Origin: Sulfodiicoccus acidiphilus
Lineage (GTDB): Archaea; Thermoproteota; Thermoprotei_A; Sulfolobales; Sulfolobaceae
Length of the DNA: 64,000 nt
Assembly (NCBI RefSeq): GCF_003967175.1
Contig: NZ_AP018553.1
Location: forward strand, 496,001-560,000
Reading direction: 5' to 3'
Shown piece after piece: positions 1 through 64,000 of the stretch (position 1 is the first letter of the stretch; every line of letters starts with the position of its first letter). A model generated the notes under the pieces. It saw nothing but the letters and a program-made list of their open reading frames with translations. It was not told where the DNA came from and searched no databases. The translations under genes were made by a program, and so were the position numbers.

Positions 1-1364
1 AACAGATACATTGGTACCAGGAACTCAGAGACCAAGGGGAACTGGTAAGACAATTCACGAAGTGGGACTTCGAGTGCCGTCTACCGAGCCAAGTTCCACA
101 CGTGTTGGAGAGAGCGTTTGAGTTAGCACTCAGTGATCCTAAGGGACCAGTTTACATTACCTTCCCTAGGGAAGTCCTAATGCAGGAGGTGCCGTCGCGA
201 GAGGTGAGATCCGTGAGGCCGGTTCCCGCGGCCCCCACCATCCCGCCCATTTCAGAACTCGAGAAACTAGTGGACCAGCTGATAGGAGCGGAGAACCCCC
301 TTATAGTCACCAGCTATCTGGGAAGGGACGCAGGAGCAGTTGGTGAGCTGGTCAAATTTGCCGAGGCATTGTCCATTCCAGTAGTGCAGGACTTCTACTT
401 CCTCAATTTCCCCACTAATAATCCCCTCTACGTCGGATCCTTGGAGTCCCAGTATGGGAAGGAGTATATGAGGAGATCTGACGTAATTCTCTTACTGGAT
501 ACCGACGTGCCGTACATTCCGAGTGAGGTGAAAGTCAGGGAAGACGCAAAGGTTCTCCAACTGGACGTAGATCCTCTCAAGGAATCCATACCTATGTGGG
601 GATTCAAGGTCGACGTTGCCCTCAGGGGCAACTGCTCGGTAGCTCTACCACCGCTCCACAGTTTAGCGCTGAGACGCATCGATGAAGGACGCGTCAGTAA
701 GGATGTGTTAAGGGATAGATACGCTAGGGCCAAGGAGGCCCACGTAAGGATGAAGGAGAAGTTCAAGGAAGAGGCCTTAAGTCACCGCAGCGACAGGCCG
801 ATAGACCCCAGGTGGCTCTCCTACTCTTTCGGAAAGGTGAAGGACGATTCCACGATAGTCTTCGGCGAAGCCGTCACCTCCCCAGTTGTCGAATACATGG
901 AGTTCTCCAAGCCAGGTACAGTATTCAACAAGACCGGCTTCGGCTGCTTGGGTTGGGCAATGGGTGCTGCCTTGGGTGCTAAACTCGCCTCTCCAGATAA
1001 GACGGTAGTGGCTCTAGTGGGGGACGGTACTTACATTTACTCGGCTCCAACAGCATGTCACTTCGTTTCTAGGAAATATAGCTTACCCTTCCTTACCATA
1101 GTTTACAACAACCAGTCGTGGTACGCCTCCAAGAGGCCGGTTCAGAAGTTCTACCCTGAGGGCTACGCCGTGAGGACTTCTAACTTCCCTGGGGTGGATT
1201 TATCTCCCCCTCCGAAGTTCGAGCTCACAGCAATGGCTAGCGACGCCTTCGCGGAGGCCGTCGAGGATCCTGAGCTCTTACCAGAGGCTCTGGAGAAGGC
1301 GTTCGGAATCGTGAAGAGAGGCGAGAATCAGGCTCTGCTTAACGTCATACTCAAGAAGCCGTAA
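1..1364 (+). CDS. Thiamine-diphosphate-dependent enzyme (acetolactate synthase / benzoylformate decarboxylase-like), 5' end outside window
   Basis: The reading frame is open from base 3, so the gene starts upstream of the window and only the C-terminal ~450 residues are seen. The visible part has the central cofactor-side domain and the C-terminal ThDP-binding domain. The ThDP/Mg motif is complete: GDGTYIYSAP begins near base 1021 and ends in the NN pair (VYNNQSW) about 27 residues later. The family either condenses pyruvate or decarboxylates 2-oxo acids. The glutamate that activates ThDP would lie upstream, so substrate class cannot be judged. The downstream neighbours are UbiD, a flavin-type barrel and UbiX, which makes a role in aromatic or 2-oxo-acid decarboxylation more likely than branched-chain amino acid synthesis. 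That last step is inference. The first internal start codon (TTG at 102) is not the true start, because homologous sequence continues before it. Confidence 0.85.
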   Translation, partial: QIHWYQELRDQGELVRQFTKWDFECRLPSQVPHVLERAFELALSDPKGPVYITFPREVLMQEVPSREVRSVRPVPAAPTIPPISELEKLVDQLIGAENPLIVTSYLGRDAGAVGELVKFAEALSIPVVQDFYFLNFPTNNPLYVGSLESQYGKEYMRRSDVILLLDTDVPYIPSEVKVREDAKVLQLDVDPLKESIPMWGFKVDVALRGNCSVALPPLHSLALRRIDEGRVSKDVLRDRYARAKEAHVRMKEKFKEEALSHRSDRPIDPRWLSYSFGKVKDDSTIVFGEAVTSPVVEYMEFSKPGTVFNKTGFGCLGWAMGAALGAKLASPDKTVVALVGDGTYIYSAPTACHFVSRKYSLPFLTIVYNNQSWYASKRPVQKFYPEGYAVRTSNFPGVDLSPPPKFELTAMASDAFAEAVEDPELLPEALEKAFGIVKRGENQALLNVILKKP

Positions 1365-1605
1365 CGGTTTAGAGTCCACGACTGCACTCACATTCGATTC
1401 ACTCACCCTTCCGATCCTCACGGCTAATTTTACTCTGATGAGTTCCTAGCATTCCAAACTTAGAAGTACTCAGATCTACGAAGTTGGGGGCTCCAGCTCA
1501 ACCCTACGTTAACTTAGCTAACGACACCGCACAATTTGATTGGTGCGTAAAAGACTGACTTGAGCTCCCACTATTGACGCTAGACGTCCTGTTACTGACC
1601 GTCGT

Positions 1606-1613
1606 CTTTAAAG
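1606..1613 (+). promoter_or_regulatory. TATA box for the ubiD gene
   Basis: CTTTAAAG lies about 26 nt before the ATG at 1636. This is the standard archaeal TATA-to-start distance and predicts a leaderless or nearly leaderless transcript. The 270-bp gap after the upstream gene suggests that ubiD has its own promoter. Confidence 0.55.
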
Positions 1614-1635
1614 GGATCCGCCGTAACCAATTTAC

Positions 1636-3090
1636 ATGGCGTTGAGCTTCGACCTAAGAACTTGGGTAGATAACGTAAGGGAGAGAGGACTCCTCCGCGA
1701 AGTAAGGGGGGCTGACTGGAACCTGGAGGTAGGCTGCCTAACTGACATGAACGCGAAGGCCAAGAGGTACACGCTCCTGTTCGACGAGATAAGGGGGTAT
1801 CCTCCTGGTTACAGGATACTTACAGGAGCTCTCCTGGATGCCTCCAGGGTGGGCCTTTCCCTAGGCTTTAAGCAGGTGGGGAGGGACATGGAACTCGTCA
1901 AGGTTCTCAAGGAGAGAATCGAGTTCGCCTCTAGACACGCTGATCAATACTCCCCACTGGTAAAGGAAAGCGGCCCCCTGTTCGAGAACGTGAGAAGGGG
2001 GGAGGACGTCGACGTGCTGTCGTTCCCAGTTCCCAAGTGGTTCGACCTAGACGGTGGGAGGTACATAGGTACAGCGGACGCGGTCATAACTAGGGACCCC
2101 GACACGGATTGGGTGAACGTAGGCACTTACAGGGTGATGGTGCACGACGAGCGTACCCTCGGCATCCTCATAGAGGGGCCAAGACATGGCAGGCTCCACC
2201 TCCAGAAATGGTTCGAAAGGGGGAAGGAATGCCCTATAGCCATATCCTTCGGCCACCATCCCTCCCTTTCAATCTTCGCCGGCATCGAGGTGCCTCAGGG
2301 AGTGTCGGAGTACAACTTCTTGGGGGCGGTGGTGGGAGAGAGGTTCCCTGTGGTTGAGGGACCCATAACTGGACTGCCTCTTCCCGCTACGGGTGAGATA
2401 GTAGTGGAAGGCCACGTAGTCAACGAGTTGAGGCGGGAGGGACCTTTCGGGGAGTACATGGGTTACTACTCTGGGGGCGCGACAATGAGCCCCATAATAA
2501 GGGTCGAGGCGGTCTACTTCAGGGATCAACCCATTATGCTTGGGACCACTGCGGGCAGGCCCCCTTACGACTACTCCTACTTCAGGTGCCCGGTCAGGGC
2601 GGCCCTTGTGTGGGATGCGCTGGAGAAGGCCGGGATACCCAACGTCAGGGGAGTCTGGTGTCACGAGGCAGGCTACTCTAGGGCCTTCACTGTCGTCTCC
2701 TTGAAGCAATCCTACGGAGGTCATGCAAGGCAGGCAGGGTACGTGGCCGCACAGGCGAGGCCGGGGGCGCTGGGAGGCAGGTACGTGGTGGTGGTTGACG
2801 ACGACATAGACCCAAGCAACCTGAACGAGGTGATCTGGGCCATGTGTTCTAGGAGTGACCCAGCCACAACCTTAGATATCATAAGGGACACTGTGGGAAC
2901 CCACATAGATCCAATGGTCCAACACGAGGAAGGAAAGGACATCAGGGAGTACACGAGCTCCAGGGCGATCGTGGTGGCGGTGAGGCCCTATGGGAGGATG
3001 TTGAGAGGGGACTTTCCCCCAGTGGTTGAGCCGAAGGAGGAGACCAAGAGGGAAGTGATGAGGAAGTGGGGGGACGTCTTAGGGGCTTGA
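1636..3090 (+). CDS. ubiD: UbiD-family prenylated-FMN-dependent decarboxylase
   Basis: This 484-residue protein has the normal UbiD length. Family hallmarks are visible: the NVGTYR segment (N161, R166) and the EGPFGEYMGY segment (E268, E273) correspond to the metal/prFMN-binding Asn and the Arg-Glu-Glu catalytic residues of Fdc1/UbiD/AroY proteins. UbiD enzymes reversibly decarboxylate aromatic, heteroaromatic or alpha,beta-unsaturated acids with prenylated FMN made by UbiX. A ubiX gene lies 0.7 kb downstream on the other strand, so cofactor supply is local. The ATG follows a TATA box by 26 nt. The substrate cannot be read from the sequence. The catabolic neighbours favour breakdown of an aromatic or heteroaromatic acid over quinone synthesis. 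Confidence 0.92.
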   Translation: MALSFDLRTWVDNVRERGLLREVRGADWNLEVGCLTDMNAKAKRYTLLFDEIRGYPPGYRILTGALLDASRVGLSLGFKQVGRDMELVKVLKERIEFASRHADQYSPLVKESGPLFENVRRGEDVDVLSFPVPKWFDLDGGRYIGTADAVITRDPDTDWVNVGTYRVMVHDERTLGILIEGPRHGRLHLQKWFERGKECPIAISFGHHPSLSIFAGIEVPQGVSEYNFLGAVVGERFPVVEGPITGLPLPATGEIVVEGHVVNELRREGPFGEYMGYYSGGATMSPIIRVEAVYFRDQPIMLGTTAGRPPYDYSYFRCPVRAALVWDALEKAGIPNVRGVWCHEAGYSRAFTVVSLKQSYGGHARQAGYVAAQARPGALGGRYVVVVDDDIDPSNLNEVIWAMCSRSDPATTLDIIRDTVGTHIDPMVQHEEGKDIREYTSSRAIVVAVRPYGRMLRGDFPPVVEPKEETKREVMRKWGDVLGA

Positions 3091-3132
3091 GGAGTTACGA
3101 GACGTTGTCCCGATCCCTTCCCACGGAGATGA

Positions 3133-3591
3133 GTGGCGTCCATGATGGTACTACCTGAGGAGGTTCTTTCTTTGTTGAGGGCTGCGGCGCCGAGGAGGAA
3201 CTCGATCATCGTCCTCCTCACCGTGGATCAGGATCAGTACCCTCACTCGGCCCTCCTGTCTCCATATCAAGTTCTCGCTCTTTCCCGAGAGAAAATGGCC
3301 TTTCACGTTCACAGGGGTACAAGGACCGCCGGCAACCTCTCTCGCACGGGGAAGGCCTCCCTGCTCCTCTTCTTACCCCCCAGCGCCTACACGGTAAAGG
3401 TGGACGTATTGAGTGTTAGCGCTATGGAAAGTGAGGAGGAGGACATTTACTACTGTAAGGTACGGGACGTTAGACGTGACTACTCAGAGCTCTCACCTAT
3501 AACCTCAGAGCCCACCTTCGATCCCACGCGGGTTAGCGAGGACTACTCTAGGCGTTACCTCAAAATGTTGACCCAGGTGAGCCTTAATTAG
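3133..3591 (+). CDS. FMN-binding split-barrel (pyridoxamine 5'-phosphate oxidase-like) protein
   Basis: This protein of about 150 residues shows the split-barrel pattern: a strand with HSALLSPYQV, then LALSREKMAFHVHRGTRTAGNL, in which the RGTRTAGNL stretch is typical of flavin-phosphate binding, then a KASLLLF strand. Relatives bind FMN, F420 or heme. It starts 42 bp after ubiD on the same strand and probably shares its transcript. The GTG at 3133 is preceded by GGAG at 3125-3128, but ATG codons at 3142 and 3145 are possible starts. A role as flavin reductase or flavin carrier for UbiX/UbiD would fit the context but is only inferred. Confidence 0.65.
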   Translation: MASMMVLPEEVLSLLRAAAPRRNSIIVLLTVDQDQYPHSALLSPYQVLALSREKMAFHVHRGTRTAGNLSRTGKASLLLFLPPSAYTVKVDVLSVSAMESEEEDIYYCKVRDVRRDYSELSPITSEPTFDPTRVSEDYSRRYLKMLTQVSLN

Positions 3592-3825
3592 CTAGGGTAT
3601 CTCCAACACCCAGGGGGTATCGTTTCTTCTCTCCGATAGGGGCGTTGTTCCTTGCTTTAAACGTTAGAGACGAACATCTAGGTAGTCCCACTGACCCGAA
3701 AATCTTAAACACTCTTCAGTATAAACTCGGCTTCACGTCGTCTACCGCCTGACGGTGCTGGATTTGTAACTCAGCAACTCCTTTACTGAATTAAGGGAAA
3801 AATGTTAGACCAGTGGATTTTGCCT

Positions 3826-4416
3826 TCATTCGCCCACGTCCTTATCCCCGGCTTGCGGACCTGACCATTTCCTGTACAGGTTGTGCTCCACCCCAAACAT
3901 ATCTAGGACCCTACCCACAACCTGGTCGACCAATTGTTGCATTGTTGTGGGCCTGTGATAGAACGCTGGAGATGCGGGCATTATTATGGCACCCGCTCTG
4001 GCAGCTATGTACATGTTCCTAATGTGTATGAGGTTGTAGGGAGTCTCCCTCACCACAAGCACCAGCGGCCTCCTTTCCTTCAGTGTAACGTCGGCTGCTC
4101 TGAGGACTAGGTTGTCAGAGTACCCAGACGCCACCCCGGCCAACGTCTTCATACTGCAGGGTATAATCACCATGCCGTCCGTCCTGAACGAGCCGCTAGA
4201 GATGGCGGCCGACACGTCCCTGAAGTTGTACTTCCGGGAGGCCAACGACTCCACGTAGTCGACTGTGTAATCAGTCTCTAACTTTATGGTGAGGGCCGCC
4301 GACGGTGAAAGGATTAGGTGCGTTTCTACGTCCCTCTTCTTGAGTTCCTCCAGGAGCCTAACTGCGTAAATAGGCCCGCTGCCCCCAGTAACTCCGACCA
4401 CCAGCCTCCTTGTCAT
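3826..4416 (-). CDS. ubiX: UbiX flavin prenyltransferase
   Basis: From ATG 4416 the protein has 196 residues, the normal UbiX size. It has the N-terminal GVTGGSG phosphate/flavin loop, the central IIPCSMKTLAGVASGYSDN segment and the RETPYNLIHIRNM and MPASPAFYHRP segments that line the prenyl/FMN site. UbiX attaches a dimethylallyl group to FMN to make the cofactor of UbiD. The frame stays open 30 codons upstream of this ATG. I chose 4416 because the protein then begins at the beta-strand of the flavodoxin-like fold and an A/T-rich TATA-like stretch (TTATAG, reverse strand, about 4440-4446) sits 26 nt before it. It is convergent with the ubiD transcription unit. Confidence 0.93.
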   Translation of the reverse strand: MTRRLVVGVTGGSGPIYAVRLLEELKKRDVETHLILSPSAALTIKLETDYTVDYVESLASRKYNFRDVSAAISSGSFRTDGMVIIPCSMKTLAGVASGYSDNLVLRAADVTLKERRPLVLVVRETPYNLIHIRNMYIAARAGAIIMPASPAFYHRPTTMQQLVDQVVGRVLDMFGVEHNLYRKWSGPQAGDKDVGE

Positions 4417-4637
4417 GGAGAGTGTTGACGAGACTGGCTCTATAAGTTCTTTCATCAACGTTTTGTGAGTTGACGTGCGCCCTCTCCAACTCAGAAACAG
4501 CTTCACTATACTTTTCTACGGCCATTGATGTTGAAGGATGATTGATTTTCCACAAAAGTTAAATAGGTAACTACGGCAAATCCATCTATAAAAGAACCTA
4601 AGATTTCGTTTGAAAAACAAGGGGAGTTTACGTTATC

Positions 4638-4778
4638 ATGCCAACCCCTGCCCTAGAAGGAAGCGATAGTCCGAATGCTAGATTCACTGTGGACCTAGAG
4701 GAGAGCATGAGGGCAGCTAGGGCCTTGGTCAGCAACGGCGTTGACTGTGAAGGAAAGGAAGTTGTTAGGGACCTTTAA
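4638..4778 (+). CDS. Possible small ORF of 46 residues, unknown function
   Basis: ATG 4638 opens a 46-residue acidic peptide (starts MPTPALEGSDSPNARF, ends EGKEVVRDL). A TATA box (TATAAAAG, 4587-4594) and a purine-rich GGGGAG at 4621-4626 precede it, so it could be transcribed and translated ahead of the DsrE-like gene 11 bp downstream. I recognise no family. It may be a remnant or a chance ORF. Confidence 0.3.
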   Translation: MPTPALEGSDSPNARFTVDLEESMRAARALVSNGVDCEGKEVVRDL

Positions 4779-4789
4779 AAGGTTTAGCT

Positions 4790-5161
4790 ATGAAGCTAGT
4801 TTTTATTCTTTCTCCGGCGTTACTAGCTGCGGTAAAGGTTCTTTTCCTTATCACGTCGGAAGGGGAGAGGATGGAGATGGGGATCAAGACGGCCTATAGA
4901 AGCGTCGTGAATGGAACCTACGAGGACCCCAAGGTAATCTTCTACGGACTAAGTCAACTTTACTTGACCAAAATCGAGGGAGAACTTCTCCAAACGCTCA
5001 AGGAGCTGATCTCGAAGAACGCTGTGGACTTCGCGTGCGTTGGAGTCGCAAGGAGGAACGGAATTGAGTCAAAACTTACTTCGCTGGGGCTTAGGCTGGA
5101 GCCATTTAGTGTTAGGTTAGCCTATTACGTCAATCAGGGATATGTGGTGGTCTCCTTTTAA
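4790..5161 (+). CDS. DsrE-like protein
   Basis: The 123-residue product carries the compact alpha/beta pattern of small archaeal DsrE/DsrF-like proteins: a first strand KVLFLITSEGERMEMG, a central KVIFYGLSQLYL strand with following helix, an ACVGVARRNGIE segment and a C-terminal strand YVVVSF. Proteins of this fold take part in sulfur relay or act as small regulatory subunits. A cysteine is present in FACVGVAR at about the usual place. The ATG at 4790 gives an odd hydrophobic N-terminal extension of 15 residues before the fold begins, and CTTTAAAAG at 4772-4780 is too close to serve this start, so the true start is uncertain. Confidence 0.55.
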   Translation: MKLVFILSPALLAAVKVLFLITSEGERMEMGIKTAYRSVVNGTYEDPKVIFYGLSQLYLTKIEGELLQTLKELISKNAVDFACVGVARRNGIESKLTSLGLRLEPFSVRLAYYVNQGYVVVSF

Positions 5162-5411
5162 TTTAAGGGAGTCACCGCTTCATCTCGTGACACAGTGGAG
5201 TGACATAGTGGGAGGAAGTAGTTGTAATTTGAGCCTCTTATCTTGACTAAGAGTCTCCTAAGGAGGCTCCAGGGGCAAGAAAGTAAAGACTGTCTCACCA
5301 CTGACAGGGATACCAACAGTTGGAGGAACTATTCCTAACACCGTTCATTATTAAGGGCCGAGAGAATGTTGCTACGCGTTCACCTTCTTCTTAGTCGCCG
5401 TTTACCGCTTC

Positions 5412-5419
5412 CTTTATAA
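5412..5419 (+). promoter_or_regulatory. TATA box for the orphan molybdenum hydroxylase gene
   Basis: CTTTATAA lies about 26 nt before ATG 5443, which predicts a leaderless transcript. The 280-bp upstream gap also holds an imperfect hairpin (GAGCCTC at 5231-5237 against GAGGCTC at 5263-5269) of unknown use. Confidence 0.6.
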
Positions 5420-5442
5420 CGAAGCTAAGCGTAGAGTTTACC

Positions 5443-7878
5443 ATGGAAGCAAGGGCCCTCGTAGAACTTGAGAAGGAAGTTCAGTTGCCCTTCATTGGGG
5501 TCGCAGTTAGAAGAGTAGAAGACCTCAGGTTGGTCACGGGACAGGGTAAGTTCGTAGACGACCTCCCCACTCCCCCTAACCTTCACTACGCAGCGATAGT
5601 CAGAAGTCCCTATCCACATGCGAGAATAAAGTCAATAGACGTCTCTAGGGCTACCAGGTTACCTGGCGTGAGGACCGTGGTCACAGGAAAGGATGTCAAG
5701 TACATCACCGACCCATTCCCTATGGCGATACACTCTCCAGTTAAGTATTATTCCCTGGCCATAGACAGGGTGAGATATGTTGGGGAGCCCGTTGCGGTGG
5801 TGGTGGCCAGGGACAGATTCACAGCAGAGGACGGGGCGGACCTGGTAGACGTAGAGTACGAGCCCCTACCCCCGGTGCTGGACCCCGCGAAGGCCTTAGA
5901 TTCACCACCCATTCACGAGGAAGTCGGCTCCAATGTCGTCTGGTCCAGGGAGTACGTATTTGGAGACCCGAAGGAGATAGACTCGGCGTACAAGGTGGTG
6001 AGTGTGCACGTCAGGGTCCCCAGGTTCACAACGCCTCCCATGGAACCCTACGGAATTACTGCAGCCTACGACTCGGCTTCAGGGATACTCACTGAGTGGA
6101 CCAACTTCCAGGGTCCATTCACTTTCTACTATATCGCCATGAGGGCGTTGAGGCTAACCGAGGAGAGGTTCAGGCTGATCGTGTCCCCAGATATAGGGGG
6201 AGGGTTCGGCGACAAGACAGCACTTTTCCACTACATGACCCTCCTAGGGGCCACGTCAATTGTTGCCGGGGTTCCCGTGAAGTGGATCGAGACTAGGACA
6301 GAGCACTTCATAGGTAGCACCAGGGCAGCCTCTAGGGTGGCCACCTTCAGGCTCGGTCTCACTAGCGACGGCCTCATTACTTCCCTCCATGCTGACCTGC
6401 TGGACGACGTCGGGGCCTACCCTAGGTCTCCTGAACCTGGGCACGTCTTGAGACAGCTGGGGAACTTCGTTGGTCCCTACAAGATAAGGAACGTCAGAAT
6501 AAACGCCAGAGTCGTCGTCACTAACACTGTCCCAACTAGCCCCATCAGGGGGTTCGGAGGACAACACCTCTACTTCGCCCTAGAGAAGGGCGTAACTAAG
6601 GCGGCAAAGGAACTGGGGATAGACCCCGTGGCCCTCCGAATGCACAACTTCATAGGGAAGGAGGAGTTCCCCTACACTACTCCCACGGGAGGAGTCTACG
6701 ACAGTGGTGACTACATTGCTGCAGTGAGGAGATTGATGGAATTAATAGACTACCCCAAGGTGAGGGAGAGACTGGAGGAGGAGAGGAAGAGGGGTAGGCT
6801 AGTGGGCTTAGGGATAGCTGTGGGAATAGACCCTTCGGTTTCCAACATGGGCTACTTGGACAGCACAACTCCTCCCGGCGAGAGGGGAAAGGACTTCCTC
6901 CCTAAGAGCGGTGGGCAACACACCGCCACGGTCAAGTTGGAGCCGTCGGGGAAGGTGATATGTCAGCTCGACAGCGCTCCACAGGGACAGGGACACGAGA
7001 CCGTCGCTGCACAGGTCGTGGCGAGCGTCTTGGGTGTGAGACCCGAGGATGTCAGGGTAGTAGCTGCCATAGATACCCATCAGACAGTCTGGTCTGTCTC
7101 CTCCGGAACCTACTCCTCCAGGTTCGCCTCGGTCGGGGTGAGCGCCGTCTACTCGGCGGCGATGAAGTTGAGGACGAAGTTGCTGAGGATCGCCTCAAAG
7201 TTACTGGGCGTATCTGAAGATAACTTGGTCCTAGAGAACGGAGAGGTGAAGGTAAGGGGAGAGGGGAGGGGTGTGAGCCTTAGGCGCCTCGCTGGGACTT
7301 ACCACTGGAACCCCGCCTCCGTGATCGAAGACGACGTTGGCCTATATGCATCGAGCACATACCACGTGAAGACCCTCGTCTCTCCCGACTCGCTTGACAG
7401 GACTAACTCCTCCGGAACCTACGGCTTCTTGGCTGACGCCGCCCTGGTCGAGGTGGACAGGGAGACCTTCGACGTGAAAGTATTGAGGTACGTCACAGTT
7501 CACGACGCTGGGACAGTGATAAACCCGGGGATAGTCCTGCAGCAGACCATCGGCGCGGTGAACCAGGGGCTCGAGGAGGCCCTCTACCAAGAATTGATCT
7601 ACGACGAGGAAGGACAACCTCTCACCACTAACTTCGGCGATTATTACGTGAACTCCATCAGGGAGGCTGTGGACGTCGAGATGGAGCATGCGCCGACAAG
7701 GTCCCCATTCACGCTACTGGGTTCTAAGGGGATAGGGGAGTCCAACACTGAGACAGCCCCGGTGGCCCTCACCTTGGCAGTGGAGGACGCGCTTTCAGCT
7801 TACGGCGTGGAGTTCAACGAACTTCCAGTTAGCCCTGAAAAGATATGGAGAGCATTGTTATTTAAAAAATACAGTTAA
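5443..7878 (+). CDS. Xanthine dehydrogenase-family molybdenum hydroxylase, large (CoxL-like) subunit, orphan
   Basis: The intact 811-residue protein has the family architecture: an N-terminal aldehyde oxidase a/b-hammerhead domain (roughly 15-140) followed by the molybdopterin-binding domain. The MPT-contact motif GGGFGDKTALF and the active-site loop SPIRGFGGQH are visible. The catalytic base glutamate is present in GSKGIGESN near the C-terminus. True CO dehydrogenases carry AYRCSFR in the active-site loop; that motif is absent, so this is a hydroxylase of another substrate (aldehyde, purine or N-heterocycle). No medium or small subunit gene adjoins it. The medium/small pair at 23575-24916, which lacks its own large subunit, is a possible partner. 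It converges with the MFS gene at 7885 with only 6 bp between the stops. Confidence 0.9.
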   Translation: MEARALVELEKEVQLPFIGVAVRRVEDLRLVTGQGKFVDDLPTPPNLHYAAIVRSPYPHARIKSIDVSRATRLPGVRTVVTGKDVKYITDPFPMAIHSPVKYYSLAIDRVRYVGEPVAVVVARDRFTAEDGADLVDVEYEPLPPVLDPAKALDSPPIHEEVGSNVVWSREYVFGDPKEIDSAYKVVSVHVRVPRFTTPPMEPYGITAAYDSASGILTEWTNFQGPFTFYYIAMRALRLTEERFRLIVSPDIGGGFGDKTALFHYMTLLGATSIVAGVPVKWIETRTEHFIGSTRAASRVATFRLGLTSDGLITSLHADLLDDVGAYPRSPEPGHVLRQLGNFVGPYKIRNVRINARVVVTNTVPTSPIRGFGGQHLYFALEKGVTKAAKELGIDPVALRMHNFIGKEEFPYTTPTGGVYDSGDYIAAVRRLMELIDYPKVRERLEEERKRGRLVGLGIAVGIDPSVSNMGYLDSTTPPGERGKDFLPKSGGQHTATVKLEPSGKVICQLDSAPQGQGHETVAAQVVASVLGVRPEDVRVVAAIDTHQTVWSVSSGTYSSRFASVGVSAVYSAAMKLRTKLLRIASKLLGVSEDNLVLENGEVKVRGEGRGVSLRRLAGTYHWNPASVIEDDVGLYASSTYHVKTLVSPDSLDRTNSSGTYGFLADAALVEVDRETFDVKVLRYVTVHDAGTVINPGIVLQQTIGAVNQGLEEALYQELIYDEEGQPLTTNFGDYYVNSIREAVDVEMEHAPTRSPFTLLGSKGIGESNTETAPVALTLAVEDALSAYGVEFNELPVSPEKIWRALLFKKYS

Positions 7879-7884
7879 AAATAT

Positions 7885-9176
7885 TTATTTTAATATTATA
7901 TCTTTTGTCTCCCTCGTTGGTATGATACATATGACCCCTATTAGGGCGTAGACTACTAACTCTAAGCCCACATAGAGTCCTGCCGAAGTCCCATACAATG
8001 CTAGAAAGGACGATGCTATTATGGGGCCTAGACCCCCAGCGAACGGAGTGGCAAGCTGGTAACTCAGGCCACCCCCTGAGAACCTGTATTTTGTATCGAA
8101 CTGCTCCGCTAGGAACGCCCCGAAAGGCCCGAATCCCAATCCTTCAATGGAGGTCAAGAGAATTATCGCGAGCCTGGTGAGAATAGGAGATCCTACCTCT
8201 ATGAGGAAGAACAAAGGCACTCCCAAGGCCACAACTAGGATCTGTGACAAGATGATTAGTTTCTTTCTCCCTATAACGTCACTTAAATACATGCCAACTA
8301 CGCTGAAGATGATCCCCCTAGTCCTGCGAAGATAACCGAAGTAATTGTATATGGAGGAGGAATCTTTCGGGCAGCTAGGAACCCTATTGTGAAGACTTGG
8401 CTCAGGTAGCCCACGGCAGTTATATAGAGGACAGTCCCTGTGAGAAGTAGTACCTTCTTCCATTCTCTTTTTAGTAAGGTTGTAGCCGGACTTCTTTCGA
8501 TCATACCCCCTTCTAAGATCTTCCTGAATAATGGACTATCCATCAAGCTGTACCTAATGGCGGCGCCTATTAGCACTACTATGGCTCCAACAATGAACGC
8601 GATCCTCCAGCCTATTGAAAGGAACGAGGATGAGGGGAAAGCTCTCTCTAGAACTAGGAAAGTGACATTTCCCAAGATGAGCCCCATGAACACCGACGTG
8701 GATACGAAGCCTGTCCAGAATCCGCGTCTTTTCCTAGCAGCAACTTCTGTGACCCACGCTGTAGCACCTCCCCACTCTCCACCTAATCCCAATCCCTGTC
8801 CAAACCTCAGAGTTGTGAGAATAGCGGGAGCGGCTAATCCAATGGAGTAGTAGGAAGGCACTAATCCCATTCCTAACGTGCATAGACCTGAGGCTACTAG
8901 AGTCCAGACTAACGTGTCTTTCCTTCCCTTTTTGTCCCCCACTTGACCGAAGATGAAAGATCCAATGGGTCTAGAGAAGAATCCTATGCCGTAGACACTG
9001 AGAGAGAGGAGAAGTCCTATGGCTGCGGACGATACGGGGAAGAACACTTTGGGCCATACGGCCGACGCTGCCGTCCCACTTATAAAAAAATCGTAGTAGT
9101 CAATTAGGGTCCCAAAAAGGGCAGCAACGCTGATCTTTGCTACTACCGAGTTGGGGTATTCTCGTTCAGGATCCAC
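7885..9176 (-). pseudogene. MFS transporter of the metabolite:H+ symporter (MHS) type, frameshifted
   Basis: Two overlapping frames (9176-8298 and 8463-7885) together encode one MHS-type permease with 12 membrane segments. The loop 2-3 motif DKKGRKD and the RFGQGLGLGGEWGGA segment typical of the family are in the first part. The second part resumes at IIFSVVGMYLSDVIGRKKL. The break lies at a run of five C on the + strand (8314-8318, G on the coding strand). One more G would restore a continuous 430-residue protein without any other change. The start is GTG 9176, with a TATA-like CTTTTAT at 9209-9215. The cargo is unknown; relatives carry organic acids, and the neighbours suggest an aromatic or dicarboxylic acid. 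It may be a sequencing error, a recent null allele or a recoded gene. Confidence 0.8.
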
Positions 9177-9646
9177 GAAAGCACCTTCACTTCTACTCTC
9201 GAGTCGGCATAAAAGCTTTCTGCAATAGATTAAGTTTATATCGGCACCATTGCAGAACTTGACTGATTACATAGAGAGTTTTAGGCTTAGTAGTAGCTAA
9301 ATCAGCACTTATTTATTCGTCGTAGAGTGTAATGCTATTTACGCAAGGACGACCTGAACTAACGCTAGGCCTCAGCATCGCTTTGTCTGCGAGAACCTTT
9401 TAGGATGAATGTACCTTTAAGACTCCTATGTCATATTAGTCTCGTTTTAAAGGGTATAAGGAGTACTCTTTATACCGTAGGCCACCCAGCTGTTAGTCTG
9501 CTACGTGTTAGGATAAATTGAGGGTAGGTCATACATTACGTTGGAACTCCCATCTTCAACGCCATAATCTAGATTTATTTAGTTATAGTAAATCGTTGAA
9601 GGTCCTAAGAACTTGGCGAGAATCTTGGAGTGTTTAATGGTCGATC
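9177..9646. other. 470-bp gap with no recognisable gene
   Basis: No coding region can be supported. The gap holds the upstream region of the MFS gene and a near-perfect 24-bp palindrome at 9453-9476. Confidence 0.5.
9453..9476. repeat. 24-bp near-perfect palindrome containing TATA motifs on both strands
   Basis: The left arm GGTATAAGGAGT and right arm ACTCTTTATACC are reverse complements except for one G/T pair. Each strand reads TATAAGG or TATAAAG, and TTTTAAAGG (9445-9453) abuts it. The symmetry fits a dimeric repressor operator or overlapping divergent TATA boxes, but no gene starts nearby on the + strand. Confidence 0.5.
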
Positions 9647-11259
9647 TCAGAAACTGAATGTAGATGCCTGTTCTACTCCCGTCTCTGCCTGGGTCTTAAG
9701 CACCCTCCTCATTACCTTTCCCGTGACAGTCTTAGGGAGTGAATCAATAAACGCAATTTCTTTAGGTGCCTTAAAAGGGGCAATCTTACGTACGGTGAAT
9801 TCCCTTATTTCCCTAGCCAGTTCCTCTGATGGCGAGTAGCCTTCCTTAAGTACCACGTAGGCCTTAACCTTTTCCCTGAGTTCGGGGTCCTTTACTCCTA
9901 CTACTGCGCTCTCCAAGACTGCTGGATGTTCCTGGAGAACGTCCTCAACTTCCTTAGGGCTGATGAGGTATCCTCTGCTTTTTATAAGGTCGTCTACCCT
10001 AGAGACGTACCATAGGAAGCCATCTTCATCTAGGTAAGCGTAGTCCCCCGTAAGGTACCACTTCTCCTTGAACTTCGAGGCCCATTCCTCGGGCAAGTTG
10101 ACGTACCCTTTTGTAAGACCCTTGAAGTCCCCTCTCACTGCCAAGTAACCCACCTCTCCTTCATCGCATGGCGTTCCGTCTTCCCTAACTACCTCAACTG
10201 GGATCGATGGAAGTGGTTTGCCCATGGAGCCCAACTTCACTGACCCCGGTCTCGTGGCACAGAACACATGCATCTCCGTCTGTCCCATGCAGTCATAGAT
10301 CTCGCAACCGAACCTCCTCTTCCACTCTCTGAACACTTCTGGAGCTAACGTCTCTCCAGAACTGAAGGCCGCCTCCAGTCTTAACTTGAACTTCTCCTCG
10401 GCCTTGTCCACTGCAAGCATTCGTCTATAGATAGTTGGATTTCCAACGAAGTGAGTAACCTCATACTTCTCTAGATGAGAGAAGGTCCTCTGAGGGTCGA
10501 ACCTACCTTCGTATATCACAATGGTGGCACCTCTGTAGAGGGGAAACCAGAGGCAGTAGCCCCACGGCCACATCCATGTCATTTCACTGGGCGTGGTAAC
10601 CCTGTGCCCTCTTCTCAAGTTCATGACGAACTCCGTGTTAGGGTCACCTAGGGCCACGAGCCATCTGTGAGCGTGCTCTACCCCCTTAGGAAAGGCGGTA
10701 GTACCAGAGGTGTACAAGATGAACGCTGTGTCCTCGGCATTGCTAGGGTATGCATCAAGCACCTCCCCTTCGTCCTTGGATAGGTCTTCAATGGAGGGTA
10801 GATCGTCATATGTCCCAGTTACAGGATAAAAAGAAGGGGAGTTTCCAACCTTTTGGCAGCAGTGATCAGTTGCTCCAATTGATCAGGAGGTGCTATTACC
10901 AGAGAAGGTTGGGCATCCCTAAGTACGTGTTCTACTTCTCTTTCCCTGAACAAAGTACTTATGGGAACACTAACGGCCCCGATTTTGATAACAGCTAAAT
11001 TCAATACTATATACATGTAGTGGTTACCCTGCTTTATGAGCACTCTCTGCCCAGGGGTTACACCAAGTCTCTTCATAGCGTTCCCCACCCTGTTAACGTA
11101 GGAACTCAGCTCCTTGTAAGTGAACGTCCTTTCTCCGTGAATTAGAGCCGGTGTTGTAGATGAACTCTCTTTACTGTTCCACCTGTCAAGTGCTATCTCT
11201 GTCATGTTTAGAGTACTTGGTATTCTAACTGTGTATTCGAACCTTCTCGTCTTTATCAA
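9647..11259 (-). pseudogene. Acyl-CoA synthetase (AMP-forming), frameshifted
   Basis: The N-terminal part (11259-10819) and the C-terminal part (10762-9647) form one ANL-superfamily enzyme. The P-loop ILYTSGTTAFPKGVEHAH, the YDCMGQTEMH motif, the YLTGD hinge region and the C-terminal catalytic lysine in TVTGKVMRR are all present. The frame breaks at a run of five A on the + strand (10828-10832). A sixth base would give a 537-residue protein that reads PLLFYPVTGTYDDLPSIE across the junction. The TTG at 11259 abuts an anti-SD-matching GAGGAGGA (reverse strand, 11260-11267), so a downstream start is possible. The enzyme would activate a carboxylic acid made by the island. It may be a real null allele or a sequence error. 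Confidence 0.82.
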
Positions 11260-11436
11260 TCCTCCTCATCTATTCGTGTGGTTTGGTAGTAAATAATGTT
11301 AATGTAAGCCACGTGAGTGTATTGGCTTTACCTTCCTGTCTTTCTTATCTGCTAAAGCTCGTTCGACGTTCTGCGCGTACCTCAGTTTTTAAACGTTATG
11401 AGGCTAATGGAGGTAATTACCTGAGAGTTTCTCGAA

Positions 11437-12315
11437 CTAGTTCGGTGAAACTATTGCTACGGCGTTGTCGTGGAGTATCTTCCTCACAGCGGCCCTCTCT
11501 AGTCCTATAGAGTAGAGATCCTCTGCGTTTTTCCTTATGCTCTCAACTCCTAATGTATACCAGTCTGAACCAAACATCACCCTCTCAGTAATTTCGTTTA
11601 GCCTAGGAAATAGTGTGAGGAGGGACTTTGGTGGAATTCCAGATATATCTAGGTATGTGTTTCTGTGCCTCCTTAGTAAGAAGAAGCACGTGTTCGCCCA
11701 ACTGTTAATTGGCCTTCCCCCGTGCGCGATCACTAGCTTCAGCCTCGGGAAGTCTGTGGCTACGTCATCCAAGTAGAGTGGGTCACCGTACTTTATTCTA
11801 GCCCGTGGAAAAATGCTGGTTCCAGTGTGCAGTGTAACGGGAATCCTGTTTCCCTCAGCCCATTCGTAGATCCTCGCCAACGGCGTGAGCTCCCCCTCCT
11901 CCTTAAGGTATGCGTTAGGTTTGAAGAGTTGGTGGACTGGGTGAAGTTTGATCCAACTGCAGCCGTACTTAGATCTGAAGGTTTCCAGTTTCTCAACCGC
12001 CTGTTGATCTCGTGGGTCGGCTGACATCATAGGTCTTAGCTTATCTGGATACTCCTTGGCGTAATTCCCAACGAACTCGACGAACTCGTAACCGAAGCCC
12101 ATCACTTCCTTGGCAACATACGATATAAGGTTGATCCATTCTACGTTCCACTCGTCTAGCAATTCCACCAGCTTCCTTGGGTTCTTCACCAGAGATGTAT
12201 AGAGTTCATCGTTGTAGTATTTGTCGGACATCCATACCTTTCTCACATCTTCACGAACCATATCTAAAGGAGTTATGTGGACGTGCACGTCTATTATCTT
12301 GTGATCTATTTCCAT
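11437..12315 (-). CDS. Amidohydrolase-2 family metal-dependent hydrolase
   Basis: This 292-residue TIM-barrel protein has the metal-ligand pattern of the amidohydrolase_2/ACMSD group: HxH in IIDVHVHIT at the N-terminus, histidines in KLHPVH, TLHTGTS and VIAHGG, and the final aspartate in MFGSDWY. Members decarboxylate or hydrolyse cyclic and carboxylated substrates without a redox cofactor. The ATG at 12315 is preceded by a reverse-strand CTTTTAAC about 26 nt upstream (near 12338-12345), so the transcript is probably leaderless and starts independently of the amidase gene. It lies between an acyl-CoA synthetase and an amidase on the same strand. Substrate is unknown. Confidence 0.82.
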   Translation of the reverse strand: MEIDHKIIDVHVHITPLDMVREDVRKVWMSDKYYNDELYTSLVKNPRKLVELLDEWNVEWINLISYVAKEVMGFGYEFVEFVGNYAKEYPDKLRPMMSADPRDQQAVEKLETFRSKYGCSWIKLHPVHQLFKPNAYLKEEGELTPLARIYEWAEGNRIPVTLHTGTSIFPRARIKYGDPLYLDDVATDFPRLKLVIAHGGRPINSWANTCFFLLRRHRNTYLDISGIPPKSLLTLFPRLNEITERVMFGSDWYTLGVESIRKNAEDLYSIGLERAAVRKILHDNAVAIVSPN

Positions 12316-12678
12316 ACGGCATTAGGGTCATGCTAAGTTAAAAGCGGATCACTCTGCCTTACTTACGACACCCATTATGATTAACATGAGAAAACGTCTT
12401 TGCTATCTTTATTGATAGGGAAGTTTCATCTGAAACGATAGCCTCTTCACTGTAGCTAAACTGTTCGTATCCTCTACACACAATGGAAGGTCTCTAATAC
12501 TGGACATCTCTAAACGGCATCAAACTATAGGTACAGGTTTTAAAGTTCCCCGCCATTTGACGTTAGAGCTTTCCCTATAAGACCGAACACACGCTTTATC
12601 AAATTGTCATGGCAATGAGATTTTAGCTTTCTTTTTGAGCGACTTTAAAATGGACAGTATTAACGTGATTTTACTGTC
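12316..12678. other. 360-bp gap
   Basis: It holds the amidohydrolase promoter near 12340. I see no gene or clear repeat in the remainder, which lies downstream of the amidase stop. Confidence 0.4.
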
Positions 12679-13954
12679 TTATTTAGTGTAGAACGCGCTA
12701 ACCCCTAGTCCCTTAACGAAGTCGAGGAGTTCCTCGTCGTGTCCCATGGGGGCTATGAACTGAGCCCCGACGAACTTCCCTATAGGAACCGAGATAGCGG
12801 GTGTCGAGAAGACGTTGAAGGGGACTGTGTTCCTAGTTAGGGGTAACCTGAACTCGCCTTCCCTTCCTAACACGTCAGATATCTTAGGAGGCCTTATTGT
12901 GACCGTAGGACATGTGAGGATGTCCACCTCCGAAAACACCTTTAAGAACTCCTGAGTGATCCTCGTTCTGTACCTGAGGGCGTTGACGTATGCGTGAGCT
13001 GGGACGTTGAAACCTATCTTTATGGCGTTCAGAACGTCTGGAAAGTAGTCCCCTTCCCTTCCAGGGAGGTACCTTGAGTGATACGCCGCAGTCTCGGCCC
13101 TGAACACGTCCACTATCCCGACCGCTTCCATTACCGTTGGAACCTCGAGCTTCTCCACCTTGTATCTTCTGGAGAGCTTATCCATGAATCGCTCGAACTC
13201 CTCCTCAACCTCAGTTCCCTCGGTGAGCTCCTTAATAACCCCTATACTCTCAACTTCCTTCTTGTACTCTCCTAGTCCCACGTTCACTGAAGTTGAGGGA
13301 TCTGCTGAGTCGAATCCCTTCAGGGTCCTGTACACCTTTCTTATGGTCTCCACGTCTCTCCCCAATACGCCCACGTGATCCATACTCCACGCCAAGGGAA
13401 TCACTCCGAACCTACTTATCCTACCGAACGTTGGTTTGAACCCGAATACGCCACACAGAGCAGCCGGTATCCTTACAGACCCCCTGGTGTCTGTACCTAG
13501 GGCAACTTCTACGTCACCCGAAGCGACTGCAGCTGCCGATCCTCCGCTTGATCCTCCCGTGATCCTCTCCACGTCGTGTGGGTTCCTAGTGGGGCCGAAG
13601 ATGCTGGAGGTGTTTGTTCCCCCTACGGCGAACTCGTGCATGTTCGTCTTCGCCACTATCTTCGCCCCAGCTGCCCTGAGTTTCCTCACAACTGTCGCAT
13701 CGTAGGTCGGAACGAAACCCCTTAGGATCCTCGAGGCGGCGGTGGTTTCTACCCCCTTTATGTAGATGTTATCCTTCACTGCAACTGTGACATCCTTCAG
13801 AGGTCCGTCTCCTTCCTGCTCCCCTTCAAGGAACTTTACGTAGGCGTTAAATTCGTTCCTCTTCTCTACCAAACGCCACCACCGACGAACTCTCGAATGG
13901 AACCTCCTCCTCCAACTTCGAGGACAAGTACTCAAGCAGAACCTTGAGCTCCAT
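12679..13954 (-). pseudogene. Amidase-signature-family amidase, frameshifted near its N-terminus
   Basis: The body has the amidase signature: catalytic lysine in VAVKDNIYIKG, the GGSSGGSAAAVASG loop with the cis-serine, and the nucleophile region DTRGSVRIPAALCG. The first glycine of the usual GGS is arginine here, which is unusual. The open frame upstream of WWRLVEKRNEF encodes an implausible Arg-rich leader. A different frame from ATG 13954 gives a normal N-terminus (MELKVLLEYLSSKLEEE). The two frames join if one base is removed from the AAA run at 13871-13873 (+ strand), yielding 424 residues that read VVALVEKRNEF. A TATA-like A/T stretch lies about 26 nt before 13954. The enzyme would hydrolyse an amide and release ammonia, in keeping with the other C-N hydrolases nearby. 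Confidence 0.78.
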
Positions 13955-14186
13955 GTTGAGAGAGGTCTCGAAATTAGAATAAATTATTATTGGGCCGATC
14001 CCCAGTTATCAAACCTTCCTATCCTGGCAGTTGCGCAAATCGTCCGAGTTCCACATCCATAACTCGGTCTTTCCTTGGTGTCAAACCTTTCCTGTTCCTC
14101 CACGACATTGATAGCAAGACCTAAAAGAGATGGGGCAGTCTCTTTACAGTGTCTTCGACAAACTCGACACGTGGGGTTGACACCCC

Positions 14187-15353
14187 TTGAGTCGCAACAC
14201 TGCAGCACTCACACTTACGTCGGTTTCACACTTCATAAACGACGGTAATACCATAGTGCTCCCTGTCCTCTACACCTTCCTCGTGAAGGAACTAGGTTTC
14301 AGCAACTTCATGGTGGGGGTGACGGCAGGGGTTTTCTCCGCCGTATCTGCGGTAGCAGCACCTGGAGTGGCTGCCATGTCCTCCAGGGACGTAAGTAGGT
14401 TCATGGGCCTAGGCATACTGTGTTGGGGAGTGGGGCTGATCGCGTTAGGTTACTCTGTGAGCTCACACGTAACGTCGTTAGTCTTGGCGTCGGTCGCAAT
14501 AGCGGGGTTCTCGTCGGCCTTCTACCACCCGCTGGGTGCGGCGATCCTCTCGTTGACTTTCGAGGGGAGGGCTGGGACCGCCATGGGAGTAAACGGATCC
14601 ATGGGTAGTGTAGGGAGGGCCCTCTACCCTACAATTACGCTTCTCCTCTTCTCCCTGACCAAGGCCATGCCCACTGTCCTGTACCTGTTGGGAGCGGTCT
14701 CGATAGCGTCATCAATACCCTCGTTGACGTCTACCCTCGGAGCTATGGTCGGACAGGGATCCAACTCCATTAAGGAAAGGACCCCGATGGGCGTCGTCTC
14801 CCTCCTCACCGCGATCTCCCTCCTCAGGAGCTCCTTTCAGCAGGGGGTCACCCAGTTTCTTCCTACCTTGCTGGTCACTTACTTTGGCTTCAAGTACGAC
14901 GTAGGACTAGGGGGTGTACTCTCGGCCACTCTCGCAGCCGCAATCGTAGGACAACCGCTCTTTGGACTCATGTCGGACAGGTTCGGAAGGAGGCTTCTCT
15001 TCGCCCTAGCTGGAGCGGGCTCCCTCGCGTCGTTCTTCGCCTTTGTTGCCTATCCGTCGTTAATATGGCTCGTCCTCTTCGGAGTCTTCACCTACAGCGG
15101 CTTTCCCATCACCCTATCCTTAGTCGGAGACCTAGTCCCGCGCAATTCAACAGGACTTTCCAACTCCCTCGTCTGGGGAGTGGGGGTGTCTGGGGGAGGA
15201 GCGTTGGGTCCGGTGTTAGTTGGGTTGATGTCTTCCTCTCTCGGCCTACTGAATTCAACTATGGTCTTGGCCGTGCTAGGTGCTGCGGCCTCACTTCTAG
15301 TCTTGAAGGTACCTAAACCCCCGAAAAGGAGCAAGGTCCCTCTTTTCGGGTAG
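14187..15353 (+). CDS. MFS transporter (fosmidomycin-resistance-like)
   Basis: This 388-residue integral membrane protein has 12 predicted membrane segments. It carries the MFS motif LFGLMSDRFGRRLLF between segments 8 and 9 and an N-terminal SVSHFINDGNTIVLPVLYTFL stretch like that of the fosmidomycin-resistance branch. The start is TTG 14187, the only start that includes the whole first helix. A small hairpin (GGGGT/ACCCC, 14173-14186) sits immediately before it. It is divergent from the amidase gene and faces the DUF2848 gene, so it is probably an importer or exporter for an island metabolite. The cargo cannot be assigned. Confidence 0.85.
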   Translation: MSRNTAALTLTSVSHFINDGNTIVLPVLYTFLVKELGFSNFMVGVTAGVFSAVSAVAAPGVAAMSSRDVSRFMGLGILCWGVGLIALGYSVSSHVTSLVLASVAIAGFSSAFYHPLGAAILSLTFEGRAGTAMGVNGSMGSVGRALYPTITLLLFSLTKAMPTVLYLLGAVSIASSIPSLTSTLGAMVGQGSNSIKERTPMGVVSLLTAISLLRSSFQQGVTQFLPTLLVTYFGFKYDVGLGGVLSATLAAAIVGQPLFGLMSDRFGRRLLFALAGAGSLASFFAFVAYPSLIWLVLFGVFTYSGFPITLSLVGDLVPRNSTGLSNSLVWGVGVSGGGALGPVLVGLMSSSLGLLNSTMVLAVLGAAASLLVLKVPKPPKRSKVPLFG

Positions 15354-15499
15354 ACCTACCCGTCCAGTCCACCCTCTGTGAAATCCCCATGACTTAGAAC
15401 AGAAAACGTAAGTAACTTCGTTCTAACCCACTGGGTGATAAGGACTATTATGGTGGTTAGGAATAAAGCTAAACCTAGAGTGAACCCCTAAATTCTAGG

Positions 15500-16168
15500 T
15501 CAGTGCGTCACTCTGACTTCGTAGACATGGGAGAGTTCCCTACGTAGGACAGGATCGCTCAGCTTCATGTTGAAACTTTCCGCGAAGAGTGTATTCCCCA
15601 GGAGTGGGATCGTGCCGGAAAAAATACACGTTCCCCGCTCTCCCTCCCCTAGGGAACTGACCAGTTCCTCTGGGGTCAGTAACTCCCTCAACTTTCCGCG
15701 TTGGTATTCCACAGTAGTTCCTCTCATCCCTACCTTGGATGTCAGTTCGAGTTCGTCCCAGTGGTCTCTGATGTCCCCGTAGGGCCATAGGGAGGTGGAG
15801 ACGACTTTGGGACACGAAGACTTCGCTCGCTCAACGTCCACCTTCTCTAGCTCCCTGTCTGTGTGATCGCTCCCTACCCCCACGTACCATTCATCGTCTA
15901 TTATTAGGACGTACTCCACCTCGCCGCTAGTGGTGGAGGATCTTACGTTGACTTTAGTAGCTGTGGTCAAGTTGGTGGTTGGAACGACGTACTTGGTGGG
16001 TACTGAGGGAGGTGGAGGTACCCCAATCTCCTGAAGTTCCCTCACGTGTCTCATCACGGCCTCCCTGTTCCTCCCAGCGTATCCTGCGCACACCACCTTC
16101 CCAATGTCGAACAACCTTCCCTCTACTATACCGTTTCTCCTAATCACGTTGAACCATATTTTTCCCAA
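15500..16168 (-). CDS. DUF2848 family protein
   Basis: The 222-residue product matches the DUF2848 pattern as I recall it: AGYAGRNREAVMRHVRELQEIGVPPP near residues 29-53, followed by the hydrophobic strand YVLIIDDEWYVGVGSDHTDRELE and a C-terminal FSGTIPL segment. The layout resembles fumarylacetoacetase-like folds, so a hydrolase or decarboxylase role in ring-cleavage product turnover is possible but unproven. The TTG at 16168 is chosen as start; a reverse-strand TTAAAAAC near 16200-16208 is a suitable TATA box. It is convergent with the MFS gene at 14187. Confidence 0.7.
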   Translation of the reverse strand: MGKIWFNVIRRNGIVEGRLFDIGKVVCAGYAGRNREAVMRHVRELQEIGVPPPPSVPTKYVVPTTNLTTATKVNVRSSTTSGEVEYVLIIDDEWYVGVGSDHTDRELEKVDVERAKSSCPKVVSTSLWPYGDIRDHWDELELTSKVGMRGTTVEYQRGKLRELLTPEELVSSLGEGERGTCIFSGTIPLLGNTLFAESFNMKLSDPVLRRELSHVYEVRVTH

Positions 16169-16667
16169 GAGTTACACCCTCGATTTTGCGTGGAGGGCGA
16201 GTTTTTAATTTTAGGGGTGGAGGGGTGGCTGTGTATTACCGCACTGTTCGAATCCTAGCCTAGGTGGAGAGCGAAAGCCGTTACCCCCTCCAAGATCGGC
16301 TTAGTTCACCCGAAGAAAGGTCTCACCTTCTTTCACAGGATTTACTGGTGCCTAAACCTCTAATCGCCGACGTTTGTGAGGACGTTAGTGTTAAACTGAG
16401 GAAGGACGTATAAGATAAACCCCAGGCTATAGTTCTAGGCGTCTCTACCCAGTTATCTTGTCTGGTGTCGGTAGGACTCCATACGCTACCCCCACGGCAT
16501 ACCACAGCCACACCGAAGTTTTCTGAGACGGGATCGATTCTCCACCTGTTGGGGGAGGTCAGAAGGGATTGGAAGGCCCTACCAGTTGATGGGTGGAGGG
16601 GATGTGATGAAGGGACGGACTCGCCTACCTACGAGTCGCTTGGTGGGACCGAGCTTACGCGAGTCAC
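16169..16667. other. 500-bp gap with possible decayed coding sequence
   Basis: It contains the DUF2848 promoter. A + strand stretch from about 16345 to 16670 reads as partly coherent protein (for example QAIVLGVSTQLSC and LHTLPPRHTTATPK) but with a stop in frame and no clear start. I cannot identify a family, so no gene is called. Confidence 0.35.
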
Positions 16668-17626
16668 TCACTTTACGTTGTAGATTTCAGAGGCGTTGTC
16701 AAAGAGTATCCTCCGCTTCACGTTCTCTGACACATTCAGCGAGTTGACAAGTTTCACTGCTTCCCAGTCCCCCATGTTGAAGGGGTAATCCGTCCCTAGA
16801 ACGACCCTTTCCGCCCCCACAGCTTCGATGAGGAATTTGAGGGAGGAGGCCTCGAAAAGCACGGTGTCGAAGTAGAGCCTCTTGACATCACCAACGTCCA
16901 CCCCCTTGAGCTCCTGTCTCACTTCAGTTGCCCTCCTCAGTCTGCCGAGTTGGTAGGGGATCGCTCCTCCCCCGTGGCAGAAGACTAACTTCAGTCTCGG
17001 AAACTGTCTGAGGACTCCACCGAAGAGGACGCTGGACACGGCCACCATGGTTTCAGCGAGCGTGCCCACCACTATCTCCATGTAGTACTTCTTGAGTCTC
17101 TCCTGTGCCATTATGTCCCCGGATGAACGAAGATCGGGAGGTTCAGTTCCTGCGCCTTAGCGTAGAAATCGAAGAGCGACTGATCGTCGAGGTTCCTTCC
17201 CCCAACGTTTGTGCCTATCTCCACACCCCTAAGTCCTAGCTCGTAAGCGTGCTCTAGTTCTTCAGCTGCTTTTTTCCCATCCTGTAGTGGAACTGTGGCG
17301 TTGCAGACGAAGTCGGCGTGCTCTGCACATACCCTAGACATCAGCTCGTTGTACCTCTTAGCCACCTTTGTCGCGGTCTCCACCTTTTCGTTGTACATGA
17401 AGAGGTGGTGGGTCATTGAGACGACCTGCGTTCCCACCCCCAGTCTCTCGTTCTCCTTCATCCTGGCCTCTACGTCGAAGAACCCCCTAGTCACTGGGCC
17501 TATCGTCTTCCCAGCTACCTTTATTGTGAAATCTCCCTCACCTGAGATGCTTGCCCCCAGCTCAGTCAATAGCTCCTTTGGGACCAGGTGAGAGTGGACA
17601 TCTATCGGGCCTTTTACCTGAGTCAT
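16668..17626 (-). pseudogene. ACMSD-like amidohydrolase-2 family protein, frameshifted
   Basis: Two abutting frames (17626-17111 and 17111-16668) make one ACMSD-type hydrolase/decarboxylase. Metal ligands are the HxH of IDVHSHLVP, the histidine of IFVHPG, the histidine of LVFCHGGGAIPY and the aspartate of LGTDYPFNM. ACMSD enzymes remove CO2 from 2-amino-3-carboxymuconate semialdehyde; relatives act on other aromatic or ring-cleavage acids. The break is at four C on the + strand (17117-17120). One more base gives FVHPGDIMAQERLKKYY and a 319-residue protein with no other defect. The start is ATG 17626; TATA-like TATATAAAAG (17634-17643) and TTAAGG stretches precede it. Confidence 0.83.
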
Positions 17627-18396
17627 GAGGCTCTATATAAAAGGGCCCTTAACGGAATAAAAAGGTGTAGGAACCGAGAGCTCGACGAAAGGCTGCCCGC
17701 ACTCGAGTAAGCGACGGGTACAGCTCTACGTGCTATATGGTGTTGTACGTGACTTGCGGAGTTTTTAGGCCGTAAGGAGATAGAGAATTGGCGCAGGATG
17801 TGACAGCGGTGGCGAAGTTCTCGAGGTAGTACATATCGCACCGTCTGAACTCCAACTGCTTTCTTGGACTCACCGACATTGCCCTACGTCGAGGTGAGGA
17901 CGTTTTGGGACTAGTAGTAACTATCCTCCGTCGGACTTCTAAAGGTGTACTCTAGGCCGGACTGAACCCTCGTTGAGATAAAGCGTCAGACGTGGGGAGA
18001 GAGCTTCTCGGTATACAAATGCCCTGGGCTCCCGGCCTTCGGGAAGAGAAAGACGGAATAGTTAAAACACATTTTGTTTTCTTTTTAGTCGCCTAATTAT
18101 ATCAGTTTCAGACTTGAACCTCTGGTGCTCGATGAGACCACGGAAGGTACATCGGAACACCTTTACCCTCTGGGACTCGCAAATATAAGGATCCTTATTA
18201 TCGGATGTGGAGAAGTTCAGGTCCCTCCCACTGTTCTCCGAGTAAGGCTTCCTCCTGACTTATGGAGGAGCACATCCAATAGAAGAACCTTCACCCTTTA
18301 GGTCGGTGGTGACGTCTAACAGTGTAGGCAAGTCCTGGGACCACTGAGCCTTTCGTCCCAAAAGAGATAAAAAGTGGAGAAGTACAGAACGTTGCC
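17627..18396. other. 770-bp gap with no recognisable gene
   Basis: The right end carries the TATA box of the molybdenum hydroxylase operon (18366-18374) and the left end the promoter of the ACMSD-like gene. An A/T-rich block lies near 18055-18110. No RNA gene, repeat or coding sequence can be supported. Confidence 0.4.
18366..18374 (+). promoter_or_regulatory. TATA box of the molybdenum hydroxylase operon
   Basis: GATAAAAAG lies about 26 nt before ATG 18397 and supports that codon as the start of the large-subunit gene rather than the internal ATG at 18471. Confidence 0.55.
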
Positions 18397-20773
18397 ATGG
18401 AGACCCCTAAGTTCAGGTACATAGGGAAGCCCTTGAGGAGAGTCGAGGACCAGTACGCGGTGAGGGGAGGATGGGCTATGCCGACGACATGGAGTTTCCA
18501 GATCAGCATTACGCAGCAATACTTCACAGTCCTTACGCTCACGCCCTCGTGAAGGGCATCGATTACTCTAAGGCGTTAAAGCTACCTGGTGTCAAGTACG
18601 TGTTAACTGGAGAGGAAGTCGCCAAGCGAACCAAACCAATAACTGCCAGGGCAGCCCCTGTGTCCCCTAATACCCAATACGTCATGGCGTACAAGAAGGT
18701 GAGATACATGGGGGAGCCAGTTGCCGCGGTGGTGGCCGACAACAAGTACGTCGCGAGGGATGCCTTGGACCTCATTGAGGTCACTTATGAACCGCTCCCA
18801 GTAGTGCGCGATCTCGACGACGCCCTTCGAGAGGGAGCACCCCTCATATATGAGGAGCTAGGTACCAACGTTGTCATCCACGACAAGTTCGAGTTTGGTG
18901 ACGTAGACGAGGCCTTTGCTAAGGCTGACGTCACAGCCAAACAGAGGATTGGAATTCACAGGTACTCTTCAACTCCCCTAGAGGGGTATGTGGTGAACGC
19001 CAGTTACGACAACACTAGGGACGTGTTAAACGTGATAGCGACAGATCAGCAGCCTGGCCGTACAGTTCAAGCGGTCTCTGGGCTTCTCGGACTACCGTCG
19101 TCTAGAGTCAGGTTGCTAGTTCCACCAATGGGTGGAGGTTTCGGATACAAGCTGGCCGTTTGGCAGTACGTTGTTATTGTGTCCCTCCTCGCCATGTCGA
19201 CAGGCAAGCCGGTTAAGTGGGTCCAGACTAGGAGCGAGAGCCTTTACGGTCCTCACAGACCCAAAGGGTACATGGACGTGGAGCTGGCCCTCTCTTCTGG
19301 GGGAGGATCTTAGGGATGAAGCTCACAGACTGGGAGCTGGACGGTAACTGGCCGTATGTAGCAGGACTTTACTCTCTCATAAAGTTCGCCAACATGAGCG
19401 GACCCTACGAGATCCCAGCCTACAGCTTCGAGTACTACTCTGTCGCCACCAACCAACCCCCAGTAGTGCAGGACAGGGGAGTGGGTAAACCTTTCATGAC
19501 CTTCGTCCTTGAAAGGGCCATGGACCTAGCATCAAAGAAGTTAGGCGTCGACCCAGCCGAGTTCAGACTTAGGAACATGGTGCCCCCCGATAAGATGCCC
19601 TATACAACTCCCTCAGGGGAGATCTATGAGAGCGGCAACTTCCCTGCCGTCTTGAGAAGGGCCTTGGAGGTTTCGGAGTATCAAGAGTGGAGGAGGAAAC
19701 AGAGAGAAATCAAGGGAAGGAGGAGGATAGGGATAGGGATATCTTGCGGGATCGAGCCTGGAACCTCTAACTTAGGTTACTACTACCTAACGAAACCCGG
19801 AGTCCCCGACTTCACTGGGGCGGGTGAGATGTCGACGGCCGAGATCACCCCAGATGGGTATATCAAGCTCAACATGAACGGCCCAGAGATAGGTACTGGG
19901 CACGTCACCACCCTGACTCAGGTGGCCTGCGAACTCTTCAACGTCAGCCCGGACAAGGTAAATGTCTCAAACCTTTACGACTCAAACGACGGCCACCTCG
20001 GGTACAGTGGTACCTACTCCAACGCCTTCAACGACGTTTACGTAGGGGCGGCAGTAAAGGCACTGACGGAGCTCAGGGAAAAGGTGCTCGAGCTGGCCTC
20101 ACACGAGCTGGGCGTAGAACCTGGAGAATTGGTCCTAGATGATGGTAGCGTCTGTCAAAAAGGAACGTCAAAGTGCGTCTCTTTGGCAGAGGTGGCCAAG
20201 TTAGCCTACAACAGGCTGACTTTCCTTCCTCCAGGTGAACCTCCAGGACTCAAGATCGTCGCATCTTACTCAAACCCCACCGCCAAACCCTTCAATAGAT
20301 CTAACTTCAACGTACAACTCACTCACTCCAACTCTGCCCACGTCGCCGTGGTGGAAGTAGATCCTGAGCTGGGGAACGTGAGAATTCTGAAGTATGTCAT
20401 AGTGCACGACGCTGGGAGAGTCATAAACCCCGGAATAGTTGAGGGACTGGTCATAGGCTCAACAGCAAGTGGCATAGGGGGTGCACTCTATGAGGAATTC
20501 GTGTTCGACGAGAACATGGTCAACCTCACTCTCACCTTCGGGGACTACCTCAAGCCAACTGCTATGGAGGTACCCGACATACAGGTAGAGCAGATGGAGA
20601 CTCCCGCCCCTAACACCCCTTTCGGCACTAAGGCAGTTGGTGAAGGAGGGGCCATAACTTCGCTCGCAGCAGTGGCTAACGCGGTTGAGGACGCTCTCTC
20701 CGACTACGGTGTGGTGGTTACATCCCTTCCCCTGAAGCCTCAGAAGGTATGGGAACTAGTTAACAGGAGGTGA
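18397..20773 (+). pseudogene. Molybdenum hydroxylase large (CoxL-like) subunit, two frameshifts
   Basis: Three frame segments encode one 792-residue xanthine dehydrogenase-family large subunit. The first starts METPKFRYIGKPLRRVEDQYAV. It passes into the next frame at a run of four G (18464-18467). A second break is at a run of five G (19299-19303), where one more base gives SSGGRILGMKL. Adding one G at each site restores the whole frame and removes all stops. The MPT motif GGGFGYKLAVW, the active-site loop QDRGVGKPFM and the catalytic glutamate in KAVGEGGAI are present. The CO dehydrogenase loop AYRCSFR is absent. It heads an operon with the medium and small subunits (5-bp gap to the next gene). 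Likely role: hydroxylation of an aldehyde or N-heterocycle. Confidence 0.88.
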
Positions 20774-20778
20774 TGTAG

Positions 20779-21684
20779 ATGTATCCGTCTAACTTCGAGT
20801 ATTATAGACCCTCAAATCTTAACGAAGCGTTGGAGTTACTGGCGAACGGCGAGTGCAGGCCAATAGCGGGAGGACAGAGCCTAGTGCCGTTGATGAAGCT
20901 TCGAATAGTGGCTCCTAAGTGCCTGGTAGACCTAGGGAGGATCGAATCCCTGAGGACGATAGCTATAGAAGGGGACGTCCTGAAGGTAGGCGCCATGGTT
21001 ACACACGAGGAGATAGTGGAGTCCCAGATCATCGAAGAGTTCTCCCCCGTATTGGCTCTGACCGCCGAGAGTATAGGGGATCTCCAAGTGAGGAACAGGG
21101 GCACTATAGGAGGCAGCTTAGCTCACGCCGATCCGTCGGCCAATTACCTCCCAACTCTCCTGGCCTTGGAGGCAGAGGTCGTGGTGGTTAGCCCCTTGGC
21201 TAGGAGGGTGGTGCCCATGGCCGATTTCGTGAAAGGGCCGTATACGACAGACCTCAGGCAAGGTGAACTTCTGGAGGCCGTGATGATCCCACGGTACCGT
21301 GGAAGGGGAATAGTAGAGAAGTTTGCCATAAGGAAAGCAGACTTCGCCATAGGTCTCGTTACTATGTTATACAAGGTAATTGAAGGTAAGTTAGATGATC
21401 TAAGGCTCGCCGTAGGTGCCTTGGCAACGGGGCCGGTGAGACTCAGGAAGGTGGAGGAAAAGTTAAGAGGAGGGGAGTTGAACCCGAAGGCGGCGGAGGA
21501 CGTGCTAAAGGAAGAGGTCGCGTTACTTCAACCTGTGGACGACATTCACGGTGGAGCGGAGTACAGGAGAAGGGTGATATTCACGTTAGTTAAGCGAATG
21601 CTAGAAGGGTTAGCTAGGGGGAGGGACAATGAAGGTCAAGTTGAGGATCAATGGGGAGGAAAGGGAGGCCGATGTGGAGCCTAG
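20779..21684 (+). CDS. Molybdenum hydroxylase medium (FAD-binding, CoxM-like) subunit
   Basis: The 301-residue protein has the FAD-binding motifs of the family: PIAGGQSLVPLMKLR near residues 28-42 and the RNRGTIGGSLAHADPSANY stretch near 109-127. It passes electrons from the molybdenum subunit's Fe-S partner to FAD. The GGAGG at 20766-20770 is a good ribosome site for ATG 20779. The frame runs 56 bp into the small-subunit gene and its last ~20 residues look unnatural. A single extra G in the run 21617-21621 would end the protein at a TGA that overlaps the next ATG (ATGA). That is the usual arrangement, so this gene may also carry a one-base indel. Confidence 0.88.
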   Translation: MYPSNFEYYRPSNLNEALELLANGECRPIAGGQSLVPLMKLRIVAPKCLVDLGRIESLRTIAIEGDVLKVGAMVTHEEIVESQIIEEFSPVLALTAESIGDLQVRNRGTIGGSLAHADPSANYLPTLLALEAEVVVVSPLARRVVPMADFVKGPYTTDLRQGELLEAVMIPRYRGRGIVEKFAIRKADFAIGLVTMLYKVIEGKLDDLRLAVGALATGPVRLRKVEEKLRGGELNPKAAEDVLKEEVALLQPVDDIHGGAEYRRRVIFTLVKRMLEGLARGRDNEGQVEDQWGGKGGRCGA

Positions 21685-22117
21685 GCTGCTACTCGTTCAC
21701 TTTATAAGAGACGTCCTAAAGCTCAAAGGAACACACGTCGGTTGCGAGACGGGACACTGCGGGGCCTGCACCGTATTAATGGACGGAAAACCCATAAAGT
21801 CGTGCCAGGTTTTCGCTGTTCAGGCCGATGGGACGGAGATAATAACCGTGGAGGGGTTAGAGAGGGACGGGAAGTTGAGTGTGGAGCAGCAGGCCTTCGT
21901 TGACAACTTCGCTATCCAGTGCGGCTACTGCACTCCAGGGATGTTGGTGATGACTCGTTACCTGCTCGGTAAATACGAGAAGTTGTCCAGAGAAGAGATC
22001 AGGGAAAAGATCCACGGGAACTACTGCATGTGCACTGGATACGTTCAAATTATAAACGCTATAGAGGACGCCTTCAGGAGGGCCAAGGGAAGTGAAGGGA
22101 AGGAAACAGGGTCATAG
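21629..22117 (+). CDS. Molybdenum hydroxylase small (2Fe-2S, CoxS-like) subunit
   Basis: The 162-residue protein has the plant-type 2Fe-2S cluster ligands C39, C44, C47 and C59 and the second-cluster ligands C98, C101, C133 and C135 (QCGYCTPG and NYCMCTGY). This is the full set expected for the electron-transfer subunit. The order large-medium-small in one transcript matches many archaeal aldehyde and heterocycle hydroxylases. The stop is 3 bp from the convergent isochorismatase-fold gene. Confidence 0.93.
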   Translation: MKVKLRINGEEREADVEPRLLLVHFIRDVLKLKGTHVGCETGHCGACTVLMDGKPIKSCQVFAVQADGTEIITVEGLERDGKLSVEQQAFVDNFAIQCGYCTPGMLVMTRYLLGKYEKLSREEIREKIHGNYCMCTGYVQIINAIEDAFRRAKGSEGKETGS

Positions 22118-22120
22118 CTT

Positions 22121-22795
22121 TCATTTCTCTAATTCCCTTAGGTAGCTCTTCACTTCCTCCGTCGTCACGATGTCAGCGTACTTGAGTGAGAGGTCCATTA
22201 AGGACACCCTGTGTGAGATCGAGAACCTGTCAAACACGGCGTCTTTCACTACCGCTACTCTGTAGCCCAAACTAAACGCATCTACGGCTGACGCCCTAAC
22301 ACAGCCGCTGGTTACCCCTCCAGTCACGATTACGGTGTCCACGCTCAGCGAGTTGAGGTATCTTACCAACGGAGTTCCTTGAAAGGCGCTTGCCGCTACC
22401 TTCTCGATCACCACGTCTTCTTTCTGGGGCTTTACCTCACTAACTATTTCCTCTGCGTTTGGACCGTCTTTAAGGGAAGACTTGGTAGCCCTCACTTCCA
22501 TTCCACTCAGTTGCACACCACTGGCCTTGGTGTAGATCACAGGATTCCCCCGTTTGTGAAATTCCTCTCTCAGTTCGCCTATTTTCTCGACAGCTCTCCA
22601 CGCGCTCTCTCCAGCGCTTCTCGGGTAGACCTTAACCGATTCAGCAAGAGGCGCCCTAAGACCCACAAAGGAGTACTGCAAGTCCACTATTAGGAGCGAA
22701 GGCTTTCTCCCTAAACCGATCCTTTTGCTCAGACCTAGGCTCTCCGCCACCGCCCTTTCGTCTTTAGTTAAAAGATCCTCCCATTCGTTTAGCAA
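22121..22795 (-). CDS. Isochorismatase-fold cysteine amidohydrolase
   Basis: The 224-residue protein has the complete Asp-Lys-Cys triad of the family: D38 in LLIVDLQ, K132 in VIEKVAASAF and C165 in TGGVTSGCVRASAVDA. The extended N-terminus and the VTSGCVRAS signature resemble N-carbamoylsarcosine amidase and maleamate amidohydrolase more than nicotinamidase. Such enzymes release ammonia from carbamoyl or amide intermediates of creatinine or pyridine catabolism. The start is TTG 22795, with an A/T-rich TATA region near 22825-22835. It faces the molybdenum hydroxylase operon end to end. The precise amide substrate cannot be read from sequence. Confidence 0.85.
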   Translation of the reverse strand: MLNEWEDLLTKDERAVAESLGLSKRIGLGRKPSLLIVDLQYSFVGLRAPLAESVKVYPRSAGESAWRAVEKIGELREEFHKRGNPVIYTKASGVQLSGMEVRATKSSLKDGPNAEEIVSEVKPQKEDVVIEKVAASAFQGTPLVRYLNSLSVDTVIVTGGVTSGCVRASAVDAFSLGYRVAVVKDAVFDRFSISHRVSLMDLSLKYADIVTTEEVKSYLRELEK

Positions 22796-23574
22796 GCTCC
22801 CGTTACTCCCTTAATGCTCTCCTTTTTTAATTTAACTTATAAGGTTGAGGAGAGTTCCCTCTCTTGAAAACGGCTCCAGTAACTTCGTAGAATGGGTGTT
22901 GGGAGGTAGTTGTCAAGGGACACTAAACCTCCCCTGCCGAGACTGACGCTCCTTGGGAATTCAGGCGGTCACAGACAGTTCTCATACACCAATGATCCCC
23001 AGCACTAGAGGACGTTGAACTGCCCTGAGAAAGGCTAGCAGGAACTGAGTGTCTAACTGGACTAAAAGGAAATGATCGATGAGATCGAGCCCTAACCCTA
23101 GGCGGGAGATCTACATACTTCTTCCGCTAGAAGAGGATGTGAATAGTGATTTGGAAAGACTGGCCAGTGAAAGGGAAACAGGGTAAAGTGGAACTCGGGG
23201 TTGAGGGGACGAACACTCAAACTTTGGCAGTTTGATGGAAGCCCCCACCCTCCTCCCAAGAGGAACTAATAGGTGGACGACCTTCAGCAACTCGTTAGCG
23301 CAATTCGCAGGACTAATGAATTGAACCTCTTATAGGACATATAGGTGGCTCTATAGGGACCACAGTGGTAGGGGTAAGGTGGGGGCGCCAACCAACCGGA
23401 GTTGAGCAGTTGGTGTTAAAGAGGCCGAGATCCCATGAGGGAAAATGCTCTCATTTTTCATCCCCACGATCCTGATTCTCTGTGAACTTGAATGGTGTGC
23501 CCTACAACCCATGTAACGATGATTAGACTCATTAGCCATGGAAGATTTATAAACTCTAGAGTACCCTCTTCATC
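22796..23574. other. 780-bp gap between divergent genes
   Basis: It carries the promoter of the amidohydrolase at the left and the TATA box of the medium-subunit gene (23544-23554) at the right. I recognise no gene, RNA or repeat in between. Confidence 0.4.
23544..23554 (+). promoter_or_regulatory. TATA box of the second medium/small-subunit operon
   Basis: GATTTATAAAC is centred 26 nt before ATG 23575, which predicts a leaderless mRNA. Confidence 0.65.
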
Positions 23575-24446
23575 ATGCCTTTCTACACCCCTGTAGACTT
23601 CGATTACTACGCGCCACGAAACGTAGATGAGGCCGTAACGTTGCTCAGCGAGAAGGAGGACAGCGTGATCATAGCGGGAGGACAGACTCTACTTACTCTA
23701 TTGAAATTAAGGATATTGAGGCCTAAGAACGTCATCGATCTGAGTAAAGTTAGTTCCTTGAGATATATAAAGGAAGAAAACGGAGAGATACGTATCGGCG
23801 CCATCACCGTCCATAACGAAGTGGCCAGATCCCAACTTATCGCATCTAGGTGTGGTCTCCTCTCCGCAGCTGCTGGAAGGATTGGGGACGAACAAGTGAG
23901 GAATAGGGGTACAATAGGTGGGAGCGTGGCTAACGCCGATCCGTCGGCCAACTACGAGCCTGTCCTCCTTGCTCTAGATGCCCGCTTTACGTTGATCGGA
24001 CCTCAGGGGAGAAGGGAAGTGGGTGCTCGGGAGTTCTTCGTTGACGCGTATACTACAGCCATTAATAAGGGCGAGGTACTAACCGAAGTAAAGGTGAGGG
24101 AGTTGAGCGAAGTGGGCTACTCTTTTAAGAAGGCGGCGAGGAGAGAGCAGGAGTTCGCCATAGTGAACGTCGCAGCGCTCCTTTGGCTAGAGGGCGACGA
24201 GATCAAGGACGTGAGGGTGGCCGTTGGGGAGTAACTGCGAGACCTGAGAGATTGGACGGAGTAGAGGAGGCCCTGATCGGGAAGGGAAAGGAAGCAATAC
24301 CCTCAGCCCTTAGCTCGGTTGAGTACTCTGGGAAGCCCATTTCGGACGTCAGGGCCAGTTCAGGTTACAGAGAATATTTAAGTAAGATATACTTAAGGAG
24401 GGCTCTGGAAGAGGCCTACGCTAGGGCTAAGGGTGTCAGGTCGTGA
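23575..24446 (+). pseudogene. Second molybdenum hydroxylase medium (FAD, CoxM-like) subunit, frameshifted
   Basis: The N-terminal 219 residues contain the FAD motifs VIIAGGQTLLTLLKLR and RNRGTIGGSVANADPSANY. The frame then breaks at four G (24226-24229). One extra G restores VRVAVGGVTARPERLDGVEE and continues to a proper C-terminus (RRALEEAYARAKG) for a 290-residue protein. Its stop overlaps the next gene's GTG start (GTGA). Unlike the set at 18397, this pair has no adjacent large subunit. The orphan large subunits at 5443 or 63640 are candidates. Either a sequence error or a recent inactivation could explain the break. Confidence 0.83.
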
Positions 24447-24916
24447 GGCGCGAGATAAGTCTCAATATAAACGGCACACTTCACACCGCGACCGTTCCAG
24501 ATAGAATGCTCCTCGTCCAATTCATAAGGGATGTGGTTGGACTGAAGGGAACTCACATTGGTTGCGACACTGGCCACTGCGGGGCATGCACAGTTATAAT
24601 GGACGGGGTTGCAGTGAAGTCCTGCCTCATTCTAGCAGTCCAGGCTGATGGCTCAAACGTGATGACGATCGAAGGCCTTTCTAAGGAGGGTAAGCTCGAC
24701 GAGATCCAAGAAGCTTTCAGAGACGAGTTCGCAGTACAATGCGGTTACTGTACGCCAGGTTTCATAATGTTGCTTCATTCGTTGAAGCTCAGGGGAGTAG
24801 GAATGTCAGACGACGATATCAAGGACGCACTTGTCGGGAACATATGCCGTTGCAACGGCTACCCTCTCATACTGAGAGCAGCAAGAAGAATATTGGGAAG
24901 GAGACAAGTAGGTTAA
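24443..24916 (+). CDS. Second molybdenum hydroxylase small (2Fe-2S, CoxS-like) subunit
   Basis: The 157-residue protein has cluster ligands C41, C46, C49 and C61 and C100, C103, C135 and C137, a complete two-cluster set. GTG 24443 overlaps the TGA of the medium subunit, so the two are translationally coupled. It would pass electrons between the molybdenum centre and FAD. The large subunit must be encoded elsewhere. Confidence 0.92.
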   Translation: MRREISLNINGTLHTATVPDRMLLVQFIRDVVGLKGTHIGCDTGHCGACTVIMDGVAVKSCLILAVQADGSNVMTIEGLSKEGKLDEIQEAFRDEFAVQCGYCTPGFIMLLHSLKLRGVGMSDDDIKDALVGNICRCNGYPLILRAARRILGRRQVG

Positions 24917-25103
24917 AGTTTTCACGGGAAACTTCAGCAAGAGTTTTCGTCTCCTCAACCTAAATTCTGTGACCATTACACTATATCCGTGTCTTTGACG
25001 TTTAGCTGAGAGACGCTGTGGAAATCTTGTAAGTAATGTGTACACAGCAGTCGGAAGACAACACTTATTACGGCGGACAATATCTAATTAAATTGATAGG
25101 GAA

Positions 25104-25535
25104 ATGTCAGAGGAAGTCCTCGAGAAAGTAACTGGACAGGGTGTTGAGGTCCTCTTTAAGAGATCTAGGAAACCGGAGAAAGTTGACGGCAGGAAGACGG
25201 AACTCATACGTTACGGCGATCTAGTTCCAGATAACATGAAAAGACCTGACGGGGAGACCCTCAAGTTAATAAGGGGAGACGGCTTTAGCATAGAGCTCTC
25301 GAAAAGGAGGTCCACCATGCCCTATTGGCATAGAAACATGGACTACGACGAGGTGATAATATGCATATCTGGGGAAGCGACGTGGATTACCGAGGACGGT
25401 GAGTTCAAGTTGAAGGCGGGAGAGATGCTGCTCATCCCGAGGGGGATAGCTCACACAGCCTCCTCCAGCGAGGACTCCAACTACGTTGCCATAGAGGTCA
25501 AGTCTAAGGTTCCCCTCGCGCTAGTCCAGAGGTGA
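25104..25535 (+). CDS. Cupin-domain protein (homogentisate/hydroxyanthranilate dioxygenase-like half)
   Basis: The 143-residue single-cupin protein has the two conserved cupin motifs: PYWHRNMDYDEVIICISGEATW (first motif with H and E) and MLLIPRGIAHTAS (second motif with H). The MPYWHRNMDYDEV wording is reminiscent of homogentisate-type and 3-hydroxyanthranilate dioxygenases, but the protein is much shorter than homogentisate dioxygenase. It could be a small ring-cleaving dioxygenase or a non-catalytic cupin. It is translationally coupled to the following cyclase gene (GTGA overlap) and begins a presumed operon with an A/T-rich promoter at 25077-25090. Confidence 0.75.
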   Translation: MSEEVLEKVTGQGVEVLFKRSRKPEKVDGRKTELIRYGDLVPDNMKRPDGETLKLIRGDGFSIELSKRRSTMPYWHRNMDYDEVIICISGEATWITEDGEFKLKAGEMLLIPRGIAHTASSSEDSNYVAIEVKSKVPLALVQR

Positions 25536-26356
25536 GGCAAGTGAGGTTGGACGAGCTCTTAAATGTTATGAGGTCCTCGAAGAAGTACGACTTGGAGCAG
25601 ATCAGGTACCCTAACATGCCTGCATTCGATCCCGTCAAACCTGGCTTGCTCTACTTCCTATACAGACACCACGAGAGCTACTACAACCCAGATCACGACG
25701 GCCCGAGAACCAGCGCGTCTGGGCTCATAATTATGTCGGATCAGACTGGGACCCATATAGACGCTCTATGTCACCAAGCGTCCGACCTAAAATTGAGCGT
25801 AGGGGTCAAGGTGACTCCAGAGATCGAGACTCCGTGGGGGTTCACGAAGGGTGGGGCGGAGGAACTGCCGCTTATTGTAGCTAGGGGAGTCCTAATAGAT
25901 GTGGCCTCGGTTTATCAGGATCCTCTACCCGAGAACTCTATGATATCGTTGGAACAGGTCAAGAAGACGTTAGAGGTTCAAGGGACCACAGTGGAAAGAG
26001 GCGATGTCGTCTTAGTGAGGACTGGTTACGGCAAGTACTGGAACGATGAGGAGAAGTACAGGAGGGCAGCAGGAGTCTCCAAGGAGGTAAGCTCTTGGCT
26101 AGCCAGGACTGGGCCCGTAGCCGTAGGGTCAGACAACCTAGCGTGGGACCTACCTTCATTCAAGGACCCTGAGACACACTCTTCCCTTCCAGGGCATCTC
26201 CTGCTCATAGCTGAGAGAGGGATTCCTATAATAGAGAATGTTAGGTTGGAGGAACTAGCGAAGGACAAGGTGTACCAGTTCCTCCTCATTGGATTCCCAC
26301 TCAAGTTCAAGGGAGCTACAGGAACACCCCTAAGGCCAGTAGCAATAGTTCCATAA
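25532..26356 (+). CDS. Cyclase-family (kynurenine formamidase-like) hydrolase
   Basis: The 274-residue protein carries the family metal motif HxGTHxDxxxH-like segment DQTGTHIDALCHQ, plus the RGVLIDV and GDVVLVRTGYGKYW segments. The family contains bacterial kynurenine formamidase and isatin hydrolase, metal-dependent enzymes that open rings or hydrolyse formamides. Here the first histidine of the motif is replaced by Asp/Gln context (SDQTGTHID), as in some large cyclases. GTG 25532 overlaps the cupin stop; GTG 25541 is an alternative. Pairing with a cupin and an NCS1 permease suggests hydrolysis of a nitrogen-containing ring intermediate. Confidence 0.8.
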   Translation: MRQVRLDELLNVMRSSKKYDLEQIRYPNMPAFDPVKPGLLYFLYRHHESYYNPDHDGPRTSASGLIIMSDQTGTHIDALCHQASDLKLSVGVKVTPEIETPWGFTKGGAEELPLIVARGVLIDVASVYQDPLPENSMISLEQVKKTLEVQGTTVERGDVVLVRTGYGKYWNDEEKYRRAAGVSKEVSSWLARTGPVAVGSDNLAWDLPSFKDPETHSSLPGHLLLIAERGIPIIENVRLEELAKDKVYQFLLIGFPLKFKGATGTPLRPVAIVP

Positions 26357-26402
26357 GTTTCGTCCCGTAAGTTTCAAATATAAGCTTGTTTAAATGTAGG
26401 TC

Positions 26403-28031
26403 GTGCCAAACGAAGTATCCGAGTTAGATAGATTAGCCGTCATGAGGTTTTACCCAACGAGCGGCCAAATCGAAGTTACAAGGGAGTTTCCCGAGGAGAC
26501 CTATTTGTGGAACAAGGACTTCCACCCGACCCCTGTGGAGAAAAGGAACTGGGGCCCGTGGACTTACATGGCAATATGGTTCGGGATGGTTTTCGTTGTG
26601 CCTACTTGGTTTCTGGCAGGAGCTGGATTTTCCTTCGGCCTTAACTGGTACGAAATATTAATAGACTTCTTCCTCGGGAGTCTGATCATTATAGTCCCTA
26701 CTATAATACAGTCCCACGGTGGAGCAAGGTATGGCATGTCCGAGCCTCAGCTAACGAGAAGCAGGTGGGGGATCTACGGTGCCCAGTTGCCCTCTTGGAT
26801 AAGGGCGGTGATCTCCATGGGTTGGTGGGGGATTGTGTCCTACATCATAACTGAAGCCGCGGTCGCGATGTATGTTAGCGCCAGCGGCAAGTTATCGTTA
26901 CTTCAAGGTGCCTCACCTTATTCTCTCGCGAAGAGCTTCCCAGACATTTTCTGGCCAGTGTTCGTGGCCGTGATCCTCGTGCAAGTCCTCCTCTTCTACG
27001 TCTCACCTCCAGTTAAGGCCCAACCTCCCCTCAAGATGTTGGCCAGGGCGGCTGCCCCGATAGTTGCTCTAGGTTTTGCCGTACTTTTCGTCTACACCAT
27101 GACTATGGCACACTGGGACTTCTCTCCAATCACCTCAATTCCACAGAGCGTTAGGGGAGGCGAGTTTTGGATCAACAACCTAGCTTACTTGAACGCCGTC
27201 ATAGCCGACTGGGCCACCATGGCGGTGAGCATGCCAGATTTCACTAGGTTCGCCCGATCTCAACGCGCCCAGACGTGGGGACAGGTGCCAATGCCATTCC
27301 TTATGACCATGGTAGCTGCCATAGCATTAATGACCACTGGTGCTACGATAGCGTTGGGTCTAGGTGGAGGGAAGGGTATATCAGACCCCATAATATTGGC
27401 TGCTCTCGAATTGCCTGGTCTCCTGAAGTTCTTTGTGTTGGCAGCATTCATGCTTGCGATGTTTGTAGTGAACGTCTTCGCTAACTCCATAGCTCCAGGA
27501 TATGACATCGCAAACACCTACTCTAAATATCTCACGTGGTTTAGGGGAATAGTGATCGGTGTGGTCATAAGTGCTGCACTAGGGGCGTGGACTTTCTACG
27601 CCTCAGGAGCCTACGGGTTTATCTACAACTGGCTCCTTGTATACGGGGCCCTACTGGGAGGTGTGGAAGGAGTGTTAATTTTCGACTACGCTGTGATAAG
27701 GCGTTTTAAGTTCGAGGCCGTCGACGTCTACCTGAGCCGAGGTAGGTTTAGGTATTTAAAAGGATTCAATCCAGCCGCATTTATAGCGTTCGCCTTTGGT
27801 ACGACAGTCACGTATCTGTGGTATTGGGGGTGGTTGAGGACTCCAACGACTCAGTTCCTCTATGTGAACTCGTGGATATCCGCCTTCCTAATAACAGGGG
27901 TGCTCTACGTAGTTCTAATGGTGTTGTGGGTCATCCCCAAGTACCAGGTTTTCCTCATCGGCGACCTAAAACAGGGATATATGAGCGCTGAAGTGAGAAA
28001 ACTTTTCAATCCTGGATCGAAAAAAGATTGA
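26403..28031 (+). CDS. NCS1-family nucleobase/hydantoin-type permease
   Basis: The 542-residue protein has about 12 membrane segments and the NCS1 layout: an N-terminal NWGPWTYMAIWFGM segment entering helix 1, the SMGWWGIVSYIITEA region of helix 3, and the DWATMAVSMPDFTRFARSQ stretch typical of the cytosine/uracil/allantoin/hydantoin group. NCS1 carriers import nucleobases and related N-heterocycles with H+ or Na+. A TATA box (26375-26385) lies 26 nt before GTG 26403. Its place just after the cupin and cyclase genes points to uptake of the compound the island degrades. Confidence 0.9.
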   Translation: MPNEVSELDRLAVMRFYPTSGQIEVTREFPEETYLWNKDFHPTPVEKRNWGPWTYMAIWFGMVFVVPTWFLAGAGFSFGLNWYEILIDFFLGSLIIIVPTIIQSHGGARYGMSEPQLTRSRWGIYGAQLPSWIRAVISMGWWGIVSYIITEAAVAMYVSASGKLSLLQGASPYSLAKSFPDIFWPVFVAVILVQVLLFYVSPPVKAQPPLKMLARAAAPIVALGFAVLFVYTMTMAHWDFSPITSIPQSVRGGEFWINNLAYLNAVIADWATMAVSMPDFTRFARSQRAQTWGQVPMPFLMTMVAAIALMTTGATIALGLGGGKGISDPIILAALELPGLLKFFVLAAFMLAMFVVNVFANSIAPGYDIANTYSKYLTWFRGIVIGVVISAALGAWTFYASGAYGFIYNWLLVYGALLGGVEGVLIFDYAVIRRFKFEAVDVYLSRGRFRYLKGFNPAAFIAFAFGTTVTYLWYWGWLRTPTTQFLYVNSWISAFLITGVLYVVLMVLWVIPKYQVFLIGDLKQGYMSAEVRKLFNPGSKKD

Positions 28032-28085
28032 TACTTTTTGGGACATTCGTCAAGTCTATATTTCCCTTATTAGGTATTAGACTAA

Positions 28086-29086
28086 TTATCTATGGAGAAG
28101 TTTGGTCATATTCAGCTTGCACACCTTCTCTCTTTGCTCACAAGTTAATGCTCTATTTATCATCTGTAGAGTTTCCTCGTAACACGCTCTGCCCGCTCTC
28201 TGTCCGAAAGGGTAATCCGTCCCCATTACCACGTGATCCTCCCCCACGAACTCCAACAGGAGCTTCAGGGACGGTACGTTGAAGAATGCGGTATCGTAAT
28301 ACAGGCGTTTAAAGTCAGCTAAAGGATCTTCCACCGCTATGACCTTCCCCTTCCCCCTCATGTCCTTGCCCAACAACTTAACCCTTCCAGCGAAGAAAGG
28401 TATCATCCCCCTCCGTGAGAAACCACCACCTTTAGCCCTGGGTAACGGGCGATCGTACCGGAGAACACCAGCCTAGCCACAGAGAGTGTGGTGTCAAAAG
28501 GCCAGCCATACAATAATGCCAAATTGTAGTCTTCACCTAACCTATCCCACACGACCGGCTCTGTCGGATGAATGAACAACAACAAACCTTTACTGCTTAT
28601 CTCCTTAAACAGGTCGTCGTATCCCTCATCGTAGAATCTCTTCGCCGTATTAGAGGGAAGAGCTACTCCTGGTAGACCTAACTTGATAATTCGCCTCAAC
28701 TCGTCCATCGCCAGAGAGAGATCTGTCGTTGGAAGGGTAGCCAAGGCACTGAGGTGTTCCCGGTCTACGTCAACGATCTCAGACAGCCCGTCGTTGATTG
28801 CTTGACTTAACTGCAAGGCCCTCCTAGGTTCCTTAATTTTGTCTAGGTGAGGTGGACTTACGCTTAAGAATTGCTTCTCTATCCCGAATTCTCTCATGTC
28901 CTCTAAGTGTTTATTCACGTCCACGTGGGGAGTCCCTTCAATGAAGTAGGTCAACGTCTGTTTGGTCTCCTTATCGTAGAGTATGTTGCGGCCTAGGGAG
29001 TCGGGTGGCGAGATCCCTATCTCGTGTAAGGAAGAAAGTTCCTTTATGTATCTCCTAGGAAAAATGTGACAGTGTACGTCCCACAC
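28086..29086 (-). pseudogene. ACMSD-like amidohydrolase-2 family protein (second copy), frameshifted
   Basis: Frames 29086-28403 and 28406-28086 join into one ~333-residue ACMSD-type protein. Metal ligands are the HxH of MWDVHCHIFP, LLFIHPTEP, VVVSHGGG and VVMGTDYPFG. The break falls exactly after SHGGG at five C on the + strand (28407-28411). One extra base gives SHGGGMIPFFAGR. Start is GTG 29086; a reverse-strand CTTTATTTTC near 29109-29118 is a good TATA box. The residue pattern is different enough from the copy at 16668 that the two probably act on different acids. Confidence 0.83.
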
Positions 29087-29335
29087 TTCGACTTCACTTC
29101 TACCAGAAAATAAAGTTCTCTAAAGAGCTTTCATTACTGTTTCGCCAGAACCCACATTGGATGAGTTTTTAGACTACTATAGGTCCAGCTATCCACAAAC
29201 GGAATCGGTCCTTAGTTCAAGTTGAAGACCTCAATTCGGATCTTCGACCACCAAAAAAGATTAAAGATATCTAAGTGGAAAAGGTGTAGGTGTCCTCCCA
29301 TTAGAACCCCCAAGTACCAACTTAAACTCCTGACT

Positions 29336-29959
29336 GTGAACTTGATTCACGAGAAATGTTGGAGCATGTACTATAATGAGGACTCGGTAGTTAAGATCGT
29401 GGGGCTAGTCCCAGACCAAGAAAAGAACGTTCTTAGGGTAGTGGCTTTAGCCGGAGAAAAGGGATATAAGTCCCTGAGTCAGCTCAAAGAACGTGGAATA
29501 ATAAAGAGCTTCTATAACACGTATAGGACGGGCTCCGCGTTCGTCGTCGATATGGCAAGGGAGTACTCCGACTCAGTCACCTCCATATTGTCTAGGAATG
29601 GAGCCGTCGTCCTTAGTTCCTCCAAGTACAACGGAATGGAGGAATGGAACGTCCTCATATACGAGCACCACATACCGCACGCCATGAAAGAACTAGACTC
29701 AGTGGCTCACGTAGAGAGCTATAGAGAGATAGACTATGCACCGTTCCTGACGCTCACTAGACAGGAATATAGGACTCTCTACGCAGCCCTAGCGATGGGT
29801 TACTTCGAGTACCCTAAGAAGGTAAGGGCTAAGGAGGTGGCCAAAGTACTCGGGATAAGAGAGTCCACCTTCGTCTATCACGTGAGGAACGCACAGAGGA
29901 AACTATTCACGAGCTACCTGAAGGGGAGGGAGCCGCTTCTCGACTTCGGTGTAGGTTGA
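29336..29959 (+). CDS. HTH_10 (bacterio-opsin activator-like) transcriptional regulator
   Basis: From GTG 29336 the protein has about 207 residues. The C-terminus is a clear HTH_10 domain: LTRQEYRTLYAALAMGYFEYP followed by KEVAKVLGIRESTFVYHVRNAQRKL. The N-terminal half has the HEKCWS segment seen in archaeal HTH_10 regulators and probably senses a ligand. The frame is open to 29222 but the earlier residues are basic and unlike the family; ATG 29366 is another option. The stop TGA overlaps the TTG start of the acyl-CoA synthetase, so regulator and enzyme are translationally coupled. It is a plausible ligand-responsive controller of that enzyme or of the island. Confidence 0.8.
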   Translation: MNLIHEKCWSMYYNEDSVVKIVGLVPDQEKNVLRVVALAGEKGYKSLSQLKERGIIKSFYNTYRTGSAFVVDMAREYSDSVTSILSRNGAVVLSSSKYNGMEEWNVLIYEHHIPHAMKELDSVAHVESYREIDYAPFLTLTRQEYRTLYAALAMGYFEYPKKVRAKEVAKVLGIRESTFVYHVRNAQRKLFTSYLKGREPLLDFGVG

Positions 29960-31668
29960 GCTGGTGGAGCCTCTTGGTGGATATAATAAGGGAGAAGAGA
30001 GTGTTGTTGAGGCCCAACCTTGAGGACTATGACTCGGTGTGCAAGGACTTCTCGTGGGTCAAGGTAAGGGAGGAGCTTGGGATGATGGGAATGGGCAACG
30101 GAGCTGGGTTGGCCTTGAGGAGGCCCGTGAGCAGGGGGTTGGGCGAATATGTGGCCCTAAGGTGGATCTCTGAGTCAGGGGAGAGGAAGGACTACCCGTT
30201 CTCCACGTTGTTGCAGCAGGGGCTTGGGGTAGCAAATGCTCTCAGGGAACTTGGCCTGTCTATGGGAGACAGGGTTGTTCTTCTCTCAAAACGCGTCCCT
30301 TCACTGTACTTCGCTATGATTGGCGTCCCCCTAGCTGGTGGGACCTTGGTTCCGGTCTTCACGTCCTTCGGTCGTGAAGCGATCAGGTACAGAATCGAGA
30401 ACTCCGGAGCAAAAATGATCGTAGTACACGAGTCGTTGAAGGAAAAAGTCCCCGACGTAGAAGGTTTAAAGGTAGTTGTCACCTCCGATCAATCATTCCC
30501 TAATTCCACGAAAGGTAACGGGAGCTATAGTATACCCACGAATCGCCCGTTCGTCATCGTCTACACCTCGGGTTCAACTGGTAAGCCGAAGGGGATCTGG
30601 CACTCTCACGACATGATGACCTTCTACTACGTATCTGGGAAGTATCATTTCGACCTACATGAAGGACAAGACGTCTTTTGGCATACTGGAGATCCAGCTT
30701 GGATAGCCGGATTCGCGGGGGTGTGGACGGCTTGGGTGAATGGAGTTACCTTACTCTCCTACGAAGGAAGGTTCGACCCAGAGAGGTGGGCGACAATAGT
30801 TGAGGAGAACAAGGTGACTGTATTGTCCACAGCTCCCACAGCGATGAGAATGCTCAAGAAGGCCGAACAAACTGTAGTAAGGCATGACCTGAGTTCCCTT
30901 AGGTTCATTCACGCCGGTGGAGAATACGTAGACCCTGACCTAGTCAGGTGGAGCCATAAGAAGCTAGGTCTCCCAGTCCATGACGCATATGGACAAACGG
31001 AGACCGCCACATACGTCATAGCTAACTTCATTTCCTTACCCATAAAGGTGGGATCTATGGGAAGGCCGCTGCCTGGAGTTAAGGCGCTAGTTGTGGACGA
31101 AAAGGGGCGGCCTCTCCCAGCCAACACGCCGGGACTCCTCGCCTTCGTTCCAGATTTTCCTGCTTTGGCTAAAGGAGTGTGGAACGACGACGAAAGGTGG
31201 AAGGCGTACTTCAAGGGTGGATATTACGTCACTGGTGATAGGGCGTTGGTTGATGAGGATGGTTACTTCTGGTACCTGGGAAGGGAAGATGACGTGATAA
31301 AGGTGTCAGGTTACAGGGTCTCCCCGGTCGAAATTGAATCGGTACTCATGACCCACCCGGCTGTGGCAGAGGCTGCCGTGATTGGAGTTCCTGACCCTGA
31401 AAGGGGGAACAGGATAAAAGCCTACGTCGTCCTTAGGGAGGACTACTCGAGTGAGGCGGATTTACCTGTGAAGCTAAGAGAATACGTCAAACTCAACCTG
31501 GCCTCTCATATGGCTCCCGCTGAGGTAGAAATAGTGAAAGAGTTACCTCACACGCTTAGCGGAAAGATTCTCAGGAGGCTACTCAGGTCTATAGAGACCA
31601 AATCCCCAGTTGGAGACACCAGCACCTTGGATAACCAGGATCTGGTTAAGGACCTCAAGAAAGCTTAG
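29956..31668 (+). CDS. Acyl-CoA synthetase (AMP-forming, acetyl/propionyl/acyl type)
   Basis: The intact 570-residue ANL enzyme has the P-loop IVYTSGSTGKPKGIWHSHD, the YGQTETATY motif, the YYVTGDRA hinge, KVSGYRVSP and the catalytic lysine in TLSGKILRR. Its length and the WHTGDPAWIAG segment resemble acetyl-CoA/medium-chain acyl-CoA synthetases. It would convert a free acid from the island to its CoA thioester at the cost of ATP. TTG 29956 overlaps the regulator's stop (TTGA). The last ~20 residues after the catalytic lysine are a polar tail. Confidence 0.9.
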   Translation: MSWWSLLVDIIREKRVLLRPNLEDYDSVCKDFSWVKVREELGMMGMGNGAGLALRRPVSRGLGEYVALRWISESGERKDYPFSTLLQQGLGVANALRELGLSMGDRVVLLSKRVPSLYFAMIGVPLAGGTLVPVFTSFGREAIRYRIENSGAKMIVVHESLKEKVPDVEGLKVVVTSDQSFPNSTKGNGSYSIPTNRPFVIVYTSGSTGKPKGIWHSHDMMTFYYVSGKYHFDLHEGQDVFWHTGDPAWIAGFAGVWTAWVNGVTLLSYEGRFDPERWATIVEENKVTVLSTAPTAMRMLKKAEQTVVRHDLSSLRFIHAGGEYVDPDLVRWSHKKLGLPVHDAYGQTETATYVIANFISLPIKVGSMGRPLPGVKALVVDEKGRPLPANTPGLLAFVPDFPALAKGVWNDDERWKAYFKGGYYVTGDRALVDEDGYFWYLGREDDVIKVSGYRVSPVEIESVLMTHPAVAEAAVIGVPDPERGNRIKAYVVLREDYSSEADLPVKLREYVKLNLASHMAPAEVEIVKELPHTLSGKILRRLLRSIETKSPVGDTSTLDNQDLVKDLKKA

Positions 31669-32330
31669 GGACTTCGAGTTACAAAGCAACGGAAACCTCG
31701 CATCTTCTGGGGACAGGGACAATGATTCAAATGTTTCGTTTTCTTGACTCTTAGTTTATAATTAAGATAAAAGCGATCAAAGCTATAACTTCGATGAAGG
31801 TCGTTTTAACCGAACCACTCCCACCTCTCATAAGCAGCTGCGTTAGGGCTCTTCGTCACTCTTTTGGACGTTAAGGAAAATATTCCTAATCCGAACCAGG
31901 ACAACGTTACTCAAACAATCCCCTCAGCTTTTCACAGGACCCCTGATGAGGAGTATAAAACTGTCTTCCAGGGAGCACAGGACCCCTAAGGAAGCGAGTT
32001 ATCACTCTACAAGGTTAGTGCGACCACATCAATCCCGGTAGGTTCCTAAAGTATACGCGCTCACGGTTTAGCCACTTAAAGTGCTTATGTGATAGACCTA
32101 GAGAAGATGGTAGTTAAGACAGCGACTGTAGGAGAGGCTTCAATCTTGGATTGTTCTAGAAATATCATGGAGCACTTGAGGCGGAAAATAAAGGGAAAAA
32201 GGTCTACGTGAGAAGGTAAAGCGTTCCTGAAAGGTGTGTTTAAGAAATCTCAGAATGGGGTTGAAGCTGACAATGTTGTTGCTGTCGATGTTTACATGAC
32301 TGATGTCATTTGTAGGTCCTTCCGTACAGC
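31669..32330. other. 660-bp gap with a decayed gene start
   Basis: A TATA box (AGATAAAAG, 31765-31773) and the first 26 codons of a dehydrogenase-like gene are kept at 31794-31874. The rest up to the enoyl-CoA hydratase stop shows only short peptide fragments with many stops. Confidence 0.4.
31794..31874 (+). pseudogene. N-terminal remnant of a possible D-2-hydroxyacid dehydrogenase
   Basis: ATG 31794 lies 26 nt after a TATA box and opens MKVVLTEPLPPLISSCVRAL before a stop at 27 codons. The MKV(L/V)xTEPLP start and following helix resemble D-isomer-specific 2-hydroxyacid dehydrogenases. Nothing recognisable follows, so only a promoter and gene start remain. The family call rests on ~15 residues. 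Confidence 0.3.
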
Positions 32331-33095
32331 TTATTTGCCACTGAACCTGGGTTCTCTCCTGTTGAGGAACGAATTCACGCCCTCCTTGAAGTCCTCCGAG
32401 TACCTCAGTAATCCGAACGTTTTCCTTTCTATGTCCAATGCCGCGTCGAAAGGTGCATCAGCTATCGTCCTGAGGACTCCCTTCAGCGCCTTCAGGGCCA
32501 GTGGAGATAGGGTCGCGAGTTCCTTGGCGACCTCAAGTGTTCTAGGTTCTAGTTCGTCCTCTTCCACTACTTCATGAATTAGTCCATACTCTAACGCTTT
32601 GCCAGCGTCGATCCTCTTTCCTAACATGAGGAGGTAGGTCGCTCTTGAAAGGCCAACCATCTTGACTAGCCTAGTTATTCCTCCGCTGGCCGGCACCATC
32701 CCCAACTTCACCTCAGGGAGGGCGAACAACGATTTGGATGTGGCTATCCTTATGTCGCAGGAGAGTGCCAACTCAAGGCCAGCGCCGAAGGTGTAGCCGT
32801 TTATACTAGCTACTACGGGCTTAGATATCTTCTCAGCTGTGGAGAGGTCCTCCCCCCACTTGAGGAGGTCATCAACGTTCGTGTTGAGAAATTCTCCCAC
32901 ATCTCCTCCAGAACTGAAGGACTTGTTTCCGGCGCCCTTTACTACCACTACCCTCACTTGAGGGTTAGAGTCCATGAATCTCATCGCCTCTCCCACTTCC
33001 CTCCTCCCTTGTAGGGTGATTGCGTTCATCTTCTCAGGCCTCTCTATCACCACCTCTCCTATGCCACTCTCGTCGTGAACTGTGGTCCTAATCAT
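32331..33095 (-). CDS. Enoyl-CoA hydratase/isomerase (crotonase) family protein
   Basis: The 254-residue protein has the crotonase core: KSFSSGGDVGEF (CoA/oxyanion loop), YTFGAGLELALSCDIRIA (oxyanion and first glutamate) and LPEVKLGMVPASGG (second glutamate). Both acid-base glutamates of hydratases are present, which favours true hydratase activity over isomerase or hydrolase activity. It would act on enoyl-CoA esters from acyl-CoA synthetases such as the one at 29956. ATG 33095 is preceded by a reverse-strand A/T-rich TTTTTATCC near 33124-33132. Confidence 0.9.
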   Translation of the reverse strand: MIRTTVHDESGIGEVVIERPEKMNAITLQGRREVGEAMRFMDSNPQVRVVVVKGAGNKSFSSGGDVGEFLNTNVDDLLKWGEDLSTAEKISKPVVASINGYTFGAGLELALSCDIRIATSKSLFALPEVKLGMVPASGGITRLVKMVGLSRATYLLMLGKRIDAGKALEYGLIHEVVEEDELEPRTLEVAKELATLSPLALKALKGVLRTIADAPFDAALDIERKTFGLLRYSEDFKEGVNSFLNRREPRFSGK

Positions 33096-33479
33096 AGCTC
33101 CTCCGTATGAGCTGACCTGTCGGGGATAAAAATTCCATGCTATCTACATGGACACATGATTTAAGGTAGGGAGCTCACAGGTGGAAGTCTCTTCCGTAGA
33201 AAAGGCCGGCGGTTTGATTGGAGGTCATCCACCGACCAGAGTTAGTCAAGAGGGTAAAATGTCAGGAGACATAACTCCTATGGGCAGGGATCTGCTGAGG
33301 TATCCTCCATCTGAGGTGCATCGTGGGAAACAGTTACAGAGTAGGGGGTTGAGGTGGAGGAAAGCCTCGCCTTTCACGGCGGGGACGGACACCCCCCTTC
33401 TATCTAAATACTACTTTTCCCAAGCAACTTTCGATGGCCAGGAGGGTCGAAGGATCGGAGCCGCGATCTCGACGAAGGT

Positions 33480-34484
33480 CGCCCCTCCTAGTCCTCGTGA
33501 ACGACTACGTCGAAGCGATGCGTTCCACCCTTTTCCGGTAGAAGGAGAACGTCCAGATCCAGAAGGGAGTGTTAGGTAAAATCCACTAGGAGTTCTACAC
33601 CACGTTGAGGGAGGAGTTCGGCCTACCTTCTAAGGTAGCTGAACACTGCCACCGTGACGTCCAATCAGCGTACAACCTGCACGACGACCCTAGGGTCGCT
33701 TCCCCAGCGAGGGTAAACGGCGCGGTCGACGCAGAGAGCCGAAACCTGGGGTGGCGGGAGCCGGCGACCTCCAAATCTCTGGCCCGAGGAACTCGAGCAG
33801 TACTCGAGTTGGAGGACGAGATAGGCCATACTCCTAGTCCTAGTAGGAAGTCCTTTGATGGGAGAAGGTAACCTGAGTCCAGCGTCGCCCTAGACGCGGC
33901 CGGAGTGGTCGGTACGACACCCAACACGTCTGGATACCCACCCCTCCGCGACGCCCACTGTTTGAAGTAGCTAGCTGAGGGTTTGCGAGGGAGTACCCCA
34001 CCAGGACGCGAGACTGAAGAGTACTTGGGACTAACGAACTCAACAACCGTGCTTTCTCGCCTACCATACAGTCCAATACTGCAAACGACGATACTGCTTC
34101 AAGTTAGAGTTCATCGCGAAACCCTCTCGACAGTTTGTCCACAATCTCAATGAGGTCCTCGAGGTAACTCCAGCTCGACTTTTGCACCGTCCTCGACGAT
34201 CCACTTCCCCTTTGCTGGCCATCCTCCGAGATCTTCCTTACTCGTGCGTGGAGTTCTGCGGGGGATCCGTTCGTTCTAAGTGCGGGCAGAACACGAGTGA
34301 AGTTGGTTATCGTTGGTTTAAGTGTACTTGCGGTCACGAGAGCGACCGCGACGTCGCAGTCACGAACTTGAACGGGAGGGGTTCTCCGATCTCCTCGACT
34401 GCCCCTCAGAGGTGTAAACCCGAACCGATGGGGGAACCCTTCAGGGCGAGGAGGAAGTCAGGTGAACAAAGGATACGACTTTAG
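33480..34484 (+). pseudogene. tnpB: tnpB remnant (RNA-guided nuclease of IS605 family), multiply broken
   Basis: Coherent TnpB-like peptides occur in several frames. An N-terminal part reads LVNDYVEAMRSTLFR, then a stop, then LREEFGLPSKVAE, typical of Sulfolobus TnpB. A C-terminal part has the zinc ribbon SKCGQNT...[19 protein letters not shown] and a tail ending with [12 protein letters not shown]. The RuvC catalytic core between them is not intact. Stops include TAG codons near 33539 and 33586. It cannot make an active nuclease. Confidence 0.72.
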
Positions 34485-34603
34485 CCGATCGTATCTTTTC
34501 CTGTCCTAAATGCGGTTAGACTACGAGCCGCGACTATAACACTTCTCTAAACGGCCGTGCGAGGTCTGCACCGCCCTTAGGGCCCGCAGACAAGAGACCT
34601 CTG

Positions 34604-34637
34604 CTATACACTCCCTTTTCCGAGAGGGAGTGTATAG
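34604..34637 (+). ncRNA. Perfect 13-bp hairpin before the element's right end, possible omega-RNA stem
   Basis: CTATACACTCCCT (34604-34616) and AGGGAGTGTATAG (34625-34637) pair perfectly around an 8-nt loop. It lies 9 bp before the GAGAAGCAGG right-end motif, where TnpB elements encode their guide (omega/re) RNA scaffold. Survival of a perfect stem in an otherwise decayed element is notable. Transcription is not shown. Confidence 0.4.
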
Positions 34638-34708
34638 TGAGTTTCCTGTGAGAAGCAGGAAATCCCCAACGTGAGGACGCCAGTCCAGGAGGGCGGGGTT
34701 AGTTCACA

Positions 34709-35124
34709 CCTAAGGCTCTGACTCTCGGAGAAATGGGTGGCCTTCCATCTGTTAAGAGACACGGGTGTCAACCCACAAGATCGTTCAAACGACTGAAAGT
34801 CTCGCAGGTTAACCTTCACACGTACTTCAGGATTAAGTAAAGGCCGAACTCTCCCTGTTAAGACACCGTTGTAAGCTATGATCCGGCGAAGGACAATATA
34901 GGCAATTGTCCGTGCTAAGGGTAATACATTCGTGTCCACAATGGATCTAGATGGGTTCTAGAGTTTGATTTAGACTTAGTATTAGAGTTTCGTCTTGCTA
35001 TCGGGTGTGTGCTCATCAGCATCCTTGAGGTAATTCAGTGGAGACTCCAGTTCAGCGTTGTGCCTTCCATCGATATCACCGTGTCTCACCCTCTTCGTCA
35101 TGGCATCCAATTAAGTAAGGTTCT
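34709..35124. other. 415-bp gap downstream of the TnpB relic and purK
   Basis: A reverse-strand frame (34939-34604) has no recognisable product. The first ~20 bp after TAGTTCAC would be the guide position if the relic still made an omega RNA. Nothing else is supported. Confidence 0.35.
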
Positions 35125-36186
35125 CTATAAATCGAGGCCGTTGGGGTAGAGGAGAGACAGAACTCGATCGATTTTCTCCCTCACCTCTCTGATATCCTCC
35201 CCAAGTACGTTTACGTGGCCCATCTTCCTCCTCTTCCTAGCCTCCATCTTACCGTACCAGTGGAGCCTACCGTACCTGAGTACCTCCTTAGGTACGTCAG
35301 AGAGTCCTAAGATGTTGACAGTTCCGTAGGCCGAGTGAACCTGAGTCTCCCCTAGGGGCAGGCCGGCGATAGCTCTGAGGTGGTTCTCGAACTGAGACGT
35401 CCTCGCCGCGTCGAGTGTGTGGTGTCCAGTGTTATGAACCCGGGGCGCATACTCGTTCACGATCACACTACTTTCCTTCACAAAGAACTCTACCGCCATT
35501 GTACCTACGTAGTCTAGGGCCTCCGCTAGCCGTCTCGCGTAGGACGTCATTGCTTCATCGCCAGTTGGACCGAAGCTGTAGATGAGGATCCCAGCCTTGT
35601 TTACGTTGAATGAAGGTTGGTAGGTCCTGAACTCTCCGTCTTTACCCCTCACCGCTACCACCGACGCTTCGTAATCGAAGTCTACTAGGTCCTCCACCAC
35701 GAAGGGCTCCTTTGACTCCCTTATGGGGGCCGTTGAGGGATCTCCCCTCACGAAGTATTGGCCCTTCCCGTCGTATCCTCCCTTGGCCGACTTCACCACG
35801 CCTACGTTGTTGAACTGGTCTTTCAGAAGTCTTAGGGCCTCCCTCCCATCCTCCGCCGGGTACCACCTTGGTACAGGAAGCCCCAAGGAGGAGAGGAGTT
35901 TCCTCTCTTCCCTTCTGTCCCTCTTGGGCAAGATCGCCTTTAGATTTGGGGTTAACTTACTTAGCTGCTGAGCCTCTTGAAGGACTCCGTCATCCACATG
36001 CTCGAACTCAAACGTCACAACGTCCGCCCACTCCACGGCCTCCTTCGCCTCAGACAGGGTGAAGCAGTAGTCGCTCACCTGGCATCCCGGCGATCCCGGA
36101 CCTTCCAGGACGCCGAACTTCATGGGGAGACCCCTGCCTTCCAACACCATCATTCTTCCAAGCTGACCTCCCCCAAGTATGAGCAC
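35125..36186 (-). CDS. purK: N5-carboxyaminoimidazole ribonucleotide synthase
   Basis: This ATP-grasp enzyme has the PurK N-terminus VLILGGGQLGRMM, the VVKSAKGGYDGKGQYFV nucleotide loop, the EDLVDFDYEASVVAVR and FFVKESSVIVNEYAPRVHNTGHHT catalytic segments. It carboxylates AIR with ATP and bicarbonate in purine synthesis. The frame is open to 36213, but GTG 36186 lies one base after the purE stop and puts the family's conserved start at residue 1, giving about 353 residues. It is in one operon with purE. Confidence 0.93.
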   Translation of the reverse strand: MLILGGGQLGRMMVLEGRGLPMKFGVLEGPGSPGCQVSDYCFTLSEAKEAVEWADVVTFEFEHVDDGVLQEAQQLSKLTPNLKAILPKRDRREERKLLSSLGLPVPRWYPAEDGREALRLLKDQFNNVGVVKSAKGGYDGKGQYFVRGDPSTAPIRESKEPFVVEDLVDFDYEASVVAVRGKDGEFRTYQPSFNVNKAGILIYSFGPTGDEAMTSYARRLAEALDYVGTMAVEFFVKESSVIVNEYAPRVHNTGHHTLDAARTSQFENHLRAIAGLPLGETQVHSAYGTVNILGLSDVPKEVLRYGRLHWYGKMEARKRRKMGHVNVLGEDIREVREKIDRVLSLLYPNGLDL

Positions 36187-36187
36187 G

Positions 36188-36673
36188 TTATTCCAGCTTG
36201 GACTGGATGACATCCTTCGCCTGGTCCTCCGCGAATTGTCTTAGCTTCTCCTGTAGGTCCGGCCTCTTAATTGCCATGATCCTCACCGCTAGGAGGGCAG
36301 CGTTCTTCGCGTTACCCACAGCTACTGTTGCGACTGGTACCCCTCGTGGCATTTGCACAATTGAGAGCAACGAGTCCAGCCCTCCCACGTGTTTAGTGGG
36401 TATGGGGACCCCTATCACTGGCAACGTAGTGAGAGAAGCCGTCATTCCCGGTAGATGGGCGGCACCGCCGGCTCCTGCTATTATCACTTCAAGTCCCCTC
36501 GACGCTGCTTCCTTTGCGTAGGAGTACATGAGCTCAGGTGTTCTGTGAGCTGAAACGATCTTCACCTCGTGGGGCACTCCGAACTCGTGCAGTGTAGTAG
36601 ACGCCTCCCTCATGTACTCCCAGTCTGACTTGCTCCCCATTATGACTCCAACTAGGGGCTTATGAGCTTCCAT
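36188..36673 (-). CDS. purE: N5-carboxyaminoimidazole ribonucleotide mutase
   Basis: The 161-residue class I PurE has [13 protein letters not shown] at the N-terminus, [29 protein letters not shown] and [22 protein letters not shown], all diagnostic. It converts N5-CAIR to CAIR, the step after PurK. A reverse-strand TTAATTTAAG (36692-36701) is a TATA box about 26 nt before ATG 36673. The PurK start follows its stop directly, so the two-step route is co-expressed. Confidence 0.95.
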
Positions 36674-37017
36674 GAGAGAACGTTCCAGGAGGCTTAAATT
36701 AATCTTACGCAGTGGGCGACTCCGCTCCTCGCTGAGGTGTTCTCGAGTTCGCCGCCTCTTGGCGCGACCAGCTGAGGCTAAAGGACTTCTGCACTAAAGT
36801 CCTTCACGGATGTGGAAAGGACAACGAGGAGCCAGACGTAGGGGAAGGGACAACGTACTTTCCCGCTCTAAGGTCACGAAGTTTTGAGGGATGGGCCTTT
36901 TCAACGTTTCCTAACTAACAAACTTCCTCCGACTTTTCCGTTTGAAAACTGACCCTTCTAGCCGAAGACCTAGACGTTTCAGTTCAAGTTAAATTCCCCT
37001 CCATAGATAGGAAGCGA
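36674..37017. other. 340-bp divergent intergenic region
   Basis: It holds the purE TATA box on the left and a TTAAATT TATA box (about 36989-36995) for the gene at 37018. An 8-bp inverted repeat AAGGACTT/AAGTCCTT (36781-36788 and 36797-36804) lies between them. Confidence 0.45.
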
Positions 37018-38283
37018 ATGACTCGCGTGGTTGTGATAGGGGGTGGGGCCACGGGGCTCTTCGTTGCCCTCGACCTCTCCCTCAGAGGCGTCGAAGTCGT
37101 TGTGGTAGAGAGGGGAGACATAGGGTCTGGAACGTCGGGGAAGTTCCACGGTATGCTCCACAGCGGAGCTAGGTATGCCGTCAACGATCCTCAGGCTGCG
37201 AGGGAGTGCGTTCAAGAGAGCGAGGTGATGTCTAAGATAGCTCCTCACGCCGTTGAGGATACTGGGGGGCTCTTCGTTGCCCTCAACGAAGAGGAGGCCA
37301 ATTTCGGGGACAAGTTGTCGTCAGCTCTCAAGTCAGTGGGGGCAGAGCATAGGGAAGTGGAGAGGGAGGAAGCATTGAAACAGGAGCCGGCCCTGTCGCA
37401 CGCCCTCAGGAGGGCCATCTGGGTACACGACAGGGTAGTTCACGGATACGATCTGTTGAGCAGTGTGGCCCTGACGGCCTTCGAGAACGGAGCCAAGGTA
37501 CTTACGTTCACAGAGGTAGTTGACTTCCTAAAAGGAGGGGGAGTTAAAGTGAGGGACGTCCCGTCGGGAAGGACCTACGAAATCAGGTCAGATCACGTCG
37601 TGAATGCGGCCGGGCCGTGGACGTTCAGGTTGGCCGAGTTGGAGGGTGAGACGGGAGTGGAGGTGATGCCCACGGCTGGAACCATGGCGGTGTTCTCGGG
37701 AAGGCCGGTCAACTCTGTCCTGAACAGAATGAGGCCCCCTTCAGATGGGGACATTCTCCTCCCCTACGGCGGAAACGTGATCGCTGGAACCACGGCCAAG
37801 GTGGTGGACGACCCAAACCAGGTGGAGGCGGATGATGAGGAGGTGGAGCTACTTCGTAGGGAGTCCTCAGCCATGGTGCCTTGGCTAGAGGGGAGGAAAC
37901 CCGTTCGAACTTACGCTTCGGTGAGGCCGTTGGTGAAGCAACCTGGCGCCTCAGGGAGGAGCGCCACGAGGGACTTCGTGATCCACGAACACCACTCCGG
38001 CCTCGTCACCTCCGTGATAGGTGGCAAACTCACCACCTCCAGACTAGTAGGGGAGAAGACAGCGGATCGAGTGGGGGAGACCCTAGGTGTAAGGGAAAGG
38101 TCTAGGACAGCGTTTACGGAACTCCTCTCCCCGAGGTCGGAGAAGGGGGTTAGGCTTATCGAGAAGGGGTTAGGCTTCGTCCACGTGAATTCCAGGGAAG
38201 GAGGAGTTGACCAGGAAAGGTACGAAGTGGTGGCCTGCTGGGCGACATCGATCGCCCTGAGGAGGATGTCCCTTGAAGGTTGA
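37018..38283 (+). CDS. FAD-dependent glycerol-3-phosphate dehydrogenase (GlpA/GlpD-like)
   Basis: The 421-residue protein has the DAO-fold FAD motif VVVIGGGATGLFVALDLSLRG, the GSGTSGKFHGMLHSGARYAV loop typical of GlpA/GlpD, the VVNAAGPWTF segment and a C-terminal SVIGGKLTTSRLVGE. It oxidises sn-glycerol 3-phosphate to DHAP and passes electrons to a quinone. It lacks the extra C-terminal Fe-S domain of bacterial GlpA. The glycerol kinase at 42676 would supply its substrate. The coding end overlaps the next start by 11 bp. Confidence 0.85.
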   Translation: MTRVVVIGGGATGLFVALDLSLRGVEVVVVERGDIGSGTSGKFHGMLHSGARYAVNDPQAARECVQESEVMSKIAPHAVEDTGGLFVALNEEEANFGDKLSSALKSVGAEHREVEREEALKQEPALSHALRRAIWVHDRVVHGYDLLSSVALTAFENGAKVLTFTEVVDFLKGGGVKVRDVPSGRTYEIRSDHVVNAAGPWTFRLAELEGETGVEVMPTAGTMAVFSGRPVNSVLNRMRPPSDGDILLPYGGNVIAGTTAKVVDDPNQVEADDEEVELLRRESSAMVPWLEGRKPVRTYASVRPLVKQPGASGRSATRDFVIHEHHSGLVTSVIGGKLTTSRLVGEKTADRVGETLGVRERSRTAFTELLSPRSEKGVRLIEKGLGFVHVNSREGGVDQERYEVVACWATSIALRRMSLEG

Positions 38284-38725
38284 GGGGAAGTTCGAAGTGG
38301 AGGCACCTAAGGACAGGGTCGATTCCTTCCTCTCCGATCCTAACCAGTTCTCCCAATGTCTGCCAGGCCTCAGGGAGATGAAGGTGGAGACAGAGGGCTT
38401 CAGGGCCTCCTTCAAACTCGACGTGAGCGGGGCAGGCATATCCCAGCTCAGCACCGTCTCGTCAACCATGACATTCAAGGTGGTCAGGTCCGCTGAAGGT
38501 GTTTCGATAAGGGGAGAAGGTAAAGCTGTTGGAGCGAAGGTGAGGCTAGAATTGAACGTGAGAACTCTCGGAACGGGCAGTGTGACGACTGTCGAGTGGG
38601 ATGCGTCCCTTGACGTGGGACTTCTGGCTAGGTTCTTCGGGGACGAGCTCCTTAGAAGGGTCACCGACGACAACGTCAGGCAACTCACCTCTTGCGTGCA
38701 GGCTAAGGTTTCGTCTCCTAGCTAG
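38273..38725 (+). CDS. CoxG-like SRPBCC (START-fold) protein
   Basis: The 150-residue protein has the CoxG pattern: KFEVEAPKDRVDSFLSDPNQFSQCLPGL at the N-terminus, alternating beta-strands, and DVGLLARFFGDELLRRVTDDNV before the final helix. In CO-dehydrogenase organisms CoxG recruits the enzyme to the membrane; relatives bind hydrophobic ligands. No CO dehydrogenase is in this window. TTG 38273 lies 7 bp after GGAGG (38261-38265) and overlaps the upstream gene, so translation is coupled. Confidence 0.82.
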   Translation: MKVEGKFEVEAPKDRVDSFLSDPNQFSQCLPGLREMKVETEGFRASFKLDVSGAGISQLSTVSSTMTFKVVRSAEGVSIRGEGKAVGAKVRLELNVRTLGTGSVTTVEWDASLDVGLLARFFGDELLRRVTDDNVRQLTSCVQAKVSSPS

Positions 38726-38730
38726 AAACG

Positions 38731-38737
38731 TTTATAA
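38731..38737 (+). promoter_or_regulatory. TATA box of the membrane protein at 38760
   Basis: TTTATAA is 26 nt before an in-frame GTG at 38760 and favours that codon over the ATG at 38778 as a leaderless start. Confidence 0.5.
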
Positions 38738-38759
38738 CGATGGTCCTACCACCACGACC

Positions 38760-39425
38760 GTGGACCATAAGTTCGTAATGGGTTGGGGAGGAGGTCCGTA
38801 CTACACTGGCCCTAGACCTCCCTATTTGGCGGCATTGGACGTCCTGGCTAGGAGCCTGGGGCTAATCCTCCCGGCATTGATTGGGTTGTTGGCGCTCATA
38901 ATTTTGGGATTGGTAGGAGGTGCTATAGCGGCCGCAGTCACTCCCATAGTCGGACCCCTGGGAGCTACTGCAGTCGCTGCGTTCTTCGATCTGTTGGGGG
39001 AGGCGGTTCAGGTACTCGTAGTTTACGTGACGGCCTTCGAGGTAAGTTCTGTCATCTCGGGCGGGATGGCTGACCTGAGGAGGGCCTGGCAGTTAACCAC
39101 CTCTAACGCTTCCTCGGTAGCTCCAGTCGCCTTGGTTTTGGGACTCTTCGATGCCCTCCTCGCCTTCGCTCACTTTCCAGGCACTTTCCTATTAGTTGGT
39201 CTCGCCAACGTTGTGGCGTTCATCGCGGCGGGGTTCCTCGCCAACGGCACAGTACCTGGGATAGGGAGGACTCTGAGTTGGTACGCAGACTACTTCTCCT
39301 TAGACGGTGTGAGTGCCCTGATCTTGCTCGTAGTCTCTCTTCTTTCACTAATTCCTATTTTAGATCTACTGACCATCCCGTATGGAGCGGCCCTGGCCGT
39401 CGCCATGGTGAGGAGGACGCCTTAG
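38760..39425 (+). CDS. Polytopic membrane protein, unknown function
   Basis: About 221 residues with five or six hydrophobic helices: GLILPALIGLLALIILGLVG, the segment around residues 65-90, VAPVALVLGLFDALLAFAH, LLVGLANVVAFIAAGFLAN and ALILLVVSLLSLIPILDLL. The N-terminus is polar with GWGGGPYYTGPRPPY. The start is set by the TATA box at 38731-38737; the open frame upstream runs inside the SRPBCC gene in another frame and is not used. I recognise no family. Confidence 0.7.
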   Translation: MDHKFVMGWGGGPYYTGPRPPYLAALDVLARSLGLILPALIGLLALIILGLVGGAIAAAVTPIVGPLGATAVAAFFDLLGEAVQVLVVYVTAFEVSSVISGGMADLRRAWQLTTSNASSVAPVALVLGLFDALLAFAHFPGTFLLVGLANVVAFIAAGFLANGTVPGIGRTLSWYADYFSLDGVSALILLVVSLLSLIPILDLLTIPYGAALAVAMVRRTP

Positions 39426-40249
39426 GGGGACTGGGTGAGTTTACGAAGGTCAGCTCTCTCCGTAGGGATCGAAACCACTCCCTGCTAGCTTCGCTTTCAG
39501 GGAAGCTGACTTGTTGAGGTCACAATTAAGGGGAAGTAGAGTTTAACTCTCCTACAAAAGAGGGGCCTCGCCGGGGGAACGTTTCCCGTTTGAATATCGG
39601 ATATACGACCGTTTTCAACGACACTCCTGCAGTCCGATCGAAGGACTGAGGGTTGAACGTCGTCCTTTCCCCATAACGGACTGGAGCTCAACGCTGTGAA
39701 AGTTCCCATCTCTCGAAGGGTCCTCCGATCCAATAGTCCGAACGAGGTCGCACCGACGTAGGAACTACGGACCTCGGGAATCCCCAAGGTGGGGGAGAAG
39801 TCAGAAAGATCAACGATGGACGTGGTATCCTGAGTAGATGGTCCCTTATTCTGACCTCCGCCCTGGAAGGGTTCCATTCCAGACGACTCATCCTTCCCAC
39901 CATCGGTTCGGGTTTACACCTCTGAGGGGCAGTCGAGGGGTCGGAGAACCCCTCCCATTTGAAGGGATGGGAACTTTCATCCATTACGTCTAGTCCCTTA
40001 AAGAAGATCTTGCTTGCCCCCTCAGTTTCGTCAAGCACTCGATCGAGCTGGGGAGGAGCGTCGTTAGCATCACTGCGGATTTTTAGGAAAAGAAGTATTT
40101 AAATACAAGGAGGCTGTTCACCCCCGTGAAAGGCGAGGCTTTCCGCCCCCTCAACCCCCTATTCTGTAAGAGATCTGACAATGGGCAAGGACTGTACTTC
40201 AACTTTAGAGGGGTTCGTTGCTCCAGACGTCTAGAGTACTCACTAGGTG
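39426..40249. other. 820-bp region holding an internally deleted IS605-type relic
   Basis: 39560-40170 is the relic described separately. The flanks (39426-39560 and 40171-40249) show no gene. Confidence 0.45.
39560..40170 (-). mobile_element. Internally deleted IS605-family relic
   Basis: On the reverse strand the left end (40170-40101) matches the one at 33337, including the AGGGGGTTGAGG and AAAGCCTCGCCTTTCACGG stretches. Only ~140-200 bp later the tnpB tail appears ([12 protein letters not shown] in frame, about 39950-39895). Over 1 kb of tnpB is missing, so this is a deletion derivative. The right end is not clearly visible. Together with the element at 33337 it forms an inverted pair around purK-purE-glpD-coxG. 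Confidence 0.6.
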
Positions 40250-40687
40250 TTACGTTCCTCGGCTCAACCCTTTCGTGGTGACGAAGTGTATCGATTCCTC
40301 TAAGAGACATCCTACGAGGACTGGATGAAGTACGTAGAGCGGCCCGACCCGTTCCAACACTCCGAGGAAGGCGGCGAGGAGAGCTGGAGAATGTTCTAAG
40401 TCGGCCAAGATCATGAGGATCCAAGCTACAGCAGTCACGACCGATGCCCACAGAATCCCCCTTCCTCCTATGGCAACCGTGACTACGGCCAAAACTCCTG
40501 ACAGGACGTAGCTCGACACCACTGAGATCGTCCTATTGAACCTCCACTGAGGATCCTCGAACTTGGTCGCCGCTGTGGCGATGAAGGGAGGAAGAATGAA
40601 CGTCGTTCTAGTTTCAACAGTCAAGGCCACTAGGGCAGCTAGAGTGACGACGAGGTTGACCCCAGAAACCAGTTTCGTTCTTTCCAT
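40250..40687 (-). CDS. HPP-family-like integral membrane protein
   Basis: From ATG 40687 the protein has 145 residues with four hydrophobic helices. The segment ILPPFIATAATKFEDPQWRFNRT and the later LEHSPALLAAFLGVLERVG and LYVLHPVLVGC resemble the HPP family, except that the usual HPP tripeptide is LPP here. Some HPP proteins carry nitrite, but most are unassigned. A reverse-strand TATA-like GCTATATCG (40708-40716) supports this start over the ATG five codons upstream. The stop is near the IS relic. Confidence 0.6.
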   Translation of the reverse strand: MERTKLVSGVNLVVTLAALVALTVETRTTFILPPFIATAATKFEDPQWRFNRTISVVSSYVLSGVLAVVTVAIGGRGILWASVVTAVAWILMILADLEHSPALLAAFLGVLERVGPLYVLHPVLVGCLLEESIHFVTTKGLSRGT

Positions 40688-40780
40688 AACTCTCTTCCAC
40701 AAGATCGATATAGCCAGTATTTCAGTCTAGGTTAAAAGTGTGGAACTTCGCTAAGATGAGACGGAGTCTGAAAAACTTAA

Positions 40781-42118
40781 CTAAACGCAGCAACTCATCT
40801 TACTTACGTCCGAACTGAAGGCGAGGGCAGCCAACCTAAGGGCCTCGGACATGGTGGGAAACACGTGAATGGTATCCACTAGGTCGTCCACTGTGGCGCC
40901 TAGTTTGACTGCCAACGCTGCCTCATTGATTACCTCTGCCGCGTTCTCGCCCACCATGTGTACCCCCACTATCCTTCTCCCTACTGTCACCAACTTGACG
41001 AGGCCTCGGCTCTCCCCCAGTATCCTGGCCTTGGCTACGTCCCTCATGTACACCTTCCTGCTCTGGGCTTTCGGGACCTCTCTCTCCACCAATCCTACGC
41101 TCGCTATGTTGGGCTGGGTGAAGACAGCTTGGGGAACGCTGAGGAGATCGATCCTCCTGTGGGACTCCTTCAGGGCGTTCTCCGCTGCCACGGTCCCCTG
41201 TCTCCCCGCCAAAGCCTCGAGCATTTTCCCACCTATCACGTCTCCGGCCGCGAAGATGTTAGGGTTGGTCGTCCTGAGCTCGTCGTCTACTCTTATTCCA
41301 CCGGCCTCGTTCAATTCTACTCCCGCTGCTTCCAGATTGAGGTCGACGTTGGGCTTCCTTCCAGTGGCCAGTAGAACCTCGTCGGCCTCCACTTCCCCTA
41401 AGTTAGTCACCACGACCTTTCCCCTTGACTTCCTCACTTCCTTCACGGATACTCCCGTGGCCACCACGACACCCTCTTCCTCCAAGATCTTTTTGGCCTC
41501 AACGGAGATCTCAGGTTCCCAGTTGGGGAGAAGGACTTGACTCCTCTGCAACACAGCCACCTCCACTCCGAGCCTCCTGTACATCTGGGCGAACTCTAGG
41601 GCCAGTGCCCTCCCGCCTAAGATGACCAGCGAATCCACTTTCTTGTCAGGGGAGAGGGCCTCCACGTTTGTCCAGTAACCAACCTCCCTTAGTCCTGGGA
41701 CGTCAGGGACAGCCGGCGACGAACCTGTGGCCACGACGAACTTCTTAGCCTCCACAGTCGCGGGGCCAACCTTAAGCGAGTGAGGTGATGTGAAGTGGGC
41801 CTTACCCTCAAATACCTCGGCGTCGTAGGTAGAGAGGACGTCCTCGTACTTCTCTCTCCTCAGGGAGGAGACCAACTGCTCCTTCTCCTCGAACGTCTTC
41901 CTGAAGGGAGGAAAGCATTCTGTATCGCAAACTTCCCTAGCGTACCTGTAAACCTCCCCGGCTCTCAGGACCTTCTTGGAAGGGACGCATCCAACGTTCA
42001 CACACGTCCCCCCTATGGGGCCAGTGCCTACCAGCGCGGGTTTCACACCTAACTCGTTGGCCTTTATTAGCGCGGCGAACCCCGCGGCCCCGTAACCTAC
42101 TATGGCTAGCTCTCTCAC
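40781..42118 (-). CDS. merA: Mercury(II) reductase
   Basis: The 445-residue flavoprotein disulfide reductase has the FAD motif LAIVGYGAAGFAALIKA, the redox-active GGTCVNVGCVPSKK (C39, C44), a NAD(P)H-binding SLVILGGRALALEFAQMYRRLG and the C-terminal vicinal cysteine pair SCCV (C443, C444), the hallmark of MerA. It reduces Hg(II) to Hg(0). The start is GTG 42118, which overlaps the TGA of the HMA gene (GTGA); the longer open frame upstream overlaps that gene and has no family match. MerA lacks the N-terminal HMA domain, which is supplied as a separate protein just upstream. Confidence 0.95.
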   Translation of the reverse strand: MRELAIVGYGAAGFAALIKANELGVKPALVGTGPIGGTCVNVGCVPSKKVLRAGEVYRYAREVCDTECFPPFRKTFEEKEQLVSSLRREKYEDVLSTYDAEVFEGKAHFTSPHSLKVGPATVEAKKFVVATGSSPAVPDVPGLREVGYWTNVEALSPDKKVDSLVILGGRALALEFAQMYRRLGVEVAVLQRSQVLLPNWEPEISVEAKKILEEEGVVVATGVSVKEVRKSRGKVVVTNLGEVEADEVLLATGRKPNVDLNLEAAGVELNEAGGIRVDDELRTTNPNIFAAGDVIGGKMLEALAGRQGTVAAENALKESHRRIDLLSVPQAVFTQPNIASVGLVEREVPKAQSRKVYMRDVAKARILGESRGLVKLVTVGRRIVGVHMVGENAAEVINEAALAVKLGATVDDLVDTIHVFPTMSEALRLAALAFSSDVSKMSCCV

Positions 42119-42375
42119 CCTACCACCGTGTAGTGAAGGATAGTGTAGTTGTGACGCGTACCAGCCGAGGCATTCCTGAGTGCCTCCCTTATCAAGTCTT
42201 CCCCGAGTTCCCTTGTTAGGCTCAGACTGACGAGGGCCCTCCCCGAAGGTAGCAGCTCCACCTTCACTTCCCTGACGCCCTCCAAAGACTTCAGGGCTTC
42301 CTCGACTCTCCTGGCACACCTGTCACAAGTCACGTCAGTTACGGTGAGCTCGGCCCTGAACTCACTCAACAACAC
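42115..42375 (-). CDS. Stand-alone heavy-metal-associated (HMA) domain protein of the mer operon
   Basis: About 86 residues with an HMA fold: ELTVTDVTCDRCARRVEEALKSLEGVREVKVELL, in which CDRC is the metal-binding CxxC, followed by the second beta-alpha-beta half. It resembles the NmerA domain that many bacterial MerA proteins carry at their own N-terminus. It probably hands Hg(II) to MerA's C-terminal cysteines. GTG 42375 is taken as the start because it falls at the end of merH; TTG 42369 is possible. Both ends are overlapped by neighbours, so the three genes are tightly coupled. Confidence 0.78.
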   Translation of the reverse strand: MLLSEFRAELTVTDVTCDRCARRVEEALKSLEGVREVKVELLPSGRALVSLSLTRELGEDLIREALRNASAGTRHNYTILHYTVVG

Positions 42376-42506
42376 GTCGCCCCTGCCGATTTCCTCTCGA
42401 AGTCGTCGGCGCAGTGGGAGCAACAGAAGTAATGGGTTGCCCCGTTGAGGTCCCTAGCGTAGACCTCGCCCTCATTTAGGGGGGCTCCGCAGTTCTCGCA
42501 CTTCAT
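42366..42506 (-). CDS. merH: MerH-like TRASH-domain metallochaperone
   Basis: From ATG 42506 the protein has 46 residues with the TRASH pattern MKCENCGAPL, YARDLNGATHYFCCSHCADDF and a C-terminal CC pair. In Sulfolobus, MerH is encoded upstream of merA and traffics Hg(II). The frame is open to 42608, but the upstream residues are hydrophobic and unlike MerH. A TATA box (reverse strand, within 42574-42586) would give a short leader. No ArsR-type MerR gene is seen nearby. Confidence 0.82.
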   Translation of the reverse strand: MKCENCGAPLNEGEVYARDLNGATHYFCCSHCADDFERKSAGATCC

Positions 42507-42675
42507 TTCTTCCTTGCGGTTCAATCTCATGTTCAACTTCAATTTCTCACCCAGTTCCACTGCTGAGAGGACTATTATAAATATTTCTATAACTGAACAC
42601 TTGTTCATGTATATGATTATTGAGAATGCCTGTCTTCTAGTCGAGACATATTAGCTCTTAATACTGTGACCACAT

Positions 42676-44181
42676 GTGACTCGTTTCGTTCTTTCCTTGG
42701 ACGAGGGCACTACCAGTGCGAGGGCCGCGGTGTTCAGCGAGGAAGCGGAACTCGTCGGCTTCGGTCAGTACGAGTTCCCCCAGTTCTTTCCACGTCCTGG
42801 GTGGGTGGAGCAGGACCCCGAGGCCATATGGGAGGCCCAGCTCAAGGCCATCAGGGACGCCCTGCGAACTGCTAAGGTCGAACCTTCCCAGATCTCGGCC
42901 GTGGGGGTGACGAACCAGAGGGAGACCACCGTCGTTTGGGACGCGAGGACTGGGAGGCCAGTGTACAACGCCATAGTCTGGCAGGACAGGAGGACGGCCA
43001 AGTTCACGGACGAGCTGAGGAACAACTACGCCGAGTTCTTTAAGGAGAGGACAGGCCTGATCCCCGACCCCTACTTCAGCGCCTCTAAGTTGATCTGGTT
43101 GTTGGATAACGTTCCTGGCCTCAGGGAGAAAGCGGAGAAGGGAGACGTGAAGTTCGGAACGATAGACACATACCTCATATGGAAGTTGACTGGAGGAAAG
43201 GCTCACGTAACCGACTACAGCAACGCGTCTAGGACTATGCTGTTCAACCTGAGGAGGTTGGAGTGGGACGACGACATTGTTGAATTGCTTAAGGTTCCTC
43301 AATCTATTCTCCCAGAGCCCCTGCCATCTAGCTGGAACTACGGGGACGCGGTGGAGGGAGTAGGGGCTCCGGTGCCAGTGTCTGGAGACGCCGGCGATCA
43401 ACAGGCGGCCCTCTTCGGACAGGCGGCCATGTCACCAGGCGAAGTGAAGTCCACTTACGGCACTGGGAACTTCGTTCTCATGAACCTGGGCTTTGACCCT
43501 GTGAAATCCAAGGACTTACTCACCACCATCGCGTGGGGACTCGATAAGAGAAGGGTCTCTTACGCACTGGAAGGAAGCGTCTTCGCCACTGGGGCCGCAG
43601 TTCAGTGGCTTAGGGACGGTCTGAAGATCTTGGACCGCTCGGACGAGGTCGAGTCTCTCGCCTCCACCTCGAGAGATAACGAGGGGGTGTACTTCGTCCC
43701 CGCTTTCGTTGGACTAGGTACCCCTTACTGGGACCCATACGCTAGAGGTGTGATAGTTGGAATTACCAGGGGCACTTCGAGGTCCACCATAGCCCGGGCT
43801 ACGCTGGAGTCCATTGCCTACCAGACTAGGGACGTGATCGAGGTGATGGAGAAGGATTCAGGGGCTAAGATCTCCAGACTGAAGGTGGACGGTGGCGCTA
43901 CTAGGGATAGACTGCTCATGCAGTTCCAGGCCGACGTCCTCGGAGTGCCGGTGGTCAGACCCAAGGTGTTGGAGACTACTGCCCTAGGATCGGCCTTCCT
44001 AGCGGGGTTGGCTGTGGACTTGTGGTCGTTGGAGGACATTGTGGGAAAGTGGAAACCAGAAGCGACCTTTTACCCGACCATGTTAGAAGAACGAAGGGAG
44101 AAGCTCTACAGAGGATGGAAGGAGGCGGTGAAGAGGTCATTGGGGTGGGCCAGGGTGGTTGAGGGGGAGCAAGCACCATAG
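42676..44181 (+). CDS. glpK: Glycerol kinase
   Basis: The 501-residue FGGY-family kinase has [14 protein letters not shown] (phosphate-1), [21 protein letters not shown], the [14 protein letters not shown] phosphate-2 motif, [10 protein letters not shown] and a C-terminal [19 protein letters not shown]. It phosphorylates glycerol, producing the substrate of the GlpD-like enzyme at 37018. GTG 42676 is the start; A/T-rich sequence at about 42645-42654 is a possible TATA box. It is divergent from the mer operon. No glycerol facilitator gene is adjacent. Confidence 0.95.
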
Positions 44182-44397
44182 TGGGGGCAAGGTGGGGTCG
44201 GAGTCTTCCTGGACGACCTAGTCATAGATGGGTCAATTACTTCCCGTGCAATGTCTCTGGTGGAAAAGGCGGAGTCAGAGGTAGAAGGGGACCGAGGTGA
44301 TGGAAAGTTCGGCGACCCCAAGTAATTCTGAAGTCTGATTGGAAAAGAAACACGTTATAGCTGGACTCGACGGACTCGAGGTAGAGCGAGAGGGAAG

Positions 44398-44973
44398 TCA
44401 TTTCCTGCTCCTCCTAACCACAAGTTCCCCCAGCCTACTCAACCTGTAGTACTTGTGATGAGTCCTCGTCTCCCTCTTGGGTTTGGCCTTTCTTTCCCCG
44501 AACTTTATCACCTTGGATTTGTCCTCCTCCATCAGACCCAGCTTAACCAATCTCTCCAGCTCCCTATTCACTTCCTCCAGACTCATTCCGGTGAGCTTAG
44601 CGAACGTCAACGCGTGGTCAACGTTGACCTTCTCCGCAACTTCCAGCACCTTCAAGTCAGTCTCTCCCAGAGATTCAAGGTAGGCCTGCACCGGATCCCT
44701 CTCGAGTTCTCTCAGAAGGTGTTCGCCACACCTTGTGAGCCTGTAGTAGGTATGATGTTTCCTCACCTCGGAGGAAAGCTTGAACTTAGCCTCGGTGTTC
44801 TTAACGGCAGAACCGTGGACCCTCTCAATCAATCCCCTCCTCTCGAGCTCCTCTAGAGCAGCGACTGCCTCCTCCAGCGGTACCCCAACGTTTAAGGCCA
44901 CCGACTTTCCGTAGTCTATGTTGGCCTTTCTGAGGTGCCTCATCACTTTAATCAAGAGCTCGTTCCCGAGCAC
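44398..44973 (-). CDS. DUF2250-like two-repeat winged-helix protein
   Basis: From GTG 44973 the protein has about 191 residues in two similar halves, each a winged helix followed by a basic segment: first KHHTYYRLTRCGEHLL, then THHKYYRLSRLGELVV. This HHxYYRLxxxGE repeat is typical of DUF2250 proteins in Sulfolobales, probably DNA-binding regulators. The start is placed just after the alpha/beta-hydrolase stop; the longer frame would overlap that gene by 70 bp. It is in one transcript with the hydrolase. Confidence 0.7.
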   Translation of the reverse strand: MLGNELLIKVMRHLRKANIDYGKSVALNVGVPLEEAVAALEELERRGLIERVHGSAVKNTEAKFKLSSEVRKHHTYYRLTRCGEHLLRELERDPVQAYLESLGETDLKVLEVAEKVNVDHALTFAKLTGMSLEEVNRELERLVKLGLMEEDKSKVIKFGERKAKPKRETRTHHKYYRLSRLGELVVRRSRK

Positions 44974-44975
44974 CT

Positions 44976-45554
44976 CTATGGTCTTACCTTCCTCAGGAAC
45001 TCCGTCACCGTCTCGTTGAATTCGTCCGGTGCGTCTAGGTAACAAGCATGTCTCACCCCGACCAGCTTCAGTTCTGCTCCCCTCCTCTGTAGGGCCTCGT
45101 AGTTCTCTTTAGGTGACACCTCGTCCCTCTTTCCCCACACGAGTAGGATGGGGAGGTTAAGGAAGTCGAGCTTCTCTCCTTGGTCAACCACCCCTACCGC
45201 TCCAACGAGTACGAGGGCCCACACCTTGGTCAGATCCTTCAGAGAAGCCCTCAGTGCTACGTTTCCTCCCAACGACGCTCCGAGGAGGGCTGCCCTTCCA
45301 TCGACGAAGTCGACGAACCTGAGGACGAACTCAGCGGGGTCGAGTGGAGATTGCTGAGACTGGCCGTAGCCAGGCATGTCCAACGCCACTGCTCTGAAGC
45401 CAGCTTCCGCCAATGCTCTCAACGTGCCCACCTCGACCCAAGTGTGGGCGTTGAACCTGGCGCCATGAAGGAGGATCACTGGTTTTCCTGAACCTTCCTC
45501 TACGTAGTGTATCCTCGCTCCAGCGACGATCGCGTATCGATCCACCAGTTCCAT
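44976..45554 (-). CDS. Alpha/beta-hydrolase
   Basis: The 192-residue protein has the complete triad layout: oxyanion motif ILLHGARFN, nucleophile S94 in LLGASLGGN, acid D144 in VWGKRDEVSP and H169 in VRHACYL. It is short for the fold because the lid domain is missing, so it is probably a small esterase or thioesterase-like hydrolase. ATG 45554 is followed upstream by A/T-rich TATA-like motifs near 45567-45593. It is the first gene of a pair with the DUF2250 gene. Confidence 0.82.
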   Translation of the reverse strand: MELVDRYAIVAGARIHYVEEGSGKPVILLHGARFNAHTWVEVGTLRALAEAGFRAVALDMPGYGQSQQSPLDPAEFVLRFVDFVDGRAALLGASLGGNVALRASLKDLTKVWALVLVGAVGVVDQGEKLDFLNLPILLVWGKRDEVSPKENYEALQRRGAELKLVGVRHACYLDAPDEFNETVTEFLRKVRP

Positions 45555-45869
45555 TGCGCGCCCCCCTTAAAAAGGATTTTCCTTTTTTATCAGTGGTAGA
45601 TTTAATTTGCCTGGTGAGATTGCGGAGGGAAGGCCAAGGGAGTAGAACGGTCCCTCTTAATCGAGTTTAGTATAGCTCCATCGTCAAGACGGTGATATTG
45701 TTTGGTGGCAGGCCTGAGGTGTCGTAGGTGCTAGGGCCGTCGATGTCTTCACTTTCCCTCCGGTTCGCTGTTACTGTTCGAATCCACCGAGGAACGGTGC
45801 CCACCTCACTGTGGACTCTGAGAGAGATCCCTCGCACCTGAGAGGCCAGAGCCGATCAAGATTGGTCAG
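45555..45869. other. 315-bp gap
   Basis: It includes the alpha/beta-hydrolase promoter. No other gene or structure is recognised. Confidence 0.4.
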
Positions 45870-47051
45870 TTAGCGCCTCTGACCAGCAGCTAGGGGTTGT
45901 GGCCTCTCCTCCCTAGGCTGGGATAGGTACTCCCTAACTAAAAGGATGGAGAACGCCACTGACACGGGTACGAGGAGAGCGAAGGCGAATCGTAGGCCGG
46001 CCAGTTCGACTATCCCCCCCAGTACTATAGGGATGAAAGACCCCACACCACTCATCAACGCCGAGTAGAAGCTGTTGGCTACGTTCCTCTCCTCCTCCGA
46101 TGGGAAGGCCCTTGACAGTAACACCAGTGACGTAGGGAAAGTTAGGCCGTGGGGGACACCCAATGCCAGCAGGGCCATAGCGTAGGCCGTGACGTTCGGA
46201 GAGAACGCTACCGCTAATAGCCCTCCAGCCGTGAGAACCGAGGAGAGTCCTATCATGGCCCACAGGTTTTTGGGAGGTCTCACAGTAAAGGCGAACCTAC
46301 TTAATAGTGATGTTCCGAAGAAGGCAGTGAAGAGGAGGGTGGCGACGGCGTAGGATTGGTGGAACTGCTCGACCGCATATATCCCACCGAAGGTGGTGAG
46401 CATACCGAAAGGTAACGAGTACATGAGGTTGTTGAACACTGCAGCCCTGAAGCCTGACGACTTCCAGACCTCCCTGTTTGTAGTCACTCGTCCTCCATAT
46501 GGTTTGAACTTGACAGTGAAGGAAGTGCCGGCCACAGTTGCGGCGAATACGGAGAAGAACAGGAAAGCTTGGAGGAGGGAGAACCGGATGAGGACCACAG
46601 ACTCTATTGAGGGACCGACTATGAGGGACAAGCTTAGGATCACGGTGTAGAAGGAGAGCATCCTCTCCCTCACTTTCCTGTCCTCGTACGACCCGGCCAC
46701 ATTTATTAAGTTTGGAGTGACCAGGCCCATGGCCAGACCTATAGCCGCGGAGAGTAGCCAGACGGTCACCGAGTTGGAGAGGTAGAACAAAGGGAACAGC
46801 ACCGCATAGGCTAAGGAGGCGTAGACGAAGGTCTTCCTCCGGGATTCCCCCCTCAATCTGGAGTTTATGATACTCCCAAGAAATGCGAAGACCGAGGAAA
46901 CGGAGGCTACAACTCCCACGACAGCACTTGAGAAGTGGAAGTCGTACCTAGCCACGAGTGGGACTGTGGTCATTAACATGTTGTTGCTTGCCCTTAGGGA
47001 GAAGGTTATAGTGAACAGGACCAGCGCGAGGTAGATTACCTTCTTGTCCAA
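45870..47051 (-). CDS. MFS transporter
   Basis: The 393-residue protein has 12 predicted membrane segments and an MFS shape with a central cytoplasmic loop near residues 185-200. Motif A is weak (NSRLRGESRRKTFVY between segments 2 and 3), which suggests a drug/metabolite exporter branch rather than sugar transport. The ATG at 47051 opens a short cytoplasmic start before helix 1. The cargo cannot be assigned. Confidence 0.8.
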   Translation of the reverse strand: MDKKVIYLALVLFTITFSLRASNNMLMTTVPLVARYDFHFSSAVVGVVASVSSVFAFLGSIINSRLRGESRRKTFVYASLAYAVLFPLFYLSNSVTVWLLSAAIGLAMGLVTPNLINVAGSYEDRKVRERMLSFYTVILSLSLIVGPSIESVVLIRFSLLQAFLFFSVFAATVAGTSFTVKFKPYGGRVTTNREVWKSSGFRAAVFNNLMYSLPFGMLTTFGGIYAVEQFHQSYAVATLLFTAFFGTSLLSRFAFTVRPPKNLWAMIGLSSVLTAGGLLAVAFSPNVTAYAMALLALGVPHGLTFPTSLVLLSRAFPSEEERNVANSFYSALMSGVGSFIPIVLGGIVELAGLRFAFALLVPVSVAFSILLVREYLSQPREERPQPLAAGQRR

Positions 47052-47143
47052 TGGAAGTCAGAAGAACGATGTGGACGAAGTGAGTTAAAGGGTTAACTGA
47101 AAGTTGATTTCTTCGAGGGCCTGCTTAACGGTCTGATTTTCTT

Positions 47144-47180
47144 GAGGTTTCACCACGTCTTATTCCACCTCTCGTCCTCA
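47144..47180. repeat. 37-bp repeat, copy 1 (shared with 55497-55533)
   Basis: This block and 55497-55533 share GAGGTTTCA at the left, TATTC in the middle and ACCTCTCGTCCTCA at the right, in the same orientation. Reverse-strand peptides around both copies look like the degraded tail of another TnpB type (for example CEDERLNTKS at the second copy). Confidence 0.5.
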
Positions 47181-47369
47181 TTCCTCTTTCCCGCCTTCCC
47201 GCACCTGGGTTAGAGGCTTCCATGTATAGATGTGTAAGAAACGTCATTTTCAGGTAAAATACACAACTGTACCCGGTAGCCCCCCTGGGTTAGGGAGTGT
47301 GGACTCCCGGCCAGAACATAGGAGTCTAATCGAACCCAATTCTCCTCACATTGCTACTCGTGATCACTG

Positions 47370-48205
47370 TAGGGTCTCCTTCTATGCATAAAGCGTGGCT
47401 CTCGAAGAAGGTTATAGGGCTGGAACTTGGTGACCCCTTGAACGGGGAGACGAGGTTTACCTACCCTTCCGTCGTAAGCTACCATGGAGCGCTCCCCTAT
47501 ATTTTCTAGCTATTGATAGCAACTTACACACTCTCGACGCTTACGACGCAGAGAAGTTCGTTACCGTCTAGCTGAAGGAGTTGTACAGCTTAAAGTGTGG
47601 AACTCAGTTGAAGAGGAGTAGGGTACACTCCTTCGCTTCCAGCCACGGTAGGGAAGGGAAAGGAGTTGGTGAGGAAGTACTATCACCGCGAAAAGAACCG
47701 CATACAGGATTACGTTTACAAGCTCGTTAACTAACTCCTAGACATGTATCCCGTGACGATATTTACCGTTGAGAAGTTGAGCAAGCAAAAACGTTCGAAG
47801 ACGCCGACGATGAGCTACCTAAGGAATACCTAGGAACGTTTGAAGGGCTATCCACAAAATTCTCAAGTACAAAGCACCACCTTAAGGGCACCACCTTAAG
47901 GTTCCCTTGAAAAGGAGGTTAACCCGTACCTCACGTCTAAGTCCTGCCCCAGATGTGGACGGGTTTCCCGAAAGGTCGGCGGGACTTTCAGGTGTGGGAG
48001 GTGTGGGTTCACACTAGATAGGCAGTTGAACGCGTCTCTTAATATCTACCTCAAGATGTGCGGGTTTCCCCACGTCCGTGAAATACCGCGGGTGTGGGTC
48101 GGGGTTACCCCGCTAAAGGGGCGGAGGGGTGTGAACGGGTTATCCCGGGACTCCGGTGAAGCCCAAGGGTTGAGGATTGATATTAAATATTATGAAATCC
48201 TATGA
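47370..48205 (+). pseudogene. tnpB: tnpB remnant of a second type, multiply broken
   Basis: A RuvC-I-like IDSNLHTLDAYDAEKFVTV segment near 47510 is followed by a stop. The C-terminal part from about 47900 is in one frame: a VNPYLTSKSCPRCGRV zinc ribbon, FRCGRCGFTLDRQLNASLNIYLKMCGFP and a tail to a TGA at 48203. These are TnpB motifs of Sulfolobus IS605-type elements. Several stops and frame changes disrupt the middle. The zinc-ribbon wording differs from the relic at 33480, so it is a separate element type. No right-end motif like GAAGCAGGAAATCCCC is seen nearby. Confidence 0.75.
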
Positions 48206-48840
48206 AGCCCAAACCCCAGGCTTACCTGGTTTGGCTCTGGTAACCTCGTAGTCACTAGGACCACCGCGAAGGAGAGGACCGCGAGGCCCACCACGGTAGG
48301 GATCATCCAGGCCCTGGATATTATCAATGGAAAAAGGAAAGTCATGGACATCGCACCGAGTCTGTCGGCCATCACCGTGGATCCCTGAGTGAAGGCCCTA
48401 ATCTTTCCACGGAATCGATGCTAACCCTCCAGAAACCCTCCGGTACTCCAGAACTCAGTTGACTGAATGCCGTGCGCCGTTAAGGCAGCAGGAACAGGAT
48501 GACTTCCGTCTTTCTCAGAAGTAGGGCAAAGAACAGTATGAGGGTAACAATCTAGGCGGAGCCCAAAGCCAGTAACACCCTTCTTCCCAACTCGTCGTTG
48601 AGAGCAGCTCTCACCAAGTTCCACGGCCGAGCGAAGAGATCGAGAACGAGGATTTCGAAAATCAAACCGATTATCCCTAGCTCCTCGGTTATCACAATAC
48701 CAAAACATTCCCAGATTGTGCGTCCACATCCAAGAGATACCAGGTGAGGGAGGACGGAACCAGTGTGGATAACATGGAAGAGGACGGCAACCCTCAATGG
48801 GGATGTTGGGAAGCAGGATTGGACGAGGTCCCTCAATGTT
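48190..48840 (-). pseudogene. Decayed MFS transporter fragments
   Basis: Short reverse-strand frames keep membrane-helix character. The last frame reads SMTFLFPLIISRAWMIPTVVGLAVLSFAVVL, then TTRLPEP, like the C-terminus of MFS permeases. Stops separate it from upstream hydrophobic pieces (48836-48552). It converges with the tnpB relic. Confidence 0.4.
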
Positions 48841-49061
48841 ACTTGATTGGTTTCGTCAGTGTCTCCCCACCGAGGGAGAATGGAAGTTCCCTAGTATAAT
48901 CGGGATATCTGTAGTGTTGGAGGATTTTGAACAAATACCGTTGCCTAGTTGACGAGTTTTCATCAATTCTCCTCATTTAACTGAAAATTTTTTCATCCCA
49001 TGGGTAAGAGTAGTCCACTCCTCGTTCCTTCATATAGACGGAGCTAGGGACCTCCTGGTCG

Positions 49062-49492
49062 CTAGCTCTCCAGCTTTCCCTTCAGACATTGAAAGAGCTC
49101 GTCCACTATCTTATTTGCAACCCCCTCCATCATTCTGGACCCGACAGAAGCCAGTACCCCTCCAACCTTCACGTCGGCCGCCCACTTGAGCTCCAGTGGA
49201 GTTCCGTCGTTCAGCTCTACGCGAGCCGTCAGGTCCGCGTTGCTTGACATCCCTGTTCCCCTAGCATTTATGGTCACCGACTTTCCCTCGATCACCTCCG
49301 AGTACTTCATGGTCGCCTTGAAGTCGCCCTTGATCGGTCCGACTCCCAGTCTCAAAGAGATCTTGTATCCGTCTCCCTCCTTATTAATGGAGTTCAGTCC
49401 TGGAAAACAGGAGGCCACCTTCTCGGGGAAGTTAGGAACTCCCACACCTTCTCTTTCGGGGAGTTGACCTTGAAACTACCTTGGAACTGCAT
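49062..49492 (-). pseudogene. Second CoxG-like SRPBCC protein, frameshifted near its N-terminus
   Basis: The first ~22 residues (MQFQGSFKVNSPKEKVWEFLTS from ATG 49492) are typical CoxG. They lie in a different frame from the rest (PEKVASCFPGL... to LKGKLES). The two join if one base is added to the GGGG run at 49425-49428 (+ strand; C on the coding strand), giving 143 residues. A reverse-strand TATA box near 49514-49520 fits ATG 49492. It would be a ligand-binding or membrane-recruitment protein like the one at 38273. Confidence 0.75.
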
Positions 49493-49531
49493 AGTGCCCA
49501 CTTCCGTCCAAAGTTAATAAGAAATGTGGGA

Positions 49532-51418
49532 TCATGAACTCCTCTTAGATGGGGGTAAGGTGATTATAAGGACGAAAGACATTAGGAGCGCCAATAGGGC
49601 CACAGGAACTCTGTAAAACTTGTAAGAGAACCAATGGTACAGCCTCAGGCCAAGCTGATATAGAATGGTGTTGGGTACGCGGTAGTTATCGAAGCTGAGG
49701 TTCTGGGACAACCTGAAGTTATTTCCCCCTCCCGAGTAAGTTAAGGTTACTGGAAGAGTGTAATTTGCCACACCTCCGGAAACTATGAAGACCTCTTGTA
49801 TGTATGAGCCTGGCTGAAGGGTTCCCAAGTTCACCGATACTGGGAAAACGTAGAGTTCGTTGAGTGGATAGAGAGTGACGTAGACGTCCTGTGCACTTCC
49901 GTTGCCCACGTTGGTGACAGTGAGGACAAGGTCTCCAGTTACTCTACCCTGCTGCTCCACCAGGTCAGTGAAGTTGTAAGCTATAGTTAGACGAGGTATA
50001 AAGATGGGTGACACTACAGCAGGCGATCTTTCGATGCTCTCGTTGAGGTTCTCCGTATAGGTGACGTTAAAAACGTCGTAGCTTATGTTCATTGAAAGTC
50101 TGATTCTACCCGTTAAAGGATCGAGGGATACGTTCCACTCCACTGGTTTGTTGGAGGAGACCTGATTCAATTCGATATCCTGGGTGGACAGTTTAGACGT
50201 TCCATTGGTAGCAGCCAGTTCTATCGAAACGTTCTTAACGGAGACGTTCAAGGAATCAATTATGGTGACGTTTACAGTGGTGGCAGAGGTTTGTACGCTC
50301 CCTGGTTCTACGATAACGGCGGGATCCGAGGAAGGTGTAGTTATTGGAATGGAGAGGTCTGCCAGAGTCAAGTTCTCTACACCCAATGGTGAAGTGTACA
50401 CTTCTCTTATTGATAGTAGTACGTGAGAGCCTAGCACGAGGGTCGGAACAGCCGAAAGGTTCAGAGTCTCATTTAGGTCCAGGACGTCTCCACTCTCCCA
50501 TTGTCCTACGTAGACAGTGAAAGGATATACTTTTCCAACCGAACTCGAGAACAACAAATATGTTTGATTAGTCGTGAAGGGTAAGACGTTAGTGAGCGTT
50601 AGGTCCAGCACGTTTACAGTAGAGTAAACTGCGTAGTTGGGGGAGGTGAGGACGTTTAGGCCGTTGAGGAAGTCCAGCAGTTGTGGGGTAATTCCCAGGT
50701 CGAAAGGTGCAGAGTAATTAGCGAAGAGACCATAGGGGGTATCGTAACTTAGAGCCAGTACCGAGTCTAACGAGGTGAGCTGAGGAGGTACGAATACTTC
50801 CACCCGAGCTTCATATGTCTGTCCAGGCCGCAGGAATTGGAGAACTAGCGGAGAGAGTTCATACCTCTCCACATTAAGCGTTATATCTGAAACGTTTGAG
50901 CTTCCGACGTTACTTACCTCCACAGTCAGGTTATGAAATCCTGGATCCACAACGTCGTTCAGAACTTTGGCCTTCACCTCTGGGAAACCGTAGAATGGCA
51001 GTGTCACTACAGTACGATTGTAGAAGGTCCCGTTCTCGGCGGTTAGCCAGGACAAGCTCACTGGGAATGAGAGGGGCCCTTTGACGTTGTCTGTTAATAC
51101 AACTGAGAAGTTGAACTTCAGGACACCGTTCCCAGAACTAACAGGGAAGACAGTGTAAACCACATTTCCACCACTCACGTTTGATACACCCTGAGGTAGT
51201 AGAATCTGGACTTCAACGGCAAAACTGTCAACACTCTCGGCGTAAACGAGGGAAAATTGAATCTGAGTAGTTCCTGTCTCCCTCGGAACCGATGCCCAAG
51301 AGATAGAAGGACTAAAGGATATAAATGTCCTACTAACGTAACTGTTAGATAGTCCTCCGGAGACTGCTAGTACTAAGGCTAACAGAAGTATAATTCTAAC
51401 GACCTTAATTTTTAACAC
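49532..51418 (-). CDS. Large secreted/anchored beta-domain protein
   Basis: The 628-residue protein has an N-terminal signal/anchor helix (KVVRIILLLALVLAVSGG), a long Ser/Thr/Asn-rich extracellular part with many N-x-S/T sites, several repeats of CARDB/Ig-like beta domains (for example HNLTVEVSNVGSSNVSDITL and DLVLTVTNVGNGSAQDVYVTL), and a C-terminal membrane helix (VPVALLALLMSFVLIITL) with a short basic tail. It is probably a cell-surface or S-layer-associated glycoprotein of the thermoacidophile envelope. GTG 51418 is 26 nt after a TATA box (reverse strand ACTTAAATATGG). Confidence 0.82.
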   Translation of the reverse strand: MLKIKVVRIILLLALVLAVSGGLSNSYVSRTFISFSPSISWASVPRETGTTQIQFSLVYAESVDSFAVEVQILLPQGVSNVSGGNVVYTVFPVSSGNGVLKFNFSVVLTDNVKGPLSFPVSLSWLTAENGTFYNRTVVTLPFYGFPEVKAKVLNDVVDPGFHNLTVEVSNVGSSNVSDITLNVERYELSPLVLQFLRPGQTYEARVEVFVPPQLTSLDSVLALSYDTPYGLFANYSAPFDLGITPQLLDFLNGLNVLTSPNYAVYSTVNVLDLTLTNVLPFTTNQTYLLFSSSVGKVYPFTVYVGQWESGDVLDLNETLNLSAVPTLVLGSHVLLSIREVYTSPLGVENLTLADLSIPITTPSSDPAVIVEPGSVQTSATTVNVTIIDSLNVSVKNVSIELAATNGTSKLSTQDIELNQVSSNKPVEWNVSLDPLTGRIRLSMNISYDVFNVTYTENLNESIERSPAVVSPIFIPRLTIAYNFTDLVEQQGRVTGDLVLTVTNVGNGSAQDVYVTLYPLNELYVFPVSVNLGTLQPGSYIQEVFIVSGGVANYTLPVTLTYSGGGNNFRLSQNLSFDNYRVPNTILYQLGLRLYHWFSYKFYRVPVALLALLMSFVLIITLPPSKRSS

Positions 51419-52117
51419 AATGTCAGCCCCACTCTTCCATATTTAAGTAATTGGATACTAATGATGGGGGATTTCTATACAGGAATTAAAAGATCCTACG
51501 TCTGAAATAGCATGTTTTTCTACTCAATAACTATTCCCGACAAATGGATCCCATAAACGGGACGTATTCGGTTCTCTATATCAGCTCGATCTTTAGTTCA
51601 CATAAGAGGGTTCTAAGCTGAGTGTAAAATTCAGTGCTTCTGTACTTTCTGACGCTCTCTTTTGCCATTGAAGTACCTCCCAAGGAGTTCCCGTCATTTT
51701 TTCGAGTTGACGTCCCTGCCTGGCAGTTGGATATACCTCCGAATGTTCCTACTGGTGGGTTAGGACCCGTTGACAATAGGGAATCCGTCGACTTTCTTCG
51801 GATATCTCGACAGACGCACTTATGCTCTCCCTCTATATTCACGGAAGGCGAATATCAGATGAAGGTACTCCCTCAGAGAGGTTTGACCTCCCCAGCCTCC
51901 ACGTCTATCACCTCCATCGACGAGTCATCGCAATCGCTAGTTCATTCCGGTCCAATTGATCTTTTTTACTCTTTAATCTTCCAACATTCGGTTGTTAATA
52001 CAGCTACCCCTCTTATATGTTGAAGTTGCGGTGCCTCAAACATTTTGATTATCCTGTATAGAAAAAGTGAACAAGAAAATCATAGCTCCTTATATGGTCT
52101 CTCATTCATGCTAACCG
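51419..52117. other. 700-bp gap with a possible small peptide gene
   Basis: It holds the promoters of both flanking genes. A 30-codon reverse ORF with a strong ribosome site is listed at 51576. Reverse-strand peptides further right (near 51880-51920, MEVIDVEAGEVKPL) look partly coherent but are broken. Confidence 0.4.
51576..51668 (-). CDS. Possible 30-residue basic peptide
   Basis: ATG 51668 is preceded by GGGAGGT with about 6 nt spacing, an excellent anti-SD match in a genome where many starts are leaderless. The peptide begins MAKESVRKYRSTEFYTQLRT and is basic. I recognise no family. It may also be the tail of a decayed longer frame. Confidence 0.3.
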   Translation of the reverse strand: MAKESVRKYRSTEFYTQLRTLLCELKIELI

Positions 52118-52819
52118 GTGGAAGGAGACGTTCTAGGGAACGACGCGCTTAAAGCCGTGGCGAGCAAGTATTTGCGCCGATGCAAGGAATGTGGAGCAAT
52201 AAACTTCAAAGAGGCGAAATTCTGTAGCTCTTGCGGAGCACCACTCCTCAGAGCGAAGAAGCCCGCTAAGGAGCTGCTCCTACTGAGATATTTTGTAGGA
52301 TTGATTAAGAACATTGAAGAATATCCCAAGATACATGATGGGAGAAGGGAAGTCGTAATGTATGGAATACCTGTGGACTACGTCCTTCGAACTGAGAGGG
52401 GGACTTACGCTTACTTCGTCGCAGTAGAGCCAGAGGATCTTGAAGATGTCGTAAGCAGAGCGAGTACTCTTAGTTACCATGATCAAAAGATCGACATCGT
52501 TTTAATTTTGGGTTTCAAAATAGAAGAGCGACTTAGGGAAAAATTAACTTACGAGCTTAAGAGAGTACGAATAATGGGACTCCTCCCTGAGGAGTCAGAA
52601 AAGTTGAAGCCACAGGCAGGGAGACCTATTGGAAAAACGACAATTAGAAAAGTCAGGTTAGGTGACGCGTTCTTAATTTCAATTGGATCCCTCTTACTCG
52701 CCGCCTCGTTCACCTTTGGGGGTACAGTTGTTGACTACTCCTCTTTCGTGTTAGGCTCTATTATTCTATTGGCGGATGGTCTCATTTTGAGGTCTAGACT
52801 CAACTCTCCACAAGAGTGA
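52118..52819 (+). CDS. Zinc-ribbon membrane protein, unknown function
   Basis: The 233-residue protein has an N-terminal zinc ribbon (CKECGAINFKEAKFCSSCGA, four cysteines), a middle soluble alpha/beta region of about 130 residues and two C-terminal membrane helices (FLISIGSLLLAASFTFGG, SFVLGSIILLADGLIL). GTG 52118 lies 26 nt after a TTATATG TATA box (52090-52096). The layout suggests a membrane-anchored sensor or adaptor. I cannot name the family. Confidence 0.7.
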   Translation: MEGDVLGNDALKAVASKYLRRCKECGAINFKEAKFCSSCGAPLLRAKKPAKELLLLRYFVGLIKNIEEYPKIHDGRREVVMYGIPVDYVLRTERGTYAYFVAVEPEDLEDVVSRASTLSYHDQKIDIVLILGFKIEERLREKLTYELKRVRIMGLLPEESEKLKPQAGRPIGKTTIRKVRLGDAFLISIGSLLLAASFTFGGTVVDYSSFVLGSIILLADGLILRSRLNSPQE

Positions 52820-53202
52820 GAATTGAACCTAATTCCTTGGACAAGACTTCTGTGAACTACTCCCACGGACGGGTCTTTCACTTCACGGCCCTACCTTGCC
52901 CAATAGGTAGGGAACTACATGCGCTCTGAGGACAGTCCCAATTCTGATACGGAACCCATTGGTGCCCATGGAGGGCCGTCGGCCACAATGGAGGCGCACC
53001 TTGCTGACCCTCGCCTGGACATCTCTGCCACTCACCCTGTCTACGACCTTCACGGTGGACTCCCTGAGGGGAAATTTAAATGAGGAACCACCTCACTACG
53101 GTCATCCGTTCCCTCAACATTATTGAAAAATATTATAGATAGATTCAACTCCGCCGAAAATCCTGATTAGAATTCTGTTCTTCAGATGATAGGTAACACA
53201 CT

Positions 53203-53231
53203 TTCTACAACTTATAGGGAAAGTTGTAGAA
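53203..53231. repeat. Perfect 11-bp inverted repeat (hairpin)
   Basis: TTCTACAACTT (53203-53213) and AAGTTGTAGAA (53221-53231) pair perfectly around ATAGGGA. It lies 170 bp before the glycosyltransferase start, outside any gene. It may be an operator, a terminator-like structure or part of a small RNA. Confidence 0.5.
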
Positions 53232-53369
53232 GACTTATGTAACTCAACTTACGCGGGCATCACAAATCACTGAGTCCCTCAATGCAAATTAAGGTTGAAA
53301 ATTTTTGTACTCTTTTCAGAAAGGCGAAGTAGAAAAAGCCATACCGCCTTCATTAAATTTCTATTGAAG

Positions 53370-53378
53370 TATTTAAAC
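53370..53378 (+). promoter_or_regulatory. TATA box of the glycosyltransferase gene
   Basis: TATTTAAAC-like sequence lies 26 nt before ATG 53400 and selects that codon over the upstream ATG at 53295. Confidence 0.55.
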
Positions 53379-53399
53379 TGTGGTGGTAGTGGCACGCTA

Positions 53400-54653
53400 A
53401 TGATATTTGAGATACTGGAACTGTTTTACATGATAGAAAACAACGTGTTTGTGTATTGGCCGATCCATTTCCTCTTCTTCCTAGTCGCGGCCACCATAAT
53501 AAGGGGGGCCTTAAGCAGGAGATATAAGCCATACTCGACTGGTTTAGATAGAAAGAACGTTAAAGTCACAGTTCTCATTCCCGAGTTCAACGAGGAAATA
53601 GAGATCTTCGAGCGATGCATAAAGAGTGCAGTCGCTAATCGACCCGACGAAATTATAGTTATATATGATGATGGAAGGAAAGAAATAGAACAGATAGCGA
53701 GGAAGTATGGAGCTAAGACTGTTAATACACTCGTGTTCAGTTCGACCGAGAAGCTCGGAAAGAGGGCTTCACTTGCCCTAGGTTGGTTGATGGCTAAGGG
53801 TGACATAGTTGTCCAACTGGATAGCGATACGGTAATGAAGCCACACACAATCGAGGAACTAGTAAAGCCGTTCTCAGATCCCAAGGTAGTAGGGGTTCAG
53901 GGACATCCGCAGCTCTTTAGGACTGGTGAGCGTATTCCTTATCTCTTCGGCCAAATAATAGAGCTGTCTAGAGACGTGGTTTCTCGGTTCTTGAATGGAG
54001 AAATGATCGTTATTGATGGCAAGATAGCGGCTTATAGGAGGGAATTCTTAGTGAAGCATGCGAACGACTTTCTGACGGAAGCGTGGGACGGAAGGAAGAT
54101 TGCCCTTGCTGACGACAGAGCACTGACCTTCTTAGCTAACATCGAGGGTCATAGGACCGTCTATCAATCAACGGCCGAGGCCATGTCTGCGGCCCAACCC
54201 ACTCTAGTCAAGTTCATTTACCAACAGCTCAGATGGGCCAGGAGCGGTTACTTATACCTCATCAAGGACTTGAAATCCGGCCTCTTCTTTAGGTCGACAA
54301 GGAAATACAGGTTCCAAATGTTGATGTATCTGCTAGCTCCTATTTCGTTCACAGCGGCATGGATGCAGACGGTCATAGCTAACGTCCATGTGGTTGGAGA
54401 AGTGGGATCCTTCCTAGAGGCGGCCCTCACATACAACCTGCCAGTAACCGCCGTTTCTGTGGTGGTATTCGTTTTCGGTATTGTTCTTACTACTCAGTTT
54501 AGCCTTAGAGGAATGGGAGTGAGCACGAGATCCCTACACATCAACCTTCTGGAGTACATAGCGATGGGTCTACTGGGTTTGTTCGTGATTTATCCGTTGT
54601 TCATTTACTCTATGCTGACTTACAAGAACGTGACGCAGTGGTTGACGAGATGA
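53400..54653 (+). CDS. Processive family-2 glycosyltransferase (hyaluronan/cellulose synthase-like)
   Basis: From ATG 53400 the protein has 417 residues: one N-terminal membrane helix, a GT-A catalytic domain and a cluster of three or four C-terminal helices. Catalytic motifs are visible: VTVLIPEFNEE, VIYDDG, VQLDSDT (DxD), DDRALTFL and the QQLRW (QxxRW) motif of processive synthases. It probably polymerises and exports a surface polysaccharide. The N-terminal extension from 53295 is not needed because the TATA box fits 53400. Confidence 0.88.
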   Translation: MIFEILELFYMIENNVFVYWPIHFLFFLVAATIIRGALSRRYKPYSTGLDRKNVKVTVLIPEFNEEIEIFERCIKSAVANRPDEIIVIYDDGRKEIEQIARKYGAKTVNTLVFSSTEKLGKRASLALGWLMAKGDIVVQLDSDTVMKPHTIEELVKPFSDPKVVGVQGHPQLFRTGERIPYLFGQIIELSRDVVSRFLNGEMIVIDGKIAAYRREFLVKHANDFLTEAWDGRKIALADDRALTFLANIEGHRTVYQSTAEAMSAAQPTLVKFIYQQLRWARSGYLYLIKDLKSGLFFRSTRKYRFQMLMYLLAPISFTAAWMQTVIANVHVVGEVGSFLEAALTYNLPVTAVSVVVFVFGIVLTTQFSLRGMGVSTRSLHINLLEYIAMGLLGLFVIYPLFIYSMLTYKNVTQWLTR

Positions 54654-54862
54654 AAATGTAGTGGAGGGTTATCAAACTACTTTTCTTACACTATCCTTAG
54701 CCTAATGAAGATCAGTTTCAATGCATCTACACTAACTAGGAGGGGAAGTCTCTTCTTCTAGATATTTGTACACAGATAACACGTCTTAATTTCCCTTCAG
54801 TTTTTATAAAAAACCTCGTTGCTGTCCATAGCCAGTTAAATTTCTTAGGTAGAAAGGAGCGC

Positions 54863-55156
54863 ATGGCACCCGGTGTGAATGGGAAGAGAGATAAATATGA
54901 AATAGTTTACGACATTTTACAGGTTTGTAAGGGTGGTGCGAAGAAAACCAAGCTCATGTACGGGGCGAACCTCAGTTTCGAGCTCCAGAAGCGATATACG
55001 GAACTCTTGATCAAGAAGGGGTTGCTAATGAAGCAAGACGAAATGTACTACATAACGAAGAAGGGAAGTGATATACTGCAGGTACTTCAGAGGTACAAGG
55101 AGAAGAAAAAGGACTTCGAGGATGCCCTAACTAAACTAAAGAACTTCGAAATCTAG
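54863..55156 (+). CDS. Sso10a-like winged-helix DNA-binding protein
   Basis: The 97-residue protein has a winged helix (YEIVYDILQVCKGGAKKTKLMYGANLSFE, then KGLLMKQDEMYYITKKG) followed by an amphipathic coiled-coil helix (LQRYKEKKKDFEDALTKL). This matches the Sso10a dimer type, abundant architectural or regulatory proteins in Sulfolobales. ATG 54863 is preceded by AGTTAAATTT (about 54834-54843) and by GGAG at 54857-54860. Two relatives are at 59713 and 60009. Confidence 0.82.
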   Translation: MAPGVNGKRDKYEIVYDILQVCKGGAKKTKLMYGANLSFELQKRYTELLIKKGLLMKQDEMYYITKKGSDILQVLQRYKEKKKDFEDALTKLKNFEI

Positions 55157-55496
55157 TTCCCCTATTTCAGCTGAGACCCCGTCTGCTTTACCTCTACCAC
55201 CCACCTGTGCACCTTTAACTCTTGCCGATTCACGATTTCCTGAAAAGACCTTCACGAACTCAGTAGGCGATCCTAACTTGGCTTACCTTATGCTCCTCGG
55301 CTACGACCTCACCTATGTGCATCCGCCCTTATCCTCCCTGAGCCCTAAAAATTGGAGAAGGAACACTCACATCAACTCCTTCGAAGTCTAGATACTAGGG
55401 AATTCAATACAAATTTATTAACATCGAAGATTTATCAACATCGAAGAGTCTCTCTTTTACTAACGGGGAATGTTCGACGTGGGTCGAACTTTCATT

Positions 55497-55533
55497 GAGG
55501 TTTCATGATTTTGTATTCAACCTCTCGTCCTCA
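55497..55533. repeat. 37-bp repeat, copy 2 (shared with 47144-47180)
   Basis: It shares GAGGTTTCA, TATTC and ACCTCTCGTCCTCA with copy 1. The reverse strand around it reads like a degraded TnpB tail. Confidence 0.5.
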
Positions 55534-55938
55534 CACCCCCTTATTTCCCTCCCCTTGCCGTCTACGGTATTGACTCCCTTCGAGAACATTGGGAGTTTCA
55601 TTGGGTGCCTTCCTGCACCTCACACTGCTCATAGACTTTATTGTGATACTCTCTTATTAAGTGTTAATATGAAAATTTAAAAATTTATAATAATTAATAA
55701 TAGAACATCTAAATTACATTTCACTCAAAATATCTTCAACAGGGTGTGACAAGTACGGAGACCCAAAATATGCAATATACGTTCCCAAAAGTGTTCACGA
55801 AAAAGTTAAGGGAATGTTAGACAGAGAGGTGATCGCGATTCCTGTCTTACCAGATGAGGAGTAAACTAATAGCGTCTGGTGAAGCACTCGACAACTTCCG
55901 ATTCGTTACGATAAACGGTAAGGTAATTTTTAACTTAA

Positions 55939-56230
55939 CGGGGGTTGAGGGGACGGAAGTCCCCTTCCGTGGGGACGGACAGCCCCCTTATGTAAACCTC
56001 TTTACGGTTGTCAAAATACTATTTCTACGACCTCTACTGTGAGAGCTGGGTCGCACCCTAGGGGCTGGGGGAACTCACGCCCGTGGAGAGGAAACCCTCC
56101 GCGATCCCCCTTCCGTACTTTTCACAGAAAGGTTCCACTGAACCTCCGCTACGTAAGGAGATCGAGGTTCCTCCGGGAAGCAGGAAATCCCCACCGGGAG
56201 ATGCCCCGTCCGTGAGGGAGGGGTAGTTTA
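55939..56230 (+). mobile_element. TnpB-less IS605-type element, copy 1 (possible omega-RNA carrier)
   Basis: The 292-bp element begins with a left end like the TnpB relics (GGGGGTTGAGGGG, then a perfect hairpin ACGGAAG/CTTCCGT with a TCCC loop at 55953-55970). It has no coding sequence. A 40-bp block (56042-56081) is identical to 60903-60942 in copy 2. It ends with GGGAAGCAGGAAATCCCC and GGGGTAGTTTA. The right part has the place and terminal motif of the omega-RNA region of tnpB elements. Confidence 0.65.
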
Positions 56231-56495
56231 CTTATCGGAAACTACTAGAAGTGGCATTTTGATCTGTCCAAGTGTGGTTAAACTCATAGTCTAAAATTAA
56301 TCTTATATTGTATGATAAATTAGTTCTTCTCTCACTGAGGAACAGAGAGTCTATGAAGGAAGGACAAATACGTAAATCCACGGTCTGATTGGTTTCCGAC
56401 ACCCGATCCTCTAGTTTTTCTCTAGAATCACACATAACTATACACATTCAAAAACTCCCCAAAGACGTTACGATATTCGAGTAGGTAAACCGTAT

Positions 56496-56789
56496 TCACC
56501 TCGCTATTAATCTCCTCCACGTTATGGCCAGGACGTAAGGCACAGCCTCAATGCACATGAGGAGCCCTCTAGTTGACACCAAGGAGCCCTCCAGCACTCC
56601 GGTGAAAATCGTGAATAGAATTAAAATGAAGACTACCCTAAGCTCCTCCCTCGAAATCCTGTCCAGTCGGAGGGCTTCCACGATCTCGCTCTCCGCAACA
56701 CCGAGAAGTACCATAGTCATCACTCCCGCAAGGACCCCCGCAAACACCATCAAGCCGAAAATCGAGAACACTTCAAATAACTTGTACAC
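56496..56789 (-). CDS. Small membrane protein downstream of cdc48
   Basis: The 97-residue product has two or three hydrophobic helices ([36 protein letters not shown], and a weaker one) and an Arg-rich C-terminus. GTG 56789 overlaps the cdc48 stop by 17 bp and is preceded by GGGGAGG, so it may be coupled. I recognise no family. Confidence 0.6.
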
Positions 56790-58869
56790 CTCCCCTCGAC
56801 CTCTCCCTGAAACTGTTGTAGAAGTTGAGCATGGCCTGCGTTATGGTGGGTCTAATTGACTTCATGGCCTCGACTAAGTCTCCTTCCTCTACCTTGGGTC
56901 TCGAGCCGGAGGAGAGGGCTCTCCTTATGGCGAGCAAGGCCGCCCTATCGACCACACCCTTAACGTCAGCCACTGAGAAGAACTCCGTCTGTCTCGCCAG
57001 CTTTCCCACGTCTACTTCTCCATGAGGGTGTCTGTCTAGGAAGGTCTTGAAGAGGGCCACCCTCGTGTTGAAGTCCGGTGGAGGGACGTAAACTAGTCTC
57101 TCGAACCTTCCCGGCCTCAACAAAGCCGGGTCAACTATGTCCGGCCTGTTAGTCGCGGCGAGCACGACCACCCTCTCCCTGCGTCTCGACACGCCGTCCA
57201 TCTCAGTAAGGAGTTGGCTCACTAGTCTGTCAGACACTCTGTTTGGGTCGTAGCCCCGTGTCACCGTGATCGCGTCTATCTCGTCGAAGAATATGACAGT
57301 TGGCGAAGCTTGCCTGGCCCTCTTGAACACTTCCCTGAGGGCCTTCTCGGTCTCCCCAACGTACATGTTCATGAGCTCTGGGCCGTTTATGGCAATGAAG
57401 TTAGCCCCACCTTCGTGGGCTACTGCCCTCGCTAGCATGGTCTTTCCAGTGCCAGGCGGACCGTAGAGGAGGACGCCAGTTGGAGGTTCCACTCCCGCTT
57501 CTCTGAACGTCTCTGGGTACTTGAGGGGCCACTCCACCACCTCTCTGAGTTCCTGCTTCACCTCGTCCAGTCCAACTATGTCGTCCCACCTAGTAGACGG
57601 AACCTCGACCCTGAACTCCCTCAGGGCCGATGGTTCAATTCCCTTCATGGCATCCAGGAAATCCTCGGAAGTCACCCTAAGCTTCTCTACTTCAGGCTGC
57701 CTCTCTAGGGCCCTCATCGTCGCCTCTCTAACCAAGGCTTCTAAGTCCGCTCCCACGAACCCATTCGTCATGTCAGCTATTTTCTCGACGTCGACGTCCT
57801 CAGATAGGGGTATCCTTCTGGTGTGTATCTTAAGTATTTCCAATCTAGCGTCCCTATCTGGGACGGGGACCTCGATTTCCCTGTCGAACCTCCCAGGCCT
57901 CCTGAGGGCTGGATCGACCGCGTTGGGCCTGTTGGTTGCCCCTATCACCAACACACCTCCCCCAGACGACACTCCGTCCATGAGAGTGAGGAGTTGGGCC
58001 ACTATTCTCCTGTCCGCTTCAGTAGTTGTCACGTCCCTGTTAGGTGCTATGGCGTCTATCTCGTCGATGAATACGACTGAGGGGGCGCTCTTCTCTGCCT
58101 GTTCGAATATTTCCCTCAACCGCTTTTCGCTCTCCCCGTAGTACTTCGACCCTATCTCGGGCCCACTTATGTAGTAGAAGTTGGCCATTAGCGAATTCGC
58201 TACCGCCTTCGCTATGAGAGTCTTGCCAGTTCCTGGGGGGCCGTAGAGAAGCACTCCCTTGGGAGGCCTTAGTCCGAGCAGCCTAAGGACTTCCGGCCTG
58301 ACCAAGGCCAGTTCGATGATCTTCCTCATGGTAGAGATCTGCTTTCCCAGTCCACCGACATCGTTGAAGGTCACTGGAGGAACTCCCTTTTGAGTCAGCC
58401 TTATCACGTCCGAGGAGACGATCAGTTGAGTTTCCCCAGTGATCACCCCCACCTCAACCTGTGGAGTGAGGGAGACAGCGACTAACTCTCCGTCCTTGAC
58501 GTAAAGAGGGCAGCCTCTCATGACAGCACGCCCTCTGAGCTCGAGACTGAGCTTCCTCTCGTCAACTTTCCTTTGAGACGAGGGAGAAACTGTCAGTGAC
58601 TTCAGGGGCTCTGGACTCACCCTCCTAATTGCAATTCTCTCACCCTCTCGCACGCCGATCCACCGCAGTTGCTCCGGATTTATGACAACCCCATCCTTCT
58701 CGTCCCTATTTTCCATCACAGTGAGCGGAACCATCCTCACACCAATTATGGCAACTACGTCCCCAGGGGAGATCCTTGCGCTCCTCATTAAGGAGCCCGA
58801 TACGAGAACTACGTCGCTCCTAACCTTAGAGGAACTCCACACCCTAGCTAGGACGAAGTTGCCAGACAC
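56773..58869 (-). CDS. CDC48/p97 (VAT-type) AAA+ ATPase
   Basis: The 698-residue protein has the N-terminal substrate-binding double-psi barrel region (roughly 1-165) and two AAA+ domains. Walker A is GPPGTGKT at 211-218 and 471-478. Walker B is FIDE (D270, E271) and FFDE (D530, E531), and GATNRP/AATNRP sensor loops follow. It unfolds proteins for degradation by the proteasome. The N domain is shorter than in VAT of Thermoplasma. GTG 58869 has an A/T-rich GTTAAAATAC region near 58910-58920. The last residues lack the HbYX proteasome-docking motif (ends GGVQVI). Confidence 0.95.
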
Positions 58870-59295
58870 GAGGAGATCTCTCAGTTGTTGGAAATAGGCT
58901 TTACCTTAGAGTATTTTAACTAAATGCATGTTAGGACTAGACGACCAGGCGTTTGAGTAGGAAGGCCAACAATACAGTCTTACTCAAGAATACGCCCGTT
59001 CCGCCTGTTTCTAAAGCGGGTGACCACCCCCTTAAGGAGGAGGGGAGGTTGACAGTTAGGGGTCTCATTGACGTCCTGAGGATAAGTGATGCATCTACCC
59101 TTTTAGGATGGAGGTCCTACCGTTCTCCTAAGGTGGCCCGTCCTAGAGGAGGTTCTACGTACCCGTTCCTAGAAGCGGAGTTGCCGACAGTTCACTTCTC
59201 CACCTTCACTAACTCCGTTTCCTAGGTTCAGGTGTTAAAAACGGTTATTAGAATCGAGTACGCAAGTTAGGGTATCCAGTCAGAGCAGGAAGCAT
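58870..59295. other. 425-bp gap upstream of cdc48
   Basis: It holds the cdc48 promoter. A + strand frame (58953-59225) has no family match and no good start. A pyrimidine/purine-rich hairpin-prone stretch CCCCCTTAAGGAGGAGGGG lies near 59027-59045. Confidence 0.4.
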
Positions 59296-59556
59296 ATGGA
59301 TAGCTTTCAGATGTGGACTACCCTTATAACCTCGTTCTTAGAAGAAAGAGAGGGACGAGTTACGCCTACTGAAGATATTAGGACCGCAGTGTACCTCGTT
59401 CAATTGGTGTTCCTGTTCTTCTTCGTGTTCCTGTTCGATTTATTAGTAGTAAAGAACGGGCCTATGTTTTACGGCGTCCTAGTAGCTGATGTAGGCCTTG
59501 TGGCCCTACTACTCTACTTCCTCTTGAGGAGAATATCAGGCTACTTCAACTTCTAA
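59296..59556 (+). CDS. Small two-helix membrane protein, unknown function
   Basis: The 86-residue ORF has a polar N-terminal third and two hydrophobic helices (YLVQLVFLFFFVFLFDLLVV and GVLVADVGLVALLLYFLL) ending in a basic tail. It has no family match I can name. It sits between cdc48 and the Sso10a-like gene at 59713 with room for its own promoter. Confidence 0.5.
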   Translation: MDSFQMWTTLITSFLEEREGRVTPTEDIRTAVYLVQLVFLFFFVFLFDLLVVKNGPMFYGVLVADVGLVALLLYFLLRRISGYFNF

Positions 59557-59712
59557 AGCTAGACGGTCACTTACCTCCAGAGACCGTAGATCGACTTGAA
59601 AGGGCCAAAGAGGTAGGTATCATTTGTTTCATCTACCGCGGAACCATATTTCTTTCAAAATAGAGAAATTGTTGTCCGCTTGCACAAATAGTAGAAAAAG
59701 GAATAGATAAAC

Positions 59713-60012
59713 ATGCCTAGAAGAAACAGAAACAAGCTTGAAATAATGATGGACATAATGGAGGCTTGTAGAGAGGGTAGTAGAAAGACGAGAATAATGT
59801 ACACTGCCAACCTCAGCTACGAACTGACTAAGAAGTACATTTCCGAAATGGAGAAGATGGGACTCATAATAAAAAGGGAGGAAGATGGCGAGATGTTCTT
59901 CCTCACGGAGAGGGGAAGGAACCTGTTAGACAAATTACGGAAATACCGCTCATTGAGAGAAGAGTACATGAGACTAAACGACGATCTAAGGAGGAACTTG
60001 AATAAGAGTTAA
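59713..60012 (+). CDS. Sso10a-like winged-helix DNA-binding protein
   Basis: The 99-residue protein matches the family pattern: KLEIMMDIMEACREGSRKTRIM, TANLSYELTKKYI, a wing with EMFFLTERG and a charged coiled-coil helix (LDKLRKYRSLREEYMRLNDDLRRNL). The ATG is preceded by A/T-rich sequence. Its stop overlaps the stop of the convergent relative at 60009. The pair may be cross-regulated or have arisen by duplication and inversion. Confidence 0.82.
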   Translation: MPRRNRNKLEIMMDIMEACREGSRKTRIMYTANLSYELTKKYISEMEKMGLIIKREEDGEMFFLTERGRNLLDKLRKYRSLREEYMRLNDDLRRNLNKS

Positions 60013-60356
60013 TTTTTTTGTTGCAACTTCCTTTTAACCTTCTTGGAGGAGCCGATTTCGTCGTAAATTTCCATCTCTATTTGGCGATACGCCTTCCTAA
60101 CTAGCTCGTACTCGTTTATTTTATTTAACATTTCGAGGCCTATGTCGGTGGTGTAGTATTTGCCCTGAAACTCGTTCAGTGCCTTAAGTTCAACTAACCT
60201 TCTCACCCACCGCCTAGTGAGCCTGAAGTTGAGGTTGGTCTCCCTCATTATTCTGGTCTTACTCTTTCCTTCCTTACAGGTAGATAGAATCGCCTTCACT
60301 ATTTCCAACCTAGTTCTTCTCCTATACTTCATAAGAGCCATATAGCATAGTCCCAA
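60009..60356 (-). CDS. Sso10a-like winged-helix DNA-binding protein
   Basis: The 115-residue ORF has the same layout: RLEIVKAILSTCKEGKSKTRIM, ETNLNFRLTRRWVRRL, a wing with GKYYTTDIG and a C-terminal coiled-coil with a Lys-rich tail. A shorter start at the ATG of MALMKYRRR (60341) is as likely. It converges with its relative at 59713 with overlapping stop codons. Confidence 0.78.
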   Translation of the reverse strand: MGLCYMALMKYRRRTRLEIVKAILSTCKEGKSKTRIMRETNLNFRLTRRWVRRLVELKALNEFQGKYYTTDIGLEMLNKINEYELVRKAYRQIEMEIYDEIGSSKKVKRKLQQKN

Positions 60357-60800
60357 AAATATGTAATTACGAATGTTCTATATACGTCAGGTAAATAAAT
60401 ATTAAAGGGAGAGCCAATTTATCTAGATTACTAGATTTTGACTTTCAATAATAAATATTACAAGAAAAATTCAATTATCAGATCTCACATTCTTAGCTTA
60501 GTTTTGTTGGGTTGACTTCCTCTTGGCCCGTCAGGGCTAGAGCTCCCCTACCGATTTTGGATCGTACCTCATCATTTGGTGAGAAATGGAGAAGGTCAGA
60601 GATCATCATTTAACCTCCCAACTCCTACCACATCACAGCTAGCGTCGTGAAAGTAACTGCACTCGAACCAAAGCTACCCGCTTCAACAGTTTTTCACTAA
60701 GCTCGTGATATAAGAATAAGCATTTCGGATTGCGAGTGAGGAAATTGAGGGCGGGGAAGGCCTCCAGTGGATACGGCCTCCTTATACGAGCTTTAACTTT

Positions 60801-61098
60801 ACGGGGATTAAGGGGGCGGAAGTCCCCTTCCGTGATGGTGGACAGCCCCCTCGTAGAAACGTTTTGTGATAAAAACCCCAGTGTTTCCCAGATCTAACTG
60901 AAAGAGCTGGGTCGCACCCTAGGGGCTGGGGGAACTCACGCCTGTCGATAGGAAACCCTCCGTGACCTCCCTCCCGTACTGTTCACAGGACGGTTCCACC
61001 GAACCTCCGCTACGGAAGGGGATCGAGGTTTCTCTGAGAAACAGGAAATCCCCATCGCGAGGTGGACACGCTCCCTCCGTGAGGGAGGGGTAGTTCAC
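60801..61098 (+). mobile_element. TnpB-less IS605-type element, copy 2 (possible omega-RNA carrier)
   Basis: The 298-bp element is homologous along its length to 55939-56230: a left end with ACGGGGATTAAGGGGGC and a CGGAAG/CTTCCG hairpin, the 40-bp identical block (60903-60942), GAGAAACAGGAAATCCCC, then GGGGTAGTTCAC at the end. It has no ORF of its own. The conserved right part and terminal TAGTTCAC match the right end of the tnpB relic at 33337-34708. Confidence 0.65.
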
Positions 61099-61204
61099 AT
61101 ACTGTATTTCGGAACGTCAATCGTTGACACCAACGATGCTCCTCCCTAGTTCGACTGAGATATAGAAACCAGCTACACACCCCAATTTCTCCCATAAGGG
61201 GGTA

Positions 61205-61410
61205 GACATCGTGAACGAAGGTCTTTCCATGCGAAGTGGATCTCCAACCTACTCCACTCCCCGCCGAGGGGTGTAAACCTTAATCGACGAGAACTACAAG
61301 CCCTTGAAGGGAACCCCTCCCAGGGTGGAGAGGAAGGCAGATAACTCCGGCAACAAACCTTGTTTCTTTGCTTACGATAAAGAGCTGGAGCCTCACTTAC
61401 ATGACAAAGA
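61205..61410 (+). pseudogene. tnpB C-terminal tail relic
   Basis: GGGGTGTAAACC and the following bases line up with the tail of the relics at about 34410 and 39930 (RCKPEP region). A few degraded codons (MRSGSPTYSTPRRGVNLNRR) precede them. It is the end of an otherwise lost tnpB, immediately after the element at 60801. Confidence 0.5.
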
Positions 61411-61434
61411 AAAGCTAAGTGAAGTTCACCATTA

Positions 61435-61764
61435 CTAGTTAGATTGTAGATTCACTACCTCAACCACGTAACCTCCAGAGAAGACCACCTTAAACTGAGT
61501 CGCGTTTGGATTGTAGACAAAGACATAGTACTGAGAAGGCATGAGCCACTGAGAGTCGCCGTTATAGATGACGTCGATCGGAACAGAGTAAATGTTAGTT
61601 ACCTTTAGGTAGGTTGAGTTACTCACATTAAACAGTTCAAACATATTTGGGCCCAAGCTTGCTTGAACTTGGGCTGTGGTGGAGAATGTCAAGAAGGGAA
61701 GGAGGGAGAACACGACTGCGAGTGAAACCAATCCGATCAAGGTCAATGCTATGATGAACTTCAC
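61435..61764 (-). CDS. Small membrane-anchored extracellular protein
   Basis: The 109-residue product has an N-terminal signal-anchor helix (ALTLIGLVSLAVVFSLLPFL) and a C-terminal extracellular region of about 75 residues with several N-x-S/T sites and beta-rich composition. GTG 61764 lies ~26 nt after a reverse-strand TATA-like CTTATCAAG. No family recognised. Confidence 0.55.
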   Translation of the reverse strand: MKFIIALTLIGLVSLAVVFSLLPFLTFSTTAQVQASLGPNMFELFNVSNSTYLKVTNIYSVPIDVIYNGDSQWLMPSQYYVFVYNPNATQFKVVFSGGYVVEVVNLQSN

Positions 61765-62532
61765 AAGTTAGACCTAGATGTGGGACTTGATAAGTGAGCC
61801 TCTAACATCGCTCTATTTTTTCTTACTCTAAGTTCGTCGGAACTAAAGAAAAACAAGGCTTCCACACAGAAAACCGTCGTTCTAGATTCTGTGCTATTTT
61901 GTGAGGCGTAGTTACGACCCACCGGAACCGATAGGCTGTAGGCTTACGTAGGAGGGTTCGGAGGGGATCGCCATTTGTGGTAAGGATGGACAGCCGCTTA
62001 CAATTCAAATACTAATTTGCTAGAGACTATACCCAACGACAGTCACCGACTGAACGGTCTCCGTGAGGTCCTAGTCGAAGTGAAGTTTCGGGAAGTTCGT
62101 CTTCGCTTCAATCTACGTACTAGATTCTCCAAAGTCCCTTGAATGGGAACTGGACTCTATGCCCGTGGATCTTAACCCTCTACCGTCCACGCGAAGGGGC
62201 GTCCTCGCCTCGAAGGTCTCCTGCTTCCGGGAGCGACCTCTATACTCCTTAACCATAGCGGAGGTTTAGACGGACAGTTGCGTGACTCCCCGTATGAAAT
62301 AAGGAGATATGGAAGGTAGTTGTCCACAGACGTAAGTACCCACGGTCTCGACGGTATGACCGGCTTTCACGGCCGAGGTCCAAATTGCCGTAGTCTTTTA
62401 TCTATGAAAGAAATTTCTGTCGGAGCCGTCCATCCCCACTACGGTCTTTCACCTCCTCAACCCCGTAGAGTCAAAGTCGGTCAAAATCTAATGACTGCTA
62501 CAGTTAATTATATATGTTACTAGGGCTAGTTC
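61765..62532. other. 770-bp gap with faint IS left-end similarity
   Basis: On the reverse strand near 62470-62420, GGGGTTGAGGAGG followed by GGGGATGGACGG resembles the left ends at 55939 and 60801. The rest shows no gene. The vapB TATA box is at 62504-62515. Confidence 0.35.
62504..62515 (+). promoter_or_regulatory. TATA box of the vapBC operon
   Basis: TTAATTATATAT lies 26 nt before GTG 62533 and fits leaderless transcription. Confidence 0.6.
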
Positions 62533-62778
62533 GTGTCCGTGGAAGTAAAGGTAACTAGGAACTATCAGATAACGATACCTTACGAGGTTAGGCAAAAGTT
62601 GAGTATAAAAATGGGGGACAAGCTTATCGTGAAAGTGGAAGGCGATAAGATAATAATACAGAAGAAGAGGGGCGATATATCTTCTCTTAACCTCACTTTG
62701 GGGAGGAAGATAACTGACGAGGAGATCAATGATGTAATAAACGTGGCTGGTAGGGAAATTGCTAGAGGCGGTAGTTGA
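62533..62778 (+). CDS. vapB: AbrB-type VapB antitoxin
   Basis: The 81-residue protein has an N-terminal swapped-hairpin AbrB DNA-binding domain (VKVTRNYQITIPYEVRQKLSIKMGDKLIVKVEGDKIIIQ) and a C-terminal toxin-binding tail. It would bind its operator with VapC and neutralise the toxin. GTG 62533 follows a TATA box. Its end overlaps vapC by 20 bp, as is usual for vapBC. Lower GC than neighbours suggests a mobile origin. Confidence 0.9.
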   Translation: MSVEVKVTRNYQITIPYEVRQKLSIKMGDKLIVKVEGDKIIIQKKRGDISSLNLTLGRKITDEEINDVINVAGREIARGGS

Positions 62779-63139
62779 TACTAATTTTGTAATAGCCGTT
62801 ATGTTTAAAGATCACGAGTATCACGAGAGAGCGTTAATAGAATGGAGTAAACTCGAGAAGGCCTATTTACCGTTAATTTCCATTACAGAACTTGCCTATT
62901 TTATTATTAATAATAAGCTAAATTTTGAGTTAATAGATGAAGTCATCAACGATCCCAAAATCGAGATAGTACCTGAGACTATAGATGACGTTTACTGTGC
63001 CTCAAGTAATAATGGGGAGATAAAGGGTTATGATGACTTTAACGACTTTTTGATCTTATCAGTTTCGGTCAAGTTAAATTTACCTTTGCTTACATTTGAC
63101 AAGAAGTTGAAAGCTAAAAGTGATAGAAGTCGAGTCTAG
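62759..63139 (+). CDS. vapC: PIN-domain VapC toxin (ribonuclease)
   Basis: The 126-residue PIN protein has the acidic active-site residues D7 (VVDTNF), E44 (ITELAYF), D92/D93/D96 (YDDFNDFLIL) and D114 (TFDKKL). It would cleave RNA, often tRNA or rRNA, when VapB is lost. The start is TTG 62759, inside vapB. The A/T-rich composition is unlike the catabolic genes. Confidence 0.9.
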   Translation: MLEAVVDTNFVIAVMFKDHEYHERALIEWSKLEKAYLPLISITELAYFIINNKLNFELIDEVINDPKIEIVPETIDDVYCASSNNGEIKGYDDFNDFLILSVSVKLNLPLLTFDKKLKAKSDRSRV

Positions 63140-63639
63140 CCCTTGTAGAAGAGCCTCCTCTAGTCATGTATAATCATACGAAGTAGGAAGTAGCTGTTAT
63201 GGTACCTTTAAGTAGCTTAAACATTTTCATCAGCTCACCTGCGCCTATTAAACAGTTTCAATGAACTTCTGGAGCTCTCTCACGTTCCTCAGGTTCAGGT
63301 AGAGGATAAGGTCCCCTGACCGTGTTGACGGCCACGTAGAAGAGGATCAGGTAGTCCTATGACCTGTTCCTCAGACCTAGAGATGAGTCCTGGTATCCTA
63401 GGACCTCAGGTTTGCCGTGAGACTTATCTCCTGAAATGAACTTCGGCCTTTCGCGACCTCTTCCTAGTCGAGGCTGATGTCTGTGGAGTATAGGTACTTA
63501 CGTTGAGGTTTTCCATCGCTTAACCCCCATTTTCGTAAACCGGCTAGCCTCGGCTAGTTCGAGGCTTTACTGAGGTGTATTTGAGACCTCGCCGTTGCTC
63601 CCATCTGCAGTTATTTTCCACCTCCTGTCTAATAACTTC
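63140..63639. other. 500-bp gap
   Basis: A reverse-strand region near 63260-63420 keeps scattered coherent peptides (for example LRNVRELQKFIETV) but no open gene. A hairpin lies at 63547-63565 and the TATA box of the next gene at about 63608-63616. Confidence 0.4.
63547..63565. repeat. 6-bp stem hairpin upstream of the third large-subunit gene
   Basis: GCCTCG and CGAGGC pair around GCTAGTT. It sits 75 bp before ATG 63640, near the promoter, and could be an operator. Confidence 0.35.
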
Positions 63640-64000
63640 ATGCGTTACGTCGGTAGACCTATCAGGAGGAAGGAGGATCCTAAGCTCATAACCGGAAGAG
63701 GAAGGTATATCGACGATATTGAATTCCCGGGGACTCTCCACCTCGTCGTAGTTAGGAGCACGGTAGCCCACGCGCTTTTGAAGAGCGTCGACTACTCAGA
63801 CGCTCTTAAAGTGCAAGGGGTTGTAGGAGTGCTCACTGGGGTCAAATTCAAGGTGGACAACAGGCCCGAAGACTTTCCCATGGCTTCAAAGGAGATACTT
63901 TACGTCGGACAGCCAGTCGCTGCAGTCGTTGCTACAGACAGGTACGCTGCGGTGGACGCCGCCGAGAAAGTACAGTTCGATTACGATGAACTCCCTGCCG
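63640..64000 (+). CDS. Third molybdenum hydroxylase large (CoxL-like) subunit, 3' end outside window
   Basis: The frame from ATG 63640 is open for 120 codons to the window edge. It has the N-terminal signature of xanthine dehydrogenase-family large subunits: MRYVGRPIRRKEDPKLITGRG, then RYIDDIEFPGTLH, HALLKSVDYSDAL and the EILYVGQPVAAVVATDRY segment of the a/b-hammerhead domain. A TTATTTT TATA-like sequence about 26 nt upstream fits a leaderless start. It is distinct from the copies at 5443 and 18397. It could be the missing partner of an orphan medium/small pair. Confidence 0.85.
   Translation, partial: MRYVGRPIRRKEDPKLITGRGRYIDDIEFPGTLHLVVVRSTVAHALLKSVDYSDALKVQGVVGVLTGVKFKVDNRPEDFPMASKEILYVGQPVAAVVATDRYAAVDAAEKVQFDYDELPA

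Follow-up and report, generated by a model that had tools for sequence, protein, structure and literature searches.

The 64,000-nucleotide stretch of Sulfodiicoccus acidiphilus HS-1 analysed here (hereafter the window; contig NZ_AP018553.1, positions 496,001 to 560,000) carries on its minus strand the genes merH, hma, which encodes a stand-alone HMA protein, and merA, arranged head to tail with a 4-bp overlap at each junction. Counted from the first letter of the window, the locus comprises the following features:

42366..42542, minus strand: merH, TRASH-type metal-binding protein, likely start TTG 42542 or ATG 42530
42115..42369, minus strand: hma, stand-alone HMA protein of the HNY subfamily, TTG start, PF00403 match
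40781..42118, minus strand: merA, mercury(II) reductase core without NmerA domain, GTG start, TIGR02053
42591..42609, no strand assigned: merH-type operator palindrome, TGAACACTTGTTCA, core 42594-42607, weight score 18.2
42573..42586, minus strand: TATA-like stretch AAATATTTATAATA between operator and merH, a putative promoter read from the sequence

The initial annotation had described all three genes as overlapping through GTGA. The 4-bp overlaps are real and the hma stop and the GTG start of merA do form GTGA, but the junction of merH and hma is TTGA (merH stop with the TTG of hma) if the TTG start applies; GTG 42375 or TTG 42372 are also possible starts of hma. The start assigned to MerH, ATG 42506, is very probably internal. 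Because the window reads MKLNMRLN... and the relatives MKLNMRLN... and MKMRIGL..., the true start very probably lies upstream at ATG 42530 or TTG 42542, judging from these N-termini. MerH is a short CxxC...FCCxxC protein heading the merA operon (CxxC...HYFCCSHC), and both its N-terminus and its position at the operon head agree with merH of the relatives. Queried without the likely N-terminus, it remained below the curated cut-offs (YHS, 24.7 vs 30.3 bits; TRASH_HVO_1752_C, 24.9 vs 27 bits).

MerA exceeded the TIGR02053 cut-off (578 vs 454 bits) and was the sole protein in the S. acidiphilus genome to do so. As had been read from the sequence at the outset, it retains both the catalytic CxxxxC (GGTCVNVGCVPSK) and the C-terminal vicinal cysteines (MSCCV) and has no HMA domain fused to its N-terminus. 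The protein starts with VRELAIVGYG, and hma is a separate reading frame. Three other genomes (G072, G155 and G175; L053, L068 and L073) encode a second MerA that is only distantly related (about 40% identity) and is followed by a MerB-type gene, and the MerB domain was shown for the equivalent gene of G072. The merA2 frame of G155 is broken by a transposon-like frame, and an operator lies directly ahead of the merA2 start in G155 and G175.

A palindrome close to TATGAACAnnTGTTCATAT is found ahead of merH in the window and in most relatives, and is poor or absent at L049, L051, L057 and L070. On a weight matrix of twenty sites, selected by eye and tested after the loci were seen, the score of the window operator was reached in 1 of 1000 simulated sequences, and that of the merH operator in the second Sulfodiicoccus genome (G171) in none of 1000. 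The exact pattern had no site in the window genome (G000), its operator being found by the weight matrix only. Where relatives have merR, a glycerol kinase-like gene is divergent to merH in the window. In Sulfodiicoccus merR is not adjacent to merH; a MerR-like gene is unlinked (G000:C1:2316092-2316439), and its product shares 48-58% identity with 20 of 22 proteins regarded as merH-adjacent MerR, the other two, which gave no match, possibly not being MerR. No metal genes are evident around this ArsR-type regulator gene (L292). The glycerol kinase-like gene adjoins the mer operon in both Sulfodiicoccus genomes (window 37018-39425 and 42676-44181; L044), and a glycerol-3-phosphate dehydrogenase-like gene with its followers forms a block that is inverted between the two.

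The HMA protein matches PF00403 with 41.4 bits (gathering cut-off, 24.8) and contains the CxxC motif. An AlphaFold2 model built from a two-sequence alignment (pLDDT 89.4) predicts the beta-alpha-beta-beta-alpha-beta order (E-H-E-E-H-E) of the ferredoxin-like HMA fold, and places G74, H77, N78 and Y79 in the loop that joins helix 2 (61-72) to the final strand (80-87). In HMA folds this loop sits beside the CxxC loop. Inspected by eye, the N-terminus shows no hydrophobic segment ahead of the first strand (residue 8) and no visible signal peptide, and the protein is therefore probably cytosolic. The sequence search ended in a near-tie between NmerA (2kt2, E 2.5e-4) and the copper chaperone CopZ (1cpz, 2.4e-4). 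Among the structural matches listed, copper HMA domains were best (Z 10.9), MerP reached Z 9.9 and NmerA was absent; the top Foldseek ranks, circular permutants of ribosomal protein S6, were set aside as sharing topology only. Sequence and predicted fold thus do not tell Hg from Cu for this protein. Cyanobacterial Atx1 has a histidine in the same loop. The part of PMC4235346 consulted deals with His61 of another protein and lends no support to this parallel.

The distribution of hma was followed through the mer operons of the order. Among 197 genomes, 43 had a MerA above the TIGR02053 cut-off, and 46 loci were covered, comprising 40 inspected merA neighbourhoods and 6 scanned out of 7 further stretches. 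In the Sulfolobaceae, 29 of 31 genomes have this MerA, invariably with merH upstream (29/29), and in 27 of the 29 operons the two genes are at most 54 bp apart, with no space for another gene. The statement in the initial annotation that the usual operon has no HMA gene at this place was borne out in all 27 other family genomes with the operon, and the comparison it had proposed with other Sulfolobales showed that hma between merH and merA is not common, being confined to the window and G171 (contig JAFMDM010000049.1), the two Sulfodiicoccus genomes in the set. The idea of an HMA protein as general partner of archaeal merA was ruled out on the same count, and hma is an addition in Sulfodiicoccus or a loss in all others, not the general state.

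In G171 (L044/L084) the three genes follow in the same order, and MerA is 76% and the HMA protein 51% identical to that of the window; since this is the only other genome of the genus in the set, the arrangement is not a chance one. The merH and hma genes of G171 are separated by a short gap, in contrast to the 4-base overlap in the window. Between the two genomes hma evolves faster than its neighbours (pN/pS 0.52, against 0.18-0.19 for merH and merA), and the CxxC motif is nevertheless kept. Because PF00403 at E 1e-4 overlooked the G171 gene, family alignments were used for the searches instead. No confirmed match was obtained from the viral contigs searched, and the plasmids searched gave only one weak match, from Arthrobacter (32% over 78%).

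The relatives of the window protein constitute a family of stand-alone HMA proteins of about 90 residues. Strong matches (E 1e-24 or better) were detected in 14 genomes of the order, two of which have a second member (1e-13 to 1e-14), and the next matches, at 1e-7, were HMA domains of other kinds. No strong match was found outside the order among 398 genomes drawn from the phylum. C19, C22, A29, S72, H77 and Y79 are invariant in ten family sequences (alignment A2). In a tree of 24 rows, calculated without NmerA, the family as a whole separates from the HMA domains of CopZ and ATPases (94/90) and is split into HEY (11 rows, support 94/93) and HNY (5 rows, 87/84). The window protein belongs to the HNY subfamily, which has the motif ASxGxxHNY, and no sixth member was found in 229 genomes of the class with the five as query. 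The co-occurrence of the family with MerA (14/14 genomes) was discarded as evidence, since 29 of 31 family genomes have MerA anyway. HEY-type genes (L270, L273, L269) adjoin, in some genomes, a cytochrome b/Rieske-type cluster, and in G078 a TRASH-like gene is close by; these HEY proteins might provide copper for respiration.

A TRASH gene adjoins the HNY gene in all five members. In both Sulfodiicoccus genomes the partner is merH; in G026 it is a 49-residue TRASH gene with a GTGA overlap, and in G155 and G175, two genomes of another genus, a 125-residue TRASH gene that overlaps by one base. The two HMA-TRASH loci of that genus, which are unlinked to merA and are near-copies rather than independent cases, carry the palindrome with scores of 25.0 in G155 (0/1000 simulations) and 21.3 in G175 (2/1000), at a site that overlaps the opening codons of a frame running divergently. 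A looser pattern, ATGAANANNTNTTCAT, gave four sites genome-wide in each of the two, located at merH, at the merA2-merB cluster, at the HMA-TRASH locus and inside an unrelated frame, and the reversed pattern used as control gave 0-2 matches per genome in 11 genomes. Inspected matches at genes with no evident mercury link numbered one in each of these two genomes (the fourth site just named), two in G078, one in G042 and three in G026, and one further match each in G042 and G102 lay beyond those inspected. No operator was detected at the 11 HEY members (best score 9.3) or at the G026 HMA gene, whose best score of 10.6 is below the 95% point of the shuffles, 10.7.

The surroundings of the unlinked genes are also of interest. 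Divergent to the HMA-TRASH pair of G155 and G175 are genes for a membrane protein and a thioredoxin-like protein, and similar proteins (weak similarity) are encoded divergently to merA in G026. The BLAST comparison behind this used a database of 23 sequences, and its G026, G155p, G175p and G072 rows were evaluated. At L267:4847-6638 (G155) and L268:4926-6805 (G175), two divergent modules flank the merH-type palindrome, one comprising a vicinal-cysteine-pair membrane protein and a TlpA-like thioredoxin and the other the HMA protein and the 125-residue TRASH protein, which together may form a mercury uptake and relay module. In G026 the HMA gene lies about 4.3 kb from merA and also among copper-type genes, and broken-frame pieces of a relative of the 125-residue TRASH gene follow it as well. 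This locus (L275, G026:C30) is a mixed mercury/copper island holding merA, a thioredoxin, two cysteine-pair membrane proteins and a CopZ-type protein, together with an Lrp-TRASH regulator, HMA-TRASH genes and a P-type ATPase.

The operon of Sulfolobus solfataricus is merHAI. The Sulfodiicoccus operon resembles the merH-merA operon of the Sulfolobaceae in the TRASH gene directly ahead of the MerA core and the conserved palindrome upstream, and differs from it in the added hma, the unlinked merR and the divergent glycerol kinase-like gene. Like NmerA, the N-terminal domain of bacterial MerA, the window protein is an HMA domain with a CxxC pair that is encoded together with MerA and probably acts ahead of it; unlike NmerA, it is a separate polypeptide with a family-specific loop after helix 2. 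The origin as a detached NmerA implied by the initial annotation was not supported: none of the 40 scorable MerA loci has a fused HMA domain (of 46 scanned, 6 yielded no core with the motif applied), and the closest relatives detected are archaeal stand-alone HMA proteins, on which grounds a split of the bacterial merA fusion was rejected as the preferred explanation. MerP likewise is encoded by a small stand-alone HMA gene adjoining merA, and in bacteria, at L097 and L099, merA is immediately preceded by an HMA gene whose product has a hydrophobic N-terminus, whereas the window protein lacks such a signal and scores 15.9 bits against a TIGR02052 cut-off of 92.55. Being unfused, it is not a member of NmerA, and with no visible export signal and a score far under the model it is not a MerP either. 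CopZ and Atx1 share its size, fold and CxxC motif, and copper HMA domains lead the structural matches listed; in contrast to them, it is encoded in a mer operon, has Val in place of the usual Met two residues before the first Cys, carries the His-Asn-Tyr loop and reaches at best 37.5 bits in the NCBIfam CopZ models (cut-off, 85).

The HMA protein probably carries Hg(II) in the cytosol, is produced along with MerH and MerA, and works as NmerA does when fused. The operon would give rise jointly to MerH, a free HMA metallochaperone and an arm-less MerA, all of them cytosolic. Hg(II) would pass from MerH or protein thiols to the CxxC pair of the HMA protein, then to the C-terminal cysteine pair of MerA and on to the catalytic pair, where it would be reduced to Hg(0). 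The carrier itself would have been recruited from the archaeal stand-alone HMA proteins, with no splitting of a bacterial MerA. Mercury is favoured as the metal because of the TRASH pairing in three arrangements, the operator, the position in the operon and the separate copper locus. The overlapping gene order in both genomes of the genus, the CxxC motif kept at 51% identity, the conserved loop residues, the grouping of HNY in the tree and the HEY members without operator count in favour of the carrier. Against it count the failure of sequence and fold to separate Hg from Cu, the copper-type neighbours and missing operator match in G026, the position of the G155/G175 site in the first codons of a divergent frame at near-copy loci, the 27 of 29 family operons that have no HMA gene, and the faster evolution of hma.

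The main competitor is a protein for copper, or for several soft metals, that ended up in the mer operon through a rearrangement, so that its co-expression with merA would mean little. The mainly copper-type sequence and fold neighbours, the varied places of the sister subfamily, some beside a cytochrome b-type cluster, and the HMA-TRASH pair of G026 near CopZ-, Lrp-TRASH- and ATPase-type genes agree with such a role. It is set against a tight gene order conserved in two species, an operator of the merH type where G155 and G175 have their unlinked HMA-TRASH pair, and a genome that already has a complete separate copT-copM-copA locus as well as a CopZ-like gene beside another ATPase. We consider it rather unlikely.

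A regulatory function, in which the HMA protein and MerH carry Hg(II) to the unlinked MerR-like regulator and set induction instead of reduction, draws on the statement in the part of PMC4500099 consulted that MerH assists metal trafficking to MerR, and on the location of merR outside the Sulfodiicoccus operon, where a carrier might matter more. However, merR is also missing beside merH in relatives that have no hma (L046, L055, L058, L059), and HMA-TRASH pairs elsewhere have no regulator alongside, and we consider this function improbable. Lower still ranks a metal sponge that buffers Hg(II) until MerA obtains it via small thiols, with no protein-to-protein transfer: the domain is free and unfused and most relatives manage without one, but the conserved loop residues near the metal site point beyond the mere number of thiols, though they may only tune affinity, and we regard a sponge as very unlikely.

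Beyond the Hg(II) carrier of the Sulfodiicoccus operon, a wider proposal can be made more tentatively, and we hold it to be possible though somewhat short of an even chance. The HNY proteins may be dedicated archaeal mercury chaperones that form with TRASH proteins a two-part Hg(II) relay, belong to the MerR regulon even away from merA, and were inserted in the merH-merA operon of Sulfodiicoccus as an equivalent of NmerA. The literature search returned no account of an archaeal mer operon that includes an HMA gene, and the parts of PMC3466566 and PMC8261052 consulted, which treat TRASH genes in archaeal mer operons or TRASH proteins, name none there. The merH-hma-merA arrangement is a variant of the known mer operon, previously undescribed within the literature searched.

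Considering that the MerA proteins of the order scored here have no NmerA, the route by which Hg(II) is delivered in the cell comes into question. A free HMA carrier encoded in the operon, with TRASH-paired relatives that have the same operator in two genomes, would offer a testable route of this kind, and Sulfodiicoccus would allow MerA to be studied with and without its carrier in a natural setting where no fusion has to be cut.
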